Notes under the pieces: generated by a model | Told to the model about the DNA's origin: nothing | Database searches by the model: none | The model's input: the letters and a program-made list of their open reading frames with translations, nothing else | Translations under genes and position numbers: made by a program | DNA from: Burkholderiales bacterium | GTDB lineage: Bacteria > Pseudomonadota > Gammaproteobacteria > Burkholderiales > Burkholderiaceae_C | Direction of reading: 5' to 3' | DNA: 64,000 nt | NCBI GenBank assembly: GCA_025350145.1 | Contig: JANXYH010000082.1 | Span: 1-64,000, forward strand | In this document: positions 1 to 64,000 of the stretch, in pieces | Numbering within the stretch: position 1 is the stretch's first letter | Layout: each line of letters opens with the position of its first letter

Positions 1-2
1 TG

Positions 3-392
3 TACGACTTCATGGGCCCGGCCCTGGCCGCTGGCGAGCGCCGGCTGCCCACCGATGCTGAACTCCAACGGATGGCTAATCTGGCCACCACGCTCGGCCA
101 GGCTGCCGATCACGCCGCCACGCTCGGCCAGGCCGCCGACAAGGCTCCGGCCCCCTCTTTGCCCTGGACACCGCTGCAAGCCTGGATGTGCCTTGGGGGC
201 CTGCCGATGCTCGCCGGCCTGCGGCGTGGAAGTGGACTGACACCGCCCGCCAAACCCCAATTCGAACTCGCGGCGAACCCCCAACTCGGCCGGTCAGGGT
301 GGTGGTGCGTTGATGGCCTGGCGCGGGCGGTCCGGCATGGCGTACGGGGCGACCAGCGCGCCAGGCCCCGGCAGGCGAAAATGGCGGATTGA
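3..392 (+). CDS. partial ORF open from the left edge, hypothetical; possible C-terminal end of an upstream protein
   Basis: Frame 3 is open from the window edge to a TGA at 390-392; Ala-rich, with a 10-aa in-frame tandem repeat and a hydrophobic stretch followed by RR (LQAWMCLGGLPMLAGLRRG). No family recognised; may be a GC-rich spurious ORF. Confidence 0.3.
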   Translation, partial: YDFMGPALAAGERRLPTDAELQRMANLATTLGQAADHAATLGQAADKAPAPSLPWTPLQAWMCLGGLPMLAGLRRGSGLTPPAKPQFELAANPQLGRSGWWCVDGLARAVRHGVRGDQRARPRQAKMAD

Positions 393-431
393 CGTTCTGC
401 GGCTCAGGGCCAGATCCATGGATGCGAAGAA

Positions 432-1880
432 GTGAGGACGGCCTTGCGGCCGCTGGCCTGTGGGCTGCTGTTGCTGGTCTTTGGCGCCGTTACACCGGCC
501 CCGGCCCAGGCGCAATCGCTGGTCGATCTTTACCGCGCCGCCGAGGGCGCTGACCCGGCGCTGGTCGGCGCGCAGGCGCTGCGGCGTGCCGCGCAAGAGC
601 GCGTCGTGCAGGCCACCGCAGCCTTGGCGCCCAGCGTCAGCGTCAACGTCACGCGCAACCAGTCGAAGTACTACGAGCCGACCAACCTGGTCACCCCCGA
701 TACGCGCGCGATCGGAAACGAGCAGGCGGTGCTGCAGCTCACGCAGCCGGTGCTCAAGCTGGCCCTGTGGGCGCAGAAGGATCAGGCCAAGGCACAGGCC
801 GAACAGGCGCAGCTACAGGCCGAGCAATCGCGCATCGAAAGCCTGCAGCGCTTCGTCGAGTCGATCTTCGAGATGTTCAAGTCGCGCGACGCGTTGCAGC
901 ACCTGCTGGCGCAGCAGGAGTCCACGGCAGCGCAGCTGGCCTTGGCCCGGCGTGCCTTCACGGTGGGCACGGTGGCGGTCACCGATATGCGTGATGCCCA
1001 GGCCAAAGCCGATGTCGTCGCCACCCAGGCGATCGCTGCGCGACATGACCTGGCGCTGCGCCACCAGGTGGTGGCCGAGCTGGTCGGCCGCCCGGTGCCG
1101 GCATTGCTGGCGCGGGGCATGGTCGACGACCCGCTGCCGGTGCTGGACCACGCCGGCCTGCCGCAGTGGCTGACTGACGGCCTGGCCAGCAGCCCCGCGC
1201 TGCGCCAGGCGCATGCGGGTCTGGAGGCGGCCAGGCACGAGGTGCGCAAGGCGACCTTGGCCCACGCACCGACGGTGGACCTTAACCTCAGCCAAACTGC
1301 GCTGTCGGAGTCGGCCTCGGTCACCAGCACCTTGCGCCGCCGCTCGACGCAGGCCCTGGTGGGGTTGACGCTCAACCTGCCCCTGTTCGCCGGCGGCGCC
1401 ACACAGTCGCGCGTGCGCGAGGCGCTGGCGCTGCAGGAGAAGGCGCAGGCCGATGTCGATTCGGCGCGCCGTACGCTGACGCTCAACCTGCGCCAGCACT
1501 TCACCTCGACGCTGGCTTCAGCCAGCCAGGCCCAGGGCCTGGCGGTGGCGGTGAAGTCGCAGGAGACCGCGCTGCGGGCCAACCGGCGCGGCTACGAAGT
1601 GGGCATGAAGGTGGGCGCCGAGGTGCTGGATGCGCAGACCAAGCTGTTCGAGGCCAGACGCGACCTCTCCCGCGCGCGCTATGACGCCTGGCTGTCGTAC
1701 ATCAAGCTGCGCTGTGCCGCCGGCGTGGTGGCCGAAGCCGACCTGGCGCGCCTGGACGCTCTGCTGCTGCCGCTGAATCCGCCGCTGGCACTGGACGCCG
1801 AGGTGCTGAACCCCAGCGCCGCGCCAGCGCTGCCGCAGGTGCCGCCCGGGGCCGAACCCGTGCCGGCCAAACTGCCATGA
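432..1880 (+). CDS. TolC-family outer membrane efflux/secretion protein
   Basis: 482 aa, GTG start, signal peptide (LACGLLLLVFGAVTPAPAQAQ), OEP/TolC-like pattern (SLVDLYRAAEGADPALVGAQALRRAAQERV, GLTLNLPLFAGGATQSRVREA, YEVGMKVGAEVLDAQTKLFEARRDLSRARYD). Confidence 0.9.
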   Translation: MRTALRPLACGLLLLVFGAVTPAPAQAQSLVDLYRAAEGADPALVGAQALRRAAQERVVQATAALAPSVSVNVTRNQSKYYEPTNLVTPDTRAIGNEQAVLQLTQPVLKLALWAQKDQAKAQAEQAQLQAEQSRIESLQRFVESIFEMFKSRDALQHLLAQQESTAAQLALARRAFTVGTVAVTDMRDAQAKADVVATQAIAARHDLALRHQVVAELVGRPVPALLARGMVDDPLPVLDHAGLPQWLTDGLASSPALRQAHAGLEAARHEVRKATLAHAPTVDLNLSQTALSESASVTSTLRRRSTQALVGLTLNLPLFAGGATQSRVREALALQEKAQADVDSARRTLTLNLRQHFTSTLASASQAQGLAVAVKSQETALRANRRGYEVGMKVGAEVLDAQTKLFEARRDLSRARYDAWLSYIKLRCAAGVVAEADLARLDALLLPLNPPLALDAEVLNPSAAPALPQVPPGAEPVPAKLP

Positions 1881-3625
1881 ATCCGCAGCCGCAGCCGAAC
1901 CCAGACGAAGCCGCGCCCGACGAACTGGCCGTCGCGCTGGCGGCCTGGCGTGAAAGGCTAGCAGCCGCTGGCACCCGCTGCACCGCAGTGGCGCTGGTGC
2001 CCGATCCGCCGGCCGTTGGCGTGCCTTTCGACGCGGCCGTAGAAGCGGCGGTACACGAGACCTGGCTGCGCCTGCAGCAGCGTGTCGACGACGAGCGCCC
2101 GGTGGCGTTGGAGCGGGTGGCAATTCCGCAGGCCGGCGGCGTACACCTGCTGATGGCGGCGCGATTCGGTTATGGCCAGGGGCAGAAGGCGACACTCGGC
2201 CTGTGCCTGCCGGCGCCGCATGGCGAGCGCGTGGTGCAGGCGGTGCTGTTCGGCCTGGCCAGCCTGCAGTGGGCATTGACCGAGCATCAGCAGACGGCTT
2301 TGCGGCGTGGCATGCACCTGCTGGAGGTGCTGGGCCATGTCGAATCGCAGTCGGGTGCGCGCGCCGCAGCGCAGGAATGGGTCAACCGCACCGCAGCTTG
2401 GGCGCGCGCTGCTGCGCCCGGCGCCGCGCCGCTGACGCTGGCCTTGTTCGATGCCAGCGGCAGCGCGCCGCGCTGGTGGGTGGGCGCCGATACGGCCTGG
2501 GCGCAGAAGGCCTCGCCGGCAGTGCTGGAAGCCGGCGAGCAGGCCCAGCGTGCGCTGGCCGCGCTGCGCGAGGTGCAGGAAGGCGCCTGGTGGGCCGTGC
2601 CAATGTTGCACCAGGGCCGGCCGGTGGCGGTGTTGGTGGCGCGCGGCGAGGCGGCCGCGTGTACGCCCGAGGTCTTGCGTGTGCTGCGCGCCAGCCTTGC
2701 GCTGGTCGAGCCGCTGCTGCGCCAGTGGCGGCTGGCCGAGCGGTCGCTGCCGCTGCATGCCTTGGATGCACTGCGCCATCTGCTGACTCAGCTGACGCGC
2801 GCGCGAGACAACGGCCATCTGAGCTGGAAACTGAGCGCTCTCGGCCTGCTGCTGGCCGGCATCATGCTGTTCGCGATCCCGATGGACGAACGCGTCACCG
2901 CGCCGGTGGTCATAGAAGGCCAGACCCGCCAGTTGGTCAGCGCGCCATTTGAAGGCTTCGTCGCCACGGTGCGCGTGCGGCCGGGCGCGGTGGTCGCGGC
3001 CGGCCAAGAGCTGCTGGCCTTGGACACGCGCGAGCTGCAGGTCGAGCAAACGAAGTACAGCGGCGAAGAAGAACAGGTGGCCGCCAAGCTGCGCCAGGCC
3101 ATGGCCGACCACGACGCCGCCGCGCTGGCGCTGGCCGCCAGCCAACTGCAGTCGGCGCGTGCGCAGCTGGGCCTGGTTCGCGCCAAGCTGGCGCGCGCCA
3201 GCGTCGCCGCGCCGGTGGCCGGATTGGTGGTCAGCGGCGACTGGAGCCAGCAGCTCGGCGCACCGGTCGAATCGGGCAAGCAACTGTTCGAAATCGCTTC
3301 CAGCGGCGCCTACCGGGTGGCGCTGCACGTGGCCGACCAAGACATCGCGCGCGTGCAGGCCGGCCAGCACGGTGCGCTGCGCCTGGCCGGCGTGCCGCAT
3401 CAGACCTATGCGTTCCAGCTGGCGCTGGTCACCGCCACCGCGTCGGTGCAGGACTCAAACAACGGCTTTCGCGTCGAAGCCGCCTGGGACGACGCAGTGC
3501 CCACGCTCAGCCCCGGCATGCAGGGTGTCGGCAAGATCGTGGTCGGGCGGGCCAACCTGTTCACCATCGCCACGCGCAGCTCGATCGACTGGCTGCGCAT
3601 GAAGTGGTGGAGCTGGTGGTTCTAG
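1877..3625 (+). CDS. HlyD-family periplasmic adaptor with long N-terminal cytoplasmic GAF-like region
   Basis: 582 aa; about 310 aa N-terminal soluble region, one TM (LSALGLLLAGIMLFAIPM), then biotinyl-lipoyl/HlyD-like module (VSAPFEGFVATVRVRPGAVVAAGQELLALDTRELQVE; SVAAPVAGLVVSGDWSQQLGAPVESGKQLFEI). ATGA overlap with the upstream gene. Confidence 0.8.
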   Translation: MNPQPQPNPDEAAPDELAVALAAWRERLAAAGTRCTAVALVPDPPAVGVPFDAAVEAAVHETWLRLQQRVDDERPVALERVAIPQAGGVHLLMAARFGYGQGQKATLGLCLPAPHGERVVQAVLFGLASLQWALTEHQQTALRRGMHLLEVLGHVESQSGARAAAQEWVNRTAAWARAAAPGAAPLTLALFDASGSAPRWWVGADTAWAQKASPAVLEAGEQAQRALAALREVQEGAWWAVPMLHQGRPVAVLVARGEAAACTPEVLRVLRASLALVEPLLRQWRLAERSLPLHALDALRHLLTQLTRARDNGHLSWKLSALGLLLAGIMLFAIPMDERVTAPVVIEGQTRQLVSAPFEGFVATVRVRPGAVVAAGQELLALDTRELQVEQTKYSGEEEQVAAKLRQAMADHDAAALALAASQLQSARAQLGLVRAKLARASVAAPVAGLVVSGDWSQQLGAPVESGKQLFEIASSGAYRVALHVADQDIARVQAGQHGALRLAGVPHQTYAFQLALVTATASVQDSNNGFRVEAAWDDAVPTLSPGMQGVGKIVVGRANLFTIATRSSIDWLRMKWWSWWF

Positions 3626-5796
3626 TGCCAGCGCTGTTCTCCGAACATTGGCACGCGGTGCGCTTCCTGCGTCCGCGCTTGCGCGACGGCGTTCAACCGC
3701 TGTTTCGCCGCCTGCGCGGCCAGACCTCGGTGCTGCTGCAGGATCCGCTGACCGGCCGCTTCCACCGGCTGACGCCGCAGGTCTGGCGCGTGGTCGCGCT
3801 GCTCGACGGCCAGCGCACGCTGGACGAGGTCTGGGCCGCCGCTGCGGCCGACCCGGTGGCGCAAGACGAAGCCGTGATCACCCAGCAGCAGCTGGTGCAG
3901 CTGATGGGCTCGCTCTACAGCAACGACCTGCTGCAGTCGCAGGTCTCGCCCGACGCCGACGAGGTGCTGGAGCGCTGGCGCAAGCAGCGCCGCGCCGAGC
4001 TGCGCCAGAACTGGCTCAACCCCTTGAGCCTGAAGCTGCCGATGCTGTACCCCGACGCCTGGTTCGAGCGCCATGCGGCCTTCGCGCAGCGGCTGTTCTC
4101 GTGGCCGGTGCTGTTGCTGTGGGCGGCGCTGGTACTGCCATCGGCCTACCTGGCCTGGCAGCATTGGCGCGAGCTGACCGAGAACCTGTCCGACCGCGTG
4201 CTGTCAGGCAGCAACCTGTTGCTGCTGTGGCTGGTCTATCCGCTGGCCAAGGCGATCCACGAGACCGCGCATGGCCTGGCGGTCAAGGCCTGGGGCGGCA
4301 CGGTGCGCGAGATCGGGCTGATGTTCATCCTGTTCACGCCGGTGCCCTATGTCGACGCCACCTCGTCGTACCGCTTCGAGTCAAAGTGGCGGCGCGCGAT
4401 GGTGGCCGCTGCGGGCATCTTCGCCGAACTGGCGCTGGGCGCGGTGGCGCTGCAGCTGTGGCTGCAGGCGCAGCCGGGCATCGTCACTGCGGTGGCCTTC
4501 AACCTGGTGCTGATCGCCGGCTTCTCGACTCTGGTGGTCAATGGCAACCCGCTGATGCGCTACGACGGCTATTTCGTGTTGAGTGACCTGGTCGAGATCC
4601 CCAACCTCGCGCAGCGCTGCACCCAGTACTGGACCTACCTGTTCGACCGCTACATGCTGGGAGCACAGGAGGCCCATGCGCCGGTGGGCAGCGAGCGTGA
4701 GCGGGCCTGGCTGCTGGTCTACGGCGCGGTCGCTCCGGTCTACCGGCTTTCGGTGTCCATCGGGCTGATCTGGTTCATCGCCGGCCAGTACTTTTGGGTC
4801 GGCATCATGGTCGCCGCCGTCGGCGCCTGGACCAGCCTGGTCTTGCCGCTGTGGCGCGGCTGGCGCCACATCGCCGAGAGCCCGGCGCTGGCGCGCAAGC
4901 GCAGTTGGGCCCGCTGGCGCATCGGTGTGCTGATGGCCGTGCTGGGCCTTGGGCTGTTCGCGTTGCCGGCGCCGTTCTACGCGGTGCATCAGGGCGTGCT
5001 ATGGCTGCCCGACGAGGCGATGCTGCGCGCCCCGGTCAACGCCCATGTGGCCGGCGCCGCGCCCGGCGTGCGCAGCGGCGCGGCGGTGGCCGCCGACGTA
5101 CCGCTGGTGCAGTTGGACAGCATCACCGCGGTGGCCGAACTGGGCAGCGCGGCGGCCGAGGTCGAGCAGACCCGCGCCCAGCTGCGCCAGGCCGAGGTCG
5201 ACGACCCGGTGCGCGCGCAGTCGCTGCGCGCCGAACTGCAGGGCCGGCTGGCCAAGCTGGCCCTGCAGCAGCGCCGCGTCGATGCGCTCGAACTGCGCTC
5301 GCAGGTGGCCGGGCGCTGGGTGCCCAGCGGCGGCAGCGAGCTGGCCGGCCGCTTCGTCAAGCGCGGCGACCTGCTCGGCGTGACCGTGCCCGGCCCCGCC
5401 ACGCTGGTGCGCAGCGCGGTGACGCAGGACGACCTGGACCTGATCGCCCAGCGCGCCCGCCTGGCGACGATCAGCGCCCAGGTGCGCCTGCCGCACGGCG
5501 AGATCATCGGCGCCGAGCTGGCGCGCGCCATCGGCGGCGGCGAGCAGTTGCTGGTGTCGCCGGCGCTGGGCACCGCCGGCGGTGGCGAGATCGCGGTCGA
5601 CCCGCAGGACGGCCAGGGCACCAAGCCGCTGCACCGGGTGTTCGACCTCGAACTCGTGCTGGCGCATGCGCCGCGCAGCGTGCCGCAAGTGTTCGGCAAC
5701 CGCGTGATGGTGCGCTTCGACCTTGGCGCCACGCCGCTGGGCTGGCAATGGCTGTTGCGCCTGCGCCAGCTGTTCCTGGCCCAGATGAGCGTGTGA
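3604..5796 (+). CDS. PqqD-like / peptidase M50 (site-2 protease-like) / HlyD-like fusion membrane protein
   Basis: 730 aa; HExxH zinc motif (KAIHETAHGLAVKAWGG), second S2P motif (NGNPLMRYDGYF), multiple TMs, PqqD-like N-terminus (VLLQDPLTGRFHRLTPQVWRVVALLDGQRTLDEVW), C-terminal lipoyl/HlyD-like segment. 22-nt overlap with the upstream gene. Confidence 0.8.
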   Translation: MVELVVLVPALFSEHWHAVRFLRPRLRDGVQPLFRRLRGQTSVLLQDPLTGRFHRLTPQVWRVVALLDGQRTLDEVWAAAAADPVAQDEAVITQQQLVQLMGSLYSNDLLQSQVSPDADEVLERWRKQRRAELRQNWLNPLSLKLPMLYPDAWFERHAAFAQRLFSWPVLLLWAALVLPSAYLAWQHWRELTENLSDRVLSGSNLLLLWLVYPLAKAIHETAHGLAVKAWGGTVREIGLMFILFTPVPYVDATSSYRFESKWRRAMVAAAGIFAELALGAVALQLWLQAQPGIVTAVAFNLVLIAGFSTLVVNGNPLMRYDGYFVLSDLVEIPNLAQRCTQYWTYLFDRYMLGAQEAHAPVGSERERAWLLVYGAVAPVYRLSVSIGLIWFIAGQYFWVGIMVAAVGAWTSLVLPLWRGWRHIAESPALARKRSWARWRIGVLMAVLGLGLFALPAPFYAVHQGVLWLPDEAMLRAPVNAHVAGAAPGVRSGAAVAADVPLVQLDSITAVAELGSAAAEVEQTRAQLRQAEVDDPVRAQSLRAELQGRLAKLALQQRRVDALELRSQVAGRWVPSGGSELAGRFVKRGDLLGVTVPGPATLVRSAVTQDDLDLIAQRARLATISAQVRLPHGEIIGAELARAIGGGEQLLVSPALGTAGGGEIAVDPQDGQGTKPLHRVFDLELVLAHAPRSVPQVFGNRVMVRFDLGATPLGWQWLLRLRQLFLAQMSV

Positions 5797-7826
5797 TGGT
5801 GGCCGCCGAGATGGTCTTCGATGGCAGCCTGCCGCGGCGGCTGGCCGGCAGCGGCTTTTGCCGCGCCGACAGCCTGCGCGACGAGCGCGCCGCGCCGCGC
5901 GACGCCGCGCTCGATCGCGCCTGGCAGCGCGTGCGGGCACAGTTCGCGGTGCGGCGAGCCCCGCAGCGGCATGTCGAGCGCCTGCACCGGCGGGTGCAGG
6001 CCACTGCGGCCGATCTGGCGGCGCTGGGCGATCAGGCGCTTCGTGACCGCTTCGACGCAGCGTCCCGGGCGCTGGGCTGCGAGGTCGCGCGCGATGCGCT
6101 GCTGGCGCCGGTTCTGGCCTGTTTGGGCGAGGCCTGCCGCCGCCTGCTTGGCTTGGCCCCGCATGGCGTCCAGTACCTGGGTGCCCAGGTGCTGCTGCAG
6201 GGCCGGCTGGCCGAGATGAACACCGGCGAGGGCAAGACCCTGGTGGCCGCGCTGGCGGCCTGCGTGATGGCGGCCAGCGGTGCTGCGGTACACGTGGTCA
6301 GCACCAACGACTACCTGGCCGAGCGCGACAGCCACGAGATGGGGCCGCTGTACCGCTTCTTCGGCCTCGGCTGCAGCTTCGTCAAGGGCGGCATGGAGCC
6401 GCAGGACAGGCGCCAGAGCTACGCCCACGCGGTGTGCTATGTCGCTGGCAAGGAGCTGGTGTTCGACTACCTCAAGGACCGTCTGGCCGGCCACGGCCTG
6501 CTGCCGACGCGCGTGAGCCTGCTGCAGCAGCTGGGCAGCGACGCCGAGGGCGGCGCGGCGCCGCTGATCCCGGCGCTGCACTTTGCGATCGTCGACGAGG
6601 CCGACAGCGTGCTGATCGACGAAGCGCGCACGCCAATGATCCTGTCGCGGCAGGCGCCCGGCCTGCACGAACAAGCGCTGCTGGTCTGGGCGATCGCCAA
6701 TGCGCGCACGCTAAAGCCGGTGCTGCACTACACCATCGACCACCAGCGCCGCGTCGACCTGAGGCCCGCTGCGTTGGCGGCCTGTACGCCGCTGCCCGAG
6801 GGCGTGGCGCCGATGTGGCAGTCACGCGCCTGGCGCGAGATGATCCTGCAGCAAGCGCTGACCGCGCTGCACCTGTTCGAGCGCGACCACCACTACATCA
6901 TCGCCGAAGGCAAGGTGCAGATCGTCGACGAGAGTACCGGCCGGGTGATGGCCGACCGATCATGGGAGCAGGGCCTGCACCAGCTGATCGAGGTGAAGGA
7001 AGGGCTGCAGACCACCGACGGCCGCGAGACACTGGCGCGCATGACCTTCCAGCGCTTCTTCCGCCGCTACTACCTGCTGGCCGGCCTGACCGGCACCGCA
7101 GCCGAGGCGGCTCGCGAGATGCGCGCGGTCTACCTGCTGGCGGTGACGCGGGTGCCGCCCAACCGCCCGTCGCGGCGGCGGCGGCTGCGCGACAGCGCCT
7201 GGCCCGACGACGTGGCGCGCTGGCAGGCGGTGGTGACGGACGCCTTGACCGCCAGCGCGCGCGGCCAGCCGGTGCTGGTCGGCACGCGCAGCGTCGAGGC
7301 TTCGGAACGCGTGGCGGCCGAGTTCGATGCGCGGGGCGCGCCGCACGTGGTGCTGAATGCGCGCCAAGACGCCGAGGAAGCGCGCGTCGTCGCGGCTGCC
7401 GGCGAGGCTGGCCGCTTGACCATCGCCACCAACATGGCAGGGCGCGGCACCGACATCAAACTCAGCGCGGCGGCGCGCGCGGCGGGCGGGCTGCATGTGA
7501 TCCTGACCGAGTTCCATGAGTCGCCGCGGGTTGATCGCCAATTGTTCGGCCGCAGCGGGCGCCAGGGCGACGGCGGCTCGGCGCGCGCCATCGTCAGCAT
7601 CGGCGACGGCCTGTTCCGCGCCCAGCCGCGCTGGCTGATGCGGCTGGCGGCGCGCAGCCACGGCTACAGCCACGGCCTCGGCCTACTGCAAGCCTGGCTG
7701 CTGCATCGCCTGGTGGCGCAGGCCCAGGCGGGTGCCGAACGGGCGGCGCGGCGTGGGCGCCTGCAGACCTTGAAACAAGACCGTGAACTCAGCCGCACCA
7801 TCGGCTTTGCCGGCAGGGTGATATGA
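5796..7826 (+). CDS. SecA-like preprotein translocase ATPase (SecA paralogue)
   Basis: From the ATG at 5796 (overlaps the upstream TGA): Walker A MNTGEGKTLVAALAA, VHVVSTNDYLAERDS, IVDEADSVLIDEARTPMILS, PPXD-like HYIIAEGKVQIVDESTGRVMADRSWEQGLHQLIEVKEGLQ, ATNMAGRGTDIKL, RQLFGRSGRQGDGGSARAIVSIGD. About 676 aa; ends shortly after the last motif. Confidence 0.9.
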   Translation: MVAAEMVFDGSLPRRLAGSGFCRADSLRDERAAPRDAALDRAWQRVRAQFAVRRAPQRHVERLHRRVQATAADLAALGDQALRDRFDAASRALGCEVARDALLAPVLACLGEACRRLLGLAPHGVQYLGAQVLLQGRLAEMNTGEGKTLVAALAACVMAASGAAVHVVSTNDYLAERDSHEMGPLYRFFGLGCSFVKGGMEPQDRRQSYAHAVCYVAGKELVFDYLKDRLAGHGLLPTRVSLLQQLGSDAEGGAAPLIPALHFAIVDEADSVLIDEARTPMILSRQAPGLHEQALLVWAIANARTLKPVLHYTIDHQRRVDLRPAALAACTPLPEGVAPMWQSRAWREMILQQALTALHLFERDHHYIIAEGKVQIVDESTGRVMADRSWEQGLHQLIEVKEGLQTTDGRETLARMTFQRFFRRYYLLAGLTGTAAEAAREMRAVYLLAVTRVPPNRPSRRRRLRDSAWPDDVARWQAVVTDALTASARGQPVLVGTRSVEASERVAAEFDARGAPHVVLNARQDAEEARVVAAAGEAGRLTIATNMAGRGTDIKLSAAARAAGGLHVILTEFHESPRVDRQLFGRSGRQGDGGSARAIVSIGDGLFRAQPRWLMRLAARSHGYSHGLGLLQAWLLHRLVAQAQAGAERAARRGRLQTLKQDRELSRTIGFAGRVI

Positions 7827-8680
7827 AACGACGACAACAACGACGGTGCGGGATCGCGGCGCTTGCCGCCTGGAGCCTGCTGGGGCCGGCGGCCGCTGCG
7901 CAGTTCGATTGCATGATCGAGCCGGCCCAGTGGGTCGAGGTGCGCAGCCCGGTGGTCGGCCTGATCGAGCGCGTACACGTGGCGCGCGGCCAGAGCATCC
8001 GCCGTGGCGAGCTGCTGGTGAGCATAGAGTCCAGCCTGGAGCTCAGCGCCGAGCAGACCGCGCGCTACAAGGCGCAGACGGTGGGCGCGCAGCAGCAGGC
8101 CCAGGCCAAGGTCGAGGTCTCGCGCGCCAAGTCGCAACGCATGCAGGCCTTGTTCGACGAGGAGTTCGTCTCCGGCCAGGCGCGCGACGATGCCCAGGCC
8201 GAGTACCAGCAGGCGCAGAGCGAGTTGCTCAGCGCGCAGGAGAACAACCGCATGGCCCAGCTCGAGCACCAGCAGGCCAAAGACCAGGTGCAGCGGCGCG
8301 TGTTGCGCAGCCCTTTCGACGGCGTGGTGGTCGAGCAGTATCTGTACCCGGGCTCGCTGGTCGACACCGGCGAGAGCAAGAAGCCGATCCTGAAGATCGC
8401 CCAGACCCATCCGCTGGTGGTGCGCGCCGTCGTTCCCTACCGCTACTACCCGAAAATCAAGCAGGGCGGCGGCGTGCATGTGCTGCCCGAGCCACCGTTC
8501 AACGTGGGCGCGGTGGCCGACATCGCGGCGCGGATCCAGACGGTTGACCGGGTGATCGACCCCGCGGCCGGCACCTTCGGCGTGCATGTCAGCCTGGACA
8601 ACGGCCGCCAGCAACTGCCTGGCGGCATCCGCTGCACGTTGCGCATCGACGGCATCGACGATTTGCCGGCGAGGAAGTAG
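7823..8680 (+). CDS. HlyD-family/RND-type periplasmic adaptor subunit
   Basis: 285 aa, signal peptide, lipoyl motif (VRSPVVGLIERVHVARGQSIRRGELLVSIESSLE), coiled-coil hairpin, LRSPFDGVVVEQYLYPGSLVDTGE. ATGA overlap with the secA-like gene. Confidence 0.85.
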   Translation: MKRRQQRRCGIAALAAWSLLGPAAAAQFDCMIEPAQWVEVRSPVVGLIERVHVARGQSIRRGELLVSIESSLELSAEQTARYKAQTVGAQQQAQAKVEVSRAKSQRMQALFDEEFVSGQARDDAQAEYQQAQSELLSAQENNRMAQLEHQQAKDQVQRRVLRSPFDGVVVEQYLYPGSLVDTGESKKPILKIAQTHPLVVRAVVPYRYYPKIKQGGGVHVLPEPPFNVGAVADIAARIQTVDRVIDPAAGTFGVHVSLDNGRQQLPGGIRCTLRIDGIDDLPARK

Positions 8681-8689
8681 GACTTGCTC

Positions 8690-8794
8690 ATACGGTTTCG
8701 CGTTCAATGCGATAACAAGGCACGAAGCCGAAGACAGTGCAGTAGCACGGCGAGCCGAAGCAACGCAGTTAGCGCGTTGAATGCGAGACCGTAT
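8690..8794. repeat. imperfect inverted-repeat element with 28-nt arms
   Basis: Left arm atacggtttcgcgttcaatgcgataac; right arm reverse complement atacggtctcgcattcaacgcgctaac (about 4 mismatches). Central GTGC-agta-GCAC. Confidence 0.6.
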
Positions 8795-8858
8795 CAGGCG
8801 TCGATCTCGGGGGCCACTCGTCTTCACCTGAATCCGGCAGTTGCCCGCCCCGGAGCTA

Positions 8859-9482
8859 TCAGTCCGGCCACCAGCCTGCGCCGCGGATGTCGTGGGCGGC
8901 GCTGGCGGCATCGCGGAATTGCAGCGCGTTCCAACCCGCAGCGCGCGCCGCCCGGACATTGGGCAGGTGGTCGTCGAGGAACACCAAATCGCCGGGCACG
9001 CTGCCAAAGCGCTGCGCCGCCAGCGCAAAGATCTGCGGGTCGGGTTTGATCAATTGCACCCGGCCGGAGAACACGCCCGCGTCGAAGCCACGCACGAAGT
9101 CGTGGCGCCGCTCGAGTTCGTCGGCATAGGGCGCCGGCATGTTCGAGAGGAAGAACATCGGCGTGTCCGGCCGGCGCAGTTGCCCGACCAACTCGACGCT
9201 GGCGGCAATCGGCGTGAGCGCGTCGGGAATGGCCTGGACCAGGGTCCGCAGTGCCGATTCCGGCAGCCCGGTGCGCGCGGCGATGCGGGGCACCAAGGCG
9301 CTAGGCTCGACCGTGCCCTTGTCGAACTCGGCCCAATCGCCACCGTAACCCTGGAACACCTGGTCGACCCAATGCGCCGCGCTGGCGTCGTCGTGCGCCT
9401 GTTCGGGCATCAGCCGCTGCAGCAGCTTCAGCGGCTGCCAGGCGAACAACACCGCGCCGAAGTCGAAGACGAAGCGCTTCAT
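8859..9482 (-). CDS. HAD-family hydrolase (HAD-IA type)
   Basis: MKRFVFDFGAVLFAW..., FFLSNMP, KPDPQIFALAAQRFG, LVFLDDHLPNVRAARAAGWNALQF. Confidence 0.85.
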   Translation of the reverse strand: MKRFVFDFGAVLFAWQPLKLLQRLMPEQAHDDASAAHWVDQVFQGYGGDWAEFDKGTVEPSALVPRIAARTGLPESALRTLVQAIPDALTPIAASVELVGQLRRPDTPMFFLSNMPAPYADELERRHDFVRGFDAGVFSGRVQLIKPDPQIFALAAQRFGSVPGDLVFLDDHLPNVRAARAAGWNALQFRDAASAAHDIRGAGWWPD

Positions 9483-11146
9483 GGCGACGCGGCCAGCAGA
9501 CGCTGGATCAATCCGGCGGTCGAGCCATCGAGCCCGGTGGTGTCGCCGCTGGACAACCTGGGTAACAGGTCGCCACACAGCGCCTTGCCCAGCTCTACGC
9601 CCCATTGATCGAAACTGTTGATGCCCCAGAGCGCGCCGCTGGTGTAGACGCGGTGCTCGTACAGCGCGATCAGGGCGCCCAGGCTGCGCGGGCTCAGGCT
9701 GTCGAGCAGCAAGGTGGTGCTGGGCCGGTTGCCGGGAAAGCTGCGCTGGCGCGCCAGGCTGAGCCTGTCGATGCTGGCCGAGGCGGTGGGCGCGGACTCG
9801 GCCAGTGCCTCCTCGGCACGCTTGCCCAGCATCAGCGCCTGGCTCTGCGCCAAGCAGTTGGCCAGCGCCTTGCGGTGCAGATCGGCATGCGGGTGGGCGG
9901 GCTGGCGGACCGCGATGAACTCCACCGGCACCACATCGCTGCCTTGGTGCAGCATCTGAAAGTAGGCATGTTGGCCATTGGTGCCCGGCTCGCCCCAGAC
10001 CACTGGGCTGGTGGCAAACGGCAGCACCTGGCCCTGGGCATCGACGCACTTGCCGTTGCTCTCCATCTCAAGCTGCTGCAGGTACGCCGGCAAGCGCCGC
10101 AGGCCCTGGTGGTAGGGCGCGACCGAGCGGCTGCCAAAGCCGTGGAAATTGCGGTACCAGATGTCCAGCAGCCCCAGTTGCATCGGCAGGTTGGACTCGG
10201 GCGGGGCGCTGGCGAAGTGCTGGTCCATCGCATGCGCGCCGGCCAGCAGGGCGCGAAAGTGCTCCGCGCCGATGGCGATGGCAATCGGCAGGCCGATCGC
10301 GCTCCACAGCGAATAGCGCCCGCCGACCCAATCCCAGAAACCGAAGGTGGTGCGGATGCCGAACTGGGCCGCAGCCGCGAGGTTGGTGGTGGCGCCGACG
10401 AAATGGCCGCCAATGTCGCTGCCGCCTTGGTCGACGAACCACTGCCGCGCGACCGCCGCATTGGCCATGGTCTCCTGCGTCGTGAAGGTCTTGCTGGCGA
10501 TGATGAACAGCGTGGTCTCGGGCCGCAGGCCGCGCAGCACCGGCGTGATGTCATGGCCATCGACATTGCTGACGAAATGGCAGCGCAGGCGGCGGCTGGC
10601 ATAGGCGTCCAACGCCGGCACCACCATCTGCGGCCCCAGGTCGGAGCCGCCGATGCCGATGTTGACGACATCGGTGATGGTGCTGGCGCGCACCGCTTCG
10701 GCATAGGCCAGCATCGCCGCCAGCACCGCGTGCACCTGGTCGCTGTGCGCGCCCTGCCCCGGCGGTGCCCGCAAGGCGGTGTGCAGCACCGCCCGGCCTT
10801 CGCTGGTGTTGATCGGCGCGCCAGCCAGCATCGCGTCGCGCTGCGCCGGCAACTGGCATTCGCGCGCCAGGTCCAGCAGCAGCCGCCGGGTGGCAATATC
10901 CCAGCGGTTCTTCGACAGATCGGCAAACACCTCGGGCGATTGCAGGCTGAAATGCGCGAAGCGCTGGCTGTCGCGGGCAAAAGCCTCGCGCAGATCAAAG
11001 TCTCGGCCATGGGCCTGGAAGTGGCCCTGCAGCCCGGCCCAGGCGGTGGTGGCGTCGCAGCGCGGGGCGCCGGTCGAGGGCACATCTGCCCAGGCAGAAG
11101 TGGCTGCGGCCTGGGGTGGCTGGGGTGGTGTCATGGCGCGGCCCAA
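9479..11146 (-). CDS. pgi: glucose-6-phosphate isomerase
   Basis: 555 aa; NIGIGGSDLGPQMV, FVSNVDGHDITPVL, IIASKTFTTQETMANA, VWGEPGTNGQHAYFQMLHQGSDVVPVEFI, GALWGINSFDQWGVELGK. Confidence 0.97.
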   Translation of the reverse strand: MGRAMTPPQPPQAAATSAWADVPSTGAPRCDATTAWAGLQGHFQAHGRDFDLREAFARDSQRFAHFSLQSPEVFADLSKNRWDIATRRLLLDLARECQLPAQRDAMLAGAPINTSEGRAVLHTALRAPPGQGAHSDQVHAVLAAMLAYAEAVRASTITDVVNIGIGGSDLGPQMVVPALDAYASRRLRCHFVSNVDGHDITPVLRGLRPETTLFIIASKTFTTQETMANAAVARQWFVDQGGSDIGGHFVGATTNLAAAAQFGIRTTFGFWDWVGGRYSLWSAIGLPIAIAIGAEHFRALLAGAHAMDQHFASAPPESNLPMQLGLLDIWYRNFHGFGSRSVAPYHQGLRRLPAYLQQLEMESNGKCVDAQGQVLPFATSPVVWGEPGTNGQHAYFQMLHQGSDVVPVEFIAVRQPAHPHADLHRKALANCLAQSQALMLGKRAEEALAESAPTASASIDRLSLARQRSFPGNRPSTTLLLDSLSPRSLGALIALYEHRVYTSGALWGINSFDQWGVELGKALCGDLLPRLSSGDTTGLDGSTAGLIQRLLAASP

Positions 11147-11213
11147 GAGGAATGCTGGGGCGGAATTAGAACCGCAAGCGCGACCGCTGCAGGGTCACCA
11201 GCGGCAAGGCGAT

Positions 11214-12251
<1,038 letters not shown>

Positions 12252-12330
12252 CGTCCCCCCTTGAAGCGGCCGGCCGGCGCCCGGCCCGCGAATTGGCGCT
12301 GCAGCGGCGCTGCTGCTGCCGCCGCCGCGC

Positions 12331-14505
12331 TCACGGCAGCACCCGCCGGCCCAGTTGCCGCTGCCCGACCAGTGCCTGGATCGCCGCCACCGTCAGCGAC
12401 ATCAGCAGCATCAGCACGGTGCAGTAGGCCAGCGCCAGTCCGTAGTCGCCGTTGCCGACCCGGCTGATGATGTAGGTGGTCGCCAGCTCGTTCTCGGCGG
12501 TGACCAGGAAGACCACCGCCGACACCGTCGTCATGCTGCGCACGAAGCTGTAGACCAGGGCCGCGACCAGCGCCGGCTTGAGCAGCGGCAGCAGCACCCG
12601 GCGCAGGGTCGTTGCGGTGCCGGCGTGCAGCATGGCGCTGGCCTCGTCCAGGCTTCTGTCGATCTGCTTGAGGCTGGCCGATCCGGCCCGCACACCGACC
12701 GGCAGGCTGCGAAAGACAAAGCACAGCACGATGATCAGCCCGGTCCCGGTCAGCTCGAATGGCGGCACATTGAAGGCCAGGATGTAGCTCACGCCGAGCA
12801 CGGTGCCGGGAATGGCGAAGGCCAGCAGGGCGGCGAACTCGAAGGCGCGGCGGCCGGCAAAGTCGGTGCGCGCCAGCAGCCACGCAATGAGCAGGCCGAG
12901 CGCGGCGCACAGCGGTGCGGCAATGGCCGACAGGCGCAAGGTGGTGAACAGCGAGTTCCAGGCGGTGCCGGCCCAGACCAGGCCATGGCTGCCCCATTGC
13001 AGGTCGAAGGCGCTGCGAAAGTGGACCAGGGTGGGGCTGTAGTCGCGGCCCCAGGTCTGGACGAAACCGCCGGCCAGGGCGAAGGCATAGACCACCGCAG
13101 TAAAACCCAACCACGGCACGGCCAGCGCCAGGCTGGCCCAGCGCACTGCCGGCGGCAGCGGCGGCGCGATGCCCGAGTCGCCCTTGCCGGCCACCGTGGT
13201 GTAGCTGCGGCGCCCAAGCAGACGCTGCTGGGCGAAGAAGGCGAGCAATGCCAGCAGCGTCAGCAGCAGCGCCAGCGAGGCGGCCCGGCCCTGGTCGAAC
13301 TGGGCTCCGACGATGGCAAAGAAGATTTCGGTGGACAGCACCGCGTACTGCCCGCCGACCACCACCGGGTTGCCGAAATCGGCCATGCTCTCGATGAAGC
13401 CGACCAGGAAGGCATTGGCCAGGCCCGGCATCATCAACGGCAGGGTGACGCTGCGAAAGGTCGTCCAGCGGTCGGCGCGCAGGGTCTGCGCGGCCTCTTC
13501 CAGCGCTGGCGCGATGCCCTGGATGACACCGCGCAGGATCATGAAGGCGATCGGCGTGAAGGCGAACAACTGCGCCAGCCAGACGCCGAACAGGCCGTAG
13601 AACCAGCGCGTCGGCGTCACCCCGAACCAGGCCTCCAGCGCCTGGTTGACCAGACCCGCCCGGCCGAACAGCAGGATCAGGCCCAGGCCAACGACGAACG
13701 GCGGGGTGATGATGGGCAGCATCGCCAGCAGGTTCAGCGATTTGCGCCAGCGCGGCCTGCCGCGCTCGGCATAGAGCGCGATCAAGGCGCCCAAGAGGGT
13801 AGTACCGCAGGCCGTGAGCAGGGCCAGTGCCAGGGTGTTCCAGGCCACGCCGCAGCGCACCCCGCCGCTCAGGCAGGCCAGGCCCCAGACGCGCTCATGG
13901 CTGAGCCTGGCCCACAGCGCCGACAGCGACCAGGCGCCGGCATCGTCGACGAACGCCCCGACCAGGGCCTTGGCCACCGGCAGGCCGACGAACAGGGCCA
14001 GCAGGGCGGCCGACACCACCACCGCCGCAGCGACGAAGGTGTCGGCCCTGAAGCAGCCCAGCCGCGCCAGCCCACAGCCCAGCAATGCCAGCAGGCTCAG
14101 CAGCACCACCGCAGCGCCCAGGCCCATGCCAGGCTGGCCCAGGCCCAGGGCACCGAAGCCAGCGGCCAGGCCCTCGAATGCCCAGCCCTGCGCTGTGATG
14201 GCAAAACCGCTGGCGAGCAGGCCGATCAAGGCCAGCGCCGCGCCTGTGACCAGCCAGCCGCCCTGGCGCCGCCCGGCCGGCAACCACCAGCCCAGACTGC
14301 CCAGCAGCAAGCCGGCGGGCGCGAACAGCAACCATGGCCGGCCATGGCGCAGCACCTGGACCAGCCCGCTGGCGGTCTCGGCGCCGCCCCAGACGCCGGC
14401 CAGCCAGGCTGGCGACCCGCCGTCCTGCGGCCAGTACCAGGGCAGCGCGACGAACCCCAGCCAGCCCAGCAGCAGCCAGGCACCGATGGGTGAGCGGGCT
14501 GTCAC
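12331..14505 (-). CDS. ABC transporter permease, fused double permease (AfuB/FbpB-like)
   Basis: About 724 aa from the GTG overlapping the upstream stop (GTGA); two EAA-like motifs (EEAAQTLRADRWTTFRSVTLPLMMPGLANA; DEASAMLHAGTATTLRRVLLPLLKPALVAA), many TMs. Confidence 0.88.
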   Translation of the reverse strand: MTARSPIGAWLLLGWLGFVALPWYWPQDGGSPAWLAGVWGGAETASGLVQVLRHGRPWLLFAPAGLLLGSLGWWLPAGRRQGGWLVTGAALALIGLLASGFAITAQGWAFEGLAAGFGALGLGQPGMGLGAAVVLLSLLALLGCGLARLGCFRADTFVAAAVVVSAALLALFVGLPVAKALVGAFVDDAGAWSLSALWARLSHERVWGLACLSGGVRCGVAWNTLALALLTACGTTLLGALIALYAERGRPRWRKSLNLLAMLPIITPPFVVGLGLILLFGRAGLVNQALEAWFGVTPTRWFYGLFGVWLAQLFAFTPIAFMILRGVIQGIAPALEEAAQTLRADRWTTFRSVTLPLMMPGLANAFLVGFIESMADFGNPVVVGGQYAVLSTEIFFAIVGAQFDQGRAASLALLLTLLALLAFFAQQRLLGRRSYTTVAGKGDSGIAPPLPPAVRWASLALAVPWLGFTAVVYAFALAGGFVQTWGRDYSPTLVHFRSAFDLQWGSHGLVWAGTAWNSLFTTLRLSAIAAPLCAALGLLIAWLLARTDFAGRRAFEFAALLAFAIPGTVLGVSYILAFNVPPFELTGTGLIIVLCFVFRSLPVGVRAGSASLKQIDRSLDEASAMLHAGTATTLRRVLLPLLKPALVAALVYSFVRSMTTVSAVVFLVTAENELATTYIISRVGNGDYGLALAYCTVLMLLMSLTVAAIQALVGQRQLGRRVLP

Positions 14506-15545
14506 CGTGGCAGCGCGTTGACGTCCTTCTCCCACTTGGCGATCAAGCGCTTGCGCTCGGCCGACGAACCGTACTTGGCGTAGTCGTAGGCGATGAACTT
14601 GATCTTCTTGAAGTCCGGCACCCGCGGGTCGACCGGCGTGGCCTTGTTCGACGGCAGTTGAAACTGCTTGGCCGCCGCGCCGAACTGCTGGGCCTGCGGT
14701 GTCAGCGCCCATTCATAGAACTGCTTGGCCTGCACCAGGTTGCGCGCGCCCTTGATGATGCTCATCGAGCCGATCTCAGCGCCGGTGCCTTCGGCCGGTG
14801 TCGCGGTCTCGACCGGGAAGCCCTGCATCTTCTCGCCCGGGCCGTCGTGGACAAAGCTGATCGCCACCGTCGCCTCGCCGCGCGCCACCGCCTTGATCGG
14901 ACCGGTGCCGGAGCGCGGGTACTGGCTGATGTTCTTGTGCAGGGCCTTCATGTAGGCGAAGGCGGCATCCTCACCCATCAGTTGCACCAGGGTCGCGACC
15001 ATGGTGTAGGCGGTGCCACTGGAAGCCGGATTGGCGACCTGGACCTCGCCCTTGAGCGCCGGGTCGAGCAGATCCGACCAGCGCGCCGGCGGGCTGAGCT
15101 TCTTCTTGGCCAGCAACTCGGTGTTGAAACCAAAGCCCAGCGGACCGGAGTACACCCCCACGGTTTTGTAGCCCGACTGCTGTGCCTGCTGCTGGGCCCA
15201 GGGGTGCAGTTGCGCCAGCGAGGCCGACTTGTACTCCAGCGTCAGGCCACTCTCCGCGCCCTGCAAATGCGGGTCACCGGTGCCGCCGAACCAGACATCG
15301 GTCTTGGGGTTGGCGCGTTCGGCGATCAACTGCGCCAGCGCCTCGCCCGAGCCCTTGAGCGAGACGTTGATCTTGATGCCGGTGGTTTTGGCGAACACCG
15401 TCTGGATCAGGTTGCACCACTCGGCCTGGACCGAGCAGATCACGTTCAACTGGCCAGCGTCCTGGGCCTGTGACTGGCCGGCTGCGGTGGCCAGCAACAG
15501 TGACACCACAAGGCGGCGCGGGACGGATGTGATGACGAGGCGCAT
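14502..15545 (-). CDS. ABC transporter substrate-binding protein, family 1 (AfuA/FbpA-like)
   Basis: Signal peptide (MRLVITSVPRRLVVSLLLATAAGQSQAQ); ERANPKTDVWFGGTGDPHLQGAESGLTLEY; PLGFGFNTELL; PASSGTAYTMVATLVQLMGEDAAFAYMKALHKNISQYPRSGTGPIKAVARGEATV. Confidence 0.88.
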   Translation of the reverse strand: MRLVITSVPRRLVVSLLLATAAGQSQAQDAGQLNVICSVQAEWCNLIQTVFAKTTGIKINVSLKGSGEALAQLIAERANPKTDVWFGGTGDPHLQGAESGLTLEYKSASLAQLHPWAQQQAQQSGYKTVGVYSGPLGFGFNTELLAKKKLSPPARWSDLLDPALKGEVQVANPASSGTAYTMVATLVQLMGEDAAFAYMKALHKNISQYPRSGTGPIKAVARGEATVAISFVHDGPGEKMQGFPVETATPAEGTGAEIGSMSIIKGARNLVQAKQFYEWALTPQAQQFGAAAKQFQLPSNKATPVDPRVPDFKKIKFIAYDYAKYGSSAERKRLIAKWEKDVNALPR

Positions 15546-15686
15546 GGCGGGGCCCTCCTGGGCAGTTGTGGGGTAGTGCGGTGGTGCCGGCGGCAGAGCG
15601 GGGGATCGTAGCCGCGCCAGGTCGGGCCCAGCCGGCCCGTCCGGGCCAATGCCGAGGCCAAAACCCGGGCAGCCGAGAATGCGCGG

Positions 15687-16856
15687 ATGCGCCGCTTGGA
15701 CTGCCCCGGGTTTGCCCGAACCGCCACCGGGCTGGCGCTGTGCCTGGCCGGGACTGTCCATGCCGCGACCTGGCAGGTCGAGCCCGGCGGGGCGATTGCG
15801 CGCCTGGCCGACGCGGTACGCCAGGCCGGTGACGGTGACACCATCCTGGTGGCCTCGGGCGACTACCACGGCGATGTCGGCGTCATCACCCAGAAGCGGC
15901 TGACGATCCGTGGGGTCGGCCAGCGGCCGGTGTTCCATGCGGACGGCCGCCATGCCGAGGGCAAGGCCCAATGGGTGCTGCGCGACGGCGAACTGACGGT
16001 CGAGAACCTGGCCTTCATCGGCACCCGGGTGCCCGACGGCAACGGTGCCGGAATCCGCTTCGAGGCCGGCCACCTGGTGCTGCGGCGCTGCGCCTTTCTC
16101 GACAACCAGATGGGCCTGCTGACCAACAACGTCGAGACCGCCAGGCTGGAGATCGAGGACAGCGAATTCGGCAACGCGCCGGGCGTGCCGGGAAAGCTCG
16201 AGCACTTGCTCTATATCGGCCGCATCGCCTCGGCCAGCGTGGTCGGCAGCCATTTCCATGGCGGCCACACCGGCCACCTGATCAAGTCACGCGCGGCGCG
16301 CACCTGGCTGGCCTACAACATGATCGTCGACGGGCCCGGCGGCAGCGCCTCCTACGAGGTCGATCTGCCCAACGGCGGTATTGCCACGCTGCTGGGCAAC
16401 ACCATCGGCCAGAGTGAGCTGACGCAAAACAACACCGTGGTGGCCTTTGGCGCCGAGGGCCAGCCCTGGCCAGTCAGCCGGCTGGTGCTGGCGCACAACA
16501 CCTTGCTCAGCCCGGCCCTGCCCGAGTCGCGGTTCCTGCGCCTCTGGCCGGAGCGCCTGCCCGCCGACACCGCCGTGTATGCGCTCAACAACCTGACCGT
16601 GGGGGCAGGCGCATTTGCGCCTCTGGCGGGCGCCCCGGCCGGGCGGTTTGGCGGCAACCACGCGCTGCCCATGCCGCCGGACAGCGACCAGGCCAGGTTG
16701 GCGCGGATCATCGGCGACACCGACCGGTTCCCGGCGGTGCCGGCGCGCCTGCCCGACGGCACCGATCTGGCACCGCAGGCCGAGTTTGTCTGGCCGGCCG
16801 GCCGGATGCCGCTGGCCGCACGGCTGCACTGGTCGGCAGGGGCCTTCCAGCGCTGA
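15687..16856 (+). CDS. secreted right-handed parallel beta-helix repeat protein
   Basis: 389 aa; signal peptide; IARLADAVRQAGDGDTILVASGDYHGDVGVITQKRLTIRGVGQRPVFHADG..., LTVENLAFIG, LVLRRCAFLDNQMGLLT pattern. Confidence 0.75.
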   Translation: MRRLDCPGFARTATGLALCLAGTVHAATWQVEPGGAIARLADAVRQAGDGDTILVASGDYHGDVGVITQKRLTIRGVGQRPVFHADGRHAEGKAQWVLRDGELTVENLAFIGTRVPDGNGAGIRFEAGHLVLRRCAFLDNQMGLLTNNVETARLEIEDSEFGNAPGVPGKLEHLLYIGRIASASVVGSHFHGGHTGHLIKSRAARTWLAYNMIVDGPGGSASYEVDLPNGGIATLLGNTIGQSELTQNNTVVAFGAEGQPWPVSRLVLAHNTLLSPALPESRFLRLWPERLPADTAVYALNNLTVGAGAFAPLAGAPAGRFGGNHALPMPPDSDQARLARIIGDTDRFPAVPARLPDGTDLAPQAEFVWPAGRMPLAARLHWSAGAFQR

Positions 16857-16898
16857 CGCCGCAGATTTCCGGGCCAAGAAACCACCGCATCAAAATCA

Positions 16899-16913
16899 TG
16901 TAACCAAATTACA
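16899..16913. promoter_or_regulatory. candidate HexR operator
   Basis: TGTAACCAAATTACA: inverted repeat TGTAA-N5-TTACA, resembling the described HexR consensus (TGTARTWWWAYTACA-like), 8 nt upstream of the zwf remnant ATG. Confidence 0.6.
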
Positions 16914-16920
16914 CTGGTGG

Positions 16921-17079
16921 ATGTCCTTCGACCTTGTGTTCTTCGGCGGCACTGGCGACCCGACCTGGCGCAAGCGGATGCCGGCCCTGTTCCAGGCCTG
17001 CCGCCACAGCAAGCTGCCAGGCGGCGGGCGGATCATGGCGGTGGCCCGCGACGGTTGCATCCGGGACGAGGAGCAATAG
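16921..17079 (+). pseudogene. zwf: glucose-6-phosphate 1-dehydrogenase N-terminal remnant
   Basis: MSFDLVFFGGTGDPTWRKRMPALFQACRHSKLPGGGRIMAVARD closely matches the Zwf N-terminal dinucleotide-binding start (GGTGDLxWRKLMPALFxAxRxGxLP), but a TAG stop follows after 52 codons. Confidence 0.8.
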
Positions 17080-17083
17080 CGCC

Positions 17084-18004
17084 GTGCCAGCGACGCTGCC
17101 TCAGGCCGTGCCGCAATCCTGGGCCCCGCCGACCAGCGAGATGCTGTCCAGGATCGAGGCCAGCCTCCCGGCCTTGCCGCCGGCCGAGCAACGCGTGGCC
17201 CAGGTCCTGCTGGCCGACGCGCGCAGCTTTGCCTGCGAGCCCATCACCACGCTGGCCCAGCGGGCCCAGGTCAGCAAGCCCACGGTGGTGCGCTTCTGCC
17301 GCAGCGTCGGCTATGCCGGGCTGGCCGACTTCAAACGCAAGCTGGCCGGCGCCGTCAACGAGGGCGTGCCCTTTGTCCACCGCGCGGTCGACGAGGGCGA
17401 CAGCACCCAGGGCCTGGTCGTCAAGGTCATCGACAACGCCGTAGCGGCGATGCTGAAGTACCGCAACGATGCCAGCGGCCATGCCTTCGAGCAGGCGCTG
17501 GCGCTGCTGGCCGCAGCCGGCAGCCAGGGCAAGCGGATCGAGTTCTATGGCGTCGGCAATTCAGGCATCGTCGCCCAGGACGCCCAGCACAAGTTCTTCC
17601 GCCTGGGCGTGCACTCCGCCGCCGTCAGCGACGGCCATGTCCAGGTCATGAGCGCGACCATGCTGGGCGCAGGCGACGTGGTGGTGGTGATCAGCAATTC
17701 CGGCCGCAGCCGCGACCTGATAGACGCCGCCGACATCGCCCGGCGCAAGGGCGCGGCGGTGATCGTGGTCACGGCCAGTGGCTCGCCGCTGGCCCATCTG
17801 GCACTGACCCACCACCAGGTGCTGCTGGCGGCCGACCATCCGGAAGACTTCGACCGCTACAGCCCGATGGTGTCGCGATTGCTGCACCTGACGATCATCG
17901 ACATCCTGACCACCGGCGTGGCCCTGCGCCTGGGGCCGGCGCTGCGCCCAAAGCTGCAAGAGATCAAGCGCAACCTGCGGGCCAAGCGCTACATGCCCAA
18001 CTGA
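17084..18004 (+). CDS. hexR: MurR/RpiR-family transcriptional regulator, HexR-like
   Basis: HTH_6 (LPPAEQRVAQVLLADARSFACEPITTLAQRAQVSKPTVVRFCRSVGYAGLADFKRKLA) plus SIS domain (GVGNSGIVAQDAQHKFFRLG, VVVISNSGRSRDLIDAA). GTG start 4 nt after the zwf remnant stop; alternative ATG at 17141. Confidence 0.82.
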   Translation: MPATLPQAVPQSWAPPTSEMLSRIEASLPALPPAEQRVAQVLLADARSFACEPITTLAQRAQVSKPTVVRFCRSVGYAGLADFKRKLAGAVNEGVPFVHRAVDEGDSTQGLVVKVIDNAVAAMLKYRNDASGHAFEQALALLAAAGSQGKRIEFYGVGNSGIVAQDAQHKFFRLGVHSAAVSDGHVQVMSATMLGAGDVVVVISNSGRSRDLIDAADIARRKGAAVIVVTASGSPLAHLALTHHQVLLAADHPEDFDRYSPMVSRLLHLTIIDILTTGVALRLGPALRPKLQEIKRNLRAKRYMPN

Positions 18005-18014
18005 GGCCAGCCTC

Positions 18015-18284
18015 TCAGCCGAGCAAGCCGTCGACCCCGTACAGCCTCGCCAGTTCGACCAACTTGGGCGGCGGGTTGGCGATCACAAGCGCTTTGCCGG
18101 CAGCCCTGGCGCTGCGCCGGCATTGCAGCAGCACCGCGATTGCCGCCGAATCGAGCGTGACCAACGCGGCGGCGTCAATGCAGGGCGCGGCGGTCTGGGC
18201 AATCGCCGATTCGAGCCCGGCCAGCACCTGCCGGGCCTGGCCAATGGTCAGCGCCGTCGGCAGCGCAATCACGGTCTGTGGCAC
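18015..18284 (-). CDS. mlaB: STAS-domain protein MlaB-like
   Basis: 89 aa STAS-like (AALVTLDSAAIAVLLQCRRSARAAGKALVIANPPPKLVELARLYGV), last gene of the mla operon. Confidence 0.75.
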   Translation of the reverse strand: MPQTVIALPTALTIGQARQVLAGLESAIAQTAAPCIDAAALVTLDSAAIAVLLQCRRSARAAGKALVIANPPPKLVELARLYGVDGLLG

Positions 18285-18285
18285 C

Positions 18286-18909
18286 TCAGCTTTTGGCCGG
18301 GGAGGCGGTCGACTTGTTCTTCTGCGCCAGGGCGTTGATCAGCGCGTCGATACCGCCATTGGCCAGATCCTTGGCGAACTGCCCCCGGTAGGCATCGACC
18401 AGCCAAAAGCCACCGATGTTGATGTCGTAGATCTTCCAGGTCTCGGCAGCCCTTTCAAGCCGGTAGTCCAACTGGATCGCATCGCCCCGGCTGCGCACTT
18501 CGGTGCGCACCACCAATTCGGTCTGGTCGGCGCCGCCGCGCAAGGGCTTGACGTTGATGGTCTGGTCCTTGACCTGGGTCAGCGCGCCGGCATAGGTGTT
18601 GACCAGCAGCGCCTTGAACACCTCCAGCATGCGGGTCTGCTGGTCCGGGCTGGCACCCCGCCACTGCGGGCCGACGGCGCTGCCGGTCATGCGCTGGAAG
18701 TTGACGCTCGGCATAACCTTGGTATCGACCAGGGCCCGGATACGGCCGAGGTCGCCGCCCTGCAGGGCCTTGTCGGTCTTGAGCGCGTCCAGCACCTCGC
18801 CGGACAACTGGCGCACAAATGCGTCAGCGGCCAGTGGCTCGGCGCGCAGTGCCGGGCTCAGCGCCAGCAGTGTCAGGGTGAGGGCCGCCAGGCCAAGTTG
18901 TCGCAACAT
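18286..18909 (-). CDS. mlaC: phospholipid-binding protein MlaC
   Basis: Signal peptide; MPSVNFQRMTGSAVGPQWRGASPDQQTRMLEVFKALLVNTYAGAL; IYDINIGGFWLVDAYRGQFAKDLANGGIDALINAL. Confidence 0.9.
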   Translation of the reverse strand: MLRQLGLAALTLTLLALSPALRAEPLAADAFVRQLSGEVLDALKTDKALQGGDLGRIRALVDTKVMPSVNFQRMTGSAVGPQWRGASPDQQTRMLEVFKALLVNTYAGALTQVKDQTINVKPLRGGADQTELVVRTEVRSRGDAIQLDYRLERAAETWKIYDINIGGFWLVDAYRGQFAKDLANGGIDALINALAQKNKSTASPAKS

Positions 18910-18994
18910 GAGAATGGTCCTTTGGGGAGTCGGGCGAACGGTCTGTCCGCCGACCATCAACGCGCCGCCCGGCGCCGAGGTTCACCGCTGCCGG

Positions 18995-19735
18995 TCATTT
19001 GCTGGCCGGTGGCGCAGCATCTTCGGGTGGATCGCCGTCGTAGATCAGGCTGCGGCGTCGCGCCAGGTAGGCATCGCGCAGCAGGATGTACTTGTCCAAG
19101 GCGATGCCATCGAGCACCTGCCCGGCGGTCAGCAAATGCACCCGGGTGTCGAGCGCACGCACGGCCGTTGCCAGATTGCGTTCGCGCGCCCGGTGCAGCA
19201 CCAGGCTGGGCCCCGACAGGCCCTCGTCCACCAGCCGGGCGCTGCCATCGCGCAGGCTAGACGGCCCGAGCAAGGGCAGCACCAGGTACGGGCCGCTGCC
19301 TACGCCCCAGACACCCAGGGTCTGACCGAAGTCCTCGTAGCCGCGCCGCTCCAAGCCAATTTCGTCGGCGGGGTCGAAGAACCCGCCCAGGCCGAACAGG
19401 GTGTTGGTGCCGACCCGCATGCCCATCTCCAGCGCCAACTGCGGCTTGGCCTGCAGCAGCAAGTTCAGCGCCGACCAGGCATCGCCGAAATTGCCCAGGA
19501 CGTTGGAGATGCCGTCGCGCAACCATTCCGGCACGACCGCCTGGTAGGCCTGCGCGGCCGGCTTGAGCGCGGCCTTGTCCAGGCCTTCATTGAAAGCAAA
19601 CACCTGGCGGTTGAAACCTTCCCAGGGGTCGGCCTTGTTGGGCGGGCCAGACTCGGTGGTGGCGCAACCGGCCAGTTGCAGAACCGCGCCGAGTGCCATC
19701 GCACAGGCGCCACGGCGCCAGCCAAGTCCGCTCAT
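18995..19735 (-). CDS. mlaA: MlaA (VacJ) family lipoprotein
   Basis: Lipobox LQLAGC; DPWEGFNRQVFAFNEGLDKAALKPAAQAYQAVVPEWLRDGISNVLGN; GSGPYLVLPLLGPSSLRDG. Confidence 0.93.
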   Translation of the reverse strand: MSGLGWRRGACAMALGAVLQLAGCATTESGPPNKADPWEGFNRQVFAFNEGLDKAALKPAAQAYQAVVPEWLRDGISNVLGNFGDAWSALNLLLQAKPQLALEMGMRVGTNTLFGLGGFFDPADEIGLERRGYEDFGQTLGVWGVGSGPYLVLPLLGPSSLRDGSARLVDEGLSGPSLVLHRARERNLATAVRALDTRVHLLTAGQVLDGIALDKYILLRDAYLARRRSLIYDGDPPEDAAPPASK

Positions 19736-20229
19736 TTCTTCGCTCCTTCGCTCTTGCCAGCGCCGTCGGTGCCGGCCTCGGCAGCCTTGTTGAATAGAAA
19801 CTGGCTGATCAGGTTCTCCAGCACCACCGCCGACTGGGTCTGCTTGATCTCGCTGCCCGGGGCCAGGTTCTTCAGCTCGCCGCCAGGCTCCAGGCCGATG
19901 TATTGGTCGCCGAGCAGTCCGGCGGTCAGGATCTTGGCCGAGGTGTCGACCGGGAACTCGTAGCGGCTATCGATCTCAAGGGTGACCACGCCCCTGAAGA
20001 ACTTCGGGTCGAAACCGATGTGGCTGACACGGCCGACCGTGACGCCGGCCGAACGCACCGTGGCACGCGGCTTGAGGCCGCCGATGTTGTCGAAGTTGGC
20101 GCGCAGGGTGTAGCTGTCGTTGCTGCCGAAGCTGGCCAGGTTGGCGGCCTTGAGCGCCACAAACAGCAGCGCCGCCAGACCCAGCAGGACGAACAGCCCG
20201 ACCGCGGTTTCAAGTCCTCTTCGTTGCAT
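19732..20229 (-). CDS. mlaD: outer membrane lipid asymmetry protein MlaD
   Basis: MCE domain: ETAVGLFVLLGLAALLFVALKAAN...YTLRANFDNIGGLKPRATVRSAGVTVGRVSHIGFD...GLLGDQYIGLEPGG. Confidence 0.93.
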   Translation of the reverse strand: MQRRGLETAVGLFVLLGLAALLFVALKAANLASFGSNDSYTLRANFDNIGGLKPRATVRSAGVTVGRVSHIGFDPKFFRGVVTLEIDSRYEFPVDTSAKILTAGLLGDQYIGLEPGGELKNLAPGSEIKQTQSAVVLENLISQFLFNKAAEAGTDGAGKSEGAKK

Positions 20230-20253
20230 GGTGGCTGTGCCTTGGTTGTGGGC

Positions 20254-21036
20254 TCAAGGGGTGGAGAACATGAGCGCGGTGAGGATGAAATCCATGCCCA
20301 ACACGGCCAGCGATGAGATCACAACCGTGCGGGTGGTGGCATAGGCCACGCCCTCGGGCGTGGCCTCGGTGACATAGCCCTGGTAGAGCGCGACAAAGGT
20401 GCAGATCAGGCCGAACACCGCGCTCTTGGCGACGCCATTGCCGATGTCGCGCCAGATGTCGACGCGGGCCTGCTGGATCGACCAGAAGTTGCCCGCATCG
20501 ATGCCGATCAGGCCAACCGCGACCACCCAGGCACCGACGATACCAATCGCCGAGAACAGGATCGCCAACAGCGGCATCGCTACCACACCGCCCAGAAGGC
20601 GAGGCGCCAGCACCCGGGCGCGCGGGTCGATGGCCATCAACTCCATCGCTGCGAGCTGCTCGCCGGCCTTCATCAGGCCGATCTCGGCGGTCAGCGAGGT
20701 GCCGGCCCGGCCGGCGAACAGCAGCGCCGTGACGACTGGCCCGAGTTCACGCACCAGGCTCAGATTGACGATCAGGCCCAGCGATTCGGCGGCGCCGTAG
20801 GCCACCAAGGCGTAGTACATCTGCAAGGCCAGGACAAAGCCCACCGCCAGCCCCGAGGCCAGAATGATCACCAGCGAGCGGTTGCCGATGGCGTGGATCT
20901 GCGCCACCACCAGCGAGAACCGGCGCAGCGCCTGCGGCAGCACCCGGACCAGTTCGGCAAAGAAGATCGCCGCCTGGCCGAGTGCCCGCAACAGGCCCAG
21001 CACATGGGCGCCGACCGAGCGGATGGCGTCCATCAT
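20254..21036 (-). CDS. mlaE: lipid asymmetry ABC transporter permease MlaE
   Basis: MMDAIRSVGAHVLGLLRALG...; AGRAGTSLTAEIGLMKAGEQLAAMELMAIDPRARVLAPRLLGGVVAMPLL. Confidence 0.92.
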   Translation of the reverse strand: MMDAIRSVGAHVLGLLRALGQAAIFFAELVRVLPQALRRFSLVVAQIHAIGNRSLVIILASGLAVGFVLALQMYYALVAYGAAESLGLIVNLSLVRELGPVVTALLFAGRAGTSLTAEIGLMKAGEQLAAMELMAIDPRARVLAPRLLGGVVAMPLLAILFSAIGIVGAWVVAVGLIGIDAGNFWSIQQARVDIWRDIGNGVAKSAVFGLICTFVALYQGYVTEATPEGVAYATTRTVVISSLAVLGMDFILTALMFSTP

Positions 21037-21851
21037 GGCGACGCCAACCCGAAGTCGCTGGCGAGATCGGCCGCCGGGTAGTGGAACTTGACCGGCCCGT
21101 CGGGCTCGCCACGAACGAACTGGCGCACCTCCGGGTCGGTCGAGTCCATCAGCTCCCTGGGCGTGCCCTGGGCGACGATGCGCCCACCCGGGGCGGCCAT
21201 CAAGACCACGTGGTCGGCGATCGCCATGCACTCGGGCACGTCGTGCGAGATCACCAGCGAGGTTGCGCCGGTGACGTCGTTGAGGGTGCGGATCAGCTTG
21301 GCGGCCACACCCATCGAAATCAGGTCCAGCCCGGCGAAGGGCTCGTCATAGATGATCAGCTCGGGGTCGAGTGCGATCGCCCGGGCCAGGGCGATGCGCC
21401 GGGCCATGCCGCCCGAGACCTCGGCGATCTTCAGCGCCGCGGCGCCGCGCAGGCCGACCGCATTGAGCTTCATCAGCACGATGTCATGGACCAGCGACTC
21501 GGGCAGGTCGGTCATCTCGCGCAGCGGGAATGCGACGTTGTCGTAGACCGTCAGGTCGGTGAACAGGGCGCCGAACTGGAACAGCATGCCCAGGCGGCGG
21601 CGCAGCCGGTAGAGCTGCTGGCGGTTGCGGACATCGACGACCTCGCCGTCGAACACCACTTGACCGCTGCTGACGCCGTGGACACCGGCGACCAGGCGCA
21701 TCAGGGTGGTCTTGCCGCAGCCCGAACCACCGAGTATGGCCGTGACCTGGCCGCGTTGAAAACGCAGGTTGACGTCGTTGAGGATGGTGCGACTGGCGTC
21801 GTAGCCAAACTTGACGTGGTCAATCGCGATCAGCGTGTCGGCGGCGGTCAA
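21033..21851 (-). CDS. mlaF: lipid asymmetry ABC transporter ATP-binding protein MlaF
   Basis: GGSGCGKTTLMRLVAG, SGGMARRIALARAIALDPELIIYDEPFAGLD. Start inferred as TTG at 21851. Confidence 0.88.
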   Translation of the reverse strand: MTAADTLIAIDHVKFGYDASRTILNDVNLRFQRGQVTAILGGSGCGKTTLMRLVAGVHGVSSGQVVFDGEVVDVRNRQQLYRLRRRLGMLFQFGALFTDLTVYDNVAFPLREMTDLPESLVHDIVLMKLNAVGLRGAAALKIAEVSGGMARRIALARAIALDPELIIYDEPFAGLDLISMGVAAKLIRTLNDVTGATSLVISHDVPECMAIADHVVLMAAPGGRIVAQGTPRELMDSTDPEVRQFVRGEPDGPVKFHYPAADLASDFGLASP

Positions 21852-21988
21852 AGAGTGAAAGGCGTCGGTGCGGGCAGGTTCGAAAAGATTCTCGCATGCC
21901 GTGTTTACCCTAGTGCCAGGCCACCGCCGGGCGCTGGCGCAAAGAAGTGTGCAGCGCCGGCTCGAATCTGTCCGAGATCGGCTTCGGT

Positions 21989-23217
21989 TCAGCCCAGCGC
22001 CTGGCCGAAGTCGTCGATCAGGTCGGCGGCGTCTTCCAGGCCCACGGACAACCGGATCAGGCCGTCGCTGATCGCCATCGCGGCGCGCACCTCGGCGCCG
22101 GCCTCGTGGAAGATGGTCGGCGCGACCGGGATGATCAAGCTGCGGTTGTCGCCCAGGCCGGTGGCCTTGATCGGCAATTGCAGGCGGTTGAGCACCGCAA
22201 CAAGCCGGCCGGGGTCGCGCAATTCGAACGACAGCAGCCACGAGCCGGCCGAAAACAGCGCCCTGGCAATCGCGTGCTGCGGGTGACTGGGCAACATCGG
22301 GTAGCGCACGCCGCCGATCGCCGGATGGGCCAGCAGCCAATCTGCCAGGCGCAGCGCCGTGGCGCTGGTCTGGGCCACGCGCAGGGCCAGCGTCTCGCTG
22401 CCCAGGCTGATCTGGTGCGCCTGCTCGGACGACAGCGAGGCGCCCATGTCGCGCAGGCCCTTCTTGCGGATCTGCTGCAAGGCCTGCTGGCGGGGATCGA
22501 GGCGGCGATAGGAGGCAAAGATGTTCGGGTACGTCGACCAGTCAAAACAGTCGGTGGCGGTGACCGCGCCACCCAGCGCCGCACCATGGCCGGCGATGGT
22601 CTTGGTCAGCGAGTTGATGACCAGGGCAGCGCCGACATCGCGCGGGCGGAACAGGGCCGGCGAGGTGATGGTGTTGTCGACCACGTAGACCAGGCCGCGC
22701 TCGCGGCAGAGCTGGCCCAGTGCCGCCAGGTCGGGGACCTGGGTGCCGGGGTTGGCAATGGTCTCGACGAACACCATCCGGGTGTTGGGCCGCAGCGCGG
22801 CGCGGACCGCGTCGATGCTGCCGCTGTCGACCAGGCTGACCGCCACGCCCAGATCGGCCAGGGTGCCGAAGAAACTGTGGGTGTTGCCAAAGACGTAGCG
22901 GCTGGCCAGCAGATGGTCACCGGCGCGCAGCAGCGTCAGCATGGTTGCCGTGATCGCCGCCATGCCGGTGGCAAAGCAGACCGTGCCCAGCCCCGCCTCC
23001 ATGCCGGTGATGCGCGACTCCAGCGCCGCCGTCGTCGGCGTACCCTGGCGGGCGTAGTTGTAGGCCGGGGTCTTGAGCGTGCCCTGGAACACGCCGATCA
23101 GGTCCTCGACCCGCTCGAAACCGTACTGCACCGAGCTGTGGATCGGCTCGTGGATCGCGCCCGCAGGCGTGCCGCGCAGGCGGTCGGCATGCTGGGCTGT
23201 GCTGGCGGGCTTCAGGG

Positions 23218-23221
<4 letters not shown>
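21989..23221 (-). CDS. cystathionine gamma-synthase family PLP-dependent enzyme
   Basis: 410 aa; [71 protein letters not shown]. Confidence 0.92.
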
Positions 23222-24690
<1,469 letters not shown>

Positions 24691-24728
24691 TTTTTTGTTC
24701 CTGTCTTGCTGTGCGCCGATCTGGTCGC

Positions 24729-29498
<4,770 letters not shown>

Positions 29499-29570
29499 GG
29501 CAGGCTCCTTCGCAACACAGGGGGGGCGAATTTACTGCACCGCAGCAATTGACTCAAGCGCTATTAATTA

Positions 29571-29630
29571 GGGTCAGACCCATTAAAGTGGCGCAACTGC
29601 GCGGTGTGCCCTGTTTAATGGGGACACACC
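29571..29630. repeat. palindromic REP-like sequences next to RAYT gene
   Basis: GGGTCAGACCC palindrome at 29571-29581 flanked by TTAA motifs (ttaattaGGGTCAGACCCattaaa), then imperfect inverted repeat ggtgtgccctgtttaatggggacacacc at 29603-29630. Confidence 0.6.
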
Positions 29631-29648
29631 ACTCTCCACGCGCGGCGT

Positions 29649-30335
29649 TCAAGCCCGCCGCGGCCTGCCGCGCGGCCGCGCCGCCACGGGCCGGCCGGCG
29701 CTCTGCGCCAGATCGCGCAAAAACGCCGGATCGCCCAAGGCCCAGCCGCTGTGGGCAGCGGCCAGCACGCGCTGCATGTCGGCGGCATTCAAGCCATCGT
29801 CGATCAGCCTGCGGTAGCTGGCCTCGCGTTCGAACGGGGTGTTGCCCAGTTCCCAATAGGACCGCGCCAAAGTCACCAGCGGGTCGCGCACCAGGCCGAG
29901 GTGGTGGCGCGCGCTGGACCAGACATAGTCGCCAGCGCAGGGCACCTTGCCGCGCTGCAGCGCCAGCAGATCGATCGCCAGCAAGGCTGCATGCGCCAAG
30001 CCGCCGGGCTGGACCACTGCGGCGCGGAACCGCCCGGCCCAGAGGCTGCCGCTGCGGCCGTGGCGCCGGTTGAAACCGGCCACATAGCGCCGGCCCAGGC
30101 CCTGCATCAGCCGGCCCAGGCCTTCGCCAAGGACCGGCGTCAGCAACAGCCAGATCTCGTCGTCGAGCAGCGCATAGGCATGCACGGCCGCGGGATGCTG
30201 GCGTGCGGATTCGCGCAGCGCGCCCAGGAACAGGCGCCGGTCGGCGTCGTCGCGGAACACCGCGTCGCCGGCATGCCCGACCAGGCGCACCAGGTGCGGC
30301 AGACCGGCCACGGCCAGGCGCGGCTGGCGAGCCAT
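29649..30335 (-). mobile_element. REP-associated tyrosine transposase (RAYT/Y1_Tnp, IS200-like)
   Basis: 228 aa; MARQPRLAVAGLPHLVRLVGHAGDAVFRDDADRRLFLGAL..., VHAYALLDDEIWLLLTP, GRRYVAGFNRRHGRSGSLWAGRFRA typical of the family. Confidence 0.85.
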
Positions 30336-30341
30336 GGCCTC

Positions 30342-31535
30342 TCAGATCGGCGCCTGCGTGAACACGTCGCGCCCGCTCAGGCGTTGGTGCTCGCGGGCGG
30401 CGAACCGGTCGGTCATGCCGGCGACGTAGTCAGCGACGGCGCGGTGGCGGCCATCGCCGGCAGCGTTGGCGCTGTGCTCGGGCGGCATCTCGTCGGGCCG
30501 GGCGAGGTAGGCGGCGAACAACTCGGCGACCACGCCGCGTGCCTGCTCGGTGGTGCGCTGCACCTGCGGGTGGCGGTACAGGGCAGCGAACAGAAAGCGC
30601 TGCAATTCACGGGTGGCCTTGGCCATCGCAGGCGAAAAGGCGACCAGGCCGGGCTGCCGACGGACCGCATCGGCGTCGGCCGGGGCGGCGGCTATCAGGC
30701 GCAGCGAGGTGTGGTCGATCACGTCATGGACCTGCGCCGACAACAACCGGCGGATGGTCTCGAACAAGAGTCGGCGGCCAGGCTGGTGCGCCAGTTGCGG
30801 GTGATCGGCCAGGGCCTGGGCGCGCAGCCTACGCACGATCCCGACCTGGTCGAGCTGGTCCAGGCTGAGCAGGCCGGAGCGCACGCCATCGTCCAGGTCA
30901 TGGGCGCTGTAGGCGATCTGGTCAGCCAGATCCGTGAGTTGGGCCTCCAGGCTCGGCTGGCTGCCGACCAGGAAGCGCTGCCCAACGCCGCCGGGCTGCT
31001 CACGCTCCAGCAGCCGGGCATTGCGCCGGCTGCAATGCTTCAGGATGCCCTCACGGGTCTCGAAGCACAGGTTCAGCCCGTCAAAGGCCGGGTAGCGCGC
31101 CTCCAGGCGGTCGACCACGCGCAGGCTCTGCAGGTTGTGCTCGAAGCCGCCGTGGCCACGCATGCAGGCGTTGAGCGCGTCCTGCCCGGCGTGGCCGAAC
31201 GGGGTGTGGCCCAGGTCGTGGGCCAGGGCGATGGCCTCGACCAGGTCCTGGTTCAGCCCCAGGCCCCGGGCAATCGAGCGGCCCAGTTGGGCGACCTCGA
31301 GCGAGTGCGTCAGCCGGGTTCGAAACAAATCACCCTCGTGGTTGACGAAGACCTGGGTCTTGTAGACCAGGCGCCGGAAGGCGGTGCTGTGCACCACCCG
31401 GTCGCGGTCGCGCTGGAAGTCGTCGCGCAGCCGAACCGCCGGCTCCGCGTGCAGGCGGCCGCGCGACCGGGCGGCGTGGCTGGCGTAGCGTGCCAGGCCC
31501 GGCCCAGCGCCGAGGCGCTCAGGCACTGTGGGCAC
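30342..31535 (-). CDS. dgt: deoxyguanosinetriphosphate triphosphohydrolase
   Basis: [78 protein letters not shown] (HD motif). Confidence 0.93.
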
Positions 31536-32613
31536 GGATGGCCGCGCCGACTTCAGCCTCGGGCGCGGCGCGCAGCACCGCCCGGCCCAGGCCGTCGATC
31601 AAGACATAGCGGATCGCGCCGGCCTCAGCCTTTTTGTCGGTCTGCATCAGTTGCAGCCACTTGTCCAAGGGCCAGGCTGGCGCCTGCACCGGCAGGCCGG
31701 CACGCAGCAAGAGATTGCGCAGACGCGGCACCAGGCCGGGCTCGGCCAGGCCCAGGCGCACCGACAACTCGGCCGCGATCACCATGCCGCAGGCCACGGC
31801 CTCGCCGTGCAGCCAGGCGCCAAAACCGAGGCCGGCCTCGATCGCATGGCCGAAGGTGTGGCCGAAATTGAGGATGGCGCGCAGGCCGCCCTCGCGTTCG
31901 TCCTGGCCGACCACCTCCGCCTTGATTTCGCAAGACCGGCGCACCGCGTGGGCCAGGGCTTGCGGATCGCGGGCCAGCAGCCGGTCGATGTGTGATTCCA
32001 GCCAGGCCAGCAATGCCGGATCGGCGATCGGGCCGTACTTGATGACCTCGGCCAGACCGGCGGCCAGCTCGCGCGGTGGCAGGCTGCTGAGCAGGTCGAG
32101 GTCGCACACCACCCGCAGCGGCTGGTAGAACGCGCCCACCATGTTCTTGCCCAAGGGGTGGTTGACGGCGGTCTTGCCACCGACCGAAGAATCGACCTGG
32201 GCCAGCAAGGTGGTCGGCACCTGCACGTAGGGCACGCCGCGCATGTAACAGGCGGCGGCAAACCCGGTCATGTCGCCGACCACCCCGCCGCCCAGGGCGT
32301 AGAGCACGGTCTTGCGGTCGCAGGCCGCGCCCAGCAGGCAGTCGAACACCCGGTTCAGGTGGACCCAGTCCTTGTACTGTTCGCCGTCCGGCAGGGCCAG
32401 TTGCAGCACCCGGCCGTGCTGGCGCTCAAGTTGGTTGGCCAGCCGCTGGGCATAGCGTGGCGCGACCGTGGTGTTGCTGACGATCAGCGCGTCGGCCGAT
32501 GCCGGCAGGCCTTGCCAGGCCGACGGATCGTCGAGCAGGCCGCTGCCGATCAGGATGTCGTAGCTGCGCTGCCCAAGGGTGATTCGAACCGGGGGCTGGG
32601 CGGGTGCGGACAT
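31519..32613 (-). CDS. aroB: 3-dehydroquinate synthase
   Basis: [80 protein letters not shown]. Confidence 0.96.
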
Positions 32614-32651
32614 GGCCGCGATTATCGGTGCCGGCCGCGCGCCTGCGCCGG

Positions 32652-33242
32652 TCAAGCCTTGATCGGCGGCGGCGGCGGCGGCGGCATCGACAGCACCCGG
32701 CCTACCGTGGCCGGCACCTGCAGCGGGTCGATCACCCCGGCCAGTTCCAGTTGCATCAGGATCATGTTGACCAGGGTCGGCACCGATGGCCGTCCGGTCT
32801 CGATGACGAAACGGGCGGCCTGGCGGTACAGCGGGTCACGCTCGTGGTACAGGTCGCGGAGCCGGCGCAGCGGGTCCTTGACCTGCAACAACGGCCGCTG
32901 CAGGTCGTGGCGCAGGCGCCGAAACAGCTCTTCGGGCGTAGAGCGCAGATAAACCACCTGGGAGCGCGCCGCCAGAATGCGCCGATTGGCCTCGCGCACC
33001 ACCGTGCCGCCGCCGGTGGCCACCACCGCCTGGCCGGTCTGGGCGACATCGGCGATGACCTCTTGCTCCAGTTCGCGAAAGGCCGGCTCGCCATGCTGCT
33101 CGAAGTAGGCGCGGATCGAGCCGCCGATGCGTCGCTCTATCTCGTGGTCGCTGTCGATGAAGCGCCAGCCCAGTTGGCGCGCCAAGTGGCGCCCGACCGT
33201 GGACTTGCCACAGCCGGGCATGCCAACGAGCGAAATGGTCAA
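32652..33242 (-). CDS. aroK: shikimate kinase
   Basis: [77 protein letters not shown] start inferred. Confidence 0.93.
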
Positions 33243-33246
33243 GGCA

Positions 33247-35694
33247 TCAATTGGGGTTGGTGCAGACCGTGGCCTGACCGTATGGGCTGGCCACGAAGGC
33301 CGGCGCCACGTTCTTGTCGGTGACGTCCTTGGCGATATAGGGCAGATTGCCAACCCCATAGAACAGGCCGCTGTACTGGGCCCGGGCCTCGGTGCCGGAG
33401 ATGCCGGTGGCGGTCACGGTGATCACGAAATCCACCCACGAGGCCAGGTTCTTGCCGTACTCGATCTGGATGATCGCCAGGCCGCTGGCGTCGGTGGTGG
33501 CCGAGCCGACGATGGACACCGCCACATCGGCCTTGCGCGGGTCCAGTGAGCCGTTCCAGTTCAGGTCCTCGCCGCGCGCCGACAAGGCCGGCGTAGCCAC
33601 TTTGGGGTCTAAGGCGCTGGCCTCGCGCACGCCGTTGCGGTTGAAGTCTTCGTTCGGGCACGCAGGCTGGGTCGTGGGCGCCAGCAAGCCCCAGGCGCCG
33701 GCAACGGCGTCGTACTGGTAGGCCTCGGTGCTGACCAGCTTCATGTTCTGCACCCACACATTGGCCACCAGGTCAAACTTGTAGAGGCCCTTGTAGTAGC
33801 TGGGCAGATCCACCGACGGTGTGATCAAGGCGCCGGCCTTGGCTCGCCCGGCCGAATCGACCACCATCACCACGTACTGCTTGGTGTAGGTCAATCCGGC
33901 GGAGCCCGAACCGACCGTGTTGTCGGTGCGGATCGAGATCGACAGGGCTTCAGAGGCCACGGTCAGTGTTGACGAGACCGCGTTCGGGCAGGTGCCGGCG
34001 GCAAAGTCGACCAAGTCCCAGCAGGCGCGGACCGTGACGCCATCGGTGGGGCTGGAGATCTGGCCCGGCGTGAATGTGCCGCGCGCCACCCCAGAGGCAT
34101 CCGAATAGGCGTAGCTGCCGACATAGCTGACCACGCCGTCGGAACTGCTGGCGTTGCCGGCCAGGTCGAAGCGCACCCGGATGTTCTGGATCGGTGCGTT
34201 GCCCGGCCCGACGAACAGCGCGCGCAACTGAACCTGGTTGGTGACGCTGCCCACGGAGTTGACCGAGACCACGCTCGGGCTGGGTGTCAAAGACGCCGAC
34301 GAGGGCACGGTGCTGGCCACGGGCACGGTGCCGGTCACGACCACTGCCACCGTCGAATTCAGCGCGTCGCCAGCGGCCGTGGCCAGCAGGCTCAGCGAGC
34401 CTGGCGCAGCGGGCGCGGCGTAGCTGTAGCTGAAGGCACCGTTGGTGTCGGTGACCCCGACAACACTGGGCAAGCCGACCGCAGTGATCGAGATCGCCTG
34501 CTTGGCCATCGCCAGGCCGCTGGAGTCCAGCAGCTTGTAGGCGACCGCGTTGGCCGTGCTGCCGGCGTTGACCACCGGCGACAGCGACGCCGACAGCTTG
34601 GCGCCGGTGACGCTCAATGGCAGCGAGCGGGTGATCGTGCCGCTGCTGGCGGTGATCGTGATCACCCGGTTGCTGCGGTCGGCACCGATGTTGACGTTGG
34701 CGGTGACGACGCCACTGGCATCGGTCGTCCGGCCACCGGGAATCGCCACCGCATTGCTGTCAACACTGAACGTGATTGGGATGCCTGCCAGGGCGTTGCG
34801 CAGGCTGTCCACCGCAGTGGCGGTGGCCACGATCACGCCTGAGCCGCTGTTGTTGACGGTGCTGGCGCTCAGCGACAGGCTCATGTCGGCGGCGGTAGGT
34901 GTCACCGCCACCGGCGAGTTGGTCACGACCAGGGCTGCGGTCCGTGTCAGCCCGCCGGCGGAGGCAGTCACGGTGATGGTTCTGAGGCTGGGCAAGCCGC
35001 CAATCCCGACGGTGGCAGCCAACACGCCGCTGGCCCCGGTGACGGTGCCGGCTGGGGCAATCGTCGCTGCCGGGGGCGCTGCCGGGTCGTCGAGCATGAA
35101 GGTCACCACCACGCCCGGCATCACGTTGCGCTTGGCGTCCAGCGCCGTGACGTTGGCGGTGACGGTCTGGCTGCCGTCGTTGATGATCGTCGGCGAGGTC
35201 AGGATCAGCAACAAGTCCGACGGCCCGGCGCTGGCGACGCCGCTTGAATCGACGACCGCAATGGTCGCACTGCGGGTCAAGGTGCCGCTGCGGGCGGTGA
35301 TGGTCATGGTGCGCTTGGTGGCGTCGGCGCCAATGCCGATGGCCGCGTTCAGCGCACCCGAGCTGGCGGTGACCTTGCCACTGGGCGTGACCACACCGGT
35401 GTCGGCGGCAATCGTTACCGGCACACCGACCAAGGTGTTGTTGTTGCTGTCCAAGGCCAGGGCAGTGGCGGTCACGGTCTGGCTGCCGTTGTTGGCCAGG
35501 GTGCTGGCACTCAAGGTCAACACCAGGTTGGACGCCACCGGGGTGGTGACCGTGGTGCCGCCGGTGCCGCCACTGCTGCCAGTGAACAAGGTGCCACCGC
35601 TGCCGCCGCCACCACCGCAGGCCAGCAGCAGCAGGCTGGCGGCCACGGTCGCCATCGCTGCCAGACCGCGCCGCAAGGATGAGGTGAATGTCAT
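33247..35694 (-). CDS. lipoprotein with tandem bacterial Ig-like (Big/invasin-type) domains
   Basis: 815 aa; lipobox LLLLAC followed by Gly-rich linker; repeated about 100-aa units (NLVLTLSASTLANNGSQTVTATALALDSNNNTLVGVPVTIAADTGVV; DLLLILTSPTIINDGSQTVTANVTALDAKRNVMPGVVVTF; DMSLSLSASTVNNSGSGVIVATATAVDSLRNALAGIPITF). Confidence 0.85.
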   Translation of the reverse strand: MTFTSSLRRGLAAMATVAASLLLLACGGGGGSGGTLFTGSSGGTGGTTVTTPVASNLVLTLSASTLANNGSQTVTATALALDSNNNTLVGVPVTIAADTGVVTPSGKVTASSGALNAAIGIGADATKRTMTITARSGTLTRSATIAVVDSSGVASAGPSDLLLILTSPTIINDGSQTVTANVTALDAKRNVMPGVVVTFMLDDPAAPPAATIAPAGTVTGASGVLAATVGIGGLPSLRTITVTASAGGLTRTAALVVTNSPVAVTPTAADMSLSLSASTVNNSGSGVIVATATAVDSLRNALAGIPITFSVDSNAVAIPGGRTTDASGVVTANVNIGADRSNRVITITASSGTITRSLPLSVTGAKLSASLSPVVNAGSTANAVAYKLLDSSGLAMAKQAISITAVGLPSVVGVTDTNGAFSYSYAAPAAPGSLSLLATAAGDALNSTVAVVVTGTVPVASTVPSSASLTPSPSVVSVNSVGSVTNQVQLRALFVGPGNAPIQNIRVRFDLAGNASSSDGVVSYVGSYAYSDASGVARGTFTPGQISSPTDGVTVRACWDLVDFAAGTCPNAVSSTLTVASEALSISIRTDNTVGSGSAGLTYTKQYVVMVVDSAGRAKAGALITPSVDLPSYYKGLYKFDLVANVWVQNMKLVSTEAYQYDAVAGAWGLLAPTTQPACPNEDFNRNGVREASALDPKVATPALSARGEDLNWNGSLDPRKADVAVSIVGSATTDASGLAIIQIEYGKNLASWVDFVITVTATGISGTEARAQYSGLFYGVGNLPYIAKDVTDKNVAPAFVASPYGQATVCTNPN

Positions 35695-35742
35695 GTCTTC
35701 AATTCCCGGTCATGGGCCGCCTGGGGGCGGCAGCCCAGTTCT

Positions 35743-37997
35743 TCAGCGCGCGGTGGCCCGGTCGGTGACGACTTTGGGCGTGATGAAAATCAGCAGTTCG
35801 GTCTTGTTGGCGATCTTGCTGGTGTTGCGGAACAAGCCGCCAACCCAGGGCATGTCGCCCAGCAGCGGCACCTTGTTGACGTCGGTGCGCTCGGTCTGGG
35901 TGAAGATGCCGCCAATCACCACCGTGCCGCCATTTTCGACCAGCACCTCGGTCTGTACATGCTTGGTGTCGATCGCAAAGCCGGCCGCTGTCGACTGCCC
36001 GACGCTGTCCTTGTTGACATCGAGCTTCATGATCACGCTGCCGTCGGGGGTGATCTGCGGTGTCACTTCCAGCTTCAGATTGGCCTTGCGGAACTGGATC
36101 GAGGTGGCGCCACTGGAGGTGGCCACCTGGTAGGGCAGTTCGGTGCCCTGCTCGATCAGCGCCTTGGTCTGGTCGGCGGTGACGACCCGCGGGCTGGAGA
36201 TGATCTTGCCCTTGCCGTCGGCCTCCAGCGCCGACAACTCGAGGTTCAGGAAGCGGTTGGCCGAGGGGCTGAACAGCGACAACGCGAAAGTCGCCGCGCT
36301 GCCGGTGCTGGTGATGTTGCTGGTTGAGGCCGGCAGGTTGACGAAGTTGCTGTTGGCGAAGGTGTTGCTCAAGGCCGCCGTGCCGCTCAGGCCGTTCTGC
36401 AAGGTCTGGGTTCCGACCGCCGAGTTGTTGCCACCGACGGTGATGTAGCTGCCACCGCCCAGCGACAGGCCTGGCACGCCACCCTGGATGCCGCGGACAT
36501 CGGTGGTGCCGAGCTTGACACCCAGCGCCCGACCAAAGGTGTCGTCAGCCTCGACGATGCGGGCCTCGATCAGCACCTGGCGCACGGGGATGTCGATCTT
36601 GGCGATCAGGGTCTGGATTTCCTCCAGCTTCGAAGGGATATCGGTGACGAACAACTGGTTCGTGCGGGCCTCGAAGATCACGCTGCCACGGGTCGTCAGG
36701 ATGCGTGCCGATTGGGCTGCCGCACCCCCACCACCCCCGCCGGCGGCGCCTGAACTGCCGCCCTGGCTCTGCCCGGTCAGGTTCTTGGCCACGTCCTCGG
36801 CCTTGGTGTAGTTGAGCTGGAAAGACTGGGTGCGCACCGGCTCAAGTTCGGCGATCTTCTTCTTCGACTCGAGGTCGACCTGCTCCTTGACCGCCAATTC
36901 GTCCTTGGGCGCAATCCACAGCACATTGCCCGATTTGCGCACCCCCAAACCGCGGCTCTGCAGAATGATGTCCAGCGCCTGGTCCCAAGGCACATCCTTG
37001 AGCCGCAACGTGACCGAGCCGGTCACGGTATCGCTGGTGACGACGTTGAAGTTGGTGAAATCGGCGATCACCTGCAGCAGCGAACGGACCTCGATGTTCT
37101 GGAAGTTGAGTGACAACTTCTCGCCCGCGAAACCCGGGCCCTGGGTCAGCTTGTTCGCGTCGAGCTTGGACGGACGCACCTCGAGCACGAACTGGTTGTC
37201 GTTCTGTAGGCGCTGTGCTCCCAGGCGCCGCGCGGCTCGACCACCATCCGCACACGTTCGCCCACCTGGGTCGTGGCGATCGCCTGAACCGGGGTGCCGA
37301 AGTCGGAAACGTCCAGCCGCCGACGCAGGCTCTCGGGCAGCGACGATTTCAGGAACTCCACCACCAGGGTCTGGCCTTGCTGGCGGATGTCGACGCCCAC
37401 CTGGGTGCTGGCCAGCGCGACGATGACGCGGCCAGCGCCGTCGGCGCCGCGGCGAAAATCGATATCGCGCAGCGGCGCCTGTTCGCGGTTCTGGCTGGCC
37501 GAAAAGTGCAGCGGTTCCGTGGCCGCGCTGGCAACGCTGGGGGCCGCAGCGGCCTCCAGGATCACCACCAGCGCCTTGCCCTGCAATTCCGCCCGGTAGC
37601 TGGCGCTCTGGCGCAAATTGAGCACCAAACGCGTGCGCTCGCCGGCCTGGGCGACCGCCACCGAGCGCAGATTGCCCTGGTTGATGTCGATCAGCGACTT
37701 GCCCATGGCATTGCCGACATTGGGCAAATCGAGCGCCACCCGTGGCGGCGTCTGCACCGTGAAACCACTCGGCAGTGCGGCCAGCGGCTCACTCAATTCG
37801 ATCCGCACCACCTCGGCGCCGGATTGCTGGGTGGCGGTGATCGACTGGATGCTGTTCTCGGCCAGGGCCGGCATCGCGCCGACCGCGCAAAACGCAGCAG
37901 CCAGCCAGACACGCCAGCGGCGCGGGAGGAATATCAATGGCATTGTTTTCATCGCGCCTTCTCCTGGAGCTGGAGCGAACTGGTGCGTTCTGTCCAT
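35743..37997 (-). pseudogene. pilQ: type IV pilus secretin PilQ, interrupted by an apparent 1-nt frameshift near 37205/37206
   Basis: N-terminal part (37146..37997 frame: AMIN-like, ...VGERVRMVVEPRGAWEHSAYR) and C-terminal part (35743..37188 frame: LEVRPSKLDANKLTQGPGFAGEKLSLNFQNIEVRSLLQVIADFTNFNVV ... secretin domain ... LLIFITPKVV) are in different frames. Adding one C restores GAWEHSAYQNDNQFVLEVRPSKLD. Confidence 0.85.
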
Positions 37998-38497
37998 TCA
38001 CCTGCCGCGTCCTGCACAATTTCCCGAAACGCGATCTCCGTCTCCGTGATCTTGGTGATCTTTCCGTAGTTCTGCCCCAAGTAGTCGCCCAGCTTGATCT
38101 GGTACAGCAGGGCATCGACCTTGAGCAGCCCGAACTGCTGCCCCTGGCGGACCACGCTGCCGACCATGGACATGCTGTCTAAGGGGTACGACTCCAGCGG
38201 CTCGCGCCGCCGGTTCAGCTCCGACGCCAGCAGCGAGTTGGGCTGCCTGGCCTCTTGCTTGATCGCCACGTTGAGCTTCTGGCTGCTGAATGGATCAACC
38301 ATCTGGCCACTGTCGTAGGGCGCGGGATCGAACTTCTTGGGCGCAGTCAGGGGCTGGGCAGTGGGTTTGGCGTCGCGCCGCTGCTGCTCCATCCAGGCCT
38401 GCAACTCCTGGGTGTCACCGCCGCAGGCGGCGAGCCAGGCCAGCATCCAGGCGGCGCAGAGCAGCCTTGCCGCAGCGCCTGTGCGGGTCGAGGTCAT
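37949..38497 (-). CDS. pilP: type IV pilus assembly lipoprotein PilP
   Basis: Lipobox WLAAC; DPFSSQKL; LESYPLDSMSMVGSVVRQGQQFGLLKVDALLYQIKLGDYLGQNYGKITKITETEIAFREIV. Confidence 0.93.
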   Translation of the reverse strand: MTSTRTGAAARLLCAAWMLAWLAACGGDTQELQAWMEQQRRDAKPTAQPLTAPKKFDPAPYDSGQMVDPFSSQKLNVAIKQEARQPNSLLASELNRRREPLESYPLDSMSMVGSVVRQGQQFGLLKVDALLYQIKLGDYLGQNYGKITKITETEIAFREIVQDAAGEWTERTSSLQLQEKAR

Positions 38498-38526
38498 CGC
38501 CCACCCGGACCTGGAACGCCGCGCCG

Positions 38527-39255
38527 TCACTTCTTGGCCCCCGCCTTCAGTGCCGCCGCCTTGGCCTTGGCGTTGTCGGCCAGTTCGTTCGCGCTGAGGT
38601 AGCGGTAGGTCCGGGCGGTGGCGTCCAGCACCAGCACGCCAGCCGGTAGCGCCAGCGCCGTGGCGCCGCCCACATCCTTGTTGGGCGCCGCAATCGCCAG
38701 GCTTTGCAGGGTGACGATGCGAGACAAGTTGGAGACGTCGGCGGCGAACAAACCCAGGTCGTGGAAGCGGCCGGTGACGCGCAAGGCGATAGGCAGCTCG
38801 GCGTAGTAGTCCTTGACCTCGACCACACCCGGGCGCAGCAACTCGAACTGCAGGCCGCGGCCGATCCCGGCCTGGTTGATGTCGGACAGCAGCGCATCCA
38901 TCTCAGCCTTGCCAGGCAACTGCTTTTCCAGTTGCGTCACGTACTCCTGCACCTGCTGCTTCTGCTTGCGCAACTCCGACAGGTTCACCGCCTGTGCCAG
39001 CTTGGCGCTGAAGTCGACCTTGAGGCCGGGCTCACGACCGCGCGCGCTGTCCAACTCGTCGGACGCGCTCGAAAGGACCAAGACCCAGCCAAGCGCGATC
39101 ACTGCGGCCGCAGCGCCCAACCAAGCGCCCAGCTTCGGCAACAGCGGCCACTGGCCCGGCGCGCGCGGATTCAGGCCGCGAAATTGATCCGCGACGCTTT
39201 CCAAAGCGGCGGATATGTCGAGGTTGGCGAAGCGGGAACTCGTGGCCATGCCCAT
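38527..39255 (-). CDS. pilO: type IV pilus inner membrane protein PilO
   Basis: 242 aa; PGAPGQWPLLPKLGAW-type N-terminal TM; LEKQLPGKAEMDALLSDINQAGIGRGLQFELLRPG...YYAELPIALRVTGRFHDLGLFAADVSNLSRIVTL. Confidence 0.92.
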   Translation of the reverse strand: MGMATSSRFANLDISAALESVADQFRGLNPRAPGQWPLLPKLGAWLGAAAAVIALGWVLVLSSASDELDSARGREPGLKVDFSAKLAQAVNLSELRKQKQQVQEYVTQLEKQLPGKAEMDALLSDINQAGIGRGLQFELLRPGVVEVKDYYAELPIALRVTGRFHDLGLFAADVSNLSRIVTLQSLAIAAPNKDVGGATALALPAGVLVLDATARTYRYLSANELADNAKAKAAALKAGAKK

Positions 39256-39260
39256 CGTCC

Positions 39261-39881
39261 TCAGCTCGAGCGCCTTGGCGCGGCCGCCGAAGCGGGCGTG
39301 GTCGCCGCCGGCGCAGCGGGCAGGCGCATGCCCACACGCACCGAGAACTCAAACAGGCGCCGTGTTTCGCGCGATCCGGCCACCGGCGGCAAGGCCACCG
39401 CCTTGATTTCAACGAGATCGGGCTTGTCCAGCCATTGGGAGTTGTTGGCGGTGTTGCGCAAAAACTCGCTGACGCGCTCGTTGGTCTGCGCCACGCCGCT
39501 CACGACGACGTTGCTGTCACCTTGCTTGATGCTCGTCAGGTAAATGCCTTCGGGGGTCTGCTTGACCAATTCATCGAGCAGGTGCACCGGCACATTGCGG
39601 TTGACCTGCAAATCCTCAACCGCCTTTTGCCTGGCCTTGAGCGCATCGATCTCGGTCTTGAGGTCAGCGATATCCTTGATTTGCCCCTCCAGGCGTTTGA
39701 TCTCGGCGCTGAGGTAGGTGTTGCGATCAACCTGCGCAGCCGTCATTTGCTGCAGCCCGAGCAAGCCCGCCGCCGATATCGCCCCGCCCGCCACCACCGC
39801 CACCACGAGGCCGGCAAAGAAGGCTTGCTTGCGTTGCTTGCGCCGCAGTTCGCGGTGCGGCAGCAGATTGATCAGGATCAT
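39261..39881 (-). CDS. pilN: type IV pilus inner membrane protein PilN
   Basis: MILINLLPHRELRRKQRKQAFFAGLVVAVVAGGAISAAGLLG; LDELVKQTPEGIYLTSIKQ. Confidence 0.93.
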   Translation of the reverse strand: MILINLLPHRELRRKQRKQAFFAGLVVAVVAGGAISAAGLLGLQQMTAAQVDRNTYLSAEIKRLEGQIKDIADLKTEIDALKARQKAVEDLQVNRNVPVHLLDELVKQTPEGIYLTSIKQGDSNVVVSGVAQTNERVSEFLRNTANNSQWLDKPDLVEIKAVALPPVAGSRETRRLFEFSVRVGMRLPAAPAATTPASAAAPRRSS

Positions 39882-40957
39882 TCGACAAACCTGCGCATCG
39901 CCAGGCCGCAGGCGGTGAGGTAGGCCGGCGCATCCTTGCGCACCTTGGACTCCTTGACACCGGCGCCGAATTTCATCGCGTCAAACGGGTTGACGACCAT
40001 CGCGGCAAAGGTGGTCAATGCGGTGACCCGATCCTTCAATCCCGGCAAAGTGGCGGTGCCACCGGCCAGCATCACGTAATGGACCTTGTGGTGTGGGGTA
40101 CTCGTGAAGAAGTACTGCAAAGCCCGCCCGATTTCCTGCGAGAGGCTGTCGACGAAGGGCGCCAGGAGCAAGCTTTCGTAATCCTCAGGCAGTTCACCGG
40201 CCAGTTTCTTCTGCTCCGCCTCCTCAAACGAAAAACCATATTGCCGGGAAATCAACTGGGTGAGCTGTGAGCCACCAAACGCTTGGTCGCGGTCGTAGAG
40301 CATGTCGTCATCGCGCAGCACCTTCAGGCTGGTGGTGTCGGCGCCGATCTCGAACAAGGCCACCAAGGCGTCCTTGCCCTGGTTGGGCAGGGTCTCGACG
40401 AGGCGCGACAGGGCCATGCGCGAGGCATGCGATTCGATGTCCAGCACGACCGGTTTCAGACCGGCCTCCTCGGCCAATCCCTGCCTATCCTGCACCCGGT
40501 CTTTGCGCGAGGCGGCGATCAGCACTTCGACATCGCCATGCGAGGTCTGGCTGTTGCCCACGACGCAAAAGTCCAGGCTGACTTCGTCCAGCGAGAACGG
40601 GATGTACTGGTTGGCCTCGGTCTCAACCAGCACCTCCAACTCTTCGTCGCGCAAACCCGCCGGCAGCATGATCCGTTTCGTGATCACGGCGGACTGCGGC
40701 ATGGCCATCACCACTTGGCGCGTCTTGGTGCCGCTCTTTTGCACCAATTTGCGCACGGCGCCGGCGACCTCGTCGAACTTCTCGATCTGCCCGTCGGTGA
40801 TCCAACCCTTCTCGAACGGCTCGGTGCCGTAGCGCTCCAGCACGTACTCGCCGGTCGGGGTGCGGCTCAACTCGACCATCTTGGCGCTGGACGAACTGAT
40901 GTCCAAGCCGATCATCGGCGGATTCTTGCGGCCAAGCAGCAGGTCAAGAAGGCTCAC
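39878..40957 (-). CDS. pilM: type IV pilus assembly protein PilM
   Basis: IGLDISSSSAKMVELSRTPTGEYVLERYGTEPFEKGWITDGQIEKFDEV; PQSAVITKRIMLPAGLRDEELEVLVETEANQYIPFSLDEVSLDF. Confidence 0.95.
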   Translation of the reverse strand: MSLLDLLLGRKNPPMIGLDISSSSAKMVELSRTPTGEYVLERYGTEPFEKGWITDGQIEKFDEVAGAVRKLVQKSGTKTRQVVMAMPQSAVITKRIMLPAGLRDEELEVLVETEANQYIPFSLDEVSLDFCVVGNSQTSHGDVEVLIAASRKDRVQDRQGLAEEAGLKPVVLDIESHASRMALSRLVETLPNQGKDALVALFEIGADTTSLKVLRDDDMLYDRDQAFGGSQLTQLISRQYGFSFEEAEQKKLAGELPEDYESLLLAPFVDSLSQEIGRALQYFFTSTPHHKVHYVMLAGGTATLPGLKDRVTALTTFAAMVVNPFDAMKFGAGVKESKVRKDAPAYLTACGLAMRRFVE

Positions 40958-41190
40958 GGGTGATGTCTGCCAAGCTCAGTGGGAGCTGGCTCAATCTTAA
41001 GAAGTTACTTCAATGCTAGCAGTAAACCCGTTGTAGGCCAAAGAAAAAATCCTTCCGGGCTCATCGCAAATGTTGTCGCCAGCCGACGCCCAAGCGTCCA
41101 ATTGCAAGCATCGGGCGGCTGGCAGCCGGCGCTGTCGATGGCCGCCTTCATCCGGCGCTTGCGGTCCGGTTCTATACACTGCCCGGCGAT

Positions 41191-43554
41191 ATGACCGACC
41201 CCTTGCACGCCGCAGTGGCGCCCGGCGCTGGCGTTGACCGGCCCAGGTCGGCCGGCCGCGCGCTGTGGCGCATGCTCGCTTGGCTGGCGGCGGCTGCAGT
41301 GGCGGCAATGCTGGCGCTGGCGATGCTGGTGGCGGTGGCCCTGGCGGTGGCCTACCCGCATTTGCCCGAAATCAGCGGCCTGACCGACTATCGGCCAAAA
41401 TTGCCATTGCGGGTGGTATCGGCAGATGGCGTCCTGCTGGGTGAGTTTGGCGAGGAGCGGCGCATCTACACGCCGATCGCCGAGATCCCCAAATTGATGC
41501 AGGAGGCGGTGCTGGCGATCGAGGATGCGCGCTTCTACAGCCACAGCGGGGTGGACTACGTGGGCGTGCTGCGCGCCGCCCTGGCGCAACTCAACCGCGC
41601 CAAGAGCCAAGGCGCGTCGACCATCACGATGCAGGTGGCGCGCAATTTCTACCTCTCGACCGAGAAAACCTTTACGCGCAAGATTTACGAGATTTTGCTG
41701 GCGCTGAAGATCGAAAGCCAGCTCAGCAAGGACCAGATCCTCGAGATCTACATGAACCAGATTTTTCTCGGCCAACGCGCCTACGGCTTCGCGGCGGCCT
41801 GCGAAATCTACTTCGGCAAGCCGATCAAGGACATCACCATCGCCGAAGCGGCCATGCTGGCCGGCCTGCCGCAGGCGCCGTCGGCCTACAACCCGATCAG
41901 CAACCCGCAGCGCGCCAAGCGGCGCCAGCAATACATCATCGACCGGATGGTGGCCAATGCCTATATCACCGAGGCCCAGGCCGAAGCCGCACGCAAGGCG
42001 ACGCCCAAGGTGCGCACCGCCGCCGATACGCCGGTGCATGCCGAGTACGTTGCCGAAACCGTGCGGCAATTGATCTACAGCCAATATGGCAACGAGACCA
42101 CGACCCGTGGCTTGAATGTCCATCTGACGGTCGATTCCAGTGACCAGGCAGCGGCCTACCGGGCGCTGCGGCGCGGCCTGCTGGATTACGAGCGGCGCCA
42201 GGTTTACCGGGGCCCCGAGGATTACGCCGACCTGCCCGCCGACGCCCAGGATCTGGACGCCAGAGTGGCCGAGGCGCTGTCCGACCACCCCGACAACGAC
42301 GAACTCAAGGCCGCCGTGGTGCTGGAGGCCAACGCCAAGCGGGTGGTGGCGATCCTCGAATCGGGCGAAACCATCATCGTCACCGGCGAGGGGCTCAAGC
42401 CGGTGACCTCAGGCCTGGCCGACAAGGCCGATCCGAAGAAGCAGATCCGCCGCGGCGCAATCGTCCGCGCCGTGCAGGGCAGCAAGGGGGACTGGACGCT
42501 GACGCAGTTGCCTGAAGTCGAGGGCGCCTTGGTCGCGGTGGATCCCAACAGCGGCGGCATCCGGGCCTTGGTCGGCGGCTTCGATTTCGGCAAGAGCAAA
42601 TTCAACCACGTCACCCAGGCCTGGCGTCAGCCGGGCTCCAGCTTCAAGCCGTTCATCTATTCGGCCGCGCTGGAAAAGGGTTTCACGCCGCAAACCATCG
42701 TCAACGACGCGCCGCTGTTCTTTGACGCCGGCACGACCGGCAGCCAACCCTGGGAGCCGAAAAACTACGACGGCAAGTTCGAGGGCCCCATGCCTCTGAA
42801 AACCGCCCTGGCCAAGTCCAAGAACATGGTCTCGATCCGGGTGCTGCAGAGTACCGGCGTGCACTTTGCCCAGGACTGGATCACCCGCTTCGGCTTCGAG
42901 GCCGACAGGCATCCGGCCTACCTGACGATGGCGCTCGGCGCGGGCTCGGTCACGCCGCTGCAAATGGCCAGTGCCTACAGTGTCTTTGCCAATGGCGGCT
43001 ACCGCCTCAATCCGGTGCTGATCACCCGCGTCACCGACAACAAGGGCCGGGTGCTGCTCGACGTGCCGCCGACGCTGATCGACGAGTCGATGCGCGTGGT
43101 GGACGCCCGCAACGCCTTCGTGATGACCCAGTTGCTGGGCGAGGTGGCGCGTTCGGGCACCGCGGCCAAGGTCTACAGCACCTTCAAGCGACTCGACCTG
43201 TTCGGCAAGACCGGCACCACCAACGACTCGTTCGATGCCTGGTTCGCCGGCTTTCAGCCGAACTTGGTGTCGGTGGTCTGGATCGGTTACGACAACCCGA
43301 AGAAGCTGGGCGACCGCGAGACTGGCGGCGGACTGGCCCTGCCGGTCTGGATCGAATTCATGGCCCAGGCCTTGAAGAAGTTGCCCGAGCAGGCGCTGGC
43401 GGTGCCCGAGGGCCTGGTGCAGCGGGGCGGCGACTGGATCTTCGACGAATTCAGCGCGGGCGGCGGTGTCAGCGCGCTTGGCCTGGACGACAAGCTGCCC
43501 AAACCGCCGAACGAGGACGAGAAGCGCGGCATCCTCGATCTGTTCAGGCGCTGA
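41191..43554 (+). CDS. mrcA: penicillin-binding protein 1A (bifunctional transglycosylase/transpeptidase)
   Basis: 787 aa; AVLAIEDARFYSHSGVDYVGVLRA; GASTITMQVARNFYLSTEKTFTRKIYE; QPGSSFKPFIYSAALEKG; GKTGTTNDSFDAWFAGF. Confidence 0.96.
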   Translation: MTDPLHAAVAPGAGVDRPRSAGRALWRMLAWLAAAAVAAMLALAMLVAVALAVAYPHLPEISGLTDYRPKLPLRVVSADGVLLGEFGEERRIYTPIAEIPKLMQEAVLAIEDARFYSHSGVDYVGVLRAALAQLNRAKSQGASTITMQVARNFYLSTEKTFTRKIYEILLALKIESQLSKDQILEIYMNQIFLGQRAYGFAAACEIYFGKPIKDITIAEAAMLAGLPQAPSAYNPISNPQRAKRRQQYIIDRMVANAYITEAQAEAARKATPKVRTAADTPVHAEYVAETVRQLIYSQYGNETTTRGLNVHLTVDSSDQAAAYRALRRGLLDYERRQVYRGPEDYADLPADAQDLDARVAEALSDHPDNDELKAAVVLEANAKRVVAILESGETIIVTGEGLKPVTSGLADKADPKKQIRRGAIVRAVQGSKGDWTLTQLPEVEGALVAVDPNSGGIRALVGGFDFGKSKFNHVTQAWRQPGSSFKPFIYSAALEKGFTPQTIVNDAPLFFDAGTTGSQPWEPKNYDGKFEGPMPLKTALAKSKNMVSIRVLQSTGVHFAQDWITRFGFEADRHPAYLTMALGAGSVTPLQMASAYSVFANGGYRLNPVLITRVTDNKGRVLLDVPPTLIDESMRVVDARNAFVMTQLLGEVARSGTAAKVYSTFKRLDLFGKTGTTNDSFDAWFAGFQPNLVSVVWIGYDNPKKLGDRETGGGLALPVWIEFMAQALKKLPEQALAVPEGLVQRGGDWIFDEFSAGGGVSALGLDDKLPKPPNEDEKRGILDLFRR

Positions 43555-43596
43555 GTGATGCCTGCGGCCGGCCCGGTCTGATCCGGCCGCCGCCGC

Positions 43597-43968
43597 TCAT
43601 GGCGGCAGAAAGCGCAGGTCTGCCCCGCCCTGCAGGCTGGCATGCTGGCCGAGCGAGCTCAGGAAATCGGTGCCGTCGCGGGTGTCCCGCCAGGCACCTG
43701 CCTGCCAGCGGAAATGGTGGCCACCGCCCTTGGCCGCCAGCCACAGCTCGTGCAGGGGTGGCTGGGTGTTGAGGATGATCTTGCTGCCGTTCGGAAAGCC
43801 CAGCTCCAGCAGCCCGCCGCTGCGCTGGCTGTCAATGTCGATTACGTCGTCCTCTAGCCAGCGGTCGATCTGCGCCTCGATGGCGGCAAACACCTGCTGC
43901 GACAGGCGCTGGAACTCGGCGTCGCTCAGACGCTGCGGGTCGGCGGGAACGGGGCTGGGCGCGGGCAT
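43597..43968 (-). CDS. cyaY: iron donor protein CyaY (frataxin)
   Basis: LSDAEFQRLSQQVFAAIEAQIDRWLEDDVIDIDSQRSGGLLELGFPNGSKIILNTQPPLHELWLAAKGGGHHFRW. Confidence 0.95.
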   Translation of the reverse strand: MPAPSPVPADPQRLSDAEFQRLSQQVFAAIEAQIDRWLEDDVIDIDSQRSGGLLELGFPNGSKIILNTQPPLHELWLAAKGGGHHFRWQAGAWRDTRDGTDFLSSLGQHASLQGGADLRFLPP

Positions 43969-43987
43969 GGTCGATAGAATTCGGCAG

Positions 43988-44137
43988 ATGAAGACGTGGA
44001 TGAGTTTAGCCAGGGCAATCAGCACCGGTTCGCTGCTGGCAGCACTGACTTTTGCATTGCTGGCCGGTGGTTGTGGCCAGAAGGGGCCGCTGACCCTGCC
44101 GAGTGGATCGGCCGCCTCGGCGCCGGCGCGGCCATGA
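43988..44137 (+). CDS. lptM: LPS translocon maturation chaperone LptM-like small lipoprotein (YifL family)
   Basis: 49 aa; lipobox LLAGGC followed by GQKGPLTLP, directly upstream of and overlapping lysA. Confidence 0.85.
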   Translation: MKTWMSLARAISTGSLLAALTFALLAGGCGQKGPLTLPSGSAASAPARP

Positions 44138-45432
44138 CGGGCCAGGAGCGGCTGCCGGGCGCGCCATTTCTGCAGCGTCGCGGCGCCGAGCTGTTCTTGG
44201 ACGGCGTGCGCTTGGCCGATCTGGCCCGGGCCCATGGCACGCCGCTGTATGTCTATTCGCGTGGCGCGATGCGCGCCGCCGCCAACGCCTACAGCCAGGC
44301 CTTCGACGGCCGCCCGCACCTGCTGTGCTACGCGATGAAGGCCAACTCGAACCTGGCGGTGCTCAAGACCTTCGCCGATCTCGGCTGGGGCTTCGACATC
44401 GTCTCGGGCGGAGAGTTGGAGCGGGTGCTGGCGATCGGCGCCGATCCGGCCAAGGTGGTGTTCTCCGGGGTCGGCAAACGTGCCGCCGAAATTCGCCGGG
44501 CACTGGCGGTAGGCGTGCACTGCTTCAACGTCGAGAGCGAGCCGGAACTGGAGCTGCTGTCGACCTTGGCCAGCGCCGCCGGCAAGGTTGCGGCGATCAG
44601 CCTGCGCGTCAACCCGGATGTCGATGCCCAGACCCACCCCTACATCTCCACCGGGCTGAAGGGCAACAAGTTCGGCGTGGCCCACGGGCAGGCCGTGGCG
44701 GTGTACCGGCGCGCTGCCGCATTGCCAGGCATCGCCGTGGTCGGGATTGACTGCCACATCGGCTCGCAGATCACCACGATCGCGCCCTACCTGGACGCGC
44801 TGGACCGCCTGCTCGACCTGGTGACGCAGATCGAGGCGCATGGCATCGCCATCCAGCACATCGACCTGGGCGGCGGCTTGGGCATCACCTACACCGACGA
44901 GACGCCGCCGGACGCGGGCGAACTGGTGCGCAGCGTCTGGGCCAAGCTGGACGGCCGCGGCCAAGGCCATCGCAAGCTGCTGATGGAGCCGGGCCGCTCG
45001 CTGGTCGGCAACGCCGGTGTGCTGCTGACCGAGGTGCTGGTGCAGAAGCGTGGCGAGGCAAAGAACTTCTGCATCGTCGACGCGGCCATGAACGACCTGG
45101 TCCGCCCGGCCATGTACCAGGCCTGGCTGGGCATCGTGCCCTGCACCCTTGGCGATCCGGCCGATCCGGCCGATATGCCCGGCCAGGTCTGGGACGTGGT
45201 CGGCCCGGTCTGCGAATCTGGCGATTGGCTGGGCCGAGACCGCGAACTGGCGGTCAAGCCTGGCGACCTGCTGGCGGTGCTGTCGGCGGGCGCCTACGCG
45301 ATGAGCATGGCCAGCAACTACAACACCCGGCCGCGCGCTGCCGAGGTGATGGTCGACAACGGCGCCTCGGCGCTGGTCAGGCACCGCGAAACTGCGGCCG
45401 AGTTGTTCGCTGGCGAGCAGACCTGGACTTGA
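44134..45432 (+). CDS. lysA: diaminopimelate decarboxylase
   Basis: GTPLYVYSRGAMRAAANAY; LLCYAMKANSNLAVLKTFADLGWGFDIVSGGELERVL; VVGIDCHIGSQIT; DLGGGLGITY. Confidence 0.96.
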   Translation: MTGQERLPGAPFLQRRGAELFLDGVRLADLARAHGTPLYVYSRGAMRAAANAYSQAFDGRPHLLCYAMKANSNLAVLKTFADLGWGFDIVSGGELERVLAIGADPAKVVFSGVGKRAAEIRRALAVGVHCFNVESEPELELLSTLASAAGKVAAISLRVNPDVDAQTHPYISTGLKGNKFGVAHGQAVAVYRRAAALPGIAVVGIDCHIGSQITTIAPYLDALDRLLDLVTQIEAHGIAIQHIDLGGGLGITYTDETPPDAGELVRSVWAKLDGRGQGHRKLLMEPGRSLVGNAGVLLTEVLVQKRGEAKNFCIVDAAMNDLVRPAMYQAWLGIVPCTLGDPADPADMPGQVWDVVGPVCESGDWLGRDRELAVKPGDLLAVLSAGAYAMSMASNYNTRPRAAEVMVDNGASALVRHRETAAELFAGEQTWT

Positions 45433-45438
45433 CCGGTC

Positions 45439-46434
45439 TCAGATCCGCCCCTCTGCCACGGCGTGGCAGGCAACCTGGACGCCCTCGAACGCTGTCATGG
45501 CCGGCCGCTCGGCGCTGCAGCGGGCATTGGCATGCGGGCAGCGCGGGTGGAAGCTGCAACCCGAAGGCGGGTTCAGCGGGTTCGGCACCTCGCCCTGCAC
45601 CGGCGTGCGCGCCCGGCCGCTCATGGCGATGTCGGGAATCGCGTCCAGCAGCATCCGCGTGTAGGGGTGGCGTGGCCGGGCAAACAGGGTGTTGCGCTCG
45701 GCCATTTCGACCAGCCGGCCGAGGTACATCACCCCGACCTGGTCGGCCACGTGGCGCACCACCGCCAGGTTGTGCGAGATGAACAAGTAGGTCAGGCCGC
45801 GCTCGCGCTGCAAGTCCTTCATGATGTTCAGCACCTGGGCCTGCACCGACACGTCCAACGCCGAGGTCGGCTCGTCGCAGACCAGGAACTCGGGCTCGGT
45901 CGCCAGCGCCCGGGCAATCGACACCCGTTGGCGCTGGCCGCCGGAGAACTGGTGAGGGTACTTGGCCATGTCGGCCGCAGCCAGGCCGACAGAGCGCAGC
46001 AGCGCCACGACCCGGTCCTTGAGTTCGGCCTCGCTGCCTGCCAGACCATGCTCGCGCAGCGGCTCGGCGACGATCTCACGCACCGGCCAACGCGGGTTCA
46101 GGCTGGCATAGGGATCCTGGAAGATCATCTGCATGCGCTTGCGCAGCGCCCTTGCGCCGGTCGAGGCAAAGGCCACCTGGGTTTCGGCGCCGTCGAACCG
46201 GACTTGGCCACGGGTCGGCGGGTACAGGCCGACCAGCAGGCGCGCCACCGTGCTCTTGCCGCAGCCGGATTCACCGACCAGTGCCAGCGTCTGCCCACGG
46301 GCAATCTCGAAACTGACCCCGTCAACCGCATGCACCCAGCGCCGGGGCTGGCGCTCCAGCACCCGGTTCAGCCAGGGTGGGGAGACATCGAAGGTCTTGG
46401 CCAGATCCTGGACTTGCACCAAGGGCGTGCTCAT
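45439..46434 (-). CDS. oligopeptide/dipeptide ABC transporter ATP-binding protein (DppF/OppF-like)
   Basis: GESGCGKSTVARLLVGLYPPTRG; MQMIFQDPYASLNPRWPV; FSGGQRQRVSIARALATEPEFLVCDEPTSALDVSVQAQVLN; C-terminal oligo_HPY. Confidence 0.93.
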   Translation of the reverse strand: MSTPLVQVQDLAKTFDVSPPWLNRVLERQPRRWVHAVDGVSFEIARGQTLALVGESGCGKSTVARLLVGLYPPTRGQVRFDGAETQVAFASTGARALRKRMQMIFQDPYASLNPRWPVREIVAEPLREHGLAGSEAELKDRVVALLRSVGLAAADMAKYPHQFSGGQRQRVSIARALATEPEFLVCDEPTSALDVSVQAQVLNIMKDLQRERGLTYLFISHNLAVVRHVADQVGVMYLGRLVEMAERNTLFARPRHPYTRMLLDAIPDIAMSGRARTPVQGEVPNPLNPPSGCSFHPRCPHANARCSAERPAMTAFEGVQVACHAVAEGRI

Positions 46435-47420
46435 GCAAGACCCCCCTGCTCGCCACCTTGGGCATGCAGCCAGCAGGCCGCCAGTGTGGCGCCAGCCGGC
46501 AGCAACTCGGGCCGCTGGTGGCGACAGCGGTCCCGCACCTGCGGGCAGCGCGGGTTGAAGGCGCAACCTGGGGGAATCGCGTTCAGCCGCGGCATCGTGC
46601 CGTCGATCTGCAGCAGCCGCTCGCGGCTGCCGTCCATCGCCGGGATCGAGCCCATCAGGCCCTCGCTGTAGGGGTGCGCCGGGCGGTGGATGACCGCGCC
46701 GACCGGGCCGATCTCGGCCACCCGACCGGCGTACATCACCGCCACCCGGTCGCAGGCCTCGGCGATCACGCCCATGTCGTGGGTGATCAGCATCACCGCC
46801 GCGCCATGGTCCCGGGTCAGGCGCTTGAGCAAGGCAATGATCTGGGCCTGGATCGACACGTCCAGCGCGGTGGTCGGCTCATCGGCGACGATCAACTTCG
46901 GCTCGGCCGCCAAGGCCAGCGCAATCACCACCCGCTGGCGCATGCCGCCGGAGAACTGGTGCGGGTACTGGTCGATGCGCTGTTCGGCGGCGGGAATGCC
47001 GGTCTCCAGCAGCAGCGTGATCGCCCGACGCCGGGCCTCCGCGGCACTGACTGGCAAATGCGCCAGGATGGTCTCGGTGAGTTGCCTGCCGATGCTGTAC
47101 AGCGGGTTCAGCGAGGTCAGAGGATCCTGGAAGATCGCGCCAATGTGGCGGCCGCGGATCGCCCGCATGCGCTCGGGCGGCAGGTTGTCGATGCGCTGGC
47201 CATCGAAGTGGATCTCGCCGCCAGCGATCCGGCCGGGCGGCTCCAAGAGGCCGATGATGGCCGCGCCGGTCAGCGATTTGCCGGCGCCGGATTCACCCAC
47301 CACGCCCAGAATTTCGCCCGGCGCGATGTCGAACGAGACATCGTCCAGCGCCAGCAGGGTGCCGCGCCGGGTTGGAAATTCCACCCGCAGGTGGCGCACA
47401 TCCAGCAGCGGCTTGGACAT
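46431..47420 (-). CDS. oligopeptide/dipeptide ABC transporter ATP-binding protein (DppD/OppD-like)
   Basis: GESGAGKSLTGAAIIGLLEPPGRI; GAIFQDPLTSLNPLYSIG; FSGGMRQRVVIALALAAEPKLIVADEPTTALDVSIQAQII. Confidence 0.93.
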   Translation of the reverse strand: MSKPLLDVRHLRVEFPTRRGTLLALDDVSFDIAPGEILGVVGESGAGKSLTGAAIIGLLEPPGRIAGGEIHFDGQRIDNLPPERMRAIRGRHIGAIFQDPLTSLNPLYSIGRQLTETILAHLPVSAAEARRRAITLLLETGIPAAEQRIDQYPHQFSGGMRQRVVIALALAAEPKLIVADEPTTALDVSIQAQIIALLKRLTRDHGAAVMLITHDMGVIAEACDRVAVMYAGRVAEIGPVGAVIHRPAHPYSEGLMGSIPAMDGSRERLLQIDGTMPRLNAIPPGCAFNPRCPQVRDRCRHQRPELLPAGATLAACWLHAQGGEQGGLA

Positions 47421-47424
47421 CGCT

Positions 47425-48402
47425 TCAGTTCAGGCGCGGGTTGAGGGCGTCGCGCAACCAGTCGCCGAGCAGGTTGACCGACAGCGCGATCATCACCAGC
47501 ACCACGCCGGGGAAGATCGTGATCCACCATTCGCCGGAAAACAGGAAATCCTGCCCGACCCGGATCAAGCTGCCCAGCGAAGGCGAGGTTGGCGGCACCC
47601 CCACCCCCAGAAATGACAGCGTCGCCTCGGTGATGATGGCCGCCGCGATCTGGATCGTCGCCAGCACCAGCACCGGCCCGAGCACATTGGGCAGGACATG
47701 GCGGCGCATGATCCGCGCCGGCGATACGCCGATCACCCGCGCCGCCTGCACATATTCCTTCTGCCGCTCGACCATGGTCGAGCCGCGCACCGTGCGGGCG
47801 TACTGGACCCAACCGGTGAGCGAGATCGCGATGATCAGCACGCCGAAGGCCAGGGCCTCATGGGCCTGCGGGAACAGCGCCCGGCCGACGCCGTCGATCA
47901 GCAGCGCCACCAGGATCGCCGGGAACGACAGCATCACGTCGCAGACACGCATGATGAAGCCGTCGACCCGGCCGCCGACAAAGCCCGAAAGCAGCCCCAG
48001 CGCCACGCCCACCAGCACCGACACCGCCACCGACGCCACACCCACGGCCAGTGAGATGCGCGAGCCGTACATCAGCGCCGAGAGGATGTCGCGGCCCTGG
48101 TCGTCGGTGCCAAGCAAGTACTTGCGCGAGCCCTCGGGCATCCAGGCGGGCGGCAGACGGGCGTCGGCCAACTCCAGCGTCGCCAGATCGGTCGGGTTGT
48201 GCGGCGCGATCCAGTTGGCGCCCAAGGCGCACACCAGGCACAGCAGCGCAACCAGCGCCGCCAGCATCGCCACCGGCGAATGGACGAAGCTGTGGCAGAC
48301 GTCGCTGTCGACCATCCTGGCCCAGCGGCTGGGCGTCTGTACCGGCATCTGTACCGGCGCCTGTGCGGGCGTCTGTACGGGCGTGTCGGGCTTGGCGTTC
48401 AT
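47425..48402 (-). CDS. ABC transporter permease (DppC/OppC-like)
   Basis: HNPTDLATLELADARLPPAWMPEGSRKYLLGTDDQGRDILSALMYGSRISLAVG; AARVIGVSPARIMRRHVLPNVLGPVLV. N-terminus carries a Pro/Gln-rich tandem repeat. Confidence 0.92.
   Translation of the reverse strand: MNAKPDTPVQTPAQAPVQMPVQTPSRWARMVDSDVCHSFVHSPVAMLAALVALLCLVCALGANWIAPHNPTDLATLELADARLPPAWMPEGSRKYLLGTDDQGRDILSALMYGSRISLAVGVASVAVSVLVGVALGLLSGFVGGRVDGFIMRVCDVMLSFPAILVALLIDGVGRALFPQAHEALAFGVLIIAISLTGWVQYARTVRGSTMVERQKEYVQAARVIGVSPARIMRRHVLPNVLGPVLVLATIQIAAAIITEATLSFLGVGVPPTSPSLGSLIRVGQDFLFSGEWWITIFPGVVLVMIALSVNLLGDWLRDALNPRLN
48335..48382. repeat. 4 x 12-bp tandem repeat encoding the N-terminal PVQTPAQAPVQMPVQT of the DppC-like permease
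   Basis: Units gtctgtaccggc / atctgtaccggc / gcctgtgcgggc / gtctgtacgggc. Confidence 0.85.
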
Positions 48403-48424
48403 GGGCTGGGCAGACCGTCCGGAC

Positions 48425-49408
48425 TCAATGGCCAGCGGCCTTGGCTTCGATCCGCAGGCGCGGATCGACAGCGAAATACAGCAGGTCGACGACCAGGTTG
48501 ATGCTGACAAAGATCAGCGCGATCAGGCACAGGTAGGCCGCCATCACCGGGATGTCGGCGAACTGCACCGCCTGGATGAAGAGCAAGCCCATGCCCGGCC
48601 ACTGGAACACCGTCTCGGTGACGATCGCAAACGCAATGATCGAGCCGAGTTGCAGGCCGGCGATCGTGATCACCGGCACCAGGGTGTTCTTCAGCGCATG
48701 GCCAAAGTACACCAGCCGGTCGGGCAAGCCGCGGGCCCGGGCAAACTTGATGTAGTCGGTGCGCAGCACTTCCAGCATCTCGGCGCGCACCAGCCGCAGC
48801 ACCAGTGCCGCCGGGAACAGCGACAGGGTCAAGGCCGGCAACAGCAGGTGCCTCAGGCCGTCGGCGGTCAACAGGCCGGTGGTGTAGGCCCCCAGGGCCA
48901 CCGTCTCGCCACGGCCAAAACTCGGCAGCCACTTCAGGCTGACAGCGAAGAACAGGATCAACAGGATGCCGATCAGAAAGTTCGGCAGCGACACGCCCAG
49001 CAGCGAACCGATCATCACCAGTTGCGAGCCAAACCGGCCGCGCCTCAGGGCCGAGTAGACGCCCAGCGGAATGCCCAGGGATAGCCCCAGTGCGGCAGCC
49101 AGGGTGGCCAGCTCCAAAGTCGCCGGCAGGCGCTCGGCGATCAGGGTCGAGACCTTGCGGCCCTGGCGCAAGCTCAGGCCAAACTCACCCACCACCGCAT
49201 TGCCGATGAAGCGCGTGAACTGCAGCGGAAACGGCTGGTCCAGACCCAAGTCCTGGCGCAACTGCTGGCGCTGCGCAGGCGTCGCGTCCTGGCCGAGCAA
49301 ATTAGTGACCGGGTCGCCGACGAACTGGAACAGCATGAAGGCGATGAACGCCACCGCCAGCATCACCATCAGGGCTTGGATCAGGCGGCGGACGATGAAG
49401 GCGAGCAT
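48425..49408 (-). CDS. ABC transporter permease (DppB/OppB-like)
   Basis: MLAFIVRRLIQALMVMLAVAFIAFMLFQFVGDPV; LRLVRAEMLEVLRTDYIKFARARGLPDRLVYFGHALKNTLVPVITIAGLQLG. Confidence 0.93.
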   Translation of the reverse strand: MLAFIVRRLIQALMVMLAVAFIAFMLFQFVGDPVTNLLGQDATPAQRQQLRQDLGLDQPFPLQFTRFIGNAVVGEFGLSLRQGRKVSTLIAERLPATLELATLAAALGLSLGIPLGVYSALRRGRFGSQLVMIGSLLGVSLPNFLIGILLILFFAVSLKWLPSFGRGETVALGAYTTGLLTADGLRHLLLPALTLSLFPAALVLRLVRAEMLEVLRTDYIKFARARGLPDRLVYFGHALKNTLVPVITIAGLQLGSIIAFAIVTETVFQWPGMGLLFIQAVQFADIPVMAAYLCLIALIFVSINLVVDLLYFAVDPRLRIEAKAAGH

Positions 49409-49516
49409 GCAAACGGGCGCGACGGAACCGAGCTAAGTGGCGCGCCATTGTTGAGCACTTCAGGGGGCCGCCGGCAAAGGGCTTTCACCGGTGCCGAGGC
49501 ATCACAAAGCTGAGGT

Positions 49517-49555
49517 CTAAAAAAATTTGGGCTGCACCTTTAGCGGGTGCAGCCC
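49517..49555 (-). terminator. intrinsic terminator downstream of the Ala/Lys-rich repeat protein gene
   Basis: Stem GGGCTGCACC/GGTGCAGCCC (49529-49555) followed on the minus strand by AAATTTTTTTAG. Confidence 0.8.
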
Positions 49556-49619
49556 ATTGACCTCAGTGCTGGTGGCGTTCGCCGCGGCGCTAGGCCACAG
49601 CGAACGGCCAGTGCCTGAC

Positions 49620-49964
49620 TTACTTCGTGCCTTCGCCGGTCTTGTTGGTACCAGCCTTTTCGGCGGCGACGGCTTCCTTCTTGACGTCGGCGCGGGCCTT
49701 GGTCGACTTGCCTTCGGGCGAAGCGCTGCCTTCGCTGGTCTTGTTGGCGCCAGACTTCTCGGCCGCAGCGGCCTCTTTCTTGACGTCAGCGCGGGCCGCC
49801 ATCGACTTGCCGGTCGGCGAGGCACTGCCTTCACCGGTCTTGTTGGCGCCTGACTTGTTGGCCGAGGCGGCCTCAGCTTTGACTTCGGCCTTGGTGGCCT
49901 GGGCAAAAGCCGGCACAGCGGCGAACTGGGCCAAAACAGCGATCAGAGCAAGCTTCTTCAACAT
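49620..49964 (-). CDS. small secreted Ala/Lys-rich tandem-repeat protein
   Basis: 114 aa; signal peptide MLKKLALIAVLAQFAAVPAFAQA, then 33-aa repeats AEVKAEAASANKSGANKTGEGSASPTGKSMAAR / ADVKKEAAAAEKSGANKTSEGSASPEGKSTKAR / ADVKKEAVAAEKAGTNKTGEGTK. Confidence 0.75.
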   Translation of the reverse strand: MLKKLALIAVLAQFAAVPAFAQATKAEVKAEAASANKSGANKTGEGSASPTGKSMAARADVKKEAAAAEKSGANKTSEGSASPEGKSTKARADVKKEAVAAEKAGTNKTGEGTK

Positions 49965-50245
49965 GTGAATCTCCATCAATTGGAACGATATTTGCACGAG
50001 CACCAGACTTTCGGCGGGCCGTGCGGACTGTGGCGACTGCAGTGCCGGGCTTCCCCGTCACCCGGCACACCGAGCCAAATCTGCGCGTGCCGAACGGTCT
50101 GTTGTCGCAACACCGGCCATTTCAAGACGGCGCGGGTAGCTCCATCACGTCTGGCCGGCTACTTCGGTTTACAGGCCGCCACACAAAATCAGTTTCGGAC
50201 CCCGCCGGATCAGCTGGATCAACCATCGGGCGTGCAAGCTCAACG

Positions 50246-50275
50246 AAAAAAGGGCCACCCGAAGATGACCCTTTT
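50246..50275 (-). terminator. intrinsic terminator downstream of porin gene
   Basis: Minus strand AAAAGGGTCATC-TTCG-GGTGGCCCTTTTTT: 12-bp stem with two G-U pairs, TTCG loop, T-run. Confidence 0.85.
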
Positions 50276-50307
50276 GTGTTCAAGCAACCCTGAAACAGGG
50301 CTCCGGC

Positions 50308-51360
50308 TTAGAAGACGTGCTTGATGCCGAAGTCGTAGGCATTCGGCTCGGTCTTGAGCGCGCTGTTGCGGGCGTAATCGGTGTACAGCGTGGTGCGCTT
50401 GGACAGCGAGTAGAAATACGCCAGGCCGGTACCGGTGATGTTGCGGACGTTGTTGTCGTCCTTGCGCATCACGGCAGCACGGAACTCACCCTGGCCCAAC
50501 GGCACCGTGACCGCCAGTAGGCTGGACTTCACGTCTTGATTGGCAATGTTCTTGCCCTTGCCGTAGAAGCCCCACAACTTGGCGACGCCGAAGTCGTACT
50601 GGGCGTTGGTCGACAGCCAGTTGTCGTTGGCGTTGCCCGGATTGTTGTAACCCACGCCGACGCGCAGCGGGCCACCGGCGTAGCTGGCGCCCCAACTGTA
50701 CGGCTTGCTGTCGCAGGTCTGGAAGAACGCGTTACCGTTGATGGCGGTATTGCCCTTGCCCAGCGCCGACGTTGCCGTGTTGCTCAACTGCGACGCGTTC
50801 AGGCCCGACTGACCGCAGTTGTTGTTGGCCTCAGCGACCTGGTAGGTGAACGAGAAGCCACTGAACGTCGGGCTGTTGTACGTGACGGCCCTGTTGACGT
50901 TGAAGTAGTTGGTTGCAGTACCGGCCATCACCACCACCGTCATGCTGCTGACCACGGTGTCCCAACCCCAGGGGTCACCCACCACTTCGCCGTGGAAGAA
51001 GGCGCCGTCGTATTCACGGCCCAGGCGAACCTCACCCCAGCCGCCACGCAGGCCGACATAGGAGCGGGCTTGCCAGAACGTCACCGGCGAGCCGTTGGTT
51101 CCGTTGCCACCGTTGATCGTGCCGTTGAAGGGACGGAAGCGGTGCTCGATCTGGAAGAACGCTGCCGAGCCGCCGCCGAGGTCTTCAACGCCGCGGAAGC
51201 CCAGACGCGAGGAGCCACCCTGGGACATGCGCTTGTCGACGCTGCCCAGATCCTTACCCAAGTTCTCGTCGATCAAACCGTACACGGTGACCGACGATTG
51301 CGCCATGGCGGTACCGGCAAAAGCGCCGAGGACAGCCAGGGCAAGTAGTGATTTTTTCAT
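50308..51360 (-). CDS. Gram-negative trimeric porin (OmpC/Omp32-type)
   Basis: MKKSLLALAVLGAFAGTAMAQSSVTVYGLIDENLGKDLG...; SRLGFRGVEDLGGGSAAFFQIEHRF; C-terminal NAYDFGIKHVF ending in Phe. Confidence 0.95.
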   Translation of the reverse strand: MKKSLLALAVLGAFAGTAMAQSSVTVYGLIDENLGKDLGSVDKRMSQGGSSRLGFRGVEDLGGGSAAFFQIEHRFRPFNGTINGGNGTNGSPVTFWQARSYVGLRGGWGEVRLGREYDGAFFHGEVVGDPWGWDTVVSSMTVVVMAGTATNYFNVNRAVTYNSPTFSGFSFTYQVAEANNNCGQSGLNASQLSNTATSALGKGNTAINGNAFFQTCDSKPYSWGASYAGGPLRVGVGYNNPGNANDNWLSTNAQYDFGVAKLWGFYGKGKNIANQDVKSSLLAVTVPLGQGEFRAAVMRKDDNNVRNITGTGLAYFYSLSKRTTLYTDYARNSALKTEPNAYDFGIKHVF

Positions 51361-51615
51361 TGCAACAATCTCCTAGGTTGAACAAGAGGTCCCGATCCCG
51401 TAAAAACCCTCGCACCGGGAGTGGTGGGGGCCGGTCAGGCCAACCTCCTCATCGGAAGTTGCCGCTATTGCACCATTCGGACCGAGACCTGGCAAAGGAT
51501 TGGCCCGAAAAAACAGCGGGAATGTTGTCTGACAACAACGCGAGGCGGTCGGCTCTGGCCTGACGCCACCCTTAGCATTTGCCGCGCTGCCGGTACGCTG
51601 GGCTAAGCTGCGGCG

Positions 51616-52257
51616 ATGTTGACCGTGGATCAAGTCGTCGCCGGTGCAGACCAGGCCTTGCGCACGCTCAGTCGGTCGGCCAGGTCGCTGCGGGCCATGC
51701 CGGCTGCGCTGCCGCCGCCCGAGGGCGTGGCGCCGGCAGCACTGGATGCGCAGGACCGGCGCCACTCGGGTGCCCTGATGCGCGTCAACCATGTCGGCGA
51801 GGTTTGCGCCCAGGCGCTCTACGCCGCCCAGGCGCTGACCGCGCGCAGCCCCGAGCTGAGGGCGCAGATGGCGCAGGCCGCGCGCGACGAGACCGACCAC
51901 CTGGCCTGGACCGAGCAGCGCCTGGCCGAATTGGGTGACCGCCCCAGCCTGCTCAACCCGCTGTGGTACGGCGGGGCGTTTGCCCTGGGCCTGTTGGCCG
52001 GGCAGGCAGGCGACCGCTGGAGCCTGGGCTTTGTGGCCGAGACCGAGCGCCAGGTGGAGCAGCACCTGGCCAGCCACTTGCAGCGCCTGCCGGTCAACGA
52101 CCTGGCCTCGCGCGCGGTGGTGGCGCAGATGCGCGACGACGAGGCGGCGCATGCGGCAAAGGCCGAGCGCGCCGGTGGCATGCCCCTGCCAGCGCCGCTG
52201 CGCAGCCTGATGCGCGCCGCCGCAGGGCTCATGACCCGCAGCGCGCACTGGATCTGA
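51616..52257 (+). CDS. coq7: 2-polyprenyl-3-methyl-6-methoxy-1,4-benzoquinone monooxygenase (Coq7/UbiF-type di-iron)
   Basis: LMRVNHVGEVCAQALYAAQAL; RDETDHLAWTEQRLAELGDRPSLLNPLWYGGAFALG; VAQMRDDEAAHAAKAERAG. Confidence 0.93.
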   Translation: MLTVDQVVAGADQALRTLSRSARSLRAMPAALPPPEGVAPAALDAQDRRHSGALMRVNHVGEVCAQALYAAQALTARSPELRAQMAQAARDETDHLAWTEQRLAELGDRPSLLNPLWYGGAFALGLLAGQAGDRWSLGFVAETERQVEQHLASHLQRLPVNDLASRAVVAQMRDDEAAHAAKAERAGGMPLPAPLRSLMRAAAGLMTRSAHWI

Positions 52258-52269
52258 GGCGCTCAGGCG

Positions 52270-52352
52270 GCCACGATCTCGTGGCTGGTGGTCAAACAGC
52301 CACGATTTCGTGGCTGGTGGTCAAACAGCCACGATCTCGTGGCTGGTGGTCA
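52270..52352. repeat. 29-bp tandem repeat, about 2.9 copies, each with an internal palindrome
   Basis: gccacgatctcgtggctggtggtcaaaca (52270-52298), gccacgatttcgtggctggtggtcaaaca (52299-52327), gccacgatctcgtggctggtggtca (52328-52352); GCCACGA-TC-TCGTGGC hairpin in each. Confidence 0.9.
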
Positions 52353-52743
52353 CCTCAGCGGTCTTGCCCAGCATCACCGTGGCCGAGCAGTATTTTTCAT
52401 GCGACAGGGCGATGGCACGCGCCACCGCCGCGTCACTGAGCTGCCGCCCGCTGACCACGAAATGCATGTGGATGTGGGTGAAGACCTTGGGATCGGTGGC
52501 CGCGCGCTCGGCCTTGACGCGCAGCTCGCAACCCGTGACATCCTGGCGGCCGCGTTTGAGGATCAGCACCACGTCGTAGGCGCTGCAGCCACCGGCGCCG
52601 GCCAGCAGGGTCTCCATCGGCCGCGGCGCGAGGTTGCGGCCGCCGCCCTCGGGCGCGCCGTCCATGGTCAGGAGATGGCCGCTGCCGGTCTCGGCCACGA
52701 ACCCCATGCCGCTGCTGGCGAGCCATTGAATCTTGCATTCCAT
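52321..52743 (-). CDS. OsmC family protein
   Basis: 140 aa; MECKIQWLASSGMGFVAETGSGHLLTMDGAPEGGGRNLAPRPMETLLAGAGGCSAYDVVLILKRGRQDVTGCELRVKAER...ALSHEKYCSATVML. Confidence 0.92.
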   Translation of the reverse strand: MECKIQWLASSGMGFVAETGSGHLLTMDGAPEGGGRNLAPRPMETLLAGAGGCSAYDVVLILKRGRQDVTGCELRVKAERAATDPKVFTHIHMHFVVSGRQLSDAAVARAIALSHEKYCSATVMLGKTAEVTTSHEIVAV

Positions 52744-52876
52744 CGCTGTGTCGTCCCCAGAGGTTTGTCGTCTGCGCCTTCGCCGTCGATCATATTGCGG
52801 TGCAGCATGCAAGCCGCTAGACTGGCCGTGTCCGCCAGTCAACGCATGTCTCCTCCACCGCCAAGCTTGGTGGATT

Positions 52877-52907
52877 GGGTCCGAAGCGCAAGCTTCGGAC
52901 CCTTTTT
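52877..52907 (+). terminator. intrinsic terminator/attenuator in the leader of ilvA
   Basis: GGGTCCGAAGC-GCAA-GCTTCGGACCC-TTTTT: perfect 11-bp stem, GNRA tetraloop, T5; 68 nt upstream of the ilvA ATG. Confidence 0.85.
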
Positions 52908-52974
52908 CTTGGTGCCTACAGGCCTTTATCATGCCGCGCCGCAATCGGTCCGGATTGCACGGAGACAGTCACCG

Positions 52975-54525
<1,551 letters not shown>

Positions 54526-54549
54526 CAGCGCCTCCTTAAACTGCGTGCC

Positions 54550-55641
54550 ATGTCATTGATTGCCGAAACCGCCAACCGCCTGCTTGAGCAGGCCTTGCTG
54601 GACAAGTTGCGCCGCCGCGGCGATGCCGGAGGCAACCTGGGCGAAATGGAGCCGCTGGCGGTGCGACTCGGGCTGCTGCAAAGCACTTTGAAACCCCGCT
54701 TCCGCGACCCGCAGTTGATGGTCTTTGCCGCCGACCATGGCCTGGCGGTGGCCGGCATCCACGCCTCGCACGCGCGCCAGACCGACGCCCTGGTGCGGCA
54801 GATCCTGGCCCACCAGTTGCCGGTGGCGGTGATGGCCCGCGCAGTCGGCATGCACATGCAGGTGGTCGATTGCGGCATCGCCCGCGACATGCCGGGGCAT
54901 GAGCGCCTGATCCAGCGCAAGATTGCCCACGGCACGCGCAACGCCCAAAGCGGCAACGCGATGACGCTGGAGCAGGCCCATGCGGCGATTCGGGCCGGCA
55001 TGGAGATTGGCGACAGTCTGCGCGGCAACCTGGTGGCCTGCGCCGGGCTGGGCGTAGGCTCGCACGAGAGCGCCGCGCTGGTGCTGGCGCGGCTGAACAA
55101 GCTGCCGGTGCGCGACTTCATGGTCGCCAGTGGGCAGATGAACCCCGACCTGCTGTCGCACCTGATGGGCGTGGTCCAGGCGGCGCATAACCGCCACCGC
55201 GAGGTCGAAGACGCGGTCGAGGTGCTGGCCGCGTTCGGCGGCTTCGAAACCGCGCTCATGGTCGGCGTGATGCTGGTGGCGGCGAGCAAGCGCCACCTGA
55301 TCATGGTCGACGGCATCGCCGCCTGCGCGGCGCTGATGGTGGCCTCGCGCATCGCCGAGGCCGTGACCGACTACTGCGTCTTCTGCCGCAGCAGCGTCCA
55401 CGAGGGGCTGGACCATGCGCTTGAGCTGTTCCACGCCAGCGCCCTGCTGAACCTCGGCCTGGACACCCAGGACGGCACCGGCGCCTGCCTGTCGATGCCG
55501 CTGGTGCGCTCTGCCGCCGCGCTGTTGACCGAGGTCGCCGATGGCGAAGACCCCGGACCGTCGCTGCCCGCCGACGTCGGCCCGGCCCTGGCCCGCAGGC
55601 GGGACGACCCCGACAACTCGATCCTGTCCAGCGGCTACTGA
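54550..55641 (+). CDS. cobT: nicotinate-nucleotide--dimethylbenzimidazole phosphoribosyltransferase family protein
   Basis: 363 aa; MVFAADHGLAVAGIHASHARQTDALVRQIL; CGIARDMPGHERLIQRKIAHGTRNAQSGNAMTLEQAHAAIRAGMEIGD; LNLGLDTQDGTGACLSMPLVRSAAALLTEVA. Confidence 0.9.
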   Translation: MSLIAETANRLLEQALLDKLRRRGDAGGNLGEMEPLAVRLGLLQSTLKPRFRDPQLMVFAADHGLAVAGIHASHARQTDALVRQILAHQLPVAVMARAVGMHMQVVDCGIARDMPGHERLIQRKIAHGTRNAQSGNAMTLEQAHAAIRAGMEIGDSLRGNLVACAGLGVGSHESAALVLARLNKLPVRDFMVASGQMNPDLLSHLMGVVQAAHNRHREVEDAVEVLAAFGGFETALMVGVMLVAASKRHLIMVDGIAACAALMVASRIAEAVTDYCVFCRSSVHEGLDHALELFHASALLNLGLDTQDGTGACLSMPLVRSAAALLTEVADGEDPGPSLPADVGPALARRRDDPDNSILSSGY

Positions 55642-55686
55642 AGCGCCCGCAGGGCCAGCGCGGCCTCAAGCCTCGGTTCAGGCCTT

Positions 55687-56370
55687 TCAGCGGCGCAGCG
55701 CGCCGTTCTGCACGGTCGCCGCCAGGGCGGGGGCGTCGGCCCCGCCATCGGCTGAAATTGGCGCTGCCGGCCCGATCCCGGCACCCGGGATTCCGACACC
55801 GACCATCGGCCCTTGCCGGACGCCATCGACCGCTGGGTTGACGGAATACAAATTGATGGCCGGTCGGAACGGCCGCACCGGTGCCGCCCCCGGCATGACC
55901 AAGTCAGCGCCCGGGCCAGCGGCCGGCGGCGGCAACTCCAGCACCAGCGCCGCAGCGGTCGAACCCGCCGCGCCCAATTCGACCCGCCGCAGGTCGATCT
56001 TCAACACCCGCAGGCCGGATTCGACCTCGGCTCCCAGGGCAAAGGCCCGCGGCAATTTGCCGTCGATGGCCAGCAACGCCAGGCCGCTGCCCCTGGCCGT
56101 CGACGCCTTTGCCGCGACCACCCCGAGCAGCTTGAATCGGCTCTGGGCTGGGGCTGCTGCCTGCTCTTCGGTCGGCGGCGCGGTCGGCCGGCCCAGCAGT
56201 TTTTCAAGGCCCGCAGCGCCGGCCAGGGAGGCACCGGCCCCCGCCACCACGGCCTGCGCCGGAAGCGCGATCGGCCGGACCAGCAAGGGCAGCGCCCAGG
56301 CCGCTGCGCCGGCCACCGCCGCCAGCCACAGCAGCGCGGCAACCAGCCCGGGAACCCAGCGTGAACTCAT
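55687..56370 (-). CDS. gspC: type II secretion system protein GspC-like
   Basis: N-terminal TM then SRFKLLGVVAAKASTARGSGLALLAIDGKLPRAFALGAEVESGLRVLKIDLRRVELG (HR domain), divergent to gspG. Confidence 0.85.
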   Translation of the reverse strand: MSSRWVPGLVAALLWLAAVAGAAAWALPLLVRPIALPAQAVVAGAGASLAGAAGLEKLLGRPTAPPTEEQAAAPAQSRFKLLGVVAAKASTARGSGLALLAIDGKLPRAFALGAEVESGLRVLKIDLRRVELGAAGSTAAALVLELPPPAAGPGADLVMPGAAPVRPFRPAINLYSVNPAVDGVRQGPMVGVGIPGAGIGPAAPISADGGADAPALAATVQNGALRR

Positions 56371-56428
56371 CCGACGATTATCATCCCGCAGCCCCTTTTG
56401 CCACCGCTGTGCCACGCCCGCCGCCCGC

Positions 56429-56887
56429 ATGCCGCCCACCCTCGCCAGCCACAACAGCCACCCGCCGCCACGCTCGCGCCGCCCGCCCGGCTTCACCCTG
56501 ATCGAGCTGATGGTGGTGCTGGTCATCATCGGCGTGTTGGCCGCGCTGATCGTGCCCAACGTGCTTGACCGGGCCGACGACGCCAAGGTCATCGCCGCCC
56601 GGGTGGATGTGGACAACCTGAAGAATGCGCTCAAGCTCTACAAGCTCGACAACCAGCGCTACCCCAGCGCCGAACAGGGGCTGGAGGCGCTGGTGCGCAA
56701 GCCCAGCGCGGGCCAGGCACCGCCCAACTGGCGGCCCTACCTCGACAAGTTGCCCGCCGACCCCTGGGGCCGGCCCTACCAGTACCTCAACCCGGGCCTG
56801 AAGGGTGAAATCGACATCTACAGCCTGGGCGCCGATGGCCAGCCCGGTGGCGAAGGCAAGAACGCTGACATCGGCTCCTGGCAGTAG
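56429..56887 (+). CDS. gspG: type II secretion major pseudopilin GspG
   Basis: GFTLIELMVVLVIIGVLAALIVPNVLDRADDAKVIAARVDVDNLKNALKLYKLDNQRYPSAEQGLEALV. Confidence 0.97.
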   Translation: MPPTLASHNSHPPPRSRRPPGFTLIELMVVLVIIGVLAALIVPNVLDRADDAKVIAARVDVDNLKNALKLYKLDNQRYPSAEQGLEALVRKPSAGQAPPNWRPYLDKLPADPWGRPYQYLNPGLKGEIDIYSLGADGQPGGEGKNADIGSWQ

Positions 56888-56903
56888 CCGCCTGCGGCCG
56901 GCC

Positions 56904-57377
56904 GTGCCCGGCTTCAGTCTGCGGCCGGCGGCGCCCGGCTTCAGCCTGATCGAGTTGCTGCTGGTGCTGGTGCTGATCGCCCTGTCCTCGGGCCTGGTCA
57001 GCTTGGCCTTGCGCGACGCCGACGCCAGCGCGCTGGAGCGTGAGGCGGCGCGGCTGGGCGCCCTGCTCGAGGCCGGCCGTGCGGCCTCACGCGCCAGCGG
57101 CCTGCCGGTGGTCTTTGCGCTCGGCCGGGCCGCCAGCGACGCCACCGCGCCGCTGCTCGACTTCCGCTTCATCGGCCTGCCGCCCGGCACCGAGCTGCCG
57201 TCGCGCTGGCTGCGCCCCGAGGTGCAGGCCACGCTCGGCCGGGCCGGCGCGCTGGCGCTGGGGCCCGAGCCGCTGATCGGCGCGCAGCGGATCGTGCTGC
57301 GCCTGGGCGAGCGCGAGCTTGCCCTGGTCAGCGATGGCCTGGGGCCCTTCGTCCAAGAGAGCGCGGCGCCACCATGA
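56904..57377 (+). CDS. gspH: type II secretion minor pseudopilin GspH
   Basis: GFSLIELLLVLVLIALSSGLVSLALRDADASALEREAARLGALLEAGRAASRASGLPVVF; GTG start inferred. Confidence 0.88.
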   Translation: MPGFSLRPAAPGFSLIELLLVLVLIALSSGLVSLALRDADASALEREAARLGALLEAGRAASRASGLPVVFALGRAASDATAPLLDFRFIGLPPGTELPSRWLRPEVQATLGRAGALALGPEPLIGAQRIVLRLGERELALVSDGLGPFVQESAAPP

Positions 57378-57733
57378 GGCGGGGCAAGGGCTTCACCCTG
57401 ATCGAGGTGCTGGTCGCGCTGGCGGTGGTGGCGGTCACGCTGGCGGCGGGCCTGCGGGCGGCCACCGCGCTGGCCGACAACACCGAGCGCCTGCAGGACG
57501 TGGCCTCGGCCCATTGGTGCGCCGACAACGCGCTGGTCGGGCTGCGCCTGAGCAAACAGTTTCCGGGCACCGGCCAGAGCCAGTTCGATTGCCAGCAGCT
57601 CGGCCGCAGCTACCAGGGCACGGTCGACACCCAGGCCACGCCCAACCCCAACTTCAGGCGCATCGAGCTGCGCGTGGCCGATGCCCAAGGCCGGGTCGTG
57701 GCCACCCTCTCGACCGTGCTCGGCAGGTTCTGA
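57374..57733 (+). CDS. gspI: type II secretion minor pseudopilin GspI
   Basis: GFTLIEVLVALAVVAVTLAAGLRAATALADNTERLQDVASAHWCADNALVGLRL. Confidence 0.93.
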   Translation: MRRGKGFTLIEVLVALAVVAVTLAAGLRAATALADNTERLQDVASAHWCADNALVGLRLSKQFPGTGQSQFDCQQLGRSYQGTVDTQATPNPNFRRIELRVADAQGRVVATLSTVLGRF

Positions 57734-57740
57734 GGCAGGC

Positions 57741-58406
57741 ATGCGGCCGACGCCAAGCCCGCGCCAAGCCGGCTTCACCCTGGTCGAGGTGCTGGTCGCC
57801 CTGCTGATCATGGCGATCATCGCGGCGCTGGGCTGGCAGGGCGTCGCCGGGATGGCAAGGTCGCGCGAGATCAGCCAGGCGGCCAGCGAACGCAGTCTGC
57901 GGCTGGCGGCCATCGTCGGCCAATTCGAAGTCGATCTGCAGTCGGTCTACGACAGCCCGCTGGTGCCGACCCTGAGCTTCGACGGCGCCGCCCTGCGGCT
58001 GGCGCGGCGCGGCCCCGGCGGGGTGCAGGTCGTCGTCTGGTCGCTGCGCGAGGGTGTCTGGCTGCGTTGGGCCAGCCCGGTCACGACCCGCGGCAGCGCC
58101 TTGCAGGAGTTCTGGCTGAGCAGCACCCAGTTGCCGGCCAAGGATCCGGCGCAACTGCCACTGCTGGCCGGGGCAAGTGACTGGCAGGTCTACTTCTTCC
58201 GCGGCGGCGCCTGGAGCAACGCCCAGTCCAGCGCCGATGTCGCCGCGCCAGCGCCACCACCACCGCCAGCCAGCGGTGCCTCGGCGGCCGAGCCGCCCAG
58301 ACCTGCCGCCGCACCGCGCAACCTGCTGCCCAGCGGCGTGCGCTTCGTTATCACCCTGCCCGAGGGTACGCTGACCCGGGACGTGGCACTGCTGGCTGGC
58401 GGCTGA
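57741..58406 (+). CDS. gspJ: type II secretion minor pseudopilin GspJ
   Basis: AGFTLVEVLVALLIMAIIAALGWQGVAGMARSREISQAASERSLRLAAIVGQFEVDLQSV. Confidence 0.92.
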   Translation: MRPTPSPRQAGFTLVEVLVALLIMAIIAALGWQGVAGMARSREISQAASERSLRLAAIVGQFEVDLQSVYDSPLVPTLSFDGAALRLARRGPGGVQVVVWSLREGVWLRWASPVTTRGSALQEFWLSSTQLPAKDPAQLPLLAGASDWQVYFFRGGAWSNAQSSADVAAPAPPPPPASGASAAEPPRPAAAPRNLLPSGVRFVITLPEGTLTRDVALLAGG

Positions 58407-58408
58407 GG

Positions 58409-59347
58409 ATGCGCAACCCCCCCTCGCGCGGTGCCGCCCTGCTGGTGGCGATGGTGCTGGTCACGGTCGTCACTACCCTCGCCGCCGGCATGGTCTGGCA
58501 GCAATGGCGGGCGGCCGAAGTCGAGGCGGCGGAGCGCGCCCGGGTCCAGGCTGCCTGGGTGCTGCTGGGCGCGCAGGACTGGGCCAGGCTGATCCTGCGC
58601 GAGGACGCGCGCTCGGGCAAACCGACCGCGCTGACCGAACCCTGGGCCACGCCCCTGGCCGAGGCCCGGTTGTCGACTTTTTTGGCCGCCGACCGGGAGC
58701 ACCCCGACGAGAGCGCCCAGCAGGCCTTCGTCTCCGGCCAGATCAGCGACGCACAGGCGCGCTACAACCTGCGCAACCTGATGGTCGAGGGCAAGCTCGC
58801 ACCCGCGCAGTTGGCGATCCTGCAGCGGCTGTGCCTGCAGGTGGGCGTGGCGGCCGACAGCGCCAGCCTGATCGCCAACCAGTGGGCGCTGACCCAGGGC
58901 CAGGCTGCGGACAGCCAGGGCGACGCGCCGCTGCCGCCGCAGCAACTCGACGACCTGGCCTGGTTCGGCCTGCCGGCGGCGGCGATAGCGCGGCTGCGCA
59001 AGGTGCTGGTGATCCTGCCCAGCCCGACCCCGGTCAACCTCAACACCGCGCCGCGCGAGGTGCTGGCCGGCGTGATCGCCGGAATCGACCTGGGCGGCGC
59101 CGACAGGCTGCTGCAATTGCGCCAGAGCGCACCGTTCCGTGATCTGGAGCAGGCGCGCAATGCGCTCGGCCTGAGCCAGCCACTGCCGCCGCTCGACCTG
59201 GGCGTGCAGTCGTCGTACTTCGAGGTTCGCGGGCGAATGCGGCTGGAGCAACGGGTGCTGGATGCGGTGGCCTTGATCGAACGCCGCGCCGGGCTGGAGG
59301 TGGTGGCGATCCAGCGCCTGAACTTGCCGGCGCCAGCCGGGCCGTGA
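58409..59347 (+). CDS. gspK: type II secretion minor pseudopilin GspK
   Basis: RGAALLVAMVLVTVVTTLAAGMVWQQWRAAEVEAAERARVQAAWVLLGAQDWARLILRED; PVNLNTAPREVLAGVI. Confidence 0.93.
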   Translation: MRNPPSRGAALLVAMVLVTVVTTLAAGMVWQQWRAAEVEAAERARVQAAWVLLGAQDWARLILREDARSGKPTALTEPWATPLAEARLSTFLAADREHPDESAQQAFVSGQISDAQARYNLRNLMVEGKLAPAQLAILQRLCLQVGVAADSASLIANQWALTQGQAADSQGDAPLPPQQLDDLAWFGLPAAAIARLRKVLVILPSPTPVNLNTAPREVLAGVIAGIDLGGADRLLQLRQSAPFRDLEQARNALGLSQPLPPLDLGVQSSYFEVRGRMRLEQRVLDAVALIERRAGLEVVAIQRLNLPAPAGP

Positions 59348-59495
59348 CCAGCGACTGGGGACTGGGCTCGCCTGGGGTGATCCACAATCCGCCCAGTTTT
59401 TTCGCCCCTGGCCGCGCGCCGCATGCCCCCGCCCGGCACATCCGCAGTTTGACCGCGCAGCAAGCCGCCACACCAAGGCGCCGAACCCGAGACCC

Positions 59496-60782
59496 ATGGC
59501 AACGCTGGTTCTGATCTGGCCTGACCCCGACAACGCCGCCGGCGCGGACGGCGCCATCGCCAGCGACGCGGTCGAGTTCATCCTCAGCCCGGACGGGGTG
59601 GCGGTGGCCCAGCATGGCCATGCCGCGCCGGCCCAGTTGCCACGCGCCAGCACCGTGGTCGCCCTGCTGCCGGCGCTGGCGGTGAGCTGGCACCGCGTGC
59701 GTGTCCCCAAGGCGCCTGGCGGCCGCCTGCGCGAGGCGCTGGGCGGCATGCTCGAGGAGCAGTTGCTGCAGGACGATGACCAGCTCCACCTGGCCCTGGC
59801 GCCGGGCGCGCGCGCCGGTGAGCCAGCCTGGCTGGCGGCACTGCGCAAGCCCGGGCTGCAGGCGCAGCTCGACGCCTGGTCCTCGGCCGGTTTGCAGATC
59901 GACCGCCTCGCCTGCGCGCTGGCGCCGGGCGCAGAGCCGATTGCCCATGTCCACGAGCTGAGTCTGCCAAACCTGCCCGACGCCGGGCCGTGGCTGAGCC
60001 TGGCCGACGCCCAGGGCGCCGTCTGCCTGCCGCTGGAGGGCGGGCTGGCCCGGCTGCGCCTGGACGCGGCGAGCGGCAGCGCCGGTCAACCGTTGCCGGT
60101 CACGGCGAGTCCGGCCGCCGCTGCCGCCGCCGAAGCCTGGCTGGGCCGAACCGTCACGGTCCGGGCGGAGGCCGAACACGCACTCGGCGCCGCCCGCAAC
60201 GGCTGGGATCTGCGCCAGTTCGACCTGGCGCCCAGCCTGCGTGGCACCCAGGCGATGGTCAGGCTGGTGCGCAGCCTGGCCCGGCCGGAGTGGCGCTGGG
60301 CCCGGCGCGGCGCGCTCGCCCTGGTGCTTGGCCAGGTCGTCGGCCTGAACCTGCTGGCCTGGCAGCAGCAAACGGCGGTGGCCGAAAGGCGCAACCAGAT
60401 GGTCGACCTGCTCAAGGCCAGCCACCCCCAGGTGCGGGCGGTGCTGGATGCACCGGCGCAGATGCAGCGCGAGACCGAGCGGCTGCGGCTGATCGCCGGC
60501 GTGCCCGGCGATGCCGACCTGGAGCCGCAACTCGCCGCCGCCGCCCAGGCTTGGCCCGAGGGCCAGGCGCCGCTGTCGGGCTTGCGCTTCGAGGCCGGGC
60601 GGCTGAGCCTGGCGGCACCGGCCTGGCCGGCCGAGCAGCATGCCCAGTTCGCCCAGCGCCTGCGCCTGGCCGGATGGCAAGTCCAGGCCGGCGATGGCCA
60701 GCTCAGCCTGCAACGCCTCGCCCCAGACGCCGAGCCCGCGCCGCCGGCCAACCGTGCCGGCATGGCGCCGCGCCAGCCATGA
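59496..60782 (+). CDS. gspL: type II secretion system protein GspL
   Basis: 428 aa between gspK and gspM; VVALLPALAVSWHRVRVPKAPGGRLREALGGMLEEQLLQDDDQLHLAL; central TM (RGALALVLGQVVGLNLLAW). Confidence 0.9.
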   Translation: MATLVLIWPDPDNAAGADGAIASDAVEFILSPDGVAVAQHGHAAPAQLPRASTVVALLPALAVSWHRVRVPKAPGGRLREALGGMLEEQLLQDDDQLHLALAPGARAGEPAWLAALRKPGLQAQLDAWSSAGLQIDRLACALAPGAEPIAHVHELSLPNLPDAGPWLSLADAQGAVCLPLEGGLARLRLDAASGSAGQPLPVTASPAAAAAAEAWLGRTVTVRAEAEHALGAARNGWDLRQFDLAPSLRGTQAMVRLVRSLARPEWRWARRGALALVLGQVVGLNLLAWQQQTAVAERRNQMVDLLKASHPQVRAVLDAPAQMQRETERLRLIAGVPGDADLEPQLAAAAQAWPEGQAPLSGLRFEAGRLSLAAPAWPAEQHAQFAQRLRLAGWQVQAGDGQLSLQRLAPDAEPAPPANRAGMAPRQP

Positions 60783-61273
60783 ACGCCATCACCGAAATGA
60801 TCGCGCCCTGGCGCGCCCGCTGGGCGGGCCTGAGCGCGCGCGACCGCCGCGCGGCCGGCGTCGTCGCCGCCGTGCTCGGCCTGTACCTGCTGTGGGCACT
60901 GGCGCTGGCCCCGGCCATCGCCACGCTGCGCCGAGCGCCGGCCCAACTCGCCCAGCTCGACGCCCAATGGCAGCACATGCAGGGCCTGGCGCAGGAGGCC
61001 GCCAGCCTGCGCGCGGCCGTACCGGTGCCGCCGGCCCAGGCCGCCCAGGCCGTCGCCGCTGCAACCGCGCGGATGGGCCAGGTCGGCACGCTGCAACTCC
61101 AGGGCGGACGCGGCGTACTGAGCCTGCAGGGCGCCAGCGCGGCGCAGATCAGTGCCTGGCTGGCCGAAGTCCGCGCCGGCGCCCGCGGCCGGGTCAGCGA
61201 GGCGGTGCTGAGCCCCTCCGGCCCCGGCCTGTACAGCGGCAAGCTGAGTTTCGTGATCGGGGGCGATTCGTGA
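60779..61273 (+). CDS. gspM: type II secretion system protein GspM
   Basis: WAGLSARDRRAAGVVAAVLGLYLLWALALAPAIATLRRAPAQLAQLDAQWQHMQGLAQEA; LSLQGASAAQISAWLAEVRAGARGRVSEAVLS. Confidence 0.9.
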   Translation: MNAITEMIAPWRARWAGLSARDRRAAGVVAAVLGLYLLWALALAPAIATLRRAPAQLAQLDAQWQHMQGLAQEAASLRAAVPVPPAQAAQAVAAATARMGQVGTLQLQGGRGVLSLQGASAAQISAWLAEVRAGARGRVSEAVLSPSGPGLYSGKLSFVIGGDS

Positions 61274-62196
61274 GCACCGCCTGGCTGCGCCGCAGCCAGC
61301 CGCGCCAGCGCATTGCTGCCGCCGCCGCTGACCGCCGGGGTCGCGGCGGCGCCATCGCGGGTGCGCTCTGCGGCGCGCTGCTGGGCCTGCTGCTGTGGGC
61401 ACCGGCGGCCTGGCTGGCCGGGCAACTGGCCGAGGCCAGCGGCGACCGGGTGCTGCTGGCCGAGGCCGATGGCACGGTCTGGAATGGCAGCGCCGCGTTG
61501 GTCCTGACCGGCGGGCCCGGCAGCAGTGACGCCGCCGCCCTGCCGGGTCGGCTGCAATGGACCTTGCGCCCGACCTGGAGCGGCCTGGCGTTGCGCATCC
61601 GCCAGAGCTGCTGCCTCAGCGCCGAACTGGCGCTGCGCCTGACGCCGGGCTGGCGCGGCCTCACGCTGCAATGGCTGGAGCCGGCCGGCGCCACGGCCAC
61701 CGCCGACGGCACGACCATCGGCCAATGGCCGCTGGCGGTGCTGGCCGGCCTGGGCACGCCCTGGAACACCTTGCAGCTCGGCGGCACGCTGCGCCTGGCC
61801 AGCGCTGGCGTGCAACTGCAGTGGACGCAGGGTCAGGCCAGGCTCCAGGGTGGGCTGCTGCTGGAGCTGGACCAGGTCCGCTCGCGCGTCAGCAGCCTGC
61901 CGGTGCTGGGCAGCTACCGCCTCGGGCTGCGCGGCTCTGATCTGTCCGACGGCGCCAGCACATTGCGCCTGGACACCCTCAGCGGCGCTTTGCGCCTGGA
62001 CACCCTCAGCGGCGCTTTGCGCCTGGACACGGTCAGCGGCGCTTTGCGCCTGAGTGGCAGCGGCCAGTGGAACGCCGCCGGCCTGCGCTTTCGCGGTCAG
62101 GCCAGCGCCGCGCCGGGTGACGAGGCCGCGCTGGCCAACCTGCTCAACATCATCGGCCGGCGCCAGGGCGCGCTGTCGACTATTTCGATTGGATGA
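61270..62196 (+). CDS. gspN: type II secretion system protein GspN
   Basis: GTG start overlapping the gspM stop; LWAPAAWLAGQLAEASGDRVLLAEADGTVWNGSAALVLTGG...; GQASAAPGDEAALANLLNIIGRRQG. Confidence 0.88.
   Translation: MSTAWLRRSQPRQRIAAAAADRRGRGGAIAGALCGALLGLLLWAPAAWLAGQLAEASGDRVLLAEADGTVWNGSAALVLTGGPGSSDAAALPGRLQWTLRPTWSGLALRIRQSCCLSAELALRLTPGWRGLTLQWLEPAGATATADGTTIGQWPLAVLAGLGTPWNTLQLGGTLRLASAGVQLQWTQGQARLQGGLLLELDQVRSRVSSLPVLGSYRLGLRGSDLSDGASTLRLDTLSGALRLDTLSGALRLDTVSGALRLSGSGQWNAAGLRFRGQASAAPGDEAALANLLNIIGRRQGALSTISIG
61963..62052. repeat. 27-bp in-frame tandem repeat in gspN (LRLDTLSGA x3 + partial)
   Basis: ttgcgcctggacaccctcagcggcgct repeated three times plus ttgcgcctg; third copy has acggtcagc. 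Confidence 0.92.
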
Positions 62197-64000
62197 CCAT
62201 GACCCAGGCTGAGCTCGCGATCCGGGCCGTGGCGGCGGCGGCCATGGCAGCGGCGGCACTGCTGCCACTGTCTGCCCAGGCCCAGGCCCCGGCCCAGGCT
62301 CCGGCGGCCGCGCCGGCCAAGGCGGCTGCCGCTGCTGGCGCGCTGCGCGGCGGCGCGCCGGTGTTGCTGAACTTTCCCAACACCGACATCGAGGCGGTGA
62401 CCCGGGCGATGGCGGCGATGATCGGCCGGGCGATCCTGGTCGATCCGCGTGTCAAGGGCACGATCACGCTCTACAGCGAGCAGCCGATGGCGGTACGCGA
62501 GGCCTACCAGAACTACCAGTCGGCGCTGCGCGGCCTGGGCTTCTCCGTCGTCGACAGCGGTGGCCTGCTCAAGGTCGTGCCCGAGGCCGAGGCCAAGCTG
62601 CAGACCGGCGTGGTCTCGATCGGCAACGCCGAAGGCCGCGGCGAGCAGGTCATCACCCAGATCTTCAGGCTGGGCCACGAGAACCCGAACAACCTGGTGG
62701 CCGTGCTGCGGCCGCTGATCAGCCCGAACAACACCATCAACGCCAACCCGGGCAACAACACCCTGGTCATCACCGACTACGCCGACAACCTGGCGCGGCT
62801 GGGCAAGATCATCGCCGCGCTCGACCAGCCGGCGGCCTCGGAGGTCGACGTCGTGCCGCTGCAGCACGCCATCGCCTCTGACATGGCCGCGCTGGTGCAG
62901 CGCCTGGGCGACGGCAGCTCGACCCAGGCGGTGCCCGGCGTGGCCACCCTGGGCGCGCTGACGGTGATGGCCGATGTGCGCAGCAATGCCCTGATCCTGC
63001 GCGCCGCCAACCCCGGCCGGCTGGCCAGCGTGCGCGCCCTGGTCGAGCGCCTGGACCGCCCCGGCAGCGCTGGCCCGGCCGGCAGCATCTACGTCGTACA
63101 CCTGAAGAACGCCGACGCCGCCAAGCTCGCGACCGTGCTGCGGGCGGCCTTTGGCGCGGCCACCGGCGGCGCCTCGGGCGGTGGCCTGGGCGGCGCGGCA
63201 GTGGCCGCAGCCAGCACGGTCAGCCCGGGCCTAGGCATCGGTGGCATCGGGGGTGCGGGTGGCGTGGCGGGCATCAGCGCCGCCGCCGCAACGCCGGTCG
63301 CGGCGGCGGCCCAGCCCTCGACCGGCGGCTTCATCCAGGCCGACGCCGCCACCAACTCGCTGGTCATCAGTGCGCCCGAGCCGCTGTACCGGCAGATCCG
63401 CACGGTGATCGACCAGTTGGACGGCCGCCGCGCCCAGGTCTTCGTCGAGTCGATGATTGTCGAGATGGATGCCAGCAAGGCCGCCGAGTTCGGCTTCCAG
63501 TGGCAGGGCCTGCTGGGCAAAAGCGGCGACCGGCTGGGGCTGGTGGCGGGCACCAACTTCGGTGGCAGCGGCAACATCCTGACGCTGTCGGCCGCGGGCG
63601 CCTCGGGCTCGACCCAGGCCTCGGCGGCGCTGAGCGGCGTGCCCGGGCTCAACCTCGGCCTGCTGCAAAAGGTCAACGGCGTCTACACCCTCGGCGCCCT
63701 GGCGCGCTTCCTGGAAACGGTCTCGGGTACCAACATCCTGTCCACCCCCAACCTGGTGGCGCTGGACAACGAAGAGGCCAAGATCGTGGTCGGCTCGAAC
63801 GTGCCTTTCGTCACCGGCAGCTTCACCAACACCGGCAGCAGCAGCGCCACCGTCAACCCGTTCCAGACCATAGAGCGCAAGGATGTTGGCCTGACGCTGC
63901 GCATCAAACCGCAGATCGGCGAGGGCGGCGTGATCCGCATGACCGTCTACCAGGAGAACTCCAGCGTCGTCGCCGCCACCTCGACCTCGGCCAACGGCCC
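62193..64000 (+). CDS. gspD: type II secretion secretin GspD (partial, runs off right edge)
   Basis: Start overlaps the gspN stop; MTMTQAELAIRAVAAAAMAAAALLPLSAQAQ; VLLNFPNTDIEAVTRAMAAMIGRAILVDPRVKGTITLYSEQPM; RRAQVFVESMIVEMDASKAAEFGFQWQ; TVNPFQTIERKDVGLTLRIKPQIGEGGVIRMTVYQENSSV. Not in the supplied ORF list because no stop lies within the window. Confidence 0.96.
   Translation, partial: MTMTQAELAIRAVAAAAMAAAALLPLSAQAQAPAQAPAAAPAKAAAAAGALRGGAPVLLNFPNTDIEAVTRAMAAMIGRAILVDPRVKGTITLYSEQPMAVREAYQNYQSALRGLGFSVVDSGGLLKVVPEAEAKLQTGVVSIGNAEGRGEQVITQIFRLGHENPNNLVAVLRPLISPNNTINANPGNNTLVITDYADNLARLGKIIAALDQPAASEVDVVPLQHAIASDMAALVQRLGDGSSTQAVPGVATLGALTVMADVRSNALILRAANPGRLASVRALVERLDRPGSAGPAGSIYVVHLKNADAAKLATVLRAAFGAATGGASGGGLGGAAVAAASTVSPGLGIGGIGGAGGVAGISAAAATPVAAAAQPSTGGFIQADAATNSLVISAPEPLYRQIRTVIDQLDGRRAQVFVESMIVEMDASKAAEFGFQWQGLLGKSGDRLGLVAGTNFGGSGNILTLSAAGASGSTQASAALSGVPGLNLGLLQKVNGVYTLGALARFLETVSGTNILSTPNLVALDNEEAKIVVGSNVPFVTGSFTNTGSSSATVNPFQTIERKDVGLTLRIKPQIGEGGVIRMTVYQENSSVVAATSTSANG

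Follow-up and report, generated by a model that had tools for sequence, protein, structure and literature searches.

The 64,000-nt stretch of contig JANXYH010000082.1 analysed here (the window) carries a short open reading frame directly in front of hexR on the plus strand (16921-17079), which according to the sequence and the ORF list comprises 52 codons from an ATG start, followed by TAG. The preliminary description had read it as a zwf gene reduced to a 52-codon remnant, and this was borne out by the match to Pfam G6PD_N (E 2.5e-7, 31.9 bits, cut-off 22.1) and by about 120 relatives; a lack of Zwf similarity in a profile search, named there as possible counter-evidence, was not found. The NCBIfam zwf model aligns to the remnant at model positions 3-46 only (22 bits, cut-off 400.6). 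In tblastn comparisons with the ~120 related loci, the N-terminal 44 codons (16921-17052, +), which correspond to zwf codons 1-44 and the start of the NAD(P)-binding domain, were 75-89% identical to those of Sphaerotilaceae-like closer relatives. The profile match and these relatives rule out a chance ORF.

The sequence behind the 5' part had been described as divergent from zwf. The assignment of the 5' part stands, but the divergence does not: the last codons (17053-17079, +; GCIRDEEQ and the stop) are the Zwf C-terminal tail. The remnant ends in ...MAVARDGCIRDEEQ and the stop, and Zwf of the relatives ends in ...AMVARDGC[TS]WDEEQ and the stop, which rules out that the 3' part is new sequence. 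Since this tail matches the 3' end of zwf in relatives, the ORF is, as judged by homology, an in-frame fusion of the Zwf N-terminus (codons 1-44) and the genuine C-terminus. Genome-wide profile searches showed that the remnant does not possess the full NAD(P)-binding and C-terminal domains of a functional G6PDH. Both of its ends are homologous to zwf, the catalytic body is missing and relatives carry an intact orthologue, as expected for a zwf pseudogene.

The intact zwf of congeners has 481 codons and, in the ten congeners compared, encodes VARD twice, at codons 41-44 and 470-473. The two motifs are 429 codons apart, and 481 - 429 gives 52, the exact size of the remnant, whose junction GTGGCCCGCGAC (VARD; 17041-17052, +) represents both codons 41-44 and codons 470-473 of the intact gene. 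As the two VARD-coding stretches are near-identical in DNA (GTGGCxCGCGAC, ~12 nt in common), a frame-keeping deletion between short repeats is the simplest origin of the remnant. The internal deletion of zwf that had been proposed is thus fully supported, with breakpoints placeable at the VARD repeats, and in comparison with congeners it is evidently an in-frame loss of 429 of the 481 codons. Strand slippage or short-repeat recombination may have been the mechanism. In the course of events that we propose, a 1,287-nt in-frame deletion between the two repeats would have taken out codons 45-473, or the equivalent in a shifted register, and the 52 leftover codons would be unable to make the enzyme. 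Bacterial pseudogenes formed by deletion between short direct repeats show the same in-frame internal deletion, near-repeat breakpoints and later substitutions at conserved sites, and nothing essential differs here.

The genome to which the window belongs is a draft of 4.56 Mb in 211 contigs with a completeness of 98%. The draft state of the genome and the position of the junction at a short repeat would also fit an assembly artefact, in which a 1.29 kb zwf body was collapsed across the repeat. We regard this as highly improbable, since the repeat is only ~12 nt long, G6PD_C is unmatched anywhere in the genome, conserved residues are mutated on both sides of the junction (L14P and L19R; W>R), which is not an assembler effect, and edd, a gene of the same pathway, carries independent damage including frameshifts. 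The search for an intact zwf elsewhere in the genome, suggested in the preliminary description, was done with profiles: there was no second G6PD_N match in the 4.56 Mb assembly besides the remnant, and no G6PD_C match anywhere in it. A second zwf copy is thereby ruled out within the assembly.

Each of the 20 congeners sampled carries a G6PD_N gene. The comparison of the locus among relatives, likewise suggested, revealed a full zwf directly upstream of hexR and on the same strand in all 16 congeners carrying this hexR, and the flanks of the locus are conserved in congeners as well, with pgi and a beta-helix ORF upstream and mlaC downstream. The relatives with this locus belong to Ideonella, Aquabacterium, Roseateles, Pelomonas, Rhizobacter and similar Burkholderiales. 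Among the ~120 loci, the short 52-codon ORF was not found in any other species; the relatives have full zwf. In a search of 40 relatives, G6PD_N was absent from seven (G021, G025, G026, G033, G035, G039 and G040), of which one is from the same family and the other six are from the rest of the order, so zwf loss is recurrent in this order. A plasmid search returned only weak hexR-like matches, and a literature search found no zwf or Entner-Doudoroff (ED) pseudogenes in Burkholderiales.

The remnant has also begun to change at conserved sites. The GDL to GDP and RKL to RKR substitutions noticed in the preliminary description are real and lie at positions that do not vary among 86 distinct relatives. 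Altogether, L14P, L19R, F27C, G30S and L39M affect positions that are 81-100% conserved in these 86 relatives, and the C-terminal tail has a W>R change. Four of 37 positions conserved in at least 95% are changed in the remnant, and at most two in any of 44 relatives. In plain pairwise N/S comparisons, the mean nonsynonymous distance between the remnant and congeners was ~0.08 versus 0.036 among congeners, with similar synonymous distances, although with 44 codons only this is a weak test of constraint on the stub. The nonsynonymous distance of the remnant is raised, yet still below the synonymous one. Since the lineage as a whole has somewhat long branches, relaxed selection need not account for all of the excess. 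These values fit a gene on which constraint remained normal until a short time ago and which would now be decaying. Start, frame and stop are still present, which at 52 codons is weak evidence of selection.

Upstream of the remnant, the HexR-type operator GTAACCAAATTAC with the palindromic half-sites GTAAY/RTTAC is located at 16900-16912 (+); nearly all relatives have the same element ahead of zwf. The retention of the operator, as proposed earlier, is supported. With one mismatch allowed, 0.28 occurrences of this palindrome are expected in the window; a looser operator pattern with two mismatches allowed gave background only. A HexR-type operator also precedes edd in all seven congeners examined. 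The pattern GTRAYNNNRTYAC has nine sites in the genome of the window, two of which are of the strict GTAAY/RTTAC form, and these only two strict HexR-type operators precede the broken zwf and the broken edd. HexR would be expected to bind the operator at 16900-16912.

That the promoter was kept too, as also proposed, is not supported. The alignment of 84 relatives has TTGACC-17-CATCAT at the former zwf promoter site, in most of them with constant spacing to the operator, whereas the corresponding sequence here (16865-16893, +) is ATTTCC-17-CATCAA. The columns of the -35 box TTGACC are 83-96% conserved in these relatives, and the box is lost in our genome. A sigma-70 promoter scan before the remnant found nothing, with positive results for two congeners (L143 and L140) as controls. 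The TTGACC box is missing from Ideonella sp. A288 (L059) too, which makes its loss suggestive rather than decisive. Compared with the zwf-hexR operon of other Burkholderiales (Ideonella, Roseateles, Pelomonas, Rhizobacter and relatives), the locus has the same gene order, strand, operator, flanks, Zwf termini and intact hexR, but lacks the -35 box and 429 of the 481 codons of zwf.

The downstream gene hexR (17084-18004, +) is intact and, as expected for a HexR regulator, encodes an RpiR-type HTH domain and a SIS domain (Pfam HTH_6, SIS) in synteny with zwf. Its product is 77-84% identical to those of congeners and scores 253 bits with the NCBIfam HexR subfamily model, below the cut-off of that model (296). 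The gene had been described as starting with GTG 4 nt past the remnant. Such a GTG exists at 17084 and could be served by GAGGAG at 17068-17073 in the zwf tail; conservation, however, favours ATG 17141, the common hexR start of relatives, 61 nt past the remnant, and the 19 residues preceding it are not found in common with them. HexR has nine changes at positions conserved in at least 95%, several of them in the HTH domain (relatives: mean 1.8, maximum 10). As Pgi of this genome is likewise more divergent than among congeners, these changes are only a hint of relaxed constraint, and hexR is still constrained (pN ~0.1, pS ~0.33). Probably, HexR is a near-orphan regulator, intact behind a pseudogene.

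It had been proposed that the remnant serves as a leader ORF whose translation is coupled to that of hexR; in this model, selection would maintain it, and it would keep hexR under its own operator. The intact operator, the in-frame deletion that keeps the zwf tail with GAGGAG as a possible ribosome-binding site for GTG 17084, and the hexR start 2-12 nt past the zwf stop in some relatives would agree with this. However, the zwf-hexR gap is highly variable in relatives (-1 to 349 nt), the hexR start that relatives have in common lies 61 nt beyond the remnant, the -35 box of the promoter is lost, five substitutions hit nearly invariant Zwf sites, and none of the relatives searched has such an ORF. 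We found no positive evidence for coupling: the residues are decaying, and the cross-species conservation and the constraint on length or peptide that mark a regulatory leader ORF were not seen among the ~120 loci. Like regulatory leader ORFs, the remnant is a short ORF with start and stop before a regulator gene; unlike them, it has no ORF conservation, promoter, attenuator or peptide constraint. The simultaneous loss of edd also speaks for plain pathway decay rather than a leader ORF, which we consider very unlikely. Hardly more credible is that the Zwf stub, the operator and the zwf tail would be retained together as a platform for hexR expression, by which a catabolic operon would have become a regulator-only autoregulatory unit whose HexR would serve eda or other targets.

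The edd gene (6-phosphogluconate dehydratase) is a pseudogene as well (contig C172, ~28286-28668, minus strand; locus L154), with a 393-codon deletion, a frameshift and a stop. The deletion covers residues 133-525 and leaves two halves that no longer share a frame; in addition, the 5' part is scrambled and an in-frame TGA is present. Intact edd is found in 16 of 20 congeners. An intact HexR-type operator lies ahead of the broken gene (C172:28782-28794), and eda directly behind it is intact. A second copy of glucokinase is fragmented (C21:70174-70408, locus L162, 6 kb past the window end; residues ~225-258 and 275-319 in different frames), and a further glucokinase gene is undamaged as far as contig C169 extends. 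The genes pgi (window 9506-10921) and gnd are present. The pgl model TIGR01198 had no match in any of 21 genomes of the genus and is thus uninformative; in this genus, another family must supply the lactonase, or the step is unassigned. Judged by gene content, the standard route from glucose 6-phosphate to KDPG would be closed with zwf and edd gone. That gnd and eda are kept though their main upstream suppliers are gone counts against the pseudogene reading.

HexR sites in Pseudomonas lie at zwf/hexR and edd/gap, with KDPG as the effector (PMC5489143), and HexR regulons with zwf, edd, eda and glk have been described in other Proteobacteria (PMC5343134). Our genome has the same palindromic operators before zwf-hexR and edd-eda, but both targets zwf and edd are broken, and the regulator, the operators and eda are left. 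As edd of the same pathway is wrecked too, what is left of zwf is most likely a relic of a pathway under loss. We conclude that it is very probably a pseudogene that arose by internal deletion in a lineage losing this pathway, and not a new regulatory gene. The deletion would have occurred in a lineage from which the upper Entner-Doudoroff pathway is disappearing together with the Zwf entry to the oxidative pentose phosphate pathway; edd and one glk copy are broken as well. The operator and hexR would then persist as upstream and downstream bystanders, or HexR would still autoregulate and control the edd remnant and eda.

The pseudogene explanation does not exclude that HexR was re-purposed. 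Freed of zwf and edd, it would mainly control itself and eda, for example via KDPG formed from other sugar acids. The continued constraint on intact hexR, the intact eda behind a kept operator and the role of KDPG as HexR effector in Pseudomonas (PMC5489143) are consistent with this, but the nine changes at 95%-conserved HexR positions are compatible with early decay, and the only two strict operators left are each ahead of a dead gene. We therefore regard re-purposing as possible, though rather doubtful.

The species thus offers a pathway loss caught part-way, with zwf and edd broken by large internal deletions and the operators, the regulator and eda remaining, and lends itself to the question of how long a regulator and its operators persist once their targets are lost. 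Gene callers may label the remnant 'hypothetical protein' or 'G6PDH N-terminal', and the species should not be credited with the oxidative pentose phosphate or the upper Entner-Doudoroff pathway.

Some further features of the locus and of congeners were observed. Congeners have a second HexR paralogue fused to glucokinase (~630 aa; e.g., L163, G008:C16), which adjoins a divergent stand-alone glucokinase; this fusion paralogue had no match at E <= 1e-60 in the genome of the window. The right-handed beta-helix-like ORF at 15687-16856, located upstream of zwf in congeners too, has weak similarity to NosD and no Pfam family. Between pgi and zwf, the window also contains an operon for a binding-protein-dependent ABC transporter (11214-15542), which among the congeners inspected occupies the same place in one only (G009).
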